From: Sulfurimonas sp. MAG313
GTDB lineage: Bacteria > Campylobacterota > Campylobacteria > Campylobacterales > Sulfurimonadaceae
Length of the DNA stretch: 42,493 nucleotides
Assembly: GCF_029216045.1 (NCBI RefSeq)
Contig: NZ_JAEMVE010000007.1
Location: forward strand, 1 to 42,493
Reading direction: 5' to 3'
Under the pieces are notes generated by a model, which was not told the DNA's origin, ran no database searches, and worked only from the letters and a program-made list of their open reading frames with translations. Of this stretch, positions 1 to 42,493 are shown in pieces (position 1 is the stretch's first letter; each line of letters begins with the position of its first letter). Both the position numbers and the translations under genes were made by a program.

Positions 1-42
1 ATTTCACGAGGTAAAGTTATGTATAGCTAATTGCTGAAATCA

Positions 43-61
43 CGTAGGAGATACTCCTACG
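43..61. other. Perfect stem-loop upstream of IS110 remnant
   Basis: Seen: an 8-bp perfect stem (CGTAGGAG / CTCCTACG) with an ATA triloop, followed by a second CTCCTA copy at 70-75. It lies in the non-coding stretch just upstream of the IS110-type transposase start at 98. In the IS110 subgroup the left non-coding end encodes the bridge RNA, so this could be part of one; only 97 nt of that side is in the window, so this is inference. Confidence 0.4.
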
Positions 62-97
62 CTAACGAGCTCCTAAAATAAATTTTAAGGCTCAAGT

Positions 98-148
98 ATG
101 TATTCTATCGGATTAGATATTTCTAAGTCAAGTGTAAATGTGACTTAA
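98..148 (+). pseudogene. IS110-family transposase, N-terminal remnant
   Basis: The frame reads M-Y-S-I-G-L-D-I-S-K-S-S-V-N-V-T and then hits stop codons. The pattern M-x-x-I-G-[IL]-D-[IV]-S-K is the start of IS110-family DEDD transposases, carrying the first catalytic aspartate. A full protein would be some 300-400 residues, so all but about 15 codons are gone, and no further transposase coding is seen downstream. This points to an internally deleted or decayed element whose left part extends beyond the window. Identification rests on a short but characteristic motif. Confidence 0.6.
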
Positions 149-397
149 TAGTAATTTAGTGATAAATTTAATTTTCAGTTAGGCTAATCACTTTAAGTAG
201 AGCGTAGTTTTATTCTTGTTTTTATAATAAAACTGATTCTATCGCATGAAAATGAAATGCAGTGAGGGGCCCTATACTGTGAGGTGTGAAAAATGAATAT
301 TTTTTGAAAACTTTCTTGAAAATCATTTTTTATGAGTTCTTGCTTATCTTTGTTTTAAACTAGGTTTGTATATAATACTGGAAAAATAGGATTTTCC
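149..397. other. Non-coding stretch, possible IS110 right part, with gtrA-like promoter
   Basis: No gene is seen on either strand. The first part may be the remaining 3' portion of the deleted IS110 element, but no recognisable end was found. A TATAAT box at 371-376 and an AGGA ribosome-binding site at 388-391 near the end serve the following gtrA-like gene. Confidence 0.4.
371..376 (+). promoter_or_regulatory. -10 box for gtrA-like operon
   Basis: A TATAAT sequence lies 22 nt before the proposed start at 398. No good -35 at normal spacing is visible; Campylobacterota sigma-70 promoters are known for weak -35 boxes. Transcription would begin near 383, leaving a short leader that contains the AGGA at 388-391. 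Confidence 0.45.
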
Positions 398-796
398 ATT
401 ATTAAGAAAATTGTAAAGTTTAGTTCTGTTGGTGCGCTTGGGACCTTGACTAATCTCATGATCTTTAGTGTTATGACACTAATGAATGTAAATTATAATC
501 TTGCATCTACGGCCGCTTTTCTAGTGGCGGTTACACAAAACTTTAGTCTTAATAAAAAATGGACCTTTAAAGATCATAATTCACAAGAAAATAATAAATT
601 TATTAAATATGTATCTTTGAACTTTTTAAGTTTTTTAGGAAATTTGCTGGTTCTTAATTTAGTTGTATATAGTTTTGGTGAGGATAAGTTGATTCAAATT
701 TTAGGTCAACTTATAGGTATTGGTGTTGCTATGGGGTTTAATTTTTTAGTAAGTTATCTATTCATATTTAAAAAGTTTAAAGAGGAAGTTGAATGA
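398..796 (+). CDS. GtrA-like membrane protein (proposed ATT start)
   Basis: GtrA-family proteins are small four-helix membrane proteins, thought to help flip or handle polyprenyl-phosphate-linked sugars. Four hydrophobic segments are seen, with the family pattern K-F-x-x-V-G-x-x-G-T-x-x-N in the first helix and a basic W-x-F segment after the second. Homology runs upstream of the first conventional start (TTG at 446), which would remove half of helix 1. The frame is open from 359 but has no ATG, GTG or TTG before 446. An AGGA at 388-391 sits 6 nt before ATT 398, giving 132 residues, a normal length. The start is therefore inferred. The stop overlaps the next start by 4 nt (ATGA), so the two genes are probably coupled. 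Confidence 0.75.
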   Translation: MIKKIVKFSSVGALGTLTNLMIFSVMTLMNVNYNLASTAAFLVAVTQNFSLNKKWTFKDHNSQENNKFIKYVSLNFLSFLGNLLVLNLVVYSFGEDKLIQILGQLIGIGVAMGFNFLVSYLFIFKKFKEEVE

Positions 797-1524
797 AAAA
801 TGCTGTTGTCGTTATACCAACTTATAATGAAATTGAAAATATCGAAATTATTTTAGAAAAAGTTTTCAGTTTATCTTTAAACTTAGATATCTTAGTGGTA
901 GATGATAACTCACCTGATCTTACTCACGCTAAGGTTCAAGAGCTCATTGATAATAAAACCTATAACTCATCTTTGAACCTAATTATTAGACAAAACAAAG
1001 AAGGACTTGGAAAGGCCTATATTGAAGGTTTCAAATGGTGCTTGGCCCAAGAATATACTTATATTATTGAAATGGATGCGGATCTTTCCCATGATCCTAA
1101 GTATATACCTTCATTTTTAGAAAACATAAAAGATAATGACTTAGTTATTGGATCTCGTTATGTTAAAGGCGGTGGTGTAGTTAACTGGTCTATGTTTCGA
1201 AAACTAATTAGTTTTGGAGGCAGTGCCTACTCTCGAATAATTTTAGGCATCTCTATAAAAGACGTAACGGGCGGCTTTAAATGTTTTAAATATGAGGTTT
1301 TAAAAAGTATTAATTTAGACAATATAATGAGTGCTGGTTATGCTTTTCAAATTGAGATGAACTACAGAACACTTTTAAAAGGATTTAAGGTAAAAGAAGT
1401 ACCTATTGTCTTTGAAGACCGAGTTCTTGGAAAATCTAAGATGTCTAAAAAAATCTTTATAGAGGCTTTATGGAATGTTCTTCTCTTGCGTATTCACAAG
1501 AAAGATATTTTGAATGAGAAATAG
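793..1524 (+). CDS. Polyprenol-phosphate sugar synthase, GT2 (DPM1-like)
   Basis: Family 2 glycosyltransferase of the dolichol/polyprenol-phosphate mannose synthase type. It transfers a sugar from a nucleotide sugar to a polyprenyl phosphate on the cytoplasmic face of the membrane. Seen: the N-terminal V-I-P-T-Y-N-E strand, the nucleotide-binding VDDNSPD (residues 36-42), the metal-binding D-A-D (95-97), GSRY (120-123), and the acceptor-side D-V-T-G-G-F-K (about 156-162). At 243 residues it is the soluble short form without a C-terminal membrane domain. It overlaps the GtrA gene by 4 nt and the GT39 gene by 11 nt, so the three act together. The sugar cannot be read from the sequence. Confidence 0.9.
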   Translation: MKNAVVVIPTYNEIENIEIILEKVFSLSLNLDILVVDDNSPDLTHAKVQELIDNKTYNSSLNLIIRQNKEGLGKAYIEGFKWCLAQEYTYIIEMDADLSHDPKYIPSFLENIKDNDLVIGSRYVKGGGVVNWSMFRKLISFGGSAYSRIILGISIKDVTGGFKCFKYEVLKSINLDNIMSAGYAFQIEMNYRTLLKGFKVKEVPIVFEDRVLGKSKMSKKIFIEALWNVLLLRIHKKDILNEK

Positions 1525-2932
1525 AGAAAAACTTGTTCTACTTGTTTATACGCTTTTTAACATTATCGCTAATCAGTTTTTAAAACTTTACTCAGATGAA
1601 GCGTATTATTGGATTTGGTCCAAAAAACTTGATTTTTCTTATTTTGACCATCCTCCTATGGTGGCTTACTTTATAAAACTTACTACACTTTTTAGTGATG
1701 AAGCACTTTTTTTACGACTTCCTGCTGCCTTATTAGTTTCAGCAACAGCGTATATTCTATATTTATTAGCGAAAAAGATATTTGATGAGCAAAGTGCTGT
1801 GTATACCTTTTATGTATTTATTAGTTCCATATTTATTTTAGCGGGTTCAACAATTATCGCTCCTGATACGCCTATGATGTTTTTTTGGGCCTTAGTTTTA
1901 TATAGTGCGTATTGTTATATAGAAGAAGATTCCAAAGCTCATGCCATCCTTTTGGGTGTCTCAGGTGGGGCGTTGCTTTTGTCTAAGTATCCAGGCGTCT
2001 TAGTTTTATTTACCACCTTAGTATATATTTTGATGTATAAAAAAGAACTCTTTAAAGATAAATTTTTATATATAGCTATGGGACTCGTTCTTCTTGTGTT
2101 TGCCCCTGTTTTATATTGGAACTATATACATGATTTCATTTCTTTTACCTTTCAGTTGGAACATGGGATTTCTAAAGAAAAAGTTTTTTTAGCGGATGAA
2201 TTTTTTAACTTTATTGGTGCGCAATTAGTCTTGTTTCATCCTTTTTATCTTATCCCTCTTTTCTTTTTTATTCTCAGAGACAAAAAACGATTTGAGAAGA
2301 AAAAAGTCTATCTTTTACTCCCATTCTTATTTGTAATTGTATTTTTCTCATACAATGCAGCCTTTAAAGAAGCTAATGCCCAATGGGCAGCGGGTGCTTA
2401 TCTAAGCGCGGCTATCTTATTTGGCCATTACATACATCATTATAAGGTGTATAAACTTTTAATTGCGGGACTTGTTTTTAGTAGTGTTGTCTTTATTTTG
2501 ATTAAAACACCCCTTGGGCCAAACTATGTAAATCCTGTTACTAATCTTATGTCAAGACTTGGGAAGATAGATAACTTTTCACAAGAGATAAACTCGCTGA
2601 ATTTAAATTTAGATAAGTATGATTATATTATTATTGATGATTATCATGGCTCAGAAATACCTTATTTTTTTAAAAAATATAAGAACGTAATAGTTCTAGC
2701 AAATGCAAGATTTTCGAATTACAATATTTGGCGATATGATGAGAACAATGTTTCTTTAATGTCTCCTTTAACAAAAATACCAAAACTTGGTAAATGTTTA
2801 TATATTGGAAGAAATTTTTTCGCCTTGGCGGAACTAGAAAAACTCTTTGGTAATAAAAACCAGATTGCGCATTTTCAAAAACACGTAAGCAAGTGGGATT
2901 TACATTATTATTTTGTTGAGTATACAAACTAA
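1514..2932 (+). CDS. GT39/ArnT-type membrane glycosyltransferase
   Basis: Integral membrane glycosyltransferase of the protein-mannosyltransferase/ArnT superfamily (PMT_2). Such enzymes take a sugar from a polyprenyl-phosphate carrier and add it to a lipid or protein on the periplasmic side. Seen: a first loop with acidic DEAYYW (28-33) and FDHPP (44-48), typical of the catalytic loop, then many hydrophobic segments up to about residue 335 and a soluble C-terminal tail. The upstream GtrA-like flippase and DPM1-like synthase would supply its donor. The acceptor could be lipid A, another lipid or a protein; the sequence does not decide. Confidence 0.85.
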   Translation: MRNREKLVLLVYTLFNIIANQFLKLYSDEAYYWIWSKKLDFSYFDHPPMVAYFIKLTTLFSDEALFLRLPAALLVSATAYILYLLAKKIFDEQSAVYTFYVFISSIFILAGSTIIAPDTPMMFFWALVLYSAYCYIEEDSKAHAILLGVSGGALLLSKYPGVLVLFTTLVYILMYKKELFKDKFLYIAMGLVLLVFAPVLYWNYIHDFISFTFQLEHGISKEKVFLADEFFNFIGAQLVLFHPFYLIPLFFFILRDKKRFEKKKVYLLLPFLFVIVFFSYNAAFKEANAQWAAGAYLSAAILFGHYIHHYKVYKLLIAGLVFSSVVFILIKTPLGPNYVNPVTNLMSRLGKIDNFSQEINSLNLNLDKYDYIIIDDYHGSEIPYFFKKYKNVIVLANARFSNYNIWRYDENNVSLMSPLTKIPKLGKCLYIGRNFFALAELEKLFGNKNQIAHFQKHVSKWDLHYYFVEYTN

Positions 2933-2984
2933 GTTTTTATACTAGGCTTAGTGGTGTTTATAAGTATTCAAAGTATAAACTAAG

Positions 2985-2990
2985 TATAAT
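2985..2990 (+). promoter_or_regulatory. -10 box upstream of lptF-like gene
   Basis: TATAAT lies about 24 nt before the small reading frame at 3014, which is followed directly by the LptF/LptG gene. It is the best -10 candidate in this 150-nt gap. Confidence 0.4.
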
Positions 2991-3013
2991 TAAATCTAAG
3001 TAGTAGGGAAACA

Positions 3014-3091
3014 ATGAACACTATTGGATATCAAGCTGTTTTGATCTTAGACTTCTCATTTTCGATATATTGGAATAGCCTATATGCATAA
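3014..3091 (+). CDS. Short upstream reading frame, possible guaA-start remnant
   Basis: A 25-codon frame begins with ATG, preceded by AGGGA 5 nt upstream, and ends inside the first codons of the LptF/LptG gene, overlapping its start by 8 nt. That gene has no clear ribosome-binding site of its own, so the small frame may couple translation. Residues 9-14 (V-L-I-L-D-F) resemble the start of GMP synthase GuaA, where the pattern is followed by G-S-Q-Y; here the match ends at once. It may be a decayed remnant, a leader peptide or chance. Confidence 0.3.
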   Translation: MNTIGYQAVLILDFSFSIYWNSLYA

Positions 3092-4103
3092 ACTCAAAGC
3101 GTATTTATTAACGAACTTTTCACATCTTTATTTTTCTATATTTATGCCATTATTTGTTATTGCTTCTGTTATAATGCTCGTTAAAATAGCTGCATTTACT
3201 TCAATTATACAACTTAGCCTACTTGAAATGCTCAAACTATATACCTTTATGTTACCAGAACTGCTTTTTTATATTTTGCCAGTAACCTTCTTTGTGTCAG
3301 CCGTTTTAGCTGTATCTAAACTTTCAAATGATAATGAAATGCTGGTTATCTTTTCTTTAGGAATTAAACCCCTCACTATTTTGAACTTTTTTGCTAGATT
3401 GGCCTTTATTCAGAGTCTTTTACTCTTTTTACTTTTCTTTTTGGTGACACCTTATGCTAAAAGTCTTGCGGGAAACTTTTTAAAAATTAAGAAAAATGAA
3501 GCAAAATTTAATATTGAAGCTTCGGAATATGGACATAAGTTTGGTGAATGGCTTATTTTTGTAGGGAAAAATATAGATGAAAATAAGTTTGCAGATATTA
3601 TTCTTTTTAATCAAAAACAAAAAGAAGAAACACTTCTTGTTGCTAATACAGCAGAAATAATAAATAAAGCAGGTGTCTTAACCCTTCAGCTTAATCTAGG
3701 TAAGGGATTTACCTATTCAAAAGATTCTTTGTCTCAAATGTCTTTTCGAAAACTTTATATTAATGATAGTGCGCAAACAGACACAACGACTTATGTTAAC
3801 ACGAAGCAGTATTGGTTTAATCCAGATCGCCGAGAAGCCTTAAAAAAACAATTTATAATTGGTAGTTTATTAAGCCTTTTCCCTTTAATAAGTGTCTTTT
3901 TAATTCCAACTATAGGTATTATTAATGTACGACATCAAAAAGGGCATACCTATGCGTATATATTTACAAGTATTATACTGTATTATGGAGTTAGCTTTTC
4001 TCTCATTAAGCCTATAGGACTCTATACTATTGCTATTATGAGTATTATGAGTTTGCTCATTGTCATCCCTTTATACATACAAACAATAGCCAAACGATAT
4101 TAA
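3084..4103 (+). CDS. LptF/LptG family LPS-export permease
   Basis: YjgP/YjgQ-family permease, a subunit of the LptB2FG ABC transporter that extracts lipopolysaccharide from the inner membrane and passes it to LptC. Seen: three hydrophobic segments in the first 125 residues, a periplasmic beta-rich domain (about 130-250), and three more segments to the end, the typical LptF/G 3+3 layout, at a normal 339 residues. Whether it is LptF or LptG cannot be settled by eye. In several Campylobacterota an Lpt permease gene sits next to truA; here truA is some 26 kb away. It converges on cheV. Confidence 0.85.
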   Translation: MHKLKAYLLTNFSHLYFSIFMPLFVIASVIMLVKIAAFTSIIQLSLLEMLKLYTFMLPELLFYILPVTFFVSAVLAVSKLSNDNEMLVIFSLGIKPLTILNFFARLAFIQSLLLFLLFFLVTPYAKSLAGNFLKIKKNEAKFNIEASEYGHKFGEWLIFVGKNIDENKFADIILFNQKQKEETLLVANTAEIINKAGVLTLQLNLGKGFTYSKDSLSQMSFRKLYINDSAQTDTTTYVNTKQYWFNPDRREALKKQFIIGSLLSLFPLISVFLIPTIGIINVRHQKGHTYAYIFTSIILYYGVSFSLIKPIGLYTIAIMSIMSLLIVIPLYIQTIAKRY

Positions 4104-4138
4104 TATTACTTAAGGGAAGTGTTAAAGATTTTAAAAGT

Positions 4139-4171
4139 CAAAGAAATAGCTTTGTTTTGTGAAAAAAAGCT
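4139..4171. terminator. Weak terminator between convergent lptF-like and cheV
   Basis: On the plus strand CAAAG (4139-4143) pairs with CTTTG (4150-4154) and is followed by TTTT. An alternative hairpin AGCTTT (4148-4153) / AAAGCT (4166-4171) could serve the minus strand. The stems are short. Confidence 0.35.
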
Positions 4172-4174
4172 TGG

Positions 4175-5125
4175 TTAGTATAAACCTCTTTCATTCATGA
4201 GTTTGATAACAAGAGGTAAGATATCATGGCTTTTTGTTTTATTTACAAACCCATCCGCACCTAAGTTTTCGGCTTCTCGTTTGTTGTTTTCTCCTGTCAT
4301 TGAGGAATTTACTATGATAGGAATATCTGCTGTTTGAGGATTCTCTCTAAGCAGTCTAAGTACTGTAAACCCTGACATTTCAGGCATTTCTATGTCTGTA
4401 ATAATAGCGGGTATTATAGACTTGTCGGGTAAATCATTTATATAGTCTATAAGTAATTTTCCATTATTAAATACCTTGTGTGCAACCTCGGCCTTAGTTA
4501 GAATTTGTTTAAGATGTCTTTGGGCTACCTTTGAATCTTCCGCAATCAATAAAATTCCATTTTGTAATTTTTCAGGAAAATCAATATCTTTGATATTCTC
4601 AGGAGACTCATTAACATTAACCATAGCAGAAGGAATAACATCTGCAAGAAGTTGCTCAAAGTCCAAAACCATACAAATACTTCCATCTTCAAGACGTGTG
4701 TCATTAACTACCTTGGCCTCATCACTCATATTATAAGAGTCTGGTGCATGCATATCTGACCAGTTCTTTTTAATTACACGGTGCGCTTCGGTAATACGTA
4801 AGCCAATAATGACTCCATTGAAGTCACAAATCAGAAGTCTAGAGGTGTCGTTTTCTTTATAGGCTATAGGGTTGTTAAGCCACAATGGAAGATTTAGTAT
4901 AGGAATTTGAAGGCCACGTAGGACAATGGTTCCTTCAAGTAAACGATGAGACGATGGAATTTCAGTAAGAAAATGATTTTTTGCTTCAACCACTTCACGT
5001 GTTTTAAAAACATTAATAGCATAAAAAGGGGTGTGCTCACCTTCTGAAGCTTTAAAAACAAGAAGTTGAACCTCGTTGTTTTTAGCAAGTTGAGTGGAAG
5101 CGTCAACATGGTCCATTAATGACAT
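4175..5125 (-). CDS. cheV: Chemotaxis protein CheV (CheW-receiver)
   Basis: Coupling protein that links chemoreceptors to the histidine kinase CheA and can be phosphorylated for adaptation. Seen: an N-terminal CheW-like domain (about 15-165) and a C-terminal receiver domain (about 190-316) with acidic pair E196-D197, phosphoacceptor D244 in T-D-I-E-M-P, and a conserved N-K-T near residue 295. The 316-residue length is normal for CheV. The gene stands alone, away from other che genes, as often in Campylobacterota. A TATAAT at 5167-5162 (minus strand) and a GAGGAAT ribosome-binding site support the start. Confidence 0.93.
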   Translation of the reverse strand: MSLMDHVDASTQLAKNNEVQLLVFKASEGEHTPFYAINVFKTREVVEAKNHFLTEIPSSHRLLEGTIVLRGLQIPILNLPLWLNNPIAYKENDTSRLLICDFNGVIIGLRITEAHRVIKKNWSDMHAPDSYNMSDEAKVVNDTRLEDGSICMVLDFEQLLADVIPSAMVNVNESPENIKDIDFPEKLQNGILLIAEDSKVAQRHLKQILTKAEVAHKVFNNGKLLIDYINDLPDKSIIPAIITDIEMPEMSGFTVLRLLRENPQTADIPIIVNSSMTGENNKREAENLGADGFVNKTKSHDILPLVIKLMNERGLY

Positions 5126-5161
5126 GGTAATTCCTCTTGTGATTTTATTGCATTGAAAATT

Positions 5162-5167
5162 ATTATA
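5162..5167 (-). promoter_or_regulatory. -10 box of cheV
   Basis: Read on the minus strand this is TATAAT preceded by ATGC, about 37 nt before the cheV start, with a ribosome-binding site in between. Confidence 0.5.
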
Positions 5168-5216
5168 GCATAGATTGTGTTGGCAAGTAAATACAAAATG
5201 ATGAGAATAATTATTG

Positions 5217-5222
5217 TATAAT
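5217..5222 (+). promoter_or_regulatory. -10 box 6 nt before adaptor start (leaderless)
   Basis: TATAAT ends exactly 6 nt before the ATG at 5229, so transcription should begin at or next to the start codon. No ribosome-binding site is possible in the CTGCTT between them. Confidence 0.5.
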
Positions 5223-5228
5223 CTGCTT

Positions 5229-6020
5229 ATGAAAAAAATAATAATTTATATGAGTTTGACTTTGAGCTTAATGGGTGCTCAATATTATTCTAAAGTACAA
5301 CCTTATGAACTCTATACCCTTCAGTCAAATGTCTCAGGCCTGATTGTAAAATCAGATATAAACAGTGAAGGTAAAGTGCTCGGTACTCGTGCTTTTATAA
5401 AGATAGATGATGAAATTGATCAAAAAGAACGTCAGCTTTTAAAAGTAAAAAAAACAAGTTTAGAAAAGAGTCTAGTTCTTAATAATCACATGGCTGAAAA
5501 CCTTTCTGAAATGATTGAGAAGAAAAAAATAAATTATGAACGTATTAAAAACCTTCCTATTAAGTCAAGTGTAGAAAAGGACAAAGAATTCTTCGATCTT
5601 TCAACAACATTAAATTTAGAACTGTCTACTTTAGAAAAGATAGAAACTATACATGCTCAATTGAGTGATACGCAGTTGAGGCTAGAACAGCTTAAACGTT
5701 TTATTCAAGATAAAGAGATAAGTGCGCCTAATATGGTTTTATATAAACTTTATGTGAAAAAAGGACAAGTCGTAAGTCCTGGTATGAACTTAGCTGATGT
5801 TGCTGATGTCTCTAAGGCTAAACTAACCATTTTTTTAAATGCTAATGAATTAGAAAAGGTTCAGTCTTTAAAAATTTATTTAAATGATATAGAAACTTCT
5901 TATAAAATTGATAAGATATGGCCATTAAGTGATACCGAACATATTTCTTCTTATAAAACTGAAATATTAATCAAAGCACCTGCGCAGTTTTCAAAACTGT
6001 ATAAAATTGAATTTAAATAA
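5229..6020 (+). CDS. Periplasmic adaptor (HlyD/MFP-like)
   Basis: Likely membrane-fusion protein linking an inner-membrane pump to a TolC-type channel. Seen: a signal sequence (M-K-K-I-I-I-Y..., cleavage near M-G-A-Q), a lipoyl-like half before a helical hairpin (about 70-165), and the second half (about 165-195) with K-K-G-Q-V-V-S-P-G, the usual return strand of biotinyl-lipoyl folds. At 263 residues it is short. The ATG at 5229 is preferred over one 15 nt upstream because it directly begins the signal peptide. It lies 16 nt before argD and two genes before a TolC-like protein; no pump gene is nearby. Confidence 0.75.
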   Translation: MKKIIIYMSLTLSLMGAQYYSKVQPYELYTLQSNVSGLIVKSDINSEGKVLGTRAFIKIDDEIDQKERQLLKVKKTSLEKSLVLNNHMAENLSEMIEKKKINYERIKNLPIKSSVEKDKEFFDLSTTLNLELSTLEKIETIHAQLSDTQLRLEQLKRFIQDKEISAPNMVLYKLYVKKGQVVSPGMNLADVADVSKAKLTIFLNANELEKVQSLKIYLNDIETSYKIDKIWPLSDTEHISSYKTEILIKAPAQFSKLYKIEFK

Positions 6021-6036
6021 TAACTAAGGAAGCCTT

Positions 6037-7224
6037 ATGTCAAAGAACTTACAAGAAATAGAAAAACAATATATCATTCCAACTTATGGACGAAACTATA
6101 CAAACTTTGTTTCAGCAAAAAATGCAAGTATTACAGATGATAAAGGTAAAGAATATATAGATTTCACCTCAGGAATTGGGGTCGTTAGTGTGGGACATTC
6201 AAACGAAAGAGTATCAAAGGCTTTATGTGCTCAGGCGGATAAGATTATGCATATATCTAACCTTTATGTGATTGAACCTCAGGTGAAATGTGCTGAACGC
6301 ATAGTGAAACAAAGTACCTATGATATGCAATGCTTTTTTGCAAACTCAGGGGCTGAAGCAAATGAAGGCGCGATTAAAATTGCAAGAAAATATGGTGAAA
6401 TCGAGGGAGAAAGCAAACGTTATAAAATAATTACTCTAGATAAATCTTTTCATGGAAGAACGATTACCGCCTTAAAAGCAACAGGCCAAGAAGCCATGCA
6501 TAACTACTTTGGTCCGTTCCCCGATGGATTTACTTATGCAGCTGATCTTGACGCTATTGAAGGTATGATAGACAGTCATACCGTGGCTGTTATGATAGAA
6601 CTTGTTCAAGGTGAGGGAGGTGTAGAACCTCTTGATAAGAAAAAGGTTCAAGCCTTAGAAAAGATGTTAAAGTCTAAAGATATTTTATTGATAGTAGATG
6701 AAGTTCAAACAGGGGTATATCGAACGGGTGAATTTTTGGCCTCCAATGTATATGAAATTGAACCCGATATTATCACCTTAGCCAAAGGTCTTGGTGGAGG
6801 TATCCCCATTGGTGTGGTTATGACCTCTAAAAAAGAGGTTTTAAGCCCAGGTGATCATGGCTCAACCTTTGGTGGAAACTACCTTTCTACGGTATGTGCA
6901 AATACGGTAATAGATATTTTAGTAGAGCGCAAAGCTTCGGGGGAATTAGATGAAACATTTTTAATGTTTGAAAATAAACTCAAAGAAGTGTTTAAAAATA
7001 ATCGAAATTTATTTACCTCAAGTGTTGGATTTGGATTGATGAGAGGCTTGCGAGTTAAAGACGCACAAACCTTAACAAATATTATCAATCTTTCTCATGA
7101 AAAAGGTTTATTAATGCTTAAAGCAGGGCGAAATACCTTGCGTTTTCTTCCTCCCCTTACTATCAGTGAAGCAGAAACAAATGAAGGGTTTAAGAGGTTA
7201 GATGAAGCACTTTCTTCTTTATAG
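6037..7224 (+). CDS. argD: Acetylornithine aminotransferase ArgD
   Basis: PLP-dependent class III aminotransferase converting N-acetylglutamate semialdehyde to N-acetylornithine in arginine synthesis; many ArgD enzymes also make succinyl-diaminopimelate. Seen: F-A-N-S-G-A-E-A-N-E for phosphate binding (about 107-116), F-H-G-R-T (about 148-152), the cofactor aspartate in I-V-D-E-V-Q-T-G, and the Schiff-base lysine in T-L-A-K-G-L-G-G-G. The 395-residue length is standard and AAGGAAG precedes the start. Its 3' end overlaps the TolC-like gene by 23 nt, which ties an amino-acid gene to an efflux-type operon. Confidence 0.93.
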   Translation: MSKNLQEIEKQYIIPTYGRNYTNFVSAKNASITDDKGKEYIDFTSGIGVVSVGHSNERVSKALCAQADKIMHISNLYVIEPQVKCAERIVKQSTYDMQCFFANSGAEANEGAIKIARKYGEIEGESKRYKIITLDKSFHGRTITALKATGQEAMHNYFGPFPDGFTYAADLDAIEGMIDSHTVAVMIELVQGEGGVEPLDKKKVQALEKMLKSKDILLIVDEVQTGVYRTGEFLASNVYEIEPDIITLAKGLGGGIPIGVVMTSKKEVLSPGDHGSTFGGNYLSTVCANTVIDILVERKASGELDETFLMFENKLKEVFKNNRNLFTSSVGFGLMRGLRVKDAQTLTNIINLSHEKGLLMLKAGRNTLRFLPPLTISEAETNEGFKRLDEALSSL

Positions 7225-8428
7225 TCTTCTTTTTAGCTCACTATTAAGAGCAGAACATGTAGACCTTGATCCCTATATATCCAATCTAAAGCAAAAAGAA
7301 TTTTCGTACGATTATGAAAAATCACTCTTAGAAAAAAAGAAGTTAAGAGACTCATGGATTCAGCCTATTAAACTGCGCTATAGTATCTCAAAAAGCAATC
7401 CTTATAATGAAGGTGGTGCGGGTGTGCAAATGGTGCAAAATTCTGCTATTGCCCTAGATCAGCCTATTTTTAAGTTTGGTGGTATTTATTATGGTATTAA
7501 GTTCTCAGAAGCTTCGTATTTATATAATAAATATAGCATAGATGTAAGTAAAAGAAAGATGATTAAAGACGCTATCTCTTTGTTAATGCAAATTAAACAA
7601 ACCCATCTAACGATACTCAAACAAGAACTTCAAATTGATAATTCTCGTATTAACTTAGAACAGAAAAAAGAGCAGTATCTTAATGGTCAGTTGGACTCAG
7701 GTTTTTTAAATAATGCTATTATTAAAAAAAACAGGGTGACTCAGACCTTATATGACTTACAAACGTCTCAGGAACGTTTGATTTCTAAGTTTGGTGCCAT
7801 TAGTGATTTAAATTATAAAGAAGCAAAAATACCTAATCTTTTATTAGTGAGTAAAAAAGAATTTTTAGAAAAGAATATTGATATAAAACAAGTGCAAAGT
7901 GAAGAAAAAAGAAATCTATATAACAAAAATGTTACTGTGGCTAAATATCTTCCTTCTATAAATCTTACAGCAGGGTATAGCTGGGATAAGCTAGAAAACC
8001 CATCCTTTAGTGGGGTGTCTTTTCCTAGTCCTCCTGAGACGAGTTATTATAATTATGGGCTAAAGGCTAATATATCCTTAGACTTTAATAGTTTCAGAGA
8101 TATTGAGTCTGCTCAGGTGGATTATCTTAAATCTGTCGTTGTAATAGATGATAAAAAACGTGAGCTTTTGGCCTTATATGAACAAGTTAGTCAAAACTTG
8201 AAAAACTTTGATAAAAAAATTCATTTGTCTATAGAAAATGAGTCCTTATATACTAAGCTTTTAGATGAAACAAAACAGCTTTTTAAGGCAGGATATAAAA
8301 CACAATATGATGTGCGAAATCTTTCTAATTCTGTAAAGATAGAAAAGGTTGATCAAAAGATATTTGAAATCGATAAACAATTAGAGCTGTTAAATTTATA
8401 TGAAAAGTTAGTAAATGCAGAAGTTTAG
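7202..8428 (+). CDS. TolC-family outer-membrane channel protein
   Basis: Outer-membrane efflux protein. Seen: a signal peptide (residues 1-17, ending L-R-A-E), long helical stretches with heptad character in two halves (about 100-190 and 300-400), and a strand segment rich in aromatic residues around 250-290, matching the repeated TolC layout of helical barrel plus beta-strands. At 408 residues it is near the family norm. It starts inside the end of argD and overlaps the next gene by 14 nt. With the adaptor at 5229 it would make two of three parts of an efflux or secretion system; the pump must be elsewhere. Confidence 0.8.
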   Translation: MKHFLLYSLLFSSLLRAEHVDLDPYISNLKQKEFSYDYEKSLLEKKKLRDSWIQPIKLRYSISKSNPYNEGGAGVQMVQNSAIALDQPIFKFGGIYYGIKFSEASYLYNKYSIDVSKRKMIKDAISLLMQIKQTHLTILKQELQIDNSRINLEQKKEQYLNGQLDSGFLNNAIIKKNRVTQTLYDLQTSQERLISKFGAISDLNYKEAKIPNLLLVSKKEFLEKNIDIKQVQSEEKRNLYNKNVTVAKYLPSINLTAGYSWDKLENPSFSGVSFPSPPETSYYNYGLKANISLDFNSFRDIESAQVDYLKSVVVIDDKKRELLALYEQVSQNLKNFDKKIHLSIENESLYTKLLDETKQLFKAGYKTQYDVRNLSNSVKIEKVDQKIFEIDKQLELLNLYEKLVNAEV

Positions 8429-9419
8429 TGAATATATGAATGATTGGTTGTATGGTGAAAATGGCTATTATACACAGTACAAAGAGATAGGAAAAGAGGG
8501 GGACTTTTATACCTCAGTTTCAACGTCTAAGTTTTTTGGAGGAAGTATAGCCAAGCATATCATTTCTTTAATAGATGAAGGTTTTTTACCAAATGACACT
8601 ACTATCTGTGAAATAGGTGCGCACAAGGGGTATTTATTAGCAGATATCGTTCAGTTCATTTACACACTAAGACCGGAACTACTGGATACTTTGTCTTTTA
8701 TGACAGTAGAAAGGTTTGACTTTTTACAAGAAACACAAGATGAATATTTTGAAGAATCTTTTGGAGATAGTGTAAGGCTTTCACATGTGAAGTCTTTATC
8801 TGAGCTTAGTCTAGATTCAGCCTTTTTTATAGCAAATGAAATTTTTGATGCCTTTTCTTGTGAACTAATTTATAAAGATAAGATAGCAAGCTTAAAAGAT
8901 GGTACAATCATTTTTGAAGAAGATAATGCATGGGTGTCACAAAAGGCAAAAAAATATCATAAAGATAAGGGCGAAATTGCCTTAGGGTATGAAGAATTTG
9001 CTCTTGAAATGAAAACAGCAGCGAAGACCTTTGAATTTATGACTTATGATTATGGGGAGATGCAAGCTCGACCGGATTTTTCCATACGTATTTATAAAGA
9101 ACATGAAGTCATTCCTCTTTTTGATGAGAATTTAAAGTTGTCTGAGGTGTTTTGTACTTCAGATATTACTTATGATGTTTGCTTTGAGCATTTAAAAGAT
9201 GCTTATAATGAAGCTGGAATTGAAATGAACAGTTTTAAAACTCAGGCCTTAGCTCTTATTGATATGGGTTTGTTAGATCTTTTAGAAATATTAAAAGAAA
9301 AAGGGGGAGAAGAGATGTATCTATATGAACTTGAACGTGCAAAGCAACTTTTTTTACCTGACTTTTTAGGGGAACGATTTAAAATGATGTCATTTAGACA
9401 AAAGGAAAATAATGATTAA
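8415..9419 (+). CDS. MidA/NDUFAF7-like SAM-dependent methyltransferase
   Basis: Member of the MidA (DUF185) family. The eukaryotic relative NDUFAF7 methylates an arginine of a complex I subunit during assembly; the bacterial role is less clear. Seen: N-terminal F-S-E-Y-M-x-x-W-L-Y, G-D-F-Y-T-S, the SAM-binding E-I-G-A-H-K-G-Y-L (about 72-80), and I-A-N-E-I-F-D-A-F (about 139-147), which is the conserved N-E-x-x-D-A motif. The 334-residue length fits. It overlaps both neighbours (14 nt with the TolC-like gene, 8 nt with thiS). Confidence 0.85.
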   Translation: MQKFSEYMNDWLYGENGYYTQYKEIGKEGDFYTSVSTSKFFGGSIAKHIISLIDEGFLPNDTTICEIGAHKGYLLADIVQFIYTLRPELLDTLSFMTVERFDFLQETQDEYFEESFGDSVRLSHVKSLSELSLDSAFFIANEIFDAFSCELIYKDKIASLKDGTIIFEEDNAWVSQKAKKYHKDKGEIALGYEEFALEMKTAAKTFEFMTYDYGEMQARPDFSIRIYKEHEVIPLFDENLKLSEVFCTSDITYDVCFEHLKDAYNEAGIEMNSFKTQALALIDMGLLDLLEILKEKGGEEMYLYELERAKQLFLPDFLGERFKMMSFRQKENND

Positions 9420-9615
9420 TATAATAATTAACGGTGAAGAAAAACAGTATGCAAAAGATATTATTCTTATAGATATGATGAATGAATTAGGTATTGCGGA
9501 CAAGGTGATGGCGGCGGCTGTTAATATGAACATAGTAAAACAAGACTTATGGTCTGCACATGTTTTAAATGATGGTGATAAGGTAGAACTATTAGACTTT
9601 GTGGGTGGTGGTTGA
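9412..9615 (+). CDS. thiS: Sulfur carrier protein ThiS
   Basis: Small ubiquitin-fold sulfur carrier. Its C-terminal glycine is adenylated and thiocarboxylated to donate sulfur to the thiazole ring of thiamine. Seen: 67 residues, beta-grasp pattern beginning I-N-I-I-I-N-G-E, V-A-A-A-V-N near the middle, and the required C-terminal G-G-G. It is the last gene of the run starting at 5229; the other thiazole genes (thiF, thiG) are not in the window. A terminator hairpin follows. Confidence 0.85.
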   Translation: MINIIINGEEKQYAKDIILIDMMNELGIADKVMAAAVNMNIVKQDLWSAHVLNDGDKVELLDFVGGG

Positions 9616-9631
9616 TTTTTTAATAATATAA

Positions 9632-9658
9632 AAAAAAGCTCTTCTTTAAGGCTTTTTT
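9632..9658. terminator. Bidirectional terminator between thiS and acpS
   Basis: AAAAAAGC (9632-9639) pairs with GCTTTTTT (9651-9658) around an 11-nt loop. The A-tract and T-tract allow it to work on both strands, which suits convergent thiS and acpS; it overlaps the last codons of acpS. Confidence 0.65.
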
Positions 9659-10002
9659 CCTTCGATAGCTACCACAGCAATGGCGTAATCTCCATCATGT
9701 GTAATAGATACAGATATATCTGTAATAGCGTAGCTTTGTAATATCTTCTGAGACAGTTCTATCTCAGGTGCTCCCTTAGATGTTTTAGAAATCATTATGT
9801 CATGAAAGCTGCATTGTGAACCTATACCACAGCCTAAGGCCTTTGAACAAGCTTCTTTAGCTGCCCAAAATCCGGCTGCTGTTTTATAGTTTTTAACTAA
9901 AATAATTTCTTCTTCAGATAAAAAGCGTTGTAGAAATTTATCATTAAAACGTTCAATGGATTCTTTCATTCTTTGCGTTTTAATCAGATCAATACCAATC
10001 AT
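9646..10002 (-). CDS. acpS: Holo-[acyl-carrier-protein] synthase AcpS
   Basis: Transfers 4'-phosphopantetheine from CoA to the serine of acyl carrier protein, activating it for fatty acid synthesis. Seen: I-G-I-D-L-I at the N-terminus with the metal-binding aspartate, F-L-S-E-E-E (about 32-37), the signature F-W-A-A-K-E-A-C-S-K-A-L-G (about 65-77) holding the second acidic ligand, and S-I-T-H-D near the C-terminus. Length 118 is standard. It lies downstream of fliL on the same strand, an order found in other Campylobacterota. Confidence 0.92.
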   Translation of the reverse strand: MIGIDLIKTQRMKESIERFNDKFLQRFLSEEEIILVKNYKTAAGFWAAKEACSKALGCGIGSQCSFHDIMISKTSKGAPEIELSQKILQSYAITDISVSITHDGDYAIAVVAIEGKKP

Positions 10003-10024
10003 CCGTTTGTAGCCTTGTTAATTA

Positions 10025-10036
10025 TAGAGGTGCCCT
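10025..10036 (+). repeat. Dispersed 12-bp repeat TAGAGGTGCCCT, copy 1
   Basis: Intergenic, between acpS and fliL, directly followed by AAAT. It is identical to the right end of the 265-bp element at 16920-17184. A bulged CTAG-CCTC / GAGG-CCTAG hairpin lies just downstream (about 10058-10081). Confidence 0.6.
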
Positions 10037-10081
10037 AAATGAAATATTAGTGTTACCTAGCCTCAATTAAGAGGACCTAGT

Positions 10082-10615
10082 TTACTGTACTACAAATTCG
10101 GTAAAGTAAATATGTCTAATGTTTCCATCACGCAAACGAAGATTTAGTTGGTTAACAATTTGCTCTTTAAGTTTTTCTTTTCCCTTGGCCGTTGATATTT
10201 CTTCTAAGGTTTTTGAAGATAAAAGACGTATACACACATCTCGTATAACCGCTGTTTTACTTTCAAGTTCAGCTGCTAACTCTTCACCATCAAGTTCTAA
10301 GTTGATTTGTACTTTTAGGTAACGACGACCACTATCACTCAAAAGGTTCACGGTAAATGTATCTAGAGGAAACATGGGTCCAACTTCCATAGCGTCCATC
10401 ATCTTCATTGGTTTTTCTTTTGTCATTTGTGAACCTCCTGAGGATTGAGATTGTTCATCTCCTCCACTCATAAGCATCACAACAACAACACCAACAATGG
10501 CTAAAACAAGAACCAAAACTACGGCAATAATAATTAAAACAAGGTTTGAACCCTTCTGTGGTGCAGGGGTCGCACCGTCTTCATTTGATTGTTCTGTACT
10601 TTCTTCTTCAGCCAT
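10082..10615 (-). CDS. fliL: Flagellar basal-body protein FliL
   Basis: Inner-membrane protein that associates with the flagellar stator and basal body and affects torque and motility. Seen: a short acidic cytoplasmic N-terminus (1-24), one hydrophobic segment (about 25-48, V/L/I-rich), and a periplasmic domain with F-P-L-D-T-F-T-V-N-L (about 82-91), R-Y-L-K-V-Q-I-N-L-E (about 98-107) and a C-terminal Y-F-T-E-F-V-V-Q, all typical of FliL. Length 177 is usual. A TATAAT at 10656-10651 on the minus strand and an AGGAG-type site support the start. acpS lies downstream. Confidence 0.9.
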   Translation of the reverse strand: MAEEESTEQSNEDGATPAPQKGSNLVLIIIAVVLVLVLAIVGVVVVMLMSGGDEQSQSSGGSQMTKEKPMKMMDAMEVGPMFPLDTFTVNLLSDSGRRYLKVQINLELDGEELAAELESKTAVIRDVCIRLLSSKTLEEISTAKGKEKLKEQIVNQLNLRLRDGNIRHIYFTEFVVQ

Positions 10616-10650
10616 AATTAAGGACTCCTGTCATTTTAGTTTCTACATGC

Positions 10651-10656
10651 ATTATA
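10651..10656 (-). promoter_or_regulatory. -10 box of fliL
   Basis: Minus-strand TATAAT preceded by TTTGC (extended -10 TGC), 35 nt before the fliL start. It looks like a sigma-70 rather than a sigma-28 or sigma-54 promoter. Confidence 0.5.
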
Positions 10657-10770
10657 GCAAAGTAATGAAGTTTGTTAAGCTTAATATTGAATATTTACAC
10701 AAGAAGACTAGGGGCTATAAATTAATTTATAAAATACCTACACCTAAAAAAATATTTAATCCTACTTGGC

Positions 10771-10776
10771 TATAAT
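10771..10776 (+). promoter_or_regulatory. -10 box for methyltransferase at 10815
   Basis: TATAAT preceded by TTGGC lies 38 nt before the ATG at 10815; an AAGGAA ribosome-binding site lies between them. Confidence 0.5.
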
Positions 10777-10814
10777 AAGTTTTTTTAGAATAATATTTAT
10801 TATAAGGAAATAAT

Positions 10815-11417
10815 ATGATCGATTTATTTCAAAAACAGGCAAACGATTGGGATGAACAAACTATCCCACAACAACTAAGTCAAACTATAGGCCCTATGAT
10901 GCTAAAGCATTTAACTTTAGATAGTTCAATGGACATAATGGATTTTGGAGCAGGTACGGGTCTGTTAAGCTTCCACTTCGCACCTCTGGTCAAAAGTATT
11001 GCTGCGGTTGATATCTCTGAATCCATGTTGAAAGAACTTACAGCTAAAAAAGCACTTCAAGGTAAGGTAGTCGCTTATTGTCAAGATATTTTGAAAAAAC
11101 CATTATCTAAAACTTTTGACCTTATTATCTCTGCTATGGCTATGCATCATGTAGAAGATTCTACATTAATGTTACAAAGTTTTAACAAACATTTAAAGAC
11201 AGGGGGGCATATTGCCTTAGCAGACTTAGATCTTGAAGATGGGAGTTTTCATCCTTCTGATGCAAAAGGTATTTTTCATCATGGCTTTGATAGAGAAGCG
11301 TTCGCTCAACAATTAAAAGATGCAGGTTTTATAAATTTAGAATTTTTCACACCTCATATTATTCAAAAAGAGGGCAAGGAATTTAAACTTTTCATAGTTA
11401 TAGGCACAAAGGCGTAA
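10815..11417 (+). CDS. Class I SAM-dependent methyltransferase
   Basis: Small-molecule-type class I methyltransferase (Methyltransf_11/25 fold). Seen: motif I D-F-G-A-G-T-G-L-L-S (about 43-52) for SAM binding, the acidic end of strand 2 in A-A-V-D-I-S-E-S-M-L, D-L-I-I-S-A-M-A-M-H-H-V in motif IV, and the post-motif G-G-H-I-A-L-A-D-L-D. Substrate unknown. It stands alone between divergent fliL and convergent radA, with its own promoter and AAGGAA ribosome-binding site. Confidence 0.85.
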   Translation: MIDLFQKQANDWDEQTIPQQLSQTIGPMMLKHLTLDSSMDIMDFGAGTGLLSFHFAPLVKSIAAVDISESMLKELTAKKALQGKVVAYCQDILKKPLSKTFDLIISAMAMHHVEDSTLMLQSFNKHLKTGGHIALADLDLEDGSFHPSDAKGIFHHGFDREAFAQQLKDAGFINLEFFTPHIIQKEGKEFKLFIVIGTKA

Positions 11418-11495
11418 CGTAAAGATTATATTTTTTTAAGAGGTTCATTAAATATTTTCCACACTAAAACAAAGTGGGGTTTATCTCCTTCAGGT

Positions 11496-12842
11496 CTACA
11501 TCCAATCAATAAGTTTTGTGACTTCGTTTACCTCATAACATTTTAGACCAAAGGTATCGGATGGTTTTTTAGCAAGAAGCGCTTTTGAAAACTTATGCAA
11601 AGCAGATTCTTTGAGTCTTGGGTCTAATTGATAAACCTCTCTTACATCACCCACTAAGGATACTTCTCCTATAAAAACAGTTTCTTTTGATATGGCTCGA
11701 TTTCTAAAACTACTGATGATAGCTGCTAGAATAGCTAGATCTGCGGATGTTTCTGTAATCTTTATACCCCCCGTGATATTAATAAATACATCATATTGAT
11801 TAAGAGGAATTTCTAGTTTCCGCTCAAGTAAGGCTAAAAGCATATTGAGTCTATTGTTTTCAAAGCCTGTCGCTTGTCGTTTTGGATTGGGTGCATGGGA
11901 CTCGGATACTAAGGCTTGTACTTCTAATATAATGGGACGGGAGCCTTCCATAATTACGGTTAAGGCTGAGCCTGGTTGAGCATTGTCTTTACTAAAGAAG
12001 CGTGAAGAAATGTCTTTTGCGGAAACAAGTCCTTCTGCCTTCATCTCAAAAACTCCAATCTCAGAGGTGGGGCCAAAACGGTTTTTAAAACCACGAAGTA
12101 TTCGCAACTCTTGAGATGAATCTCCCTCAAAATATAAGACTGTGTCCACCATATGCTCTAAGACTCTAGGCCCAGCTATGGAGCCTTCTTTTGTAATATG
12201 ACCAATAATAAAAATAGCAATTTTTTGTTCTTTAGCGATGCGCATCAGTTCAAAGGTGATTTGTCGTACTTGAGTTACCGAACCAGGTGCAGAAGAAACA
12301 TTTTCAGAATACAAGGTTTGAATAGAATCAATAATAATACATTCATATTTTCGTACACTAAGTTCCAGTATGACTTGTTCTAATTTAATTTCACTAAGTA
12401 GGTAAAGGTTTTCATTATTAGCATCAAGTCTATTAGCTCGAAGTTTAATCTGACCTTCACTTTCTTCCCCCGTAACATATAAGGTGTCTTTCCCTTGTTT
12501 TGCGAGGTTAGAGCCGATTTTTAAAAGTAGGGTAGACTTTCCAACTCCAGGGCTTCCCCCAATAAGAGTTAAAGACCCCGGTACAATGCCTCCGCCTAAA
12601 ACAAGGTCAAGTTCATCATCATTAGAGCTAAAGCGTTCGACTTCGCTTTCTTGTATCTGTGTTATAGGCTTGGCTTTGGTTACACCGGTGCTAGTTGAAG
12701 TAAGTTTAACAATCTCTTGTTCCTGCTCGTTAAGCTCTACCATAGAATCCCAAGTGCCACATGAGGTACACTTTCCCATCCATTTAGGTGCAGTCAAGCC
12801 ACAATGCTGACATTCAAATAAAACTTTTTTCTTTTTTGCCAT
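11496..12842 (-). CDS. radA: DNA repair protein RadA (Sms)
   Basis: RecA-related ATPase and DnaB-like branch-migration helicase that processes recombination intermediates. Seen: N-terminal zinc finger with C11, C14, C25 and C28; Walker A G-G-S-P-G-V-G-K-S-T (about 93-102); Walker B ending I-I-I-D-S; the RadA signature K-N-R-F-G; and a C-terminal Lon-protease-like domain without catalytic serine activity expected. Length 448 is normal. It lies downstream of ftsY on the same strand with a 155-nt gap holding a palindrome and a possible promoter. Confidence 0.95.
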   Translation of the reverse strand: MAKKKKVLFECQHCGLTAPKWMGKCTSCGTWDSMVELNEQEQEIVKLTSTSTGVTKAKPITQIQESEVERFSSNDDELDLVLGGGIVPGSLTLIGGSPGVGKSTLLLKIGSNLAKQGKDTLYVTGEESEGQIKLRANRLDANNENLYLLSEIKLEQVILELSVRKYECIIIDSIQTLYSENVSSAPGSVTQVRQITFELMRIAKEQKIAIFIIGHITKEGSIAGPRVLEHMVDTVLYFEGDSSQELRILRGFKNRFGPTSEIGVFEMKAEGLVSAKDISSRFFSKDNAQPGSALTVIMEGSRPIILEVQALVSESHAPNPKRQATGFENNRLNMLLALLERKLEIPLNQYDVFINITGGIKITETSADLAILAAIISSFRNRAISKETVFIGEVSLVGDVREVYQLDPRLKESALHKFSKALLAKKPSDTFGLKCYEVNEVTKLIDWM

Positions 12843-12882
12843 TAAATATCCTTTGGATGGGCATGCGGTACCCTTTACTGAG

Positions 12883-12898
12883 TACTACATGTAGTATA
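12883..12898 (-). promoter_or_regulatory. Palindrome overlapping radA -10 box
   Basis: A perfect 14-bp palindrome TACTACATGTAGTA (12883-12896) overlaps a minus-strand TATACT (12898-12893) located about 50 nt before the radA start. The overlap suggests an operator, but no regulator is known for it; it may be chance in AT-rich DNA. Confidence 0.35.
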
Positions 12899-12986
12899 GT
12901 AGTTTTAACTTTTGAATGATAATAATATGACACTTTGAAAGAATAAGGAGGGCTTAGAAAATTTAAAGTTACTCAATTATCTTTTA

Positions 12987-12998
12987 TAGAGGTGTCCT
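12987..12998 (+). repeat. Dispersed repeat, copy 2 (TAGAGGTGTCCT)
   Basis: One mismatch from the 12-bp consensus. It abuts the ftsY stop codon. Confidence 0.5.
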
Positions 12999-13879
12999 TA
13001 ACTTTCTTCTTGAACAAATATGGCATCTAAAAAGTCATTTACAAATTCATGTTTGTCAAAGGCTATAAGGTCATCAGCTGTTTCACCCATTCCAATATAT
13101 ATAATAGGAATTTCTAAGGCATAAGCAATACTAAAGACCGAACCACCCTTAGCTGTACCATCTAGCTTTGTGATGATGATAGCATCGATATCTACCATTT
13201 CATTAAAGGCGCGTGCCTGATCAATGGCTGAATTTCCTTGAGTTCCATCTAATATAAGAATCTTTTCGTGAGGCGCACCAGAATGTGCCTTGTCACAAAT
13301 TCGTACAATTTTTTTAAGCTCATTGGCAAGGTTGGTTTGTGTATGCAAACGTCCGGCGGTATCAATTAAAACATGATCAAAGTTTTTTGCCTTAGCCGAA
13401 GTAATCGCGTCATAAGCAACAGCGGAAGGGTCATGCCCTTGTTGAGTGGCTACAATAGGCACACCAATCTTATCCGCCCATCGTGTGAGTTGCTCAATAG
13501 CAGCGGCTCTAAAGGTATCTGCCGCGCCTAAGATGACTTTTTTATTTTCATTTAGATATTTTTGAGAAAGTTTGGCGATAGTAGTGGTCTTGCCTGCTCC
13601 ATTTACGCCTATAATCAATTGAACCTTAGGTGCAGTGAACTCTTTTTCATCATAATATGTCCAGTTGAAACAGGCTAAAAGTTTTGATTCTATATGCTGA
13701 CGCTTTACTTCATCATAAGGTATCTCGTTTAATATTTTTTCTATAAGATCATAATGCACATCAGACTCTAACAAAATATTTTCTAGTTCATCCTTAGAAA
13801 TTGCTATCTTTTTCTTTGGAACTATCGTCTTTATTGCGTCCGCTGTTCTTGCTAATCCTTTTTTGAAAAAACCAAACAT
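12998..13879 (-). CDS. ftsY: Signal recognition particle receptor FtsY
   Basis: GTPase that docks the SRP-ribosome complex at the inner membrane for co-translational insertion. Seen: the NG domains with G1 G-V-N-G-A-G-K-T-T-T (about 92-101), D-T-F-R-A-A-A, G3 D-T-A-G-R and T-K-L-D-G-T-A-K-G-G. At 293 residues it lacks the long acidic N-terminal A domain of E. coli FtsY; such short forms are usual in Campylobacterota. The start lies 8 nt after the stop of the TlpA-like lipoprotein gene, so they are co-transcribed. Confidence 0.95.
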   Translation of the reverse strand: MFGFFKKGLARTADAIKTIVPKKKIAISKDELENILLESDVHYDLIEKILNEIPYDEVKRQHIESKLLACFNWTYYDEKEFTAPKVQLIIGVNGAGKTTTIAKLSQKYLNENKKVILGAADTFRAAAIEQLTRWADKIGVPIVATQQGHDPSAVAYDAITSAKAKNFDHVLIDTAGRLHTQTNLANELKKIVRICDKAHSGAPHEKILILDGTQGNSAIDQARAFNEMVDIDAIIITKLDGTAKGGSVFSIAYALEIPIIYIGMGETADDLIAFDKHEFVNDFLDAIFVQEES

Positions 13880-13887
13880 TATGTCTC

Positions 13888-14439
13888 CTACTTTCCCATA
13901 ACTTTTTTAATGTCGTTTTCAATCATCTCTTCGGGCACAACACCAATATAATGATTGATATATTTACCCTTATAAAACATAACCATTAAAGGGATAGGAA
14001 ACCCTTGACCGACATCCGTAGTCGCAGCTATTGCGCGTGAGAGTGTGTGGTTATCCGGGGTATTTGAGATACTATACTCCGCTCCATAGGTATCTACAAA
14101 TCTTTGAACATAAGCATTACTCTTATCTTCTTCAATCAAGACACCAATAATTTTAACATCATTTTTAAACTTGTCTTGGAGTTTACTAAGGTTTGGTGCA
14201 GCCGCTCTACAAGGAGGACACCAGGTGGCAAAGATATCAAATAATATGACCTTGTCAGACATCCCTTCTACTGTAAAATCATTTCCTTCTTTAATTACTT
14301 TATATTCAACATTTTTAAGGTCTTTAAGATGGTACACAGACTGAGATACAAGAGAACTTAATTCTTCTTGAGATGAATCACTGCACGCACCTAGCAAAAA
14401 GATTACACTCAAACTTATAAATAGATTCTTTAATGACAT
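13888..14439 (-). CDS. TlpA-like thioredoxin-fold lipoprotein
   Basis: Membrane-anchored periplasmic thiol-disulfide protein of the TlpA/ResA type, probably reducing disulfides for cytochrome or protein maturation. Seen: lipoprotein signal peptide with lipobox L-L-G-A-C (C19), thioredoxin-fold start I-L-F-D-I-F-A-T-W, and the W-C-P-P-C active site (C74, C77). The cis-proline region is G-F-P-I-P. Length 183 fits. It leads the ftsY transcript; a minus-strand AAGGAAA site precedes the ATG. Confidence 0.88.
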   Translation of the reverse strand: MSLKNLFISLSVIFLLGACSDSSQEELSSLVSQSVYHLKDLKNVEYKVIKEGNDFTVEGMSDKVILFDIFATWCPPCRAAAPNLSKLQDKFKNDVKIIGVLIEEDKSNAYVQRFVDTYGAEYSISNTPDNHTLSRAIAATTDVGQGFPIPLMVMFYKGKYINHYIGVVPEEMIENDIKKVMGK

Positions 14440-14519
14440 TTATAATTTCCTTTTTAGATATAGTATGAAATATTAACATTTTATTTGTGTAAAATACCTT
14501 GTCAAATAAAACGCAATAG

Positions 14520-14525
14520 TATACT
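14520..14525 (+). promoter_or_regulatory. -10 box for 5-formyl-THF cyclo-ligase gene
   Basis: TATACT lies 14 nt before the ATG at 14540, with TTAAGG between them as a ribosome-binding site; the predicted leader is only a few nt long. Confidence 0.35.
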
Positions 14526-14539
14526 GTTTAAGGCTTAAT

Positions 14540-15139
14540 ATGAGTATAGATAAGGCATCATTTCGTAAACTCTGCATGAAAAAGTTGAAAAATACTTCAG
14601 CTCATAATAGAAAATATAAAGAATATGCAGTTCAAAGAAAACTGAAAAAAGTACTAGATGAGATTAATGCATCCTCCATGCTTTTTTATTTACCTTTAAA
14701 GACGGAAGTAAATTTAAATAAGTTATTACAATATGAAAAAAGAAATATCAAAAAATGTTATGTACCGTTTATGGTTGGGGAAAGTTTTAAGATGGTACCA
14801 TACAGACAGCCTCTAAATGTCGGTAGATTCGGCGTTAGTGAGCCAAATAATTCTAATAAAAAAATTAAAAATGTTGATGTCGCTATTGTACCTGTTCTAG
14901 GAGTGGATGCAGATGCAAGGCGAGTTGGTTTTGGTAAGGGGATGTACGATAGATTTTTCCCTACACTAGCAAAAACACCCATTACCATTTTTGTTCAGCT
15001 TGAACAATGTCTTTGTGATGAAAAAATTACAGACGATTATGATATTCAAGCCGATATTTATATAACTCCAAAAGAAATACTCTATAGGAAAAATAATGTT
15101 AAATCAGATTCTTCTAGGCGGTGGTATAGCCACCGTTAG
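14540..15139 (+). CDS. 5-formyltetrahydrofolate cyclo-ligase family
   Basis: ATP-dependent conversion of 5-formyl-THF to 5,10-methenyl-THF in one-carbon metabolism (MTHFS/YgfA family). Seen: N-terminal basic helix S-F-R-K-L-C, F-Y-L-P-L-K-T-E-V-N (about 52-61), V-A-I-V-P-V-L-G-V-D (about 115-124), and the family signature R-V-G-F-G-K-G-M-Y-D-R (about 131-141). The family fold normally ends near I-T-P-K-E-I; here about 20 further residues follow, 14 of them in a 44-nt overlap with rny. Confidence 0.9.
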   Translation: MSIDKASFRKLCMKKLKNTSAHNRKYKEYAVQRKLKKVLDEINASSMLFYLPLKTEVNLNKLLQYEKRNIKKCYVPFMVGESFKMVPYRQPLNVGRFGVSEPNNSNKKIKNVDVAIVPVLGVDADARRVGFGKGMYDRFFPTLAKTPITIFVQLEQCLCDEKITDDYDIQADIYITPKEILYRKNNVKSDSSRRWYSHR

Positions 15140-16664
15140 TGGAGTAATCGGATTTTTTATCTCTAAAAAGTTAAGTAATGCACAGTTTGATGCCTTAATC
15201 GAACAAGCTAAGGCGAAGGCCAAGGTTATCGATTCAGAAGCGGAATTAATGCTTCATAAGGCAAGTTTTAAGGCTCAAGAGATTGGGGATAAGGCACAAA
15301 GAAGATTTGATGACGCCAAAGAAAATGCTGAAAAATCTTTAAAAGAAAATTATCAAGAGCTTGAAACAAATGAAAAAGACTTTGAAGAATTTAAGGTTGA
15401 AGAACTTCGTCGTATTAAGATAGAAGCCTCTAAAACGCAAAACTTAAATTTACAGCTTGAGCGTACACAACACTCAATGCAGAGACAAAAAGACGATTAC
15501 TTAAACCGTTCAAATGAAGCGGTAAAAATTATAGAAAGTGGTGCAGGGCTTACCTGTGAAGAAGCAAAGAGTTTACTATTAAAAAAAGTTGAAGAAGACT
15601 CTCGCGAAGAGATTGCTCATATAGTAAGAAAGTATGAACAAGAAGCAAAAGATGAGGGAAGAAAAAAAGCAAATTACATTTTAGCTCAGGCTACATCACG
15701 GTTTGCAGGAGAATTTTCATCTGAAAGATTGGTGAATGAAGTCCATTTAGATGATGATGAACTTAAGGGTCGTATCATTGGTAAAGAGGGTCGAAATATA
15801 AAAACCCTTGAAATGCTCTTAGGTGTAGATATCATTGTGGATGAAACACCTAATGCAATTTTATTGAGTTCATTTAATCTATACAGACGCGCAATTGCTA
15901 CACGCACCATTGAGCTTTTAATTGAAGATGGACGTATCCAACCTGCTCGCATAGAAGAAATTTTTGCCAAGGTAACCGATGAATTTGAAGCCTCTGTTTT
16001 AGCTGAGGGGGAACAAATTGCAAGAGATATGCATATAACAGACATTCATCCTGAGCTTTTAAAGCTTATTGGACGTTTACGTTATCGCGCTTCTTATGGA
16101 CAAAATGCCTTAGCGCATACTCTTGAGGTAGCCAATCTTGCCGGTATTATTGCTGCAGAACTTGGTGGAGATGAACTACTTGCTAAAAGAGCAGGGTTAT
16201 TACACGACATTGGTAAGGCCTTAACTCATGATAAGGGTGGAAATCATGTTGACCTTGGCTTAGAGTTAGCAAGTAATTATAATGAACATCCTGTAGTGCT
16301 AAATGCTATTCCTGCGCATCATGGCTTAGAAGAAATTAAGAGTATAGAATGTGCTGCAGTGTGTGCAGGTGACGCCTTATCTGCTGCAAGACCAGGTGCA
16401 AGACGAGAAGTCTTAGAATCGTATCTTAAACGAGTAACTGAGATAGAAGAGATTGCCTCCCATAAACACGGAGTCAAACAGGCTTACGCTATTAATGCAG
16501 GTCGTGAAGTACGTGTTATTGTTAATGCGGAACTCCTTAATGATGATGAATCATCACTTTTAGCTAAAGAAATAGCCAAAGAAATAGAATCAAAAATGAA
16601 TTTTCCAGGTGATATAAAAGTAGCCGTTATTCGTGAACTTCGAGCCATAGAATTTGCTCGGTAA
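15096..16664 (+). CDS. rny: Ribonuclease Y
   Basis: Membrane-anchored endoribonuclease that starts mRNA decay. Seen: N-terminal transmembrane segment (about 5-24), long charged coiled coil (about 25-190), KH domain with G-R-I-I-G-K-E-G-R-N-I (about 226-236), and an HD domain with L-L-H-D-I-G-K-A-L (about 369-377). Length 522 is the family norm. Campylobacterota commonly carry RNase Y rather than RNase E. Its start lies inside the end of the folate gene, preceded by AGGAAAAATA. Confidence 0.95.
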   Translation: MLNQILLGGGIATVSGVIGFFISKKLSNAQFDALIEQAKAKAKVIDSEAELMLHKASFKAQEIGDKAQRRFDDAKENAEKSLKENYQELETNEKDFEEFKVEELRRIKIEASKTQNLNLQLERTQHSMQRQKDDYLNRSNEAVKIIESGAGLTCEEAKSLLLKKVEEDSREEIAHIVRKYEQEAKDEGRKKANYILAQATSRFAGEFSSERLVNEVHLDDDELKGRIIGKEGRNIKTLEMLLGVDIIVDETPNAILLSSFNLYRRAIATRTIELLIEDGRIQPARIEEIFAKVTDEFEASVLAEGEQIARDMHITDIHPELLKLIGRLRYRASYGQNALAHTLEVANLAGIIAAELGGDELLAKRAGLLHDIGKALTHDKGGNHVDLGLELASNYNEHPVVLNAIPAHHGLEEIKSIECAAVCAGDALSAARPGARREVLESYLKRVTEIEEIASHKHGVKQAYAINAGREVRVIVNAELLNDDESSLLAKEIAKEIESKMNFPGDIKVAVIRELRAIEFAR

Positions 16665-16714
16665 ATTAAAAAAAATAAAGTTAAGAACTGAATATAAAAA
16701 CTAATTTCGGGGCT

Positions 16715-16740
16715 AAGGAAGTTCAAGGAATCACTTCCTT
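16715..16740. terminator. Stem-loop downstream of rny
   Basis: A perfect 8-bp stem, AAGGAAGT (16715-16722) / ACTTCCTT (16733-16740), with a 10-nt loop. It lies 50 nt after the rny stop and lacks a long T-tract; it may be a terminator or an mRNA 3'-end structure. Confidence 0.4.
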
Positions 16741-16852
16741 GGATATATAAGATACAATCGGATTATTAAACGCGGTCTTCAAGTTTATTTGTGATATCTT
16801 AAAAGTCATCGTTCGATGGAATAGGCTTTGAATCAAGGTAAATAGTACAAAT

Positions 16853-16880
16853 AAGGTTCATCCTCAAACCGAACCTTTTT
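16853..16880 (+). terminator. Rho-independent terminator
   Basis: AAGGTTC (16853-16859) pairs with GAACCTT (16871-16877) and is followed by a T-run. It ends a stretch of about 190 nt after rny in which no gene is visible, so a short unrecognised transcript (for example a small RNA) or the rny 3' end may stop here. Confidence 0.55.
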
Positions 16881-16919
16881 CGTTTATTTTTATAGGGATA
16901 TTTAATGATCTTAAATACT

Positions 16920-16950
16920 GGGCACCTCTAAAAACCCTATACTCACTCAG
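16920..16950 (-). repeat. Left terminal inverted repeat of the 265-bp element
   Basis: 31 bp, two mismatches to the right end (both C/T differences). Its outermost 12 nt include the reverse complement of the dispersed repeat TAGAGGTGCCC. Confidence 0.7.
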
Positions 16951-17112
16951 CGATACAAGAAGTTTGCTATTATGAGGCGGATGTGTGAAGGAGCTATTAA
17001 TAGCTTCAATCACATTCAACGATTAAGAGTGAATTTCTTGTATCGCCCTTTGGGAGGTATTTTGAAACGCAATCTTGCACATGTTTTTCCATCGCCAGAG
17101 CTACGGCTATGA
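16951..17112 (+). pseudogene. Transposase C-terminal remnant
   Basis: The frame runs from the left inverted repeat to TGA at 17110-17112, 72 nt before the right end. It reads R-Y-K-K-F-A-I-M-R-R-M-x-E-G-A-I-N-S, then R-L-R-V-N-F-L-Y-R and a final A-H-V-F-P-S-P-E-L. The E-G-x-I-N-S with later R-x-x-N-F-L and a leucine/asparagine tail resembles the last part of DDE transposases, where the glutamate is the third catalytic residue. No start codon or N-terminal part exists. Similarity is by eye only. Confidence 0.4.
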
Positions 17113-17153
17113 CTCAAGAAAATTCTTACACAATCTTACATTTCAAAAGACCT

Positions 17154-17184
17154 CTGAGTGAATATAGAGTTTTTAGAGGTGCCC
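17154..17184 (+). repeat. Right terminal inverted repeat of the 265-bp element
   Basis: 31 bp, inverted partner of 16920-16950; it contains TAGAGGTGCCC at its outer end. Confidence 0.7.
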
Positions 17185-17311
17185 TACTTTTATATTTGAG
17201 TTGCTTTGTTCTACAATTACCCATTTGTAGGAAAGTTTATAATTCTCTTTTTTTTCTTCTTTTGAAAGTGGACGTAACTTCGTTTTTTTATTTGCGCATT
17301 AGGACATAATT

Positions 17312-17323
17312 TAGAGGTGCCCT
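17312..17323 (+). repeat. Dispersed repeat, copy 4 (TAGAGGTGCCCT)
   Basis: Exact copy of the 12-bp consensus, preceded by ATAAT and followed by TTATTAA, 127 nt beyond the right end of the 265-bp element and in the same orientation as that end. Confidence 0.6.
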
Positions 17324-17424
17324 TTATTAATTCTTTTATAGCCTAAATCAGTAAATGTTATTTTCTTAAGTGATTATGCAAGAAGTTTATTGTCTTTATT
17401 TCAATGGCTTCTAATGTATTTAGT

Positions 17425-17430
17425 TATAAT
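17425..17430 (+). promoter_or_regulatory. -10 box before helicase region
   Basis: TATAAT lies 25 nt before the small ATG frame at 17456; AAAAGGG between them is a ribosome-binding site. Confidence 0.4.
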
Positions 17431-17455
17431 TCCACTAACTAAAAGGGCTCAAAGT

Positions 17456-17506
17456 ATGACTAAATTACAAGATGAAAAGCTGACTCAATTTAAAGCAGGT
17501 AAATAA
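17456..17506 (+). pseudogene. 16-codon remnant resembling the helicase N-terminus
   Basis: An ATG frame with a good AAAAGGG site encodes 16 residues and stops 4 nt before the helicase start. Its L-Q-D-x-x-L-x-x-x-K-x-G aligns with residues of the same pattern at the start of the following PIF1-like protein. It is therefore likely the first codons of a second, lost paralogue joined to the present gene by deletion. A functional leader peptide that couples translation is the alternative. Confidence 0.45.
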
Positions 17507-17510
17507 TCCT

Positions 17511-19229
17511 TTGCAAGACACAGCCTTAAATATATTAAAAACGGGTAATAATGTTTTTATAACGGGTTCTGCGGGAACGGGGAAGACCTATCTTTTAAAT
17601 AAGTTTACCTTTTATTTGAAATCACGAAAAATCATTCCAACCATAGTTGCGCCTACTGGTATTGCTGCCTCGCATTTGCAAGGGCAGACTATCCATTCAT
17701 TTTTCAGCTTAGGGATTCGCGACGCTATTGATGATGAATATATAGAGTCTTTACTAGATAAAAAATATTTGCAGACTAGGTTTTCTAAACTCAAGATTTT
17801 AATTATTGATGAGATTTCGATGGTGTCTCCTGAGATATTTTATTGCATGGATCAAATACTTAGGGCTTTTAAAAAAAATGATAATCCTTTTGGTGGGGTT
17901 CAGACTATTCTTTCTGGAGATTTCTTTCAATTGCCTCCCATCTCAAGAGTGCCTAAGGACAAACGCTTTGCTTGGCAATCACCTTCTTGGAAAGAGTTAG
18001 AGTTAAAGACCTGTTATTTACAAGAAAAGTTTAGACAAGATGATAATGTTCTTATTAGTATTTTAGACGAGATTAGAAGCGGCAGTGTTTCACGTCATTC
18101 TTATGAGGTATTAAACTCAAGACATCAGAAAGACCTAGCAATAGACTTCACACCCACAAAGCTTTATACTCATAATATAGATGTTGATAGAATCAATAAT
18201 GATGAGTTAAATAAGATTCACAATAAGGCTTTTACTTTTAAGTATACGTCAGAAGGAACGGCTAAAAATATTGAGAAGATATTTAAAACTTCACTTGTTT
18301 TAGAAGAAATGTATCTTAAAAAAGACGCGGTAGTTATGTTTATTAAAAACAACCTAGAACTTGGCTATGTTAACGGGACTACGGGTGTTGTTGTTGACTT
18401 TGATAAACAAACGGGTCTGCCCCTAGTAAGAACATCGTATGGGACTTTAATCAAGGTTGTTTTAGAAGATTGGACTATGGAAAATGATGGTGGAAACATT
18501 ATTGCCAAGGTGTCACAGATACCTCTTAAACTTGCGTGGGCTATAACGATACATAAGTCTCAAGGAATGACGCTTGATTCTGCTGAGATAGACCTGTCTA
18601 AGACATTTGAAGTTGGGCAGGGTTATGTGGCTTTGTCTCGTATTAAAAACATAGAAGGGCTTCGTTTAATGGGTCTAAATGATATGGCCCTAAGCGTTGA
18701 CCCCCTTATCTTACATATAGACGATAGAATCAAGACTGCCTCTTTAAAAGCACAAAATGAAATATCGGCTGTTTCAAGTGAACATCTTGAAGAACTGTTT
18801 GAATCTTATATTATGAGTATAGATGGGATTACAGATAGTACTAAAATTAAAGAGCAAGAGGTGATTTTAAAATCTGAAAAGAAGGTAGTTTTTTCTAAGA
18901 CTACGGCTTCTCACCTTCAAACAAAAGAGCTAATTTCTAGTTCTAACTCTATTATTGAATTGGCTACAAACAGAGGGATGAGCAATGGAACTATAATTAA
19001 TCATCTTCGCACCTTAAAAGAGTTAGATCCAAATCTAAATATAGATAAATTTATGCCAAATCTTAATACCCTCACCCTTGTAAAAGAAGCTCTGATAAAA
19101 ATTAGGCGAAGAGCGAATAAAGATGATTTTTCTGAGGATGGTAAACCCCGTTTAAAGCCAATTTTTGAAGTCCTTGACTCTAAGATAGACTATGATGATA
19201 TTAGAATATCATTGCTGAAATATGCATAA
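17511..19229 (+). CDS. PIF1-like superfamily 1 helicase with C-terminal HTH
   Basis: ATP-dependent 5'-3' DNA helicase of the PIF1/RecD-like group. Seen: Walker A G-S-A-G-T-G-K-T (19-26), A-P-T-G-I-A-A (47-53), Walker B L-I-I-D-E-I-S (D100-E101), G-D-F-F-Q-L-P-P (motif III), a central segment, then the UvrD_C_2-type A-W-A-I-T-I-H-K-S-Q-G-M-T and V-A-L-S-R motifs. The last 90 residues look like a helix-turn-helix (HTH_40-like) with N-R-G-M-S-N-G-T-I-I-N-H-L. The only in-frame start near the normal N-terminus is TTG at 17511. Gene and flanks carry insertion remnants, so it may be acquired DNA. Confidence 0.85.
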   Translation: MQDTALNILKTGNNVFITGSAGTGKTYLLNKFTFYLKSRKIIPTIVAPTGIAASHLQGQTIHSFFSLGIRDAIDDEYIESLLDKKYLQTRFSKLKILIIDEISMVSPEIFYCMDQILRAFKKNDNPFGGVQTILSGDFFQLPPISRVPKDKRFAWQSPSWKELELKTCYLQEKFRQDDNVLISILDEIRSGSVSRHSYEVLNSRHQKDLAIDFTPTKLYTHNIDVDRINNDELNKIHNKAFTFKYTSEGTAKNIEKIFKTSLVLEEMYLKKDAVVMFIKNNLELGYVNGTTGVVVDFDKQTGLPLVRTSYGTLIKVVLEDWTMENDGGNIIAKVSQIPLKLAWAITIHKSQGMTLDSAEIDLSKTFEVGQGYVALSRIKNIEGLRLMGLNDMALSVDPLILHIDDRIKTASLKAQNEISAVSSEHLEELFESYIMSIDGITDSTKIKEQEVILKSEKKVVFSKTTASHLQTKELISSSNSIIELATNRGMSNGTIINHLRTLKELDPNLNIDKFMPNLNTLTLVKEALIKIRRRANKDDFSEDGKPRLKPIFEVLDSKIDYDDIRISLLKYA

Positions 19230-19238
19230 GGGTAAAAA

Positions 19239-19557
19239 ATAGATTATTCACAAAATGAGGTCTTGAATTTAGTGCAGAACCTATCAACACCAAGCGAAGT
19301 ATTAGATCAATTAGCAAGAGATAAGAATATTGATGAAATTTCTAAAACCTTTATTGCAAGACATGTAAATACCTCGCTTGAAATCTTAGAACTTATGGGT
19401 AAGAAGCAGTGATAAACTTTATACTCAGTATAAATTAGCTCAAAATCTACATACTCCTAATGAGGCCTTAGATGAATTGTTGGATGAAAGTGGCCTTATC
19501 CAAATAGAAGCACAAAAAAATTATGATATTCAAGAAGCCTTAAAAATACAGGATTAA
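19239..19557 (+). pseudogene. Frameshifted LRV (variant leucine-rich) repeat gene remnant
   Basis: Two overlapping frames, 19239-19412 and 19390-19557, each lack an ATG but carry the same pattern: x-Q-N-L-x-T-P-x-E-x-L-D-x-L. This matches variant leucine-rich (LRV) repeats, whose 24-residue unit is about N-P-x-T-P-x-x-x-L-x-x-L-A-x-D. In the first frame a second unit (A-R-H-V-N-T-S-L-E-I-L-E-L) follows. A shift of one nt at about 19390-19412 joins the two. It is best read as the decayed end of an LRV-repeat protein. Confidence 0.5.
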
Positions 19558-19598
19558 AAAATTGAACTACTAGCCATTAGACAGTTATGGAATGTATT

Positions 19599-19610
19599 TA
19601 GAGGCGCCCT
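19599..19610 (+). repeat. Dispersed repeat, copy 5 (TAGAGGCGCCCT)
   Basis: One mismatch to the 12-bp consensus; followed by TTAG. It sits 19 nt beyond the 3' end of the methyltransferase gene that runs leftward from 20471. Confidence 0.5.
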
Positions 19611-19628
19611 TTAGTTGATGACGTAATA

Positions 19629-20471
19629 TTAAGAGCCTTTTCTTATCACAACAGCAAATTCGTCTGAATCTTCATTCCATGGGGAGCCTGATACATCACT
19701 ATAATATTCATCAATCTTAAAATTACTTTGACTCAGTTCTTTTGATAACATTTCTTGATTAAAATATTGAACCCAGTAATAAACGGTATCAACCGTATCT
19801 TTTTTAATTATTGTATATTTATCCAGTGATATTTTTTCTTTGTCATAGGTGTCAATATTTAAAAATGCATAATACGGGTCTTTTGACCAAAATCCATCTA
19901 ACATGTTTTTTTCGTAGCTGGATTGAGTAGAAATCTTTTTATATCCTTCCCACGAACACACATCTAATAATATAGCGCCATTTTTATTTAAAATAGAATG
20001 AAACTTAGTAAGCAGTTGTTTTCTTTCTTGGGGGGCTAAGGCACAATAATCACACATAATCATAATGATTAAGTCATATTTCCCTTTTATATCTGCTTGA
20101 AGATAATCTTCACAAAGGTACTGCACCGATACATTTTCTTCTTTTGCTAATTTTTTTGCGTAATCTAAGGAATACTTAGAAAAATCAATGCCAGTTACAT
20201 TTGCTCCAAATTTTGCTAATCGAGTAGTATATAAACCCGGTCCACATCCAAAATCAATAACCTTAGAATCTTTTCCTAAATTAAAGTGTGTTGCAATCCA
20301 AGACACAGAACGGTTCATAAAAGCAGTACTTCTTGAGGCTGCATTTATGGTGTCATTAAAATGAAAGGCTAACATTTTTTCAGAGGTATGTTCATCTGCC
20401 CATATTTTAGATGCTGTTCTTACAGAAAAAGGTTGGACCTTAGTATTAATTTTCTCTAATAGTTTAAACAT
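19629..20471 (-). CDS. Class I SAM-dependent methyltransferase
   Basis: Methyltransferase with motif I V-I-D-F-G-C-G-P-G-L-Y (about 71-81), post-I G-I-D-F-S-K-Y-S, and I-I-M-I-M-C-D-Y-C-A-L in motif IV. The fold fits the Methyltransf_25/UbiE-like group; the substrate is unknown. The start at 20471 is chosen over an upstream frame extension because a minus-strand AAGGAAT lies just before it and the protein then begins M-F-K-L-L-E-K. A TATGAT-type -10 lies upstream. It is on the opposite strand to its neighbours and has no operon partner. Confidence 0.82.
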   Translation of the reverse strand: MFKLLEKINTKVQPFSVRTASKIWADEHTSEKMLAFHFNDTINAASRSTAFMNRSVSWIATHFNLGKDSKVIDFGCGPGLYTTRLAKFGANVTGIDFSKYSLDYAKKLAKEENVSVQYLCEDYLQADIKGKYDLIIMIMCDYCALAPQERKQLLTKFHSILNKNGAILLDVCSWEGYKKISTQSSYEKNMLDGFWSKDPYYAFLNIDTYDKEKISLDKYTIIKKDTVDTVYYWVQYFNQEMLSKELSQSNFKIDEYYSDVSGSPWNEDSDEFAVVIRKGS

Positions 20472-20598
20472 TTTATTCCTTAATACGTGTATCATAACAA
20501 AAAATAAATAAAATATTATCAATATGCTTAGTGAAATGTGGGCCAGGTCACAATGGCGCTAACTTATATATTGCCATCCTAGTCTACAAAACTTAGTG

Positions 20599-20604
20599 TA
20601 TAAT
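20599..20604 (+). promoter_or_regulatory. -10 box 6 nt before tlyA start (leaderless)
   Basis: TATAAT with exactly 6 nt (ATAGGT) before the ATG at 20611. The predicted transcription start falls at the start codon. Confidence 0.5.
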
Positions 20605-20610
20605 ATAGGT

Positions 20611-21321
20611 ATGATAAGACTTGATCAATATTTAGTAGAAAACAACTTAGTAGACAGCCGAAACAAGGCCCAACAACTTATAAAAGACTCTAAGGTAAGT
20701 GTTAATAAAAAGGTGATTACTAAAGCCTCTTTTAAAGTTTCAGATGAATGTATAGAACTTGATGACGAATACGTTTATGTATCAAGAGCTGCGTATAAAT
20801 TAAAAAACTTTTTACCCTTACTTCCTTTTGATGTGAAGGGGATGGATGCCTTAGATATAGGTTCGTCTACGGGAGGTTTTACAGAAGTTCTTTTACTTAA
20901 TGAAGTAAACTGTGTTACGAGTGTAGATGTGGGTTCCTCTCAACTGCATGAAAAACTTTTAAAGGACAAGAGAGTTAGAAGTCTTGAAAATCAAGATATT
21001 CGTAGCTTTAAAAACGATACTCCTTTTGAACTTATTACCTGTGACGTCTCTTTTATCTCCTTGCATCATATATTAGAGACCATAAATATTCTGAGCTCTG
21101 GCTATATGATTTTATTATTTAAACCTCAATTTGAAGTGGGTAGAGATGTGAAGCGAGATAAGCATGGAGTCGTTAGTGATACAAAAGCGATATCAGCGGC
21201 AATGTTGAAGTTTGAAGATACTTGTAGTTTATTAGGCTGGACGAAGATTTTAATGCAAGCCTCGTCAATTACGGGAAAAGAGGGAAATATTGAATACTGC
21301 TATTGCTATAAAAAAGATTAA
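20611..21321 (+). CDS. tlyA: TlyA-family rRNA 2'-O-methyltransferase
   Basis: TlyA methylates ribose of 16S and 23S rRNA cytidines, which affects capreomycin sensitivity in bacteria that carry it. Seen: an S4 RNA-binding domain at residues 1-60 (R-L-D-Q-Y-L-V, I-K-D-S-K-V-S-V-N), then an FtsJ-like domain with V-S-R-A-A-Y-K-L, motif I D-I-G-S-S-T-G-G-F-T (about 84-93), D-V-S-F-I-S-L and K-P-Q-F-E. Start at 20611 rather than 15 nt earlier, because the earlier ATG would lie before the -10 box. The 3' end overlaps ribF by 32 nt. Confidence 0.9.
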   Translation: MIRLDQYLVENNLVDSRNKAQQLIKDSKVSVNKKVITKASFKVSDECIELDDEYVYVSRAAYKLKNFLPLLPFDVKGMDALDIGSSTGGFTEVLLLNEVNCVTSVDVGSSQLHEKLLKDKRVRSLENQDIRSFKNDTPFELITCDVSFISLHHILETINILSSGYMILLFKPQFEVGRDVKRDKHGVVSDTKAISAAMLKFEDTCSLLGWTKILMQASSITGKEGNIEYCYCYKKD

Positions 21322-22126
21322 TGCCATTGCTATAGGTGGGTTTGATGGTATGCACATCGCTCATCAACATCTGTTTTCTCTTTTAGGTGATAAGGGTGGT
21401 ATTGTTGCAATAGAAACAGGTTACGCTAATATGACACCTGGCCTTCATAGACAAGAGCATACAACCCTTCCTGTATTTTATTATGAACTTGATGCAATTA
21501 AAGGACTTAGTGGAAAAGAGTTTATAGTAAAGCTAAAAACAGATTTTCCTTCTTTAAAAAAAATAGTGGTTGGTTTTGATTTTCATTTTGGGCATAAACG
21601 TTCGTGTACATCTCAAGACTTAAAAAAACTATTTGAGGGCGAAGTTTTGATTGTAGATGAAGTAAAATTAGAAGACATTCCTATACATTCTCACAAAATC
21701 CGTCTTTTATTAGAAGAAGGAAAAGTCAAACAAGCTAACCTTTTTTTAGGATATAACTACACCTTGAAAGGACAGGTTATTAAAGGGCAGGGTATTGGTT
21801 CAGCAGAGTTAGTACCTACAATAAACTTAGAAACATCAGGGTATCAACTTCCTAAAGATGGAGTTTATGCTAGTTTAACCCGTTTGGATGATGGCACTTT
21901 ATATCCGTCTGTTTCTTTTATAGGGCAGCGTCATATTACAGATAAATCTTTTGCTATTGAGACACATATATTGCAAGACAAGGTTCCTAGCTCCCTTAAG
22001 GCAGAGATTTCATTTTTACATTTTATACGTGAGAATAAAAAGTTTGATTCTTTTAGTGAACTAAAACAGCAGATTAAAGACGATATAATTAAAGCAAGAA
22101 AAGAAATAAACTTTTTAGCCTTATAG
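21290..22126 (+). CDS. ribF: Riboflavin kinase / FAD synthetase RibF
   Basis: Makes FMN from riboflavin and FAD from FMN. Seen: N-terminal nucleotidylyltransferase domain with I-G-G-F-D-G-M-H-I-A-H (about 16-26), V-V-G-F-D-F-H-F-G (about 92-100), and a C-terminal flavokinase domain with V-I-K-G-Q-G-I-G-S, then P-T-I-N-L (about 180-184) and D-G-V-Y-A. The start is TTG with AGAGGGA upstream, inside tlyA. Typical full-length RibF proteins have about 300 residues, so 278 is short but complete. Confidence 0.92.
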   Translation: MNTAIAIKKINAIAIGGFDGMHIAHQHLFSLLGDKGGIVAIETGYANMTPGLHRQEHTTLPVFYYELDAIKGLSGKEFIVKLKTDFPSLKKIVVGFDFHFGHKRSCTSQDLKKLFEGEVLIVDEVKLEDIPIHSHKIRLLLEEGKVKQANLFLGYNYTLKGQVIKGQGIGSAELVPTINLETSGYQLPKDGVYASLTRLDDGTLYPSVSFIGQRHITDKSFAIETHILQDKVPSSLKAEISFLHFIRENKKFDSFSELKQQIKDDIIKARKEINFLAL

Positions 22127-22147
22127 AAAAGCTTTTAAGGAGGTAAT

Positions 22148-24124
22148 ATGAAGTTCCTTTTTTTATTTTTTATTTTTATATCTTTAGTATATGCCGAATT
22201 CATCAACTCTCTTAGCCAAGAAACTTCCCCTTATCTTACACAACATCAGCATAACCCTGTTCATTGGTATGCGTGGAATGACACAAGCCTCGCCTTGGCT
22301 AAAAAAGAAAACAAACCTATCTTCTTATCTATTGGATATTCAACCTGTCATTGGTGTCATGTCATGGCCCATGAGAGTTTTGAAAATGAAAAGATAGCGG
22401 CACTGTTTAATGAACACTTCATCTGTATCAAGGTTGATAAGGAAGAATTTCCTCATTTAGATAAGTATTACCAAAATGTTTATGTCTTATTAAAACAGCG
22501 TTCAGGAGGATGGCCTTTGTCCGCATTTTTAACAGAAAATGCTAAACCTTTTTATGTGGCAACGTATATTCCCCCTAGTGAAATGTACAATATAGAAGGA
22601 CTAGATACCTTACTTCCTCGACTTGCAAATTTATATAAACAAAATAAAAAAGAAATTTATGCTCGAGCTGAAGAAATTTCTATGGCCATGAACAAACATG
22701 ATACACGAGTTCTAAAACCTGTGGATATAAATTTAGATATTTCAAAAAAAGCTTTTAAAGGCTTAAAAAAACAATATGATGACTTGTATTATGGTTTTTC
22801 AACCCAACCAAAATTTCCTGAAGCCTCAAAAATTTCTTTGTTATTTGACTTAGATATCTTAGGTGTAAAAGGTACAAAAAAGATGGCATTAGAAACCTTA
22901 AGGGCAATGGCTCTTCGTGGTTTATACGATCAGGTTGAGGGTGGATTTTTTAGATACAGTGTTGACGCGGCCTGGGAAATTCCTCATTTTGAAAAGATGC
23001 TTTATACGAATGCTGAATTGATTCCTTTATATGTTACGGCTTATGAACTTACTCAAGATCAGCTTTATAAAGATGTTGTTATTGAAACCATTAATATGAT
23101 AGAACATAGGTTTGAAAAAGATGGGGTGTATTTTTCAGCTTCAGACGCTGACAGTGGACATGAAGAAGGGGGCTATTTTATATATTCGTATGAAGAACTT
23201 CTAGGAAGTATGCATAGCTTAAATATAAAAGAAAAAAATGAACTGAGTGAAGCTATGGACTTAAGCATAATGGGAAATTTTGAAGAAAAAGTCCATATAA
23301 ATTTTTATAAAAATTCCCGTCCTACTTTGTATGAAAAAATTAGAGAAGATCTAAAGAACATCAGAGAAGCAAGAGACTACCCCTTTATTGATAAAAAAAT
23401 AAATGTAGCATGGAATTCTATGATGATAGAGGCCTTGTTTAAAGCCTCTGTTATAGATGAAAAGTACATGAAAATGGCAGAAGTTAAGATACAGTCTTTG
23501 ATAAACAAGATGTATCTAAAAGGGGTCTTATATCATCAAGCTTTATCCGGAAAGATTCCCACTCAAAAAGCCTTATTAGAAGATTATGCCTTTTTGTCTT
23601 CTGCTCTTATTGAAGGATACTCAAAAAATTATGATTCACAGTATCTGGTTTTAGCGAAACATTTATTAGACCTGTCTATAGCTAAATTTCATGATGGTAA
23701 GTTTTGGTATCTTAGTGAAGATGGTATAAAGGTTCACGCGGATATGCAAGATAAATATTATAAGGCCCCTATAAACAAGCTCTTACTCAGCCTACTTCAA
23801 ATGGCTTCTTTAAGTGGTGAGAGGAAATATCTTACTCTGGTAGAAAAAATGCTCAAAGACAAAAGTGCTGTCTTAGATACTAATCCTTCTTATTTTCCAA
23901 GTGCACTGCAAGTCCTATTACGTGAAAAACGAGGTTTTATTACTCTAAAGGCTAAAAAAACTAAGTTGATTCAAAATAAAAAACAGATACAAGGTATTGA
24001 ATATCCCTTTGTTATAAATAAAAGTGACAACAAGGTAAAAGGATATTTGGCGTGTGACATGAAACAATGCTTTTCGGTACACGAAAACCTTAAAAAAGTT
24101 ATAAAAGATATAGAAAATCGATAA
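22148..24124 (+). CDS. DUF255 thioredoxin-domain protein (YyaL/SSP411-like), exported
   Basis: Protein of the YyaL/spermatogenesis-associated 20 family: an N-terminal thioredoxin-like DUF255 domain joined to an (alpha/alpha)6-barrel like that of N-acylglucosamine epimerases and glycosidases. Function is not established. Seen: a signal peptide (M-K-F-L-F-L-F-F..., cleaving after Y-A), the conserved Y-L-x-x-H-x-x-N-P-V-H-W, C67-x-x-C70 in S-T-C-H-W-C-H, and G-G-W-P-L. Most family members are cytoplasmic, so the signal peptide is notable. AAGGAGG lies before the start, 21 nt after ribF. Confidence 0.87.
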
Positions 24125-24148
24125 TCCTTAGTGAATCAATTAGGATTA
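24122..24148. terminator. Stem-loop after DUF255 gene
   Basis: TAATCCT (24122-24128) pairs with AGGATTA (24142-24148). A competing 7-bp pairing, CTTAGTG (24127-24133) with CACTAAG (24152-24158), overlaps it. There is no T-tract, so terminator function is uncertain. Confidence 0.3.
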
Positions 24149-24163
24149 ATACACTAAGAATAC

Positions 24164-24192
24164 TTGACTATAAAAAACTATTATGCTAAAAT
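24164..24192 (+). promoter_or_regulatory. Sigma-70 promoter of DUF4395-Rrf2 pair
   Basis: TTGACT (24164-24169), 17-nt spacer, TAAAAT (24187-24192) with an upstream TATGC. The leader is about 83 nt and contains an AAAGTAT/ATACTTT inverted repeat (24210-24216, 24251-24257). Confidence 0.6.
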
Positions 24193-24281
24193 TCTCTAAC
24201 TTCAAACCCAAAGTATCTAATGAGATATACCTTAATGAGTTTTTTATTGCATACTTTAGGTTAATATAACTAGGAAATTAA

Positions 24282-24713
24282 ATGGCTCCAACATGTCCAA
24301 TCGCCTTTCGTCAAATTGATGGCACTATCGTTAGAATTAATGCTCTAAGCCTTTCACTCATCTTAATAGCGTATCTTCTTTCAAATCAAATTATTTTTAT
24401 ATATGTATTAGGGTTTGATCTTATGATTAGGCTTTTTTTAAACAAGGGTCTTAGTCCGATTAATCAAATAAGTAGATTAATTAAGGTAATAATATCTGCA
24501 AAAACGCATAATACAGACGCAGGCGCTAAACGTTTAGCCGCTTATTTTGCCCTTGGATTTGCTTGGAGTATTATAGGCTTACATAGTTTTGGCTTATTTA
24601 ATGAGGCCAAGGTTTTAAGCTCAGTATTTATACTTTTTGCTTCTTTAGAATGGATTTTTAACTTTTGTGTAGGATGCAAAATCTATTTTATATATAAAAA
24701 AATGATAGCCTAA
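24282..24713 (+). CDS. DUF4395 membrane protein
   Basis: Small membrane protein of the DUF4395 family, function unknown. Seen: C-P near the start, R-I-N (about 18-20), four hydrophobic segments, and a terminal F-C-V-G-C motif (about 130-134), the features of the family. It is preceded by AGGA and lies 1 nt from the Rrf2 regulator gene (stop and next ATG adjoin), so the pair is co-transcribed. Confidence 0.8.
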   Translation: MAPTCPIAFRQIDGTIVRINALSLSLILIAYLLSNQIIFIYVLGFDLMIRLFLNKGLSPINQISRLIKVIISAKTHNTDAGAKRLAAYFALGFAWSIIGLHSFGLFNEAKVLSSVFILFASLEWIFNFCVGCKIYFIYKKMIA

Positions 24714-25115
24714 ATGGCCGGTATCTCAACTAAGGGATTATATGGCTTAGCTGCTATGTATGAACTTTCACAAAAATGTGATGATACCCCTATGCAAATC
24801 AAAGAAATATCCTCAAATGGAAATATCCCTCATAATTATTTAGAACAACTTCTTTCAAGCTTACGAAAAGCTGGCTTAGTTAAAAGTATACGAGGTGCTT
24901 ATGGTGGTTATTTCCTTGGACGACGCGCCGATGAAATAACAGTGTTAGAAATTTTAGAAGTTTTAGAAGGTAGTTTATGCAAGATGCAGATGAAAACCTC
25001 AAATCCTGTATTAGAAATGTTTTGGAACGATACTCATTCTAAGGTTCAAGGTCTGTTTTCTCTTAAACTTTCTGATTTAGACCGATATTATCAACAAATT
25101 TCTTTTGAGATTTGA
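24714..25115 (+). CDS. Rrf2-family transcriptional regulator
   Basis: Winged-helix DNA-binding regulator of the Rrf2 family. Seen: S-T-K-G-L-Y-G-L-A-A-M at the N-terminus, I-P-H-N-Y-L-E-Q-L-L-S-S-L-R-K-A-G-L-V (about 38-56) and R-G-A-Y-G-G-Y (about 60-66). Only two cysteines are present, not the three-cysteine cluster of IscR or NsrR, so an iron-sulfur cofactor is unlikely; CymR-type action on cysteine metabolism is possible. Its start abuts the stop of the DUF4395 gene and it may repress its own promoter. Confidence 0.88.
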   Translation: MAGISTKGLYGLAAMYELSQKCDDTPMQIKEISSNGNIPHNYLEQLLSSLRKAGLVKSIRGAYGGYFLGRRADEITVLEILEVLEGSLCKMQMKTSNPVLEMFWNDTHSKVQGLFSLKLSDLDRYYQQISFEI

Positions 25116-25127
25116 ACTCTTTATCGG

Positions 25128-25919
25128 TTAAGGTGCTATTGTATACGAAACACGTGTCGAGGTAACTTCTCCAATCCAAAAGACATTTCCTAAGATGGCT
25201 TTTTTCACATGTCCTGCTGCATCAAGTCCAATTAATATATCCATCATAGTATCGTCTTTTGAAAAAGGCTGTATATGCAAACGAAAAATATCGGTGATAT
25301 CTGTATCTAAAAGCTCAAGGGCTTTTTGTTTCTCTTTTTTTTGAAGAAAAAATATAGTGACACTTTTTTTGTGGTTATGCGCACCTACGGCTATAAGTTC
25401 ATAAACTTTATTCTCAGCATTACACGAGTTTAAGGCATTTAGATAAGAGCTGAAAATATCTTGACTTGTGTAGATGTCAAGACTGGAATTTTCATCGGAG
25501 TGCTCTTGTTCTTGTGTTTTTATAAGTTTAAAAACTATGGGGTCAAAATGACTTGACTTAACCCACTTGCTTCGTTGAATTCTAAGGGTTATTTCTTCTT
25601 TTTCGTGATTAAAGGTATACGTTTGGATAGTTTCTTTTCGTGTTGTTTTTCGGTATTTGTAAAAACTGTCTGAAAGGTACTTTCCATTAACAATTTTCCC
25701 CTTACTAATGTAAGTTTCCATACGGTTTCCACTTAAAACAGCAGCTGTTCCTGTAGTTGTGGCCGTGACACTCATACTATACGTCTTACCATCATCTTCA
25801 ATTACTACATCTGAATAACCAACACTTCCAAACAAACCAACATCAACCCTATATCGTGCATTAAAGGTTTGAGAAAATAAGACTTGTACCAGTATCAGGA
25901 TGGAAATAAATAACTTCAT
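25128..25919 (-). CDS. DUF3108-like exported protein
   Basis: Secreted protein with a signal peptide (K-L-F-I-S-I-L-I-L-V, ending F-S-Q) and a beta-rich body starting A-R-Y-R-V-D-V-G-L-F-G-S-V-G-Y, like DUF3108 proteins. These are periplasmic or outer-membrane-associated and uncharacterised. Length 263. Convergent with the Rrf2 gene, whose stop is 12 nt away; divergent from the next gene. Confidence 0.65.
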   Translation of the reverse strand: MKLFISILILVQVLFSQTFNARYRVDVGLFGSVGYSDVVIEDDGKTYSMSVTATTTGTAAVLSGNRMETYISKGKIVNGKYLSDSFYKYRKTTRKETIQTYTFNHEKEEITLRIQRSKWVKSSHFDPIVFKLIKTQEQEHSDENSSLDIYTSQDIFSSYLNALNSCNAENKVYELIAVGAHNHKKSVTIFFLQKKEKQKALELLDTDITDIFRLHIQPFSKDDTMMDILIGLDAAGHVKKAILGNVFWIGEVTSTRVSYTIAP

Positions 25920-25976
25920 GGTGTGACTTCTTTCTAAAGTGCTTAGGATTATTTGCTTGGTAGAAGAATGCTTTGC

Positions 25977-25982
25977 TATAAT
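25977..25982 (+). promoter_or_regulatory. -10 box 6 nt before lipoprotein start (leaderless)
   Basis: TATAAT preceded by TTTGC (extended -10), then ACATTT and the ATG at 25989. No ribosome-binding site is present. Confidence 0.55.
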
Positions 25983-25988
25983 ACATTT

Positions 25989-26621
25989 ATGATTTTAAAA
26001 TTTAGTTTAATGATTATACTACTGTTTTCTTTTAGTGCCTGTGAACTTTTTGAAGATTCACTGCAAAAGCAAGAAAAGAAACAAGAATTAGCACTTAAAA
26101 CCTTAGAAATTCAACAAGAAAAAGAACTAGCTAATCTAAATATGCAAAAAACTTTAGCACAACTTGATAAGCAAAAATCACTTGAACTTCAACAAATGCA
26201 AAATGATATAAGAGAAAAAGAATTAAGTGCAAACAGCGAAAAAGAGCTGGAACTTATTAAGCAAAAGGTACTTTTACAAGATAGTAATAATCTTTTAGAT
26301 TTTCAAAAATATCTTTTATTGTTTTTAGGGATACTAGTAGTCGTAATAGCTACTTTTGTTTTTTACTATATGAAAAGAAAACATGAAGATGAACTACGGG
26401 CCTATAATGATAACTTGAAAAAGTACTTTTATATGAAAGAAAATGAATCGCGTATGAAGATTGCAGAAAAGATATTAGATACCATATCTGAAGGGGACTT
26501 GTCTAAGGATAATGAGCAAAAGCTTATTAATGCCTTTTCAAAGGACCAATACGATTATGAAGCACAAGACGCAGAAGTCTTAGAAATAATAGAGCACAAA
26601 AAGGAAGAAAATGAAGTTTAG
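25989..26621 (+). CDS. Putative lipoprotein with coiled coil and membrane segment
   Basis: Function not recognised. Seen: lipoprotein-like signal ending F-S-A-C (residue 18), a Q/E/K-rich coiled coil (about 25-95), a hydrophobic segment (about 103-125), and a charged C-terminal half. The F-S-A-C lipobox is imperfect because leucine is absent at -3. The ATG at 25989 is chosen over an upstream extension of 12 codons because it begins the signal sequence and sits 6 nt after a -10 box. It overlaps the next gene by 11 nt. Confidence 0.65.
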   Translation: MILKFSLMIILLFSFSACELFEDSLQKQEKKQELALKTLEIQQEKELANLNMQKTLAQLDKQKSLELQQMQNDIREKELSANSEKELELIKQKVLLQDSNNLLDFQKYLLLFLGILVVVIATFVFYYMKRKHEDELRAYNDNLKKYFYMKENESRMKIAEKILDTISEGDLSKDNEQKLINAFSKDQYDYEAQDAEVLEIIEHKKEENEV

Positions 26622-27957
26622 CGAGTTTGAATTAGGTAATGCTATTATAGAAGGGATAAAAGATGCTGGTTATACCAAGGCAACTCCTGTTCAAGAAGCC
26701 ACCATCCCTTTTGCTCTTAAAGGCAGAGATATCTTGGCTTCAGCAAAAACAGGGACGGGTAAAACAGCGAGTTTTTTATTGCCTATTATTCAAAGATTGA
26801 TTTTAAACCCTAGTGAAACAGAATTTAGACACCCTCGCGCTCTTGTCGTAGCCCCTACACGTGAACTTGCACGACAAATAGGTGAAAGCTTTAAACTATA
26901 TGCAGGTCATACACAATTAAAATTTATGGTGCTTGATGGAGGAGGGAAACTTCCTTCACAAATTAAAAAGGTGGAAGCCGGTTTAGATGTAATTATTGCG
27001 ACCCCAGGTCGCTTAATTGATTTAGATAAACTAAAAAAACTTTCTTTATCACGTATTGAAGTGTTAGTCTTAGATGAGGCCGATACTATTTTTGACATGG
27101 GCTTTATTCGTGACTTAGAAGTTATTTTAAAGCTACTTCCAGCGAAGCATCAAAATATGCTTTTTTCGGCCACCTTTCCTGCTACAGTTAAACGCTTAAG
27201 TGAAAATCTTTTGAAAAATCCTGAGCACATCACCGTAGATAGACTGGGCACTACAGCAGATGATATTAAGCAAGTTGTGTATTCAGTAGATAAAGACAAG
27301 AAATCTGAATTTCTTTCGTATATGATAGGCGCACAAAACTGGCAACAGGTCTTGGTTTTTGCTAGAACCAAGGTCTTGGCTCAAAAAATTGAAGACGACA
27401 TGATAGAGTCGGGACTGAGTGCAAGTTCTATTCATGGGGATAAGAAACAAGGGGCACGCACAAAGGCTTTAACCGCTTTTAAAGAAGGAAAATTTAGAGT
27501 CTTAGTGGCAACAGATATTGCGGCACGTGGACTAGATATCGAAGGTCTTCCTTACGTGATTAACTTTGACTTACCCAAGCATTCTGAAGAATATATTCAT
27601 AGAATAGGTCGAACAGGTCGAGCCGGTAAAAAAGGTTTGGCCATCTCTTTTGTCTCGCCTGATGATGAGGGAATGCTTAGAAATATAGAACAATTATTAC
27701 GAGTTAAAATCCCTCAACGACGTATGCGTGGGTATGAGCCACAAGAACGTCCTGAAGGAAAACAAAAACATTATGAGCATAAAAAAGAAGATATTAAAGG
27801 TGCCTTTGGTCATAAACGTAAAAAGACACCGGCTAAAAGTAAAAAAACATCCAAACGTGGTGTGTCTAAACGCGCGGCAGATGCTCAAATAACAACAAGA
27901 GAATCTTCTAAGAAAAGCAAGGGTTCAAAAGATAAATCTGGAAGAGGAAGAAGATAA
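26611..27957 (+). CDS. DEAD-box RNA helicase (RhlE-like)
   Basis: ATP-dependent RNA helicase involved in ribosome assembly or mRNA turnover. Seen: Q-motif F with A-T-P-V-Q, Walker A A-K-T-G-T-G-K-T (about 44-51), D-E-A-D (about 153-156), S-A-T, and H-R-I-G-R-T-G-R-A-G (about 330-339). The last 75 residues are a lysine/arginine-rich tail, as in RhlE proteins. The gene overlaps the lipoprotein gene before it and its stop overlaps the next start (TAATG), so the three form one unit. Assignment to RhlE rather than other DEAD-box types is moderate. Confidence 0.92.
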   Translation: MKFSEFELGNAIIEGIKDAGYTKATPVQEATIPFALKGRDILASAKTGTGKTASFLLPIIQRLILNPSETEFRHPRALVVAPTRELARQIGESFKLYAGHTQLKFMVLDGGGKLPSQIKKVEAGLDVIIATPGRLIDLDKLKKLSLSRIEVLVLDEADTIFDMGFIRDLEVILKLLPAKHQNMLFSATFPATVKRLSENLLKNPEHITVDRLGTTADDIKQVVYSVDKDKKSEFLSYMIGAQNWQQVLVFARTKVLAQKIEDDMIESGLSASSIHGDKKQGARTKALTAFKEGKFRVLVATDIAARGLDIEGLPYVINFDLPKHSEEYIHRIGRTGRAGKKGLAISFVSPDDEGMLRNIEQLLRVKIPQRRMRGYEPQERPEGKQKHYEHKKEDIKGAFGHKRKKTPAKSKKTSKRGVSKRAADAQITTRESSKKSKGSKDKSGRGRR

Positions 27958-28295
27958 TGCAAGAATGCACGTGGGTATCTGCTATTAATACAAAAAACCA
28001 GTTAGGTGTTTTGTTAAGCTTAGTAGAAAGTGGGGCTCTTGAAGAACTGTTTATTGCTCAATGTTTAGATTCTGAGGTGGCAGGAACATCTTGGAAGGTT
28101 GGACAAATTATTGTTTTTGCTTTTTCACAAGGAGTAGGTATTAAGTCGGAACTTGACGCTATTTCTGAAACATGGGATTTAGATAAGATACAAGACAGCT
28201 ATTTTGAAGAGATAGATGGCACACACGCCCTGAAAAATGTACTTTTTCCTGAATCTGATGCACAAGAAGAACAAATTATCGCGCAACTGCGCTAA
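27957..28295 (+). CDS. Conserved-looking protein of unknown function
   Basis: Not recognised. 112 residues, soluble and acidic, with no signal peptide or membrane segment; two cysteines and four tryptophans. The ATG overlaps the helicase stop by one base (TAATG), which indicates coupled translation. An AT-rich hairpin (TATACTT at 28302-28308 with AAGTATA at 28334-28340) follows and may end the transcript. Confidence 0.6.
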   Translation: MQECTWVSAINTKNQLGVLLSLVESGALEELFIAQCLDSEVAGTSWKVGQIIVFAFSQGVGIKSELDAISETWDLDKIQDSYFEEIDGTHALKNVLFPESDAQEEQIIAQLR

Positions 28296-28385
28296 TTTAG
28301 ATATACTTATAAAAATTTATAACATAATTTTTTAAGTATAAACAATTTATATTTATAACAATATGAAGATACTTAGATGTTACAA

Positions 28386-28415
28386 TTGACAAATGTGACT
28401 CTTATCCTTTAAAAT
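28386..28415 (+). promoter_or_regulatory. Sigma-70 promoter before gene at 28457
   Basis: TTGACA (28386-28391), 18-nt spacer, TAAAAT (28410-28415). The spacer start and the region after the -10 box contain TGTGAC and GTCACA as an inverted pair. Confidence 0.55.
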
Positions 28416-28456
28416 TTTGTCACAAGACTAACCTAGACAAATAGGCATATACCCAT

Positions 28457-29602
28457 TTGTTATATCTTATATATACAGGAAACAATATTCTTAATCTGCC
28501 TAAAAGCATCGCTAACTTAGATACCTCTGATATAGGCGATAATCTACTTTATTATGATTACAGTATCAAACATCTTTTAAAGCTAGATGAGAAGGGTATA
28601 GATAAACAACTTCCTGAATATTTAAGTTCATATCGCTCTTTTGAAGGGGCGGTGTACGAAAATTACTTATATGAAAAACTTCTTATATACATGAAGAAAA
28701 ACCCTCAAATCGGTCAGTTTATCTTAAAAGGCCCCCACGCCAAAACATCTGAAGCGCAATCAAATTCTTTGTATGTGAACAACAAGGGTCAGATTATTTA
28801 CCGAACACGTTCTATAGAGATAAATGAATTTGATGGTCTGATTGTTAATGAAAAAGAGATCTTTTTCATAGAAATGACCCTAATTAAGTCGGTTACTAAC
28901 TTAAAGCGTCGTTTACGAAAGAAAAAAGCTCTTTTAGAAGTTTTATTTCCTGATCATGAAATTAAGGCGCTTATTATCCTTTGTGAAGGCGTTAGTGGAA
29001 GTAAACAACTTCCTTCTTACTGTACGGTATGGATAACAAAACCTTTTGTAGCAGATGATGTATATGCTTGGCTGAAGGATAAAAATAGACGTAAACGTGT
29101 GCCTTTTTTAAGTCACAAGGCAGATAACCTAGTAGGCGATGAAGTGCTAAATGTGTTTCCTTTTAGATACTACAACTCTTTAGGTTGGATGTTACGACGT
29201 TTACGTGCTAAGAAGAATTCTGTTTTAAACATGGGCTTTTTAAAAACGGAAGTGTGTACCCGTTATATTGATTTATTTACAAAGGTATACTTAGGGTATA
29301 TGGATAAGTCTCAATTTGAAATCATGTATCCAGAAGTGCCTAATGTAACGGATAAAGTAGTGGTGTCCATAGAAAAAGACCATACAGGGGCTCTGCTTTT
29401 AACCTATTTTATGCAGTACAGTCGTAAAAAACTTGATAATGTAGTGATTAAAAACTCTAAGGCTACCGTTAATAAAAAAGACCCGTATGGTATTTCAGTT
29501 ACGGAAGTCTTTCATTCTCTTCGTATTATGGACGATTCTTATGTTCTTAGTATAAAAAATATTCATATTGTTGAAAAGCTACTTCGTTCTTTAGACCCTT
29601 AA
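28457..29602 (+). CDS. Uncharacterised protein, possible PD-(D/E)XK fold
   Basis: Not assigned to a named family. The middle looks like a PD-(D/E)XK-type core: an acidic helix with S-F-E-G-A-V-Y-E-N-Y (61-70), then E-F-D-G-L-I-V (124-130) and F-F-I-E-M-T (136-141), followed by a basic helix (K-R-R-L-R-K-K-K). D126 and E139 would be the metal ligands, while the usual E-x-K lysine is T141, with K144 nearby. The C-terminal 170 residues are unlike anything recognised. The start is TTG at 28457, the only option after an in-frame stop at 28442. It converges on truA with a 4-nt stop overlap. Nuclease activity is inference. Confidence 0.65.
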   Translation: MLYLIYTGNNILNLPKSIANLDTSDIGDNLLYYDYSIKHLLKLDEKGIDKQLPEYLSSYRSFEGAVYENYLYEKLLIYMKKNPQIGQFILKGPHAKTSEAQSNSLYVNNKGQIIYRTRSIEINEFDGLIVNEKEIFFIEMTLIKSVTNLKRRLRKKKALLEVLFPDHEIKALIILCEGVSGSKQLPSYCTVWITKPFVADDVYAWLKDKNRRKRVPFLSHKADNLVGDEVLNVFPFRYYNSLGWMLRRLRAKKNSVLNMGFLKTEVCTRYIDLFTKVYLGYMDKSQFEIMYPEVPNVTDKVVVSIEKDHTGALLLTYFMQYSRKKLDNVVIKNSKATVNKKDPYGISVTEVFHSLRIMDDSYVLSIKNIHIVEKLLRSLDP

Positions 29603-30327
29603 TAAATTATATTGGAAAGATAAAGACCGTTTGCGGGAGCAGGCTTTTTATTATGAATCTTGATGTTTTCAAGTTGTTCACTTAAATCATCTTCATTTAA
29701 ATTACCTTCATTTATTTTTAATAAAAATGCCACCATTAAACGAATTTGAGAACGTAAAAATCCATTAGCCTCAAAATATAAGATGGTTTTATTTTTGTAG
29801 GCGTACACTTTGGCCTTATAAATAGTTCGTATATTAGTACGTGTGACAGAACCACTTTTTTTAAAGCTAGAAAAATCATGTTCACCTTCAAATAATATAA
29901 TGGCTTCTTGCATGCCTGCAAGATTTATAGGTTTTGATATAAACGTGATAAAGGCATCTTCAAAAGGATTTGAACTTTGTTCAGATAATACATATCTATA
30001 GACCCTTCTTTTAGCACTGTACCTTGAATGAAAGTCTTTACTACAAGGACTTATGTGTCGGATTTGTATAGAAGGTGGAAGCTTGTGGTTGAGTAGGTCT
30101 TTGAGCTTTTGCATGTTAGAAAAAAAAGAAGGAACCTCACAATGCATGACTTGCTTAAAGGCATGTACTCCTGCATCAGTTCGCCCACTAGCATGAAGTT
30201 TAGAATGAATATTTAAGCTTTTAAAGACTTCATATAATTGACCCATAATAGTGTTTTTGGTATGAAGTTGAACTTGCGAACCCTCATAAGAAGAACCGTT
30301 ATAAGACAGTATTATTTTAATGTGCAT
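29599..30327 (-). CDS. truA: tRNA pseudouridine38-40 synthase TruA
   Basis: Converts uridines 38-40 in the tRNA anticodon arm to pseudouridine. Seen: the catalytic aspartate in G-R-T-D-A-G-V-H-A (about 48-56), Y-R-Y-V-L, F-E-G-E-H-D-F-S-S-F (about 145-154) and F-L-R-S-Q-I-R-L-M-V near the end. Length 242 is usual. It is the last gene of the run coaBC - uppS - prepilin peptidase - truA. Confidence 0.94.
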   Translation of the reverse strand: MHIKIILSYNGSSYEGSQVQLHTKNTIMGQLYEVFKSLNIHSKLHASGRTDAGVHAFKQVMHCEVPSFFSNMQKLKDLLNHKLPPSIQIRHISPCSKDFHSRYSAKRRVYRYVLSEQSSNPFEDAFITFISKPINLAGMQEAIILFEGEHDFSSFKKSGSVTRTNIRTIYKAKVYAYKNKTILYFEANGFLRSQIRLMVAFLLKINEGNLNEDDLSEQLENIKIHNKKPAPANGLYLSNIIY

Positions 30328-30377
30328 GTTTAAATACAGCTCTTTACTTAGGACTTGATAGAAGTTTTTCCTGAACT

Positions 30378-31127
30378 TTAGCCATATAGATTATTCCAAT
30401 ACTCAATAAAGGCAAAGTCGAAAATATAAACGATAAATAAGGCCATGGCTAAAAAAGGTACAAAGGGCACCATCTTAGATTCATCGGTTTCATTTCTCAT
30501 AATAAGCATAATAGGAAGGGCTAAAAGTGCCGATACAAAAATAGCCATCAATCCTAATTGAATACCAACCATAGCCCCCATAGTTCCAGCAACCATTAAA
30601 TCACCTTCACCTAGAGCCTCTCTTTTCATAAAATAGGAAAGGTAAAAACGTAAAAGAGCAAAACCTCCTACAAAAAGAAGGGTATGTTGAAAGTTAATAA
30701 CAAAGCCTTCTAAGCTTAGTGCCGCCATCATAGCGGTGGTCATGGCTAAAAGGTTTAAACTATCTGGAACCATTTTAATATAAAAATCAATAACAGATAA
30801 GGCAAGTAAAAAGCTAAAGGATAAAGATATCATTAAGGCCATATATCCAAAGCCTAATTTGAAAAATACTGCTCCAAAAATAATACCACTAAGAAGTTCG
30901 ACTATAGGATATTGAATAGAAATTTTTTCCTTACAAAAGGCACATTTACCTCTTAAAAAGAGCCAAGAGAATAAAGGAATATTATGATAAATCTTTAAAG
31001 GAGTTTTACATTTTGGACAATGTGACGCTGGGAAGGCGACATTTTCATTATGCGGTATACGCGCAATTAAAACATTTAAAAATGAGCCAAATACTAAACC
31101 AATTAAAATTACAAATGCGAGTGTCAT
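30378..31127 (-). CDS. Type IV prepilin peptidase / methyltransferase
   Basis: Membrane aspartyl protease (A24) that cleaves and N-methylates type IV prepilins or pseudopilins. Seen: N-terminal G-S-F-L-N-V-L-I-A-R-I-P, two C-x-x-C pairs (C38/C41 and C62/C65 approximately) of the zinc-binding methylase loop, and catalytic aspartates in L-S-V-I-D-F-Y and G-E-G-D. Length 249 is normal. It overlaps uppS by 4 nt. No pilin genes are in the window. Confidence 0.92.
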   Translation of the reverse strand: MTLAFVILIGLVFGSFLNVLIARIPHNENVAFPASHCPKCKTPLKIYHNIPLFSWLFLRGKCAFCKEKISIQYPIVELLSGIIFGAVFFKLGFGYMALMISLSFSFLLALSVIDFYIKMVPDSLNLLAMTTAMMAALSLEGFVINFQHTLLFVGGFALLRFYLSYFMKREALGEGDLMVAGTMGAMVGIQLGLMAIFVSALLALPIMLIMRNETDESKMVPFVPFLAMALFIVYIFDFAFIEYWNNLYG

Positions 31128-31798
31128 TTGATGCCTCCGAAGCGTCGTTCTATACTTTTATATGAGTCAATTATTTCACCTAACTCTTTACTTGTAAAGT
31201 CTGGCCATAAGGTGTCGGTAAAAAAGAGTTCAGCGTAAGCTGCTTGCCAAAGCATGTAGTTTGATAGTCTATGATCACCACCACTTCGTATGAGTAAATC
31301 TACATTATGTTTACAATCAAGAGCATTACTAAGACTTTCTTCTGTAATCATTTCTGAATTTTTAAGAGAATTTACGGCTCTTAATATTTCATTTCTTGAG
31401 CCATAATTAAGGGCTAGGTGTTGTACTAAATTGTCACAGTGCTTGGTCTCTTCTTCTAAAATAATTATTTGTTTTTGAAGTGACGATGAAAATCGTGTGG
31501 CGTCACCAATCATTTCAAAACGAACTCCTAAATCTAAATAAGTAGGAAGTTCTTTTTTTAAGTAGTTAGCAAGGAGCTTCATTAAAAATTCAACTTCGAG
31601 CTTAGGTCGTTTCCAGTTTTCTGTGCTAAAGGCATATAATGTAAGTCTATCAACTTCAGGATGTTTTGAGCAGTACGTAGTGATTTCTCTAACTGTTTCA
31701 GAACCTGCTTCATGTCCTACAAAACGCTTTTTACCTTGCTTCTGAGCCCAACGACCATTTCCATCCATGATAATAGCGATATGTCTTACTTCATTCAC
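31124..31798 (-). CDS. uppS: Isoprenyl transferase (undecaprenyl diphosphate synthase)
   Basis: cis-Prenyltransferase making undecaprenyl diphosphate, the carrier for peptidoglycan and O-antigen. Seen: H-I-A-I-I-M-D-G-N-G-R-W-A (about 6-18), T-L-Y-A-F-S-T-E-N-W (about 53-62), and R-S-G-G-D-H-R-L-S-N-Y-M-L-W-Q (about 174-188). Usual form has R-T-x-G-x-x-R-x-S; here serine follows the arginine. Start is GTG at 31798 with AGGACA before it. Length 224. Confidence 0.93.
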   Translation of the reverse strand: MNEVRHIAIIMDGNGRWAQKQGKKRFVGHEAGSETVREITTYCSKHPEVDRLTLYAFSTENWKRPKLEVEFLMKLLANYLKKELPTYLDLGVRFEMIGDATRFSSSLQKQIIILEEETKHCDNLVQHLALNYGSRNEILRAVNSLKNSEMITEESLSNALDCKHNVDLLIRSGGDHRLSNYMLWQAAYAELFFTDTLWPDFTSKELGEIIDSYKSIERRFGGIK

Positions 31799-31820
31799 AA
31801 ATAATGTCCTGTTTATAATT

Positions 31821-31832
31821 TAGAGGTGCCCT
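31821..31832 (+). repeat. Dispersed repeat, copy 6 (TAGAGGTGCCCT)
   Basis: Exact 12-bp copy preceded by TATAATT, in the 59-nt gap between uppS and coaBC. Confidence 0.6.
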
Positions 31833-31857
31833 GTAATTATTGTACATGAAAGTACAT

Positions 31858-33093
31858 TTATAAAGACTTACAAAGTTCAAGAACTTCAAATGAAAGCAAG
31901 AGCTTTTCTTTGCTTGTAAGGCTTTTAGTAAAAGCGCTTGTAATAAACTCTATGGCATTATCATTTGTGCCAAAACTTGAGGCGTCTTTTAAAAGATTAT
32001 AACATACCGCGTTAAGCCCTTTATTCTTAAGCATGGCCTTAGCATTAGCTAGTCCAAGCTGTTTATCCATTTCGGCTTTAAAGCCTATAGCCTTAATACC
32101 AGTCTTATTTAGGTTTAAAAGTAGGTCTTCATTTTGTTTTAAATCTAAAGACCAACTCTCGCCTATATCTGACTTCTTAAGTTTTCCCTGCTTAGTGGAA
32201 GATGGGATATAGTCAGCAACAGCCGCCGCCATAAATACAAAGGGCTCTTTTTCTATCGTGCTAGATTTAGTTTTTGTTACAGCTGTAGAAACAGAGTTAT
32301 TAAGGTGCTCTTTCATTTCTATAGAGCTTTCAAACTTCATTTGAGTCATCGTTTCAGGAAGTCTTTGTGAAAATCGTGAGGCAATGATACTAACGTCTGC
32401 CCCTTTGAAAAACAAGGCAAGGGCTAAAGAAGAACCCATCTTCCCGCTTGAATAGTTAGAAAGATAACGTACATCATCTATTTTTTCTATACTTCCACCT
32501 GCGGTAACAATAGCTGATCTATTTGTCCAAAAATCTTCTTTTAAAAGTATCTGAGAGGTTTTAAAATAAATTTCTTCTATATCTATTAAGGCACCATCTC
32601 CCTTTGTATTACAGGCTAATAACTTGGTCTGAGTGTTCATTATGGTGTAATTCGCAAGGGCTAACATCTTCATAGAATGAGAAATAATAGGATTATGAAT
32701 CATATGTGTATTTGCAGCAGGACATAACAGCTTTTCTCTAGGATAGGCCAGTGCTGTTTGCAACAATAAGTTATCTGAAATACCACTTGAAAGCTTTGCA
32801 ATGGTATTAGCTGAGGCGGGAGCAATAACAAAGACATCTGCCCATTCACCAATTTTAATATGATTTAAGTCATTATCCCAAGATTCTGTATCGGAGTGTA
32901 AAACCTTGTGCATAGAGAGAGTTTCAAAGCTTAAAGGACTTATGAACTTCTTTGCTGATTCGCTCATAACCACACGCACTTGAGCACCACTCTTTACAAA
33001 AAGACGGATAAGCTCTAAAGATTTATAAATAGAAATAGAAGCGCTAACACCAAGAAGAATTTTTTTATCTTTTAATAGGTTTTCAAACATCAA
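31858..33093 (-). CDS. coaBC: CoaBC: phosphopantothenoylcysteine synthetase/decarboxylase
   Basis: Bifunctional CoA-synthesis enzyme. The N-terminal half is the FMN-dependent decarboxylase (CoaC), with G-V-S-A-S-I-S-I-Y, P-A-S-A-N-T and the cysteine in L-L-A-C-N. The C-terminal half is the synthetase (CoaB), with N-Y-S-S-G-K-M-G and A-A-A-V-A-D-Y. The CoaC substrate-recognition stretch, usually P-A-M-N-x-x-M, reads P-A-A-N-T-H-M, and the following G-x-G-R-M is G-D-G-A-L. These departures are unusual but both domains look whole. Length 411 is normal. Confidence 0.92.
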   Translation of the reverse strand: MMFENLLKDKKILLGVSASISIYKSLELIRLFVKSGAQVRVVMSESAKKFISPLSFETLSMHKVLHSDTESWDNDLNHIKIGEWADVFVIAPASANTIAKLSSGISDNLLLQTALAYPREKLLCPAANTHMIHNPIISHSMKMLALANYTIMNTQTKLLACNTKGDGALIDIEEIYFKTSQILLKEDFWTNRSAIVTAGGSIEKIDDVRYLSNYSSGKMGSSLALALFFKGADVSIIASRFSQRLPETMTQMKFESSIEMKEHLNNSVSTAVTKTKSSTIEKEPFVFMAAAVADYIPSSTKQGKLKKSDIGESWSLDLKQNEDLLLNLNKTGIKAIGFKAEMDKQLGLANAKAMLKNKGLNAVCYNLLKDASSFGTNDNAIEFITSAFTKSLTSKEKLLLSFEVLELCKSL

Positions 33094-33136
33094 ACTTCTT
33101 TTTTATGACATTTTACACTAATTTCTAACTTATCGC

Positions 33137-33142
33137 TATAAT
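33137..33142 (+). promoter_or_regulatory. -10 box of flavoprotein gene
   Basis: TATAAT 19 nt before the ATG at 33162, with an AAAGGAAG ribosome-binding site between them. Confidence 0.5.
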
Positions 33143-33161
33143 TTCATTAAAGGAAGCCTTT

Positions 33162-34406
33162 ATGCACACTCAAGAGCAGTATGATCTTATCGTTATTGGT
33201 TCGGGTGCGGCGGGTATGATGTCAGCTATTATAGCTGCGCGAGCAAACAAAAAAGTTTTACTCTTAGAAAAACTATCCAAGCTAGGTGCCAAACTCAAGG
33301 CAACGGGTGGAGGCAGATGCAATCTTACTAATACTCTCTCTAATGAGGATTTTATGGCACGATTTGGTAGGGAAGGTCGTTTTATGACGCCTGCGTTAGA
33401 AGCCTTTGATCATAAAAAACTTAGAGCATTTTTTGCAGATATTGGCGTGGAGTCCCATGCCCCTGATGGGTACAGAGTTTTTCCAATTACACATAATGCA
33501 GGAACTATTCTCACTGCCTTAGAAGAAGAAATGATACGAGTTGGTGTTGAGATACGGTGTAAACAACGTGTAGAAGAATTGCTCTTTAAAAATGAATGTA
33601 TGCAAGGGGTTAAAACACAAGACTCATCATATCTTTCAGCTAATGTTATTGTTGCCACTGGAGGAATGGGATACCCAGTTTTAGGTGCAGAAGGAGATGG
33701 TTATCCCCTAGCACAGTCTGTTGGCCATAAGGTGACAGAGCTTTTTCCTGCGATGATGCCTTTAAAGGTGAAAGAAACATGGGTGCAACATTGTAGAGCA
33801 GATACTATTGCTAAGGTAGAACTACGTGTGGACTTGAAAAAGGCAAAAAAACTTAGAGCAACGGGCGACTTAATCTTTACAAAATCAGGGATTCGAGGGC
33901 CTGTAGTCTTAGACTTTGCACGTGAAGTCACTCCTTTAATAGCAAAATATAAAGAGGTTCCTTTACTTCTTAATTTGACTAAAGGAAAAAATGAAGATGA
34001 ACTGTTTAAATACTTAAAAAAACAAATTGATATTAATTCACATCAATCAACACTTGAACTACTTAAAACCCTTCTTCCAGAGGCCTTAAGTATAGAACTA
34101 TGCAAATTAGCAGGAGCCGATTATACCCTAGGCTTTAACAAGTTAAAAGGACAGGTTAAAGCAGACTTGATTAAGCTCTTAGCGTGGACACCCTTAACGG
34201 TGATTGGGCATGATGGCTTTAAGATGGCGATGATTACACGAGGGGGTGTTTCTTTAAAAGAAATACATCCAGATACGATGGGATCAAAGGTGCTAAAAGG
34301 ACTATATTTTTGTGGTGAAGTGATGAATTTAGATGGACCTTGTGGGGGATACAACTTGCAATGGTCTTTTGCATCAGGATACCTTGCAGGAAAAAGTATT
34401 GGATAG
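33162..34406 (+). CDS. HI0933/YhiN-family flavoprotein
   Basis: FAD-dependent oxidoreductase of the HI0933-like family (YhiN/BaiN). Seen: dinucleotide-binding G-S-G-A-A-G (about 13-18), K-A-T-G-G-G-R-C-N-L-T-N (about 45-56), V-I-V-A-T-G-G-M-G-Y-P and C-terminal G-E-V-M-N-L-D-G-P-C-G-G-Y-N-L-Q-W. These are the strongly conserved family blocks. Physiological substrate is not established. Length 414. Stands alone with its own promoter. Confidence 0.92.
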   Translation: MHTQEQYDLIVIGSGAAGMMSAIIAARANKKVLLLEKLSKLGAKLKATGGGRCNLTNTLSNEDFMARFGREGRFMTPALEAFDHKKLRAFFADIGVESHAPDGYRVFPITHNAGTILTALEEEMIRVGVEIRCKQRVEELLFKNECMQGVKTQDSSYLSANVIVATGGMGYPVLGAEGDGYPLAQSVGHKVTELFPAMMPLKVKETWVQHCRADTIAKVELRVDLKKAKKLRATGDLIFTKSGIRGPVVLDFAREVTPLIAKYKEVPLLLNLTKGKNEDELFKYLKKQIDINSHQSTLELLKTLLPEALSIELCKLAGADYTLGFNKLKGQVKADLIKLLAWTPLTVIGHDGFKMAMITRGGVSLKEIHPDTMGSKVLKGLYFCGEVMNLDGPCGGYNLQWSFASGYLAGKSIG

Positions 34407-34517
34407 ATGTCACTTGTTTTTTGTACAGTAACGACATTGAATTTGGGAGTTTAAAGAGCTTTAAATAGACAGTTTCTTTCCTTTAGGTAGATAACGTTCC
34501 TCGAATTTGTTAGCTTT

Positions 34518-34778
34518 TTAGTCGTAGTGTGTCCACATTCTAAGTACTTTGATTACTTTTTCATCTTCAATAATTTCATAAACAATTCTATGCTGTCTAT
34601 TTATTCTTCTTGAAAGTTTGCCCTTTAAGTTTTGTGATAAGTACTCAAACTCGGGTGGATATTGAAGAGGGTCGTTTTCTATAATTTGAAGAAGTTCCAT
34701 GACTTTTGGTTTTAAGCCACTTGATTGATGTTTTTTAGCATCTTTCTTGGCTTGAGGAGAGAAAAGGAGTTGGTACAT
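34518..34778 (-). CDS. YoeB/Txe-family toxin
   Basis: RelE-superfamily mRNA interferase that cleaves mRNA at the ribosomal A site in known relatives. Seen: F-S-P-Q-A-K-K-D-A at the N-terminus, L-S-R-R-I-N-R-Q-H-R-I-V-Y (about 55-67) and terminal R-M-W-T-H-Y-D (YoeB has R-x-H-Y). At 86 residues the size fits. Its start overlaps the antitoxin stop by 1 nt, as usual for such pairs. Confidence 0.85.
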   Translation of the reverse strand: MYQLLFSPQAKKDAKKHQSSGLKPKVMELLQIIENDPLQYPPEFEYLSQNLKGKLSRRINRQHRIVYEIIEDEKVIKVLRMWTHYD

Positions 34779-34996
34779 TACCAGTCTAGCTTGTCAGATG
34801 TTACAAAGTTTTCATTTGGCTCATTCGAAGCGTCAATAATACTTTGTTCCATTCCTTTTATACTTTTTAAATAAGCATCATCACTTTTAAATTCTGTTTG
34901 GTCTAAAATGGTTACTTCTTTTTTTGTAAAGTGCTTTAGAAGCCAAAGAAACTTTTCACTTATGTTATCTTCAATTTTCAATGTAATTGTTTGCAT
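34778..34996 (-). CDS. Antitoxin partner of YoeB-like toxin
   Basis: 72-residue protein directly upstream of and overlapping the toxin. It starts M-Q-T-I-T-L-K-I-E and ends in an acidic stretch with D-K-L-D-W, consistent with a toxin-binding tail, but I do not see a clear YefM/Phd N-terminal fold. The function comes from position. Minus-strand AAAGGAATTC and two ATTATA-type -10 boxes (35030-35025 and 35019-35014) lie upstream. Confidence 0.7.
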   Translation of the reverse strand: MQTITLKIEDNISEKFLWLLKHFTKKEVTILDQTEFKSDDAYLKSIKGMEQSIIDASNEPNENFVTSDKLDW

Positions 34997-35013
34997 ATTG
35001 AATTCCTTTGTAA

Positions 35014-35030
35014 ATTATACTTGTATTATA
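35014..35030 (-). promoter_or_regulatory. Tandem -10 boxes of toxin-antitoxin operon
   Basis: Two minus-strand TATAAT sequences (35030-35025, 35019-35014) lie 11 nt apart before the antitoxin ATG at 34996, a usual place for an autoregulated promoter. Confidence 0.4.
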
Positions 35031-35043
35031 ACATATTGAGTAT

Positions 35044-35217
35044 TTAGCTCTTACGGTTAGCCACTACTTGTGATAAAAATCTATCAGCAATCGTTTCAAG
35101 TTTTATAATGAAATTTTTAACACTTTGAAAGTCTTTACCTAATAAATCTTTTTGAGGTACTTGCGCTATTAAAAGTGTGCTGCAAAACAGTATGGTATAT
35201 AAAGGTGATTTAAACAT
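35044..35217 (-). CDS. 57-residue putative secreted protein
   Basis: Small frame that starts in the stop codon of the CDF gene (TAATG overlap) and ends before the antitoxin promoter. Seen: K-S-P-L-Y-T-I-L-F-C-S-T-L-L-I-A-Q, a signal peptide, then about 35 residues that are mostly polar and helix-like (F-Q-S-V-K-N-F-I-I-K-L). Function unknown; the start/stop overlap and export signal argue it is real. Co-translation with the transporter suggests a related periplasmic role. Confidence 0.6.
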   Translation of the reverse strand: MFKSPLYTILFCSTLLIAQVPQKDLLGKDFQSVKNFIIKLETIADRFLSQVVANRKS

Positions 35218-36104
35218 TAGTCTTCCATTTCATTAAGACTTGAATCATCATAGGGATCGGGATGAATAACCATGTTCCAATTGAGCTTATTATCTATCAT
35301 TTTAATCTTATTTTCTATTGTATCACAAACACGGTGGGCATCAAACAAAGAGGTTGAAATGTTAAAAACAAGGTGAACAGACACAAAGGCATCTGAACCT
35401 GAAGCGCGGGTAAGAAGTTGATGGTAAGAAGTGATGCTAGGGTCTTGCTCAATAATGTCTTTGATTTTCGTTACCACCTCAAGGGGCATAGCAACATCCA
35501 TGAGCATAAGAATTCCATCTTTGATAAGAGCATAAGCAGAATACATAATATAAAGAGCAATAAAGATACCTAAAAGAGCATCTATCATATAAAACTGAGT
35601 AAAATGAATAATACCTAAGGAAAATAAAATAGCAAGATTTGAATATAAATCTGTTTTGTAATGTAAGGCATCTGAACGGATAACCATGGACCCTGTCTTC
35701 TTAGCAATATAGTTTAAATAAAGAACTAAGGCTCCTGTAATTGTAAAAGAAAGTAACATTACTATTATGGACTCTTGAAGATAAGAAGGTTGATGCTTAT
35801 TCATAAGTTTTTGTAGTGCACTATAAAGAATATACACGCCAGAGGCAGAAATAATAAGACCTTCAATAACTGCGGCTAAGGCTTCAATCTTGCCCCGTCC
35901 ATAATTAAAGGTTTCATCCGGTTCTTTTTCTGAATTATGAAGAGCAAAGTAATTAAAAAGAGAGACGGCTAAGTCTAAAACAGAGTCAATGGCCGAGGCT
36001 AAAATAGCAACAGAACCACTAGCAATACCCAAAAAGAGTTTTAAAACAACCAAAAGTGTAGCCGTAGCACTAGAAATAATGGTGGCTTTTTTCTCTAAAC
36101 GCAT
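35217..36104 (-). CDS. Cation diffusion facilitator (FieF-like) transporter
   Basis: Divalent metal/proton antiporter of the CDF family. Seen: six hydrophobic segments, the A-S-A-I-D-S-V-L-D-L (about 36-45) and D-A-L-H-Y-K-T-D (about 143-150) metal-site motifs (D and H/D ligands of the CDF site), and a C-terminal cytoplasmic domain with H-x-x-x-x-R-A-S-G. The motif order resembles FieF, which exports iron or zinc. Length 295. The stop overlaps the small secreted protein start. Confidence 0.9.
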   Translation of the reverse strand: MRLEKKATIISSATATLLVVLKLFLGIASGSVAILASAIDSVLDLAVSLFNYFALHNSEKEPDETFNYGRGKIEALAAVIEGLIISASGVYILYSALQKLMNKHQPSYLQESIIVMLLSFTITGALVLYLNYIAKKTGSMVIRSDALHYKTDLYSNLAILFSLGIIHFTQFYMIDALLGIFIALYIMYSAYALIKDGILMLMDVAMPLEVVTKIKDIIEQDPSITSYHQLLTRASGSDAFVSVHLVFNISTSLFDAHRVCDTIENKIKMIDNKLNWNMVIHPDPYDDSSLNEMED

Positions 36105-36200
36105 GTCTCTCCTATTAAAAGTACTATTAAAGCATTTGAAATCTAGGAATTATTTTAGCAAAGAAAAGGTAATATTAGGTAGAAATAATAAGGAATATGT

Positions 36201-37103
36201 GTGAATTTAGAAGAAATTCGTGAAGAACGTCAAAAATGGATGACATGGAAGAACATAGCCCCTCTTAGAGAAGTTTTAAATACCTTAGCACCGATAGAAA
36301 CAAAATGTACTTTTGGGGATACCATAAAAATACAAGGTCTTGAAGAACTTCCAAGTACACAAGAAGTGATAATCAAAGAAGTGGCAAAGCTTATGATGCC
36401 ATGGCGAAAAGGTCCTTTTGATATATTTGGCTTATTTATAGACACAGAGTGGCAGAGCTTTTTGAAATACAATCTTTTAGAACCTTATTTTAATCTCAAA
36501 AATAAACGTGTTGCTGATATTGGATGTAATAACGGTTATTATATGTTTAGAATGTTAGAACACTCTCCCAAAAAGATAGTAGGCTTTGATCCTTCCGCCT
36601 TATGTAAATGTCAATTTGATTTTATAAACCATTATGTCAAAAGTGATATAAAGTTTGAGCTTTTAGGCGTAGAACATCTTCCTTTTTATGAAGAAAAATT
36701 TGATACGGTGTTTTGTTTAGGCGTGCTTTATCATAGGCCTGATCCTATTGGAACATTAAAGGCTTTGGCTAAAGGGATGGAATGTGGAGCGGAGCTTTTT
36801 TTAGATACCTTTATGATTGATGGAGATGAGGATCTTTGTTTAAGTCCTGAAAAAACCTATTCAAAAATACCAAATATTTATTTTGTACCAACGGTTAAGG
36901 CCCTGAAAAACTGGTGTGGACGCGCTGGATTTATAGATATCGAAGTCTTAGAAATTACGGTGACTACTGAAGATGAACAAAGAAGTACCCCTTGGATTCA
37001 AGGTCAAAGTTTAGGTAGTTTTTTAGACCCTAATGACCCTAGTAAAACAGTAGAAGGCTATCCCGCACCTAAGCGTGTATATATTAAAGCAATAAGGAAA
37101 TAA
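36201..37103 (+). CDS. cmoB: tRNA U34 carboxymethyltransferase CmoB
   Basis: Uses carboxy-SAM to turn 5-hydroxyuridine at tRNA position 34 into uridine 5-oxyacetic acid. Seen: R-K-G-P-F-D-I-F-G (about 69-77), D-T-E-W-Q-S (about 81-86), motif [14 protein letters not shown] (about 103-115), G-F-D-P-S and [11 protein letters not shown]. These are CmoB-specific blocks. Start is GTG with AAGGAAT before it. Length 300 is a little short versus gammaproteobacterial CmoB. The carboxy-SAM synthase gene cmoA is not in the window. Confidence 0.93.
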
Positions 37104-37105
37104 AA

Positions 37106-37579
37106 ATGGCAGATAAAACAAATGAAGAGATATTAGAAGATGACGTTGATTTATCAGAAGACGTTACCTTAAGAACACATGATCTTGTAAATAGTCGTTA
37201 TAGTGGTGAGTTAGATGAACTTCAAGTTGGATATGCCAAAGTGACCTTACAAACAACAGATGATATGAGAGCAGACAGTTTTGGTTTAGTCCATGGTGGT
37301 TTTATTTTTTCAGCAGGAGATTTTGCAGCTATGGCCGCGGTAAATGAACCTTATGTCGTCTTATCTGCAAGCACGTGTGACTTCTTATCGCCTGTGAGAG
37401 TAGGGGATGAGGTGGTGTTTGAAGCTAAGGTGCGTCATAAAGATGGACGAAAGAGAGAAGTTAATGTCATAGGTTCGGTGTTAGAGATAAAAATCTTCGA
37501 AGCAGTTTTTAAGACAGTAGTTTTAGAAAAACACGTTTTAAAACTTGACTTGATGCATGCGAGCAAGCCTAGAAACTAA
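37106..37579 (+). CDS. Hotdog-fold thioesterase-like protein
   Basis: PaaI-type hotdog-fold protein, possible acyl-CoA thioesterase. Seen: a charged N-terminal extension of about 30 residues, F-G-L-V-H-G-G-F-I-F-S-A-G-D (about 59-72) containing the conserved H-G-G and acidic residue of the fold, and strands through V-V-F-E-A-K-V. It begins 2 nt after cmoB, so probably co-transcribed; substrate unknown. Confidence 0.78.
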   Translation: MADKTNEEILEDDVDLSEDVTLRTHDLVNSRYSGELDELQVGYAKVTLQTTDDMRADSFGLVHGGFIFSAGDFAAMAAVNEPYVVLSASTCDFLSPVRVGDEVVFEAKVRHKDGRKREVNVIGSVLEIKIFEAVFKTVVLEKHVLKLDLMHASKPRN

Positions 37580-37581
37580 GA

Positions 37582-38175
37582 TTATAGTGTTCTTATCCAA
37601 TATTGTACATTAGCTTGTTCTGCTTTAATACTAGTAGGTCCGCCATGACCTGGATAGATGGTTTTGTCATACTCTATGCTTTTAAATCTAAGTAAAGAAT
37701 CTTTCATATCTGATGGTGAAGAAAAGGGAAAATCGCATCGTCCAATGGAGCGTTCAAAAATAAAATCTCCTGAGAACATAGCGTCTTCTATTTCAATAGT
37801 AGAACACCCTGGACAATGACCTGGAAAATGTCTAAACTTAATTTGTATACCCTCAAGTTCTAAGTCCGCGTCTCCTTCTATCTCATAATCAGGAAATGAA
37901 TGAGGAAGTCCGGCCATCATTTCGGTACTTTGAAGTAAAAATACATCATCTTTAGGTGTATATAGAGGTATGTTGAAATATTCTTGAACCTCAGTGTTTG
38001 ACCATACATGATCAAAATGTCCATGTGTGTTTAAGATAGCAATAGGATTGGTGACATGCTCTTTTATCCAAGAAAAAGCGTCCATTCCCGGGTCTATAAT
38101 GATATCTTTATCGTTTATAGAAATAATATAGCAGTTCGTTTGATACGGACCCATAGGCTGAACTTGAATTTTCAT
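37582..38175 (-). CDS. MBL-fold metallo-hydrolase (glyoxalase II-like)
   Basis: Metallo-beta-lactamase-fold hydrolase with T-H-G-H-F-D-H-V-W (about 50-58), F-P-G-H-C-P-G (about 93-99), G-D-F-I-F-E and Y-P-G-H-G-G-P, i.e. all metal-ligand blocks. The short form (197 residues) resembles small GloB-like hydrolases that act on thioesters. Converges on the hotdog gene. Confidence 0.85.
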   Translation of the reverse strand: MKIQVQPMGPYQTNCYIISINDKDIIIDPGMDAFSWIKEHVTNPIAILNTHGHFDHVWSNTEVQEYFNIPLYTPKDDVFLLQSTEMMAGLPHSFPDYEIEGDADLELEGIQIKFRHFPGHCPGCSTIEIEDAMFSGDFIFERSIGRCDFPFSSPSDMKDSLLRFKSIEYDKTIYPGHGGPTSIKAEQANVQYWIRTL

Positions 38176-38219
38176 AAGTACTCTTTTTATTGAAATTTTA
38201 TCATATTAATAGGAGTTTT

Positions 38220-38230
38220 TAGAGTTGCCT
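38220..38230 (+). repeat. Degenerate dispersed repeat, copy 7 (TAGAGTTGCCT)
   Basis: Preceded by TTTT as in the element end, with a G-to-T change and one base missing relative to the consensus. It lies between the MBL and DUF455 genes; the weakest copy. Confidence 0.3.
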
Positions 38231-38275
38231 CTTATTATTTAGGGTTAGGGTGCGATTTTTTAAGTGAAGTTGCAC

Positions 38276-38281
38276 CATAAT
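38276..38281 (+). promoter_or_regulatory. -10 box 5 nt before DUF455 start (leaderless)
   Basis: CATAAT, then ACAAA and the ATG at 38287; no ribosome-binding site fits in between. Confidence 0.4.
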
Positions 38282-38286
38282 ACAAA

Positions 38287-39105
38287 ATGGAATTTTTCAC
38301 TAGCTTAGAAACACTATTAACGATACAAAAACCACAAGAAAAGTGTGCCGCCTTTAAAACTTTTTATAAGGCTTATGTAGCAGGTGAGTGTATTATGCAA
38401 CATTCTCATGAGGCAGAAATCTTCGCAGAACCTTCTTATGTAGGATTTTGTACCTTAGTCTCACCCACGGTAGTATTAAAGCGACGTAAACTAAGTACCT
38501 TAAGAGGAAAGGTTATTTTTTTACATGCTATTGCTCATATAGAATATAGTGCTATTGATTTAGCTATAGATGCAGCGTATAGATTTAAAAACTTACCTAA
38601 GGCGTATTATGATGATTTTTTAAGTATTGCCTTTGATGAGGTCAGGCATTTTGAAATGCTTGAAACTCTTTTACATGAGTTTGGCTCTTTTTATTCAGAC
38701 CTTCCTGTTCATGATAGTTTGTTTGAATCGTGTATGCGAACCCTTGAACTTATAGAACGCATGGCCGTTGTTCCTAGATACTTAGAAGCCAATGGTTTAG
38801 ATGTTACTCCTATGATGATAGAAAAACTCAATCAACTTAAAGACGATGTTGATGCAAAAAAGATTATTAAAGTTCTTGAAATTATCTTAGAAGAAGAGTG
38901 TGGTCATGTAAGCAAGGGGGATAGGTGGTTTAAGTATAGTTGTGATGAGGTGAACAAGCCTTATGATATATATTTTAACATCATTGAAAAACATTTCCCT
39001 GGGAGTTTTCCTAGAAAAAAAGATTTAAATATTAAAGCACGACAAGAAGCGGGTTTTTCTTGTGGTGAATTAAAAAAGATGAATGCTCAATCAAAATGCA
39101 GTTAA
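38287..39105 (+). CDS. DUF455 ferritin-like protein
   Basis: Ferritin-like four-helix protein of the DUF455 family; function unknown. Seen: H-A-I-A-H-I-E-Y-S-A-I-D-L-A (about 80-93), F-D-E-V-R-H-F (about 119-125) and E-E-E-C-G-H-V (about 202-208), the E/H residues expected to hold a di-metal site. Length 272. Its start has no ribosome-binding site, only a -10 box 5 nt upstream. Confidence 0.82.
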   Translation: MEFFTSLETLLTIQKPQEKCAAFKTFYKAYVAGECIMQHSHEAEIFAEPSYVGFCTLVSPTVVLKRRKLSTLRGKVIFLHAIAHIEYSAIDLAIDAAYRFKNLPKAYYDDFLSIAFDEVRHFEMLETLLHEFGSFYSDLPVHDSLFESCMRTLELIERMAVVPRYLEANGLDVTPMMIEKLNQLKDDVDAKKIIKVLEIILEEECGHVSKGDRWFKYSCDEVNKPYDIYFNIIEKHFPGSFPRKKDLNIKARQEAGFSCGELKKMNAQSKCS

Positions 39106-39116
39106 TGAGACCACTG

Positions 39117-39371
39117 TTACTCTAATGTAATGAGATGAACCTTTTCACCTTTAGAAATCGAAAGTATTTCTTTTTTTTCAAAATCAACTAATAAAAAATT
39201 TTGTATTATGCGTAAATTACCATCAGGTAAGCGTAAAGAAAAGCCTGAAAACTCTGTATCACTAATGTGTTTAACGCCCAACTGATAGGCCTGCTTAGAA
39301 CCAGATGTATTATAAAAAAGATGGCCTCCCTTTTCTTGTTCTGCTCTGATTTTCTTAATTAAATTTTCCAT
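39117..39371 (-). CDS. Small protein of unknown function
   Basis: 84 residues, soluble, starting M-E-N-L-I-K-K-I-R and with a beta-rich second half; not recognised. Another ATG lies 15 nt upstream, but 39371 is chosen because a minus-strand TATACT (39382-39377) ends 5 nt before it, which would place the transcription start at this codon. No ribosome-binding site is seen. Converges on the DUF455 gene. Confidence 0.6.
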   Translation of the reverse strand: MENLIKKIRAEQEKGGHLFYNTSGSKQAYQLGVKHISDTEFSGFSLRLPDGNLRIIQNFLLVDFEKKEILSISKGEKVHLITLE

Positions 39372-39449
39372 ATGAAAGTATAACATCTAAAACGTATCTA
39401 AAAAAAATAAATTAGTTTTTTCCGATATACATTAATAAAAAAAATTAGA

Positions 39450-39455
39450 TATAAT
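39450..39455 (+). promoter_or_regulatory. -10 box of nadE
   Basis: TATAAT 31 nt before the nadE ATG, followed by a TTTAGGAATG ribosome-binding region. Confidence 0.5.
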
Positions 39456-39486
39456 GAATTCGTTTAAAGTTTAATTTAGGAATGAA

Positions 39487-40287
39487 ATGAGTAAATATCA
39501 ACAAATTTCTCAGTATCTTATTGCTTTTTTAAAAGAAGAAGTCACTAAAACAGGTCTGGAAAATGTCGTTATCGGACTTAGTGGTGGTTTGGACTCTGCT
39601 GTGGTGGCTGTCTTGGCACATAAGGCTTTTGGAGATAAACTCTTGAGTATTAAGATGCCTTCTCAATTTTCTTCTCAAAACTCTTTAGACGATGCAGATG
39701 AACTCTGCAAAAAGTTTAAGCTTAAAAGCGAAACACGAGATATTTCAAAGCTGTTAAAGGCTTATGGTATAGAGGATATGTCTTCTCTACGTATAGGGAA
39801 CCTGTCTTCTCGTCTTCGCATGATGAATCTTTTTGATATATCCGCGAGGCAAAGTGCACTTGTTCTTGGAACAAGTAACAAAAGTGAACTTATGTTGGGA
39901 TATGGAACACTTTATGGAGATTTAGCTTCAGCAATTAATCCTATTGGCGATTTATACAAAACAGAAGTTTTTGAATTAGCTAAATATTTAGAGATTCCTT
40001 CTTCTATCATTGATAAGCCTCCTTCTGCAGATTTGTGGGAAGGGCAAAGTGATGAAGATGAGTTAGGCTATAGCTACGCTGAACTCGACGCGGTTTTAAA
40101 ACGTTATGTTGATGAACGTGCAAAAAAAGAAGAACTTTTAGATGAGGGTTTTGATGCTAAATTGGTAGAAATGATATTAAAAAAGATCTATTTTAATCAA
40201 TTTAAAAGAAAGATGCCTCTTATCGCTAAGTTGACAAATCGCAGTGTTAATCACGACTTTAATTACCCAAGAGACATAGGTCTTTAA
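39487..40287 (+). CDS. nadE: NH3-dependent NAD+ synthetase NadE
   Basis: Amidates nicotinic acid adenine dinucleotide to NAD+ in the last step of NAD synthesis. Seen: ATP-binding S-G-G-L-D-S (32-37), N-L-S-S-R-L-R-M (about 105-112), G-T-S-N-K-S-E-L-M-L-G-Y-G-T (about 128-141) and K-P-P-S-A-D-L-W (about 178-185). At 266 residues it is the ammonia-dependent form without a glutaminase domain. Followed by a weak hairpin and then the aminotransferase gene. Confidence 0.94.
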   Translation: MSKYQQISQYLIAFLKEEVTKTGLENVVIGLSGGLDSAVVAVLAHKAFGDKLLSIKMPSQFSSQNSLDDADELCKKFKLKSETRDISKLLKAYGIEDMSSLRIGNLSSRLRMMNLFDISARQSALVLGTSNKSELMLGYGTLYGDLASAINPIGDLYKTEVFELAKYLEIPSSIIDKPPSADLWEGQSDEDELGYSYAELDAVLKRYVDERAKKEELLDEGFDAKLVEMILKKIYFNQFKRKMPLIAKLTNRSVNHDFNYPRDIGL

Positions 40288-40298
40288 GGTGACTTTAT

Positions 40299-40320
40299 AA
40301 AATCTACTTGGGTGGATTTT
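40299..40320 (+). terminator. Possible terminator after nadE
   Basis: AAAATC (40299-40304) pairs with GATTTT (40315-40320) around a 10-nt loop, with a short T-run inside the stem. AT-rich and weak. Confidence 0.35.
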
Positions 40321-40433
40321 CAGAGTTACTAATTAATTTTGTACACCTAGATATGAAAATCCTTACTATTTAAAAGGACTCTATTCATTAAAGTATGCAC
40401 GATTAGTTTTAAAAAATAAAAGGAAGTTAGACA

Positions 40434-41555
40434 ATGGCAAAAAGTGTACCGTTTTACAGACCTAGTATTGACAACAAAGAAAAAGCACAATTAGAAGAGG
40501 TCCTTTCTTCTAAAACAAATAAGGTTGAAGAGCTTGAAAAAGCTTTTACTAAATATACAGGAGCGAGCTTTGCAGTAGCCACTTCAGATGGAACTTCAGC
40601 CTTGCACTTAGCAATGCTTTCTATTAACTTAAAACGTGGGGATAAAGTTTTATGTTCGGTAAATGCTTATCCTTCTGTACCTGAGGTTGTTCGCCATTTT
40701 GACGCCGAACCTATTTTTGTTGACGCAGATGAAAGTTCATATAATATTAATCTTGATAAACTTGAAACTATACTTTCAGATAATCAGTCTAAAAAATTAA
40801 AGGCGGTTATAGTCAGTCATATTGGAGGGCATCCTATTGACTTAGAGCGTCTTTATAATATAGCGAAAATTTACAATATTCGTGTGGTTGAAGATGCAAG
40901 TGAAGCTCTTGGTGGAAGTTACAAAGGAAATAAAATCGGCTCAACGGGCGCGGATGTGACGACCTTTTCTTTTAATCCACACCTTAAAGGACATGTATGT
41001 AATGGGGGGATGATGGTAACAGATGATGAGGACTTAGTTGAACGTGCTCAACTCCTAAGAAATCACGCCATGGTGACACCTGATGAGAATTTAAAATATG
41101 TTTATGATGTGGTTGATATTGGAAGTAAATACGATATGAGTGAACTTGACGCTGCGTATAGTTTAGCCCAACTTTCTAAACAAGATAATGCGATTAAACG
41201 TCAAAAGACTATTGCTGCTAGGTATACTAAAAAACTTGAGGGTGCGTCACATATTATTTTACCCGAAATGCAAACGGAACATACCTTTTCTCTTTATATT
41301 ATTAAGGTTAAAAAGAATAGAGATTCTTTTGCAAGAGAACTTTTAGGCAAAGGTGTAGAAACAGGTCTGCATTATATACCCTTACATTTATTAACTTATT
41401 ATAAGTCTAAATATTCTTTACGAGTTAATGATTTTCCTATGGCGCTTCGTAATTTTCAACAAGTGCTTTCTATTCCTATCTTTTCGGATATGAGCGACTC
41501 TGAAGTGGATTATGTTTGTGATACTATTTTAGATATTACAAAGCATTGGATTTAA
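40434..41555 (+). CDS. DegT/DnrJ/EryC1/StrS-family aminotransferase-like protein
   Basis: Fold type I PLP protein, related to sugar aminotransferases that act on nucleotide sugars. Seen: G-T-S-A-L-H-L-A (about 53-60), the cofactor aspartate D154 in V-E-D-A-S-E-A-L-G, and F-S-F-N-P-H-L-K (178-185). In usual members this stretch is F-S-F-x-x-x-K; here the aligned position is L184, with K185 one place later. It is unclear whether K185 can form the PLP aldimine. The gene lies between nadE and lpxK, a context that suggests a surface-sugar or lipid A role. AAGGAAG precedes the start. Confidence 0.85.
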   Translation: MAKSVPFYRPSIDNKEKAQLEEVLSSKTNKVEELEKAFTKYTGASFAVATSDGTSALHLAMLSINLKRGDKVLCSVNAYPSVPEVVRHFDAEPIFVDADESSYNINLDKLETILSDNQSKKLKAVIVSHIGGHPIDLERLYNIAKIYNIRVVEDASEALGGSYKGNKIGSTGADVTTFSFNPHLKGHVCNGGMMVTDDEDLVERAQLLRNHAMVTPDENLKYVYDVVDIGSKYDMSELDAAYSLAQLSKQDNAIKRQKTIAARYTKKLEGASHIILPEMQTEHTFSLYIIKVKKNRDSFARELLGKGVETGLHYIPLHLLTYYKSKYSLRVNDFPMALRNFQQVLSIPIFSDMSDSEVDYVCDTILDITKHWI

Positions 41556-41564
41556 ACAAAAAAC

Positions 41565-42493
41565 TTGAAAAAAACACTTATTTTTTGGGGTGAAAAGTAT
41601 CTTTTTTCCCCTGGTCCTTTTGAAAAGTCTCTTTCCTTTTTAGTACTTCCCTTGTCTTTTTTATATTGTTGTATTGTTTGGGTAAAGTACATTTTAGCTA
41701 AGCCTTTGGACCTTGATATAGTTATTGTTTCTATTGGAAACCTTATTGTAGGGGGAAGTGGTAAAACACCACTAACTGTTTCTTTGGCTTCTAGGTACGA
41801 TAATGTGGCCATTGTTTTAAGAGGTTATGGACGTGAATCTAAGGGTTTATATCTTGTTAGTGATGGAAATAAGGTCTTATGTGATGTTAAAGTAAGTGGA
41901 GATGAGGCAATGTTATATGCAAGGCTTCTTCCTACGGCCATAATTATTGTGGCAGAAGATAGAGTCTTAGGGATACAAAAAGCCAAAGAAATAGGTGCTG
42001 AGATTGTTTTTTTAGATGATGCGTATAGTAAACATTTTATAAAAAAGCTTGATCTTCTTATCTTATCTCAACAAGATAATAATTTTTGTCTTCCATCTGG
42101 TCCTTTTAGGGAACGTTTATGGAAGGGTAAAGAAGCCTTATGTATTGAAGAAAATACAGATTTTAAACGTAAGGTGAGTATCTCTCATAAAACAAAAAAG
42201 ATGGTCTTAGTAACAGCTATTTCTAAGCCTCAACGCTTGGACCCTTATTTAGAAGGAATTATAGATAAGGTATATTTTCCAGATCATTATAGTTTTTCTA
42301 ACAAAGAGCTTAAAGATATTCTTTTGTGCTTTGGAGCGGACTCTTTATTAGTAACGCATAAAGACGCGGTTAAAATGCATGGCTTTGACGTGCCCTTGTC
42401 CTTTTTAGATCTTGATTTAGAAGTAAATGAGAGAATTCACGAAAGTGTCCAAGAATATGTTAAAATTTCAAAACTAGATAAGTCGGTTCTACC
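41565..42493 (+). CDS. lpxK: Tetraacyldisaccharide 4'-kinase LpxK, partial
   Basis: Phosphorylates the 4' position of the lipid A disaccharide at the inner membrane. Seen: an N-terminal hydrophobic segment (about 25-45), V-S-I-G-N-L-I-V-G-G-S-G-K-T-P (about 55-69, the LpxK P-loop), L-R-G-Y-G-R, E-D-R, F-L-D-D-A (usual form L-D-D-G) and T-H-K-D-A-V-K. The frame runs off the window after about 309 codons, nearly the full usual length. The start is TTG at 41565, after an in-frame stop at 41553; its 9-nt distance from the aminotransferase stop makes co-transcription likely. Confidence 0.9.
   Translation, partial: MKKTLIFWGEKYLFSPGPFEKSLSFLVLPLSFLYCCIVWVKYILAKPLDLDIVIVSIGNLIVGGSGKTPLTVSLASRYDNVAIVLRGYGRESKGLYLVSDGNKVLCDVKVSGDEAMLYARLLPTAIIIVAEDRVLGIQKAKEIGAEIVFLDDAYSKHFIKKLDLLILSQQDNNFCLPSGPFRERLWKGKEALCIEENTDFKRKVSISHKTKKMVLVTAISKPQRLDPYLEGIIDKVYFPDHYSFSNKELKDILLCFGADSLLVTHKDAVKMHGFDVPLSFLDLDLEVNERIHESVQEYVKISKLDKSVL

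Follow-up and report, generated by a model that had tools for sequence, protein, structure and literature searches.

A MITE-like element with a conserved two-hairpin core and IS5-type ends in Sulfurimonas and related genomes

Bacterial MITEs are usually read as the ends of an insertion sequence (IS) around a meaningless middle. In the element family analyzed here, conservation lies in the middle, and it is the ends that vary. As described in excerpts of PMC2229807 and PMC3733652, NEMIS/Correia, ERIC, RUP and YPAL elements resemble it in size, inverted ends and duplication, and it shares with bacterial MITEs a scant coding role, an intergenic location and strong folding; MITEAba12 is likewise comparable (excerpt of PMC6382973). 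However, in the present family conservation extends beyond the ends to the inside, which covaries strongly across a whole order and is common to elements with different ends. Caulobacter CIR elements are also similar, having two long inverted-repeat arms and a linker conserved between genera, but they are only about 110 bp long and the review sets them apart from elements in which the 5' end pairs with the 3' end, whereas here paired ends enclose both arms (excerpt of PMC2229807). Like REPIN/RAYT and TIRYT systems, the element is a short folded repeat with no IS of its own noticed in the genome; it differs from them in its fixed-length duplications, long DDE-type ends and hairpins of about 97 nt. 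The short GTAG and CGTC REPs of Sulfurovum are a different thing from the element (excerpt of PMC3733652). IS5-family insertion sequences (NCBIfam NF033581, IS5_4, and relatives including one annotated as ISAzo41) have the same outer 18 bp and 4-bp duplication, whereas the element has no transposase, measures about 266 instead of about 1300 bp and contains a conserved hairpin core. Among the open-licence PMC papers listed, none describes a Campylobacterota element of this kind in its title or abstract opening.

The window, i.e. the whole 42,493-nt stretch of DNA analyzed, is one of the 246 contigs of the 2.54 Mb host genome, Sulfurimonas sp. MAG313. The element is located between the genes for RNase Y and a PIF1-like helicase (Table 1). 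The initial annotation had described a MITE-like element with 31-bp inverted ends alike at 29 of 31 positions and a flanking TACT duplication; comparison of the two 31-nt arms (94% complementary, 29/31) confirmed the former and reading both TACT copies in the sequence the latter. Inward of the outer 18-20 bp, changes in the adjoining 6 bp of the left end are largely mirrored in the right end. A one-base variant of the H1 palindrome TGAAGGAGCTATTAATAGCTTCA is present in an element of the host genome with other ends (family B, see below), and H2 of the window copy carries AATCTT on both arms as an internal mismatch. Folded as single-stranded DNA, the window element has a z-score of -10.3, with none of 200 shuffles folding as well.

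Table 1 Features of the window element and its surroundings.
Feature	Position	Strand	Remarks
RNase Y gene	15096..16664		
Left 4-bp target duplication TACT	16916..16919	.	Read; exact 4-bp flank repeat in 57/98 elements
Left terminal inverted repeat	16920..16950	+	Outer 18-20 bp (GGGCACCTCTAAAAACCC TA) of IS5 type
Hairpin H1, 95 nt	16951..17045	+	Internal-loop motif AGGC ... AACG; structure helices 2-4
H1 apical 23-bp palindrome TGAAGGAGCTATTAATAGCTTCA	16986..17008	+	1 match in window, 0 in 100 shuffles
Short middle hairpin CCC-TTT-GGG	17046..17054	+	Helix 5; 99.4% of cells paired
Hairpin H2, 99 nt	17055..17153	+	Diverged inverted paralogue of H1; helices 6-8
Right terminal inverted repeat	17154..17184	+	Pairs with left end
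Right 4-bp target duplication TACT	17185..17188	.	Read
Solitary end-like site	17308..17322	-	Reads AATTTAGAGGTGCCC on + strand; just downstream of element; perhaps a remnant
PIF1-like helicase gene	17511..19229		

A search for other copies, whose absence had been named as grounds for rejecting a mobile element, found them in the host and in related genomes. Besides the window copy, the host genome contains three full-length copies 95-97% identical to it, one of 249 bp at 87% identity and shortened copies; its 62 matches take in lone ends and incomplete copies besides the window copy itself, and often count a place twice, once per orientation. Matches to the element occur in 18 of 60 genomes, the host genome included. 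Scanning the 20-nt end against GTDB r220 contigs yielded at least 116 stretches, and 80 of these comprise 74 from Campylobacterota, four on contigs of one Saprospiraceae MAG and two from one Ruminococcus MAG. Carriers are mostly environmental bacteria. A total of 100 distinct end-paired elements could be extracted from the loci (59 of 264-269 bp, 29 shorter, 12 longer), the commonest length being 266 bp (35 copies). Among the 98 elements with flanks, 57 are bordered by an exact 4-bp repeat, 24 by one with one mismatch, 12 with two and five with three, and no exact flank repeat of 5-9 bp was found; TTAA (12), TAAA (10) and TTAT, ATAA and TTTA (six each) are the commonest duplications. Because more than half of the elements with such ends show the exact 4-bp duplication, 16920-17184 is a copy of mobile DNA. 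It possesses terminal inverted repeats and a target-site duplication, has no coding capacity when checked against Pfam and NCBIfam, and shares its ends with an autonomous IS5-family element of viral origin (contig L432, see below). The initial description as a MITE-like, non-autonomous element that kept both ends thus stands, relatives with the same ends being present in the host and other genomes.

With ORFs called mechanically and intergenic lengths uncontrolled, 41 of the 48 insertion sites that have sufficient flank, among those of the 59 copies, lie outside ORFs of at least 150 aa, compared with about 20% expected, such ORFs covering about 80% of positions; the other seven lie inside. At the 39 intergenic sites with both neighbours, these are co-directional at 17 and 10 sites, divergent at 11 and convergent at one. 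The complete genome G180 contains 23 full-length end pairs 265-266 bp apart and one pair at 129 bp (11 places read), and 12 of its 15 listed H1 matches have an identical score. The other ground initially named for rejection, invariant presence at orthologous sites, did not apply either: in 10 relatives the rny locus is devoid of a paired set of ends, eight lacking any end-like site and two having one lone weak site. These loci are not clean empty sites, because all 10 lack a recognizable right-hand PIF1-like gene and two, which may have been truncated at contig ends, are shorter than the others. Four shortened copies of the host genome (L014, L015, L018 and L024) consist of scarcely more than both ends, and the 38-62 bp members of the end-paired set are likewise nearly ends alone. 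Inspection by eye of the joints of some shortened copies suggests deletion between short direct repeats, e.g. ACCTCT. Two host loci (L008 on contig C22, L009 on contig C55) have an identical left flank of the element and different right flanks, due to either recombination between copies or an assembly chimera.

The initial annotation had further pointed to a full-length relative with the same ends as potential support, and one was identified. Viral contig L432 encodes a complete 1296-bp IS5-family element (6626-7921), flanked by CTCT, with ends GGGCACCTCTAAAAACCC and GGGAACCTCTAAAAACCC alike at 17 of 18 positions. Its transposase matches NF033581 (IS5_4) with 272.8 bits (cut-off 140) as well as PF01609 and PF05598. 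The outer 18 bp of the window element match the ends of this insertion sequence, and the end type is therefore assigned to IS5; the ends of the window element and its relatives, referred to as family A, are thus IS5-type ends with 4-bp duplications. Relatives are present in 22 plasmid records, and three of the five inspected have similar ends on both sides: Pseudomonas (GGGCACCTCGAATAACGC and GGGCACCTCGAAAAACCT), Diaphorobacter (GGGAACCTCTCACAACC and GGGAACCTCTCAAAACC, GTGA on either side) and Acidithiobacillus (GGGCACCTCGATCAACC and GGGCGGCTCGAAAAACC, TATA on either side), with Aromatoleum and Thauera plasmid elements showing a single end-like site each. The Saprospiraceae MAG carries 83, 85, 156 and 160-bp elements (L146, L191, L202, L207) with family A outer ends and a different inside, which have one weak 29-nt match (E 0.04) to a gene annotated as an IS1182 transposase.

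IS5-type ends and a duplication would also be found in an IS that was internally deleted, leaving its ends and a transposase tail, as had been suggested initially. The 54-codon frame on which this suggestion was based does exist (within 16915-17112), but its resemblance to a transposase C-terminus did not hold up: it has no Pfam or NCBIfam match at E <= 1 and is open in five of 59 copies, namely the full-length four of the host genome (L001-L004) and one copy of genome G002 (L074), shuffled sequence being open in 3.8%. No remnant of an IS5 transposase gene was recognized within the element. Its inside instead consists of covarying hairpins common to elements with other ends, and an origin by internal deletion seems hardly credible.

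The folded inside was analyzed using an alignment of the 59 copies of 264-269 bp, with the remaining 41 of the 100 excluded by length. In the RNAalifold consensus, the ends are paired and are accompanied by H1, a CCC-nnn-GGG hairpin and H2. Changes on both sides were observed in 65 of the 87 consensus pairs. Double-change cells number 952 compared with 287.8 in shuffles, 95.3% of cells are paired compared with 77.2%, and the covariation score is 0.509 compared with 0.168, none of 500 shuffles reaching any of five measures. Sliding the partners by 1-3 columns gave 134-200 double-change cells and 38.7-50.9% paired cells, a comparison in which the consensus is favoured as it was taken from the same alignment, whose copies are kin. 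The inside of the element is thus a conserved, strongly covarying structure of two hairpins. Across the 59 copies, sequence itself is conserved in the outer 20 bp; the next six columns are variable and mostly complementary, with the worst pair unpaired in 18 of 59. H1 and H2 are inverted paralogues, and in many elements the H1 model matches H2 on the opposite strand. The H1 motifs AGGC and AACG are at the expected place in 56 and 57 of the 59 copies, respectively, and the H2 motif ATCT is found in the 5' arm of 41 and the 3' arm of 51. An integron attC site was also considered as a candidate and set aside on the basis of the box consensus.

Covariation of this kind could be the product of a mutational process in which template switching between hairpin arms keeps the pairing without selection. 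Long near-perfect arms are known substrates for template-switch correction. However, when copies at least 95% identical are compared (17 pairs), 67 of the differences at paired sites are one-sided, whereas five are compensated and three affect both sides without compensation. The compensated share increases with distance, from 7% through 15%, 47% and 56% to 62% in the last bin (<70% identical). This is a pattern of mutation followed by slow compensation and not of immediate arm correction; with near-identical copies mostly one-sided and distant ones mostly both-sided, it fits long-term selection on folding. Further, mismatched internal motifs are fixed in place in most copies, and correction would tend to erase them. 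Overall, we regard template switching as an improbable source of the pairing.

Selection on folding could operate on DNA or on RNA. Mismatches over the 87 plus-strand pairs comprise 243 GT and 114 AC, but this tally is biased towards the strand on which the structure was predicted. In the 78 pairs predicted on both strands, GT (126) and AC (102) are nearly equal among 4594 cells; the nine plus-only pairs contain 117 GT and the 11 minus-only pairs 303 AC compared with 302 Watson-Crick cells. Stems of tRNAs from the same loci, a small control of 12 tRNAs, show 11 GT and no AC in 144 cells. The near equality of GT and AC in the strand-neutral pairs favours pairing at the DNA level; dead copies accumulating one-sided mutations would show the same symmetry, and the DNA reading is therefore favoured and not proved. 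Alternatively, the core may work as RNA, with read-through transcripts of intergenic copies folding and altering mRNA stability or the termination of neighbours, as has been proposed for Neisseria NEMIS elements (excerpt of PMC2229807). RNA folding is indeed strong on both strands (z -11.2 and -12.4), insertions are mostly intergenic, 46 of 59 copies form the more stable RNA fold on the minus strand and the AC-rich minus-only pairs correspond to G-U on that strand. This stands against the GT to AC balance of the shared pairs, so different from the tRNA control, and against an Rfam scan of seven loci with family A and B elements, in which all three matches at E <= 1 fall outside the elements. 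We consider an RNA role unlikely.

The same core was found between other ends. In the host genome, a 264-bp element in locus L012 (family B, ends TTACGCCACTAACTAAACAGTC) has its architecture in common with family A and is bordered by TA in three of three places, two being shortened copies and a 2-bp repeat being weak evidence. Family C, a single case with TA flanks and the same architecture, is located inside an A copy in L227, and a family B element likewise interrupts an A copy in L006 (host contig C21); such insertions within A elements suggest a route for the exchange of cores or ends. A hairpin model of H1 (R1), whose training set included families B and C, independently recovered three further families. 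Family D (ends ACTGATGTTACGCAGTA) was found in the complete genome G039, and among its 13 places across the loci, 10 measure 271 bp and 10 are bordered by an exact 5-bp repeat. Family E (TAGACCTCTTTCnTAACC) occurs in G006, with an ambiguous duplication (TA in three of five cases), and family F (GGGCATCACCAAAATCCC) in G030 and G014. R1 matches were obtained in 79 of 248 Campylobacterales genomes and 29 of 74 genera (E <= 1e-5); since 16 candidates were scored per genome under stricter filters, these counts are lower bounds. Judged by eye, the ends of families A-F are seemingly unrelated. Because duplication lengths differ, we infer that different transposases act on one kind of core. Viral contig L451 carries a 218-bp inverted-repeat element (6455-6672) whose ends, ACTCACGTTACGCA, resemble those of family D and which may be flanked by a longer repeat.

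An enzyme-bearing element with the two-hairpin core was not found in this analysis. Considering the nearest facing end only, no facing end pairs (<=4 mismatches in 20) 600-4500 bp apart were detected in 253 loci, and the end lists of G002, G014 and G006 contain no arrangement at IS distance. The one arrangement of this type in G028 consists of an intact copy plus another lone end 1.5 kb away, and tblastn with the IS5 transposase gave no match there. None of the end pairs of G180 lies at IS distance, and inspection of the ORF starts around its nine lone ends with <=2 mismatches and two with three mismatches revealed no recognizable transposase. PF01609 has three matches in two of five host genomes searched and is absent from the other three, with no good family A end at the loci of the matches; PF13358 has one match in one of six genomes, with no family B end beside it. 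Using the L432 transposase for tblastn over the loci, matches were confined to L432 and six plasmid loci. Sweeping 431 loci for inverted repeats revealed, among 60 of the 111 matches, one apparently intact IS. It lies in L135 (host contig C136), encodes a PF01609 transposase of 466 aa, has TACTCAACTTTCGCACATAAA-type ends and is not related to the element. Plasmids gave no match to the window copy or to one B and one D copy, and phages none to one relative; a Sulfurovum mangrovi plasmid matches a G180 copy at 72% over 74% of its length. In viral contigs, no IS was recognized as a carrier for families B, D and E.

With no end-matched IS noticed in complete genomes and hairpins carrying conserved mismatches, it is conceivable that the folded single strand is mobilized by a solo, host-encoded tyrosine (HUH) transposase, the role ascribed to RAYT or TIRYT proteins for REP or TIR repeats. 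In the RAYT pattern, repeats lack an IS of their own, and Sulfurovum sp. NBC37-1 encodes tyrosine transposases (excerpts of PMC3733652). The TIRYT motif GGGGWSAS given there does not fit GGGCACCT, however, and the duplications are fixed in length, at 4 bp in family A and 5 bp in family D. Fixed-length target duplications are not expected of HUH transposition, and we give this route little chance.

Instead, the element is likely a MITE, a transposable element that is not autonomous and whose ends are of IS5 type. A DDE transposase of the IS5 family, provided in trans, would cut at the ends, and insertion would occur with a 4-bp stagger into AT-rich sites. Selection would operate at the time of movement, with onward copying restricted to those copies still able to fold, with paired ends as one stem plus two hairpins. 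Such DNA folding might take place in lagging-strand DNA at the fork or as a cruciform, would bring together both ends of a short stiff element and might make H1 and H2 accessible to a protein of the host or the transposon; this function of the core is what we infer. The missing enzyme is the weakest point of the proposed mechanism: no end-matched IS was found in the host genomes searched, and the sole IS with these same ends is on a viral contig. Possibly the enzyme is gained and lost along with viruses or plasmids; alternatively, a solo gene could operate in trans. The GT excess in plus-strand pairs also speaks against this explanation, and the AC-rich minus-only pairs, together with the greater stability of minus-strand RNA, would suit an RNA from that strand.

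More tentatively, and with somewhat more doubt than confidence, the two-hairpin core itself may be the unit of evolution, i.e. a Campylobacterales DNA module that acquires the ends of several seemingly unrelated transposons (IS5-type ends with 4-bp duplications, TA-duplication ends and 5-bp-duplication ends) and rides different transposases in turn, its ends possibly being swapped by recombination once one element inserts into the core of another. If the core does aid movement by more than one transposase, it would offer a compact example, open to testing, of how transposition can place DNA folding under selection, and would hint at how an element without genes persists across a bacterial order, in genomes where no matching IS was found.

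Six lone end-like sites of the TTTAGAGGTGCCC type, all in one shared orientation, are present in the window (10021, 12983, 17308, 19595, 31817 and 38216). They could be remnants or a separate motif. Genome-wide, such sites number 81 at <=2 mismatches, element ends counted, compared with three for the reversed pattern.
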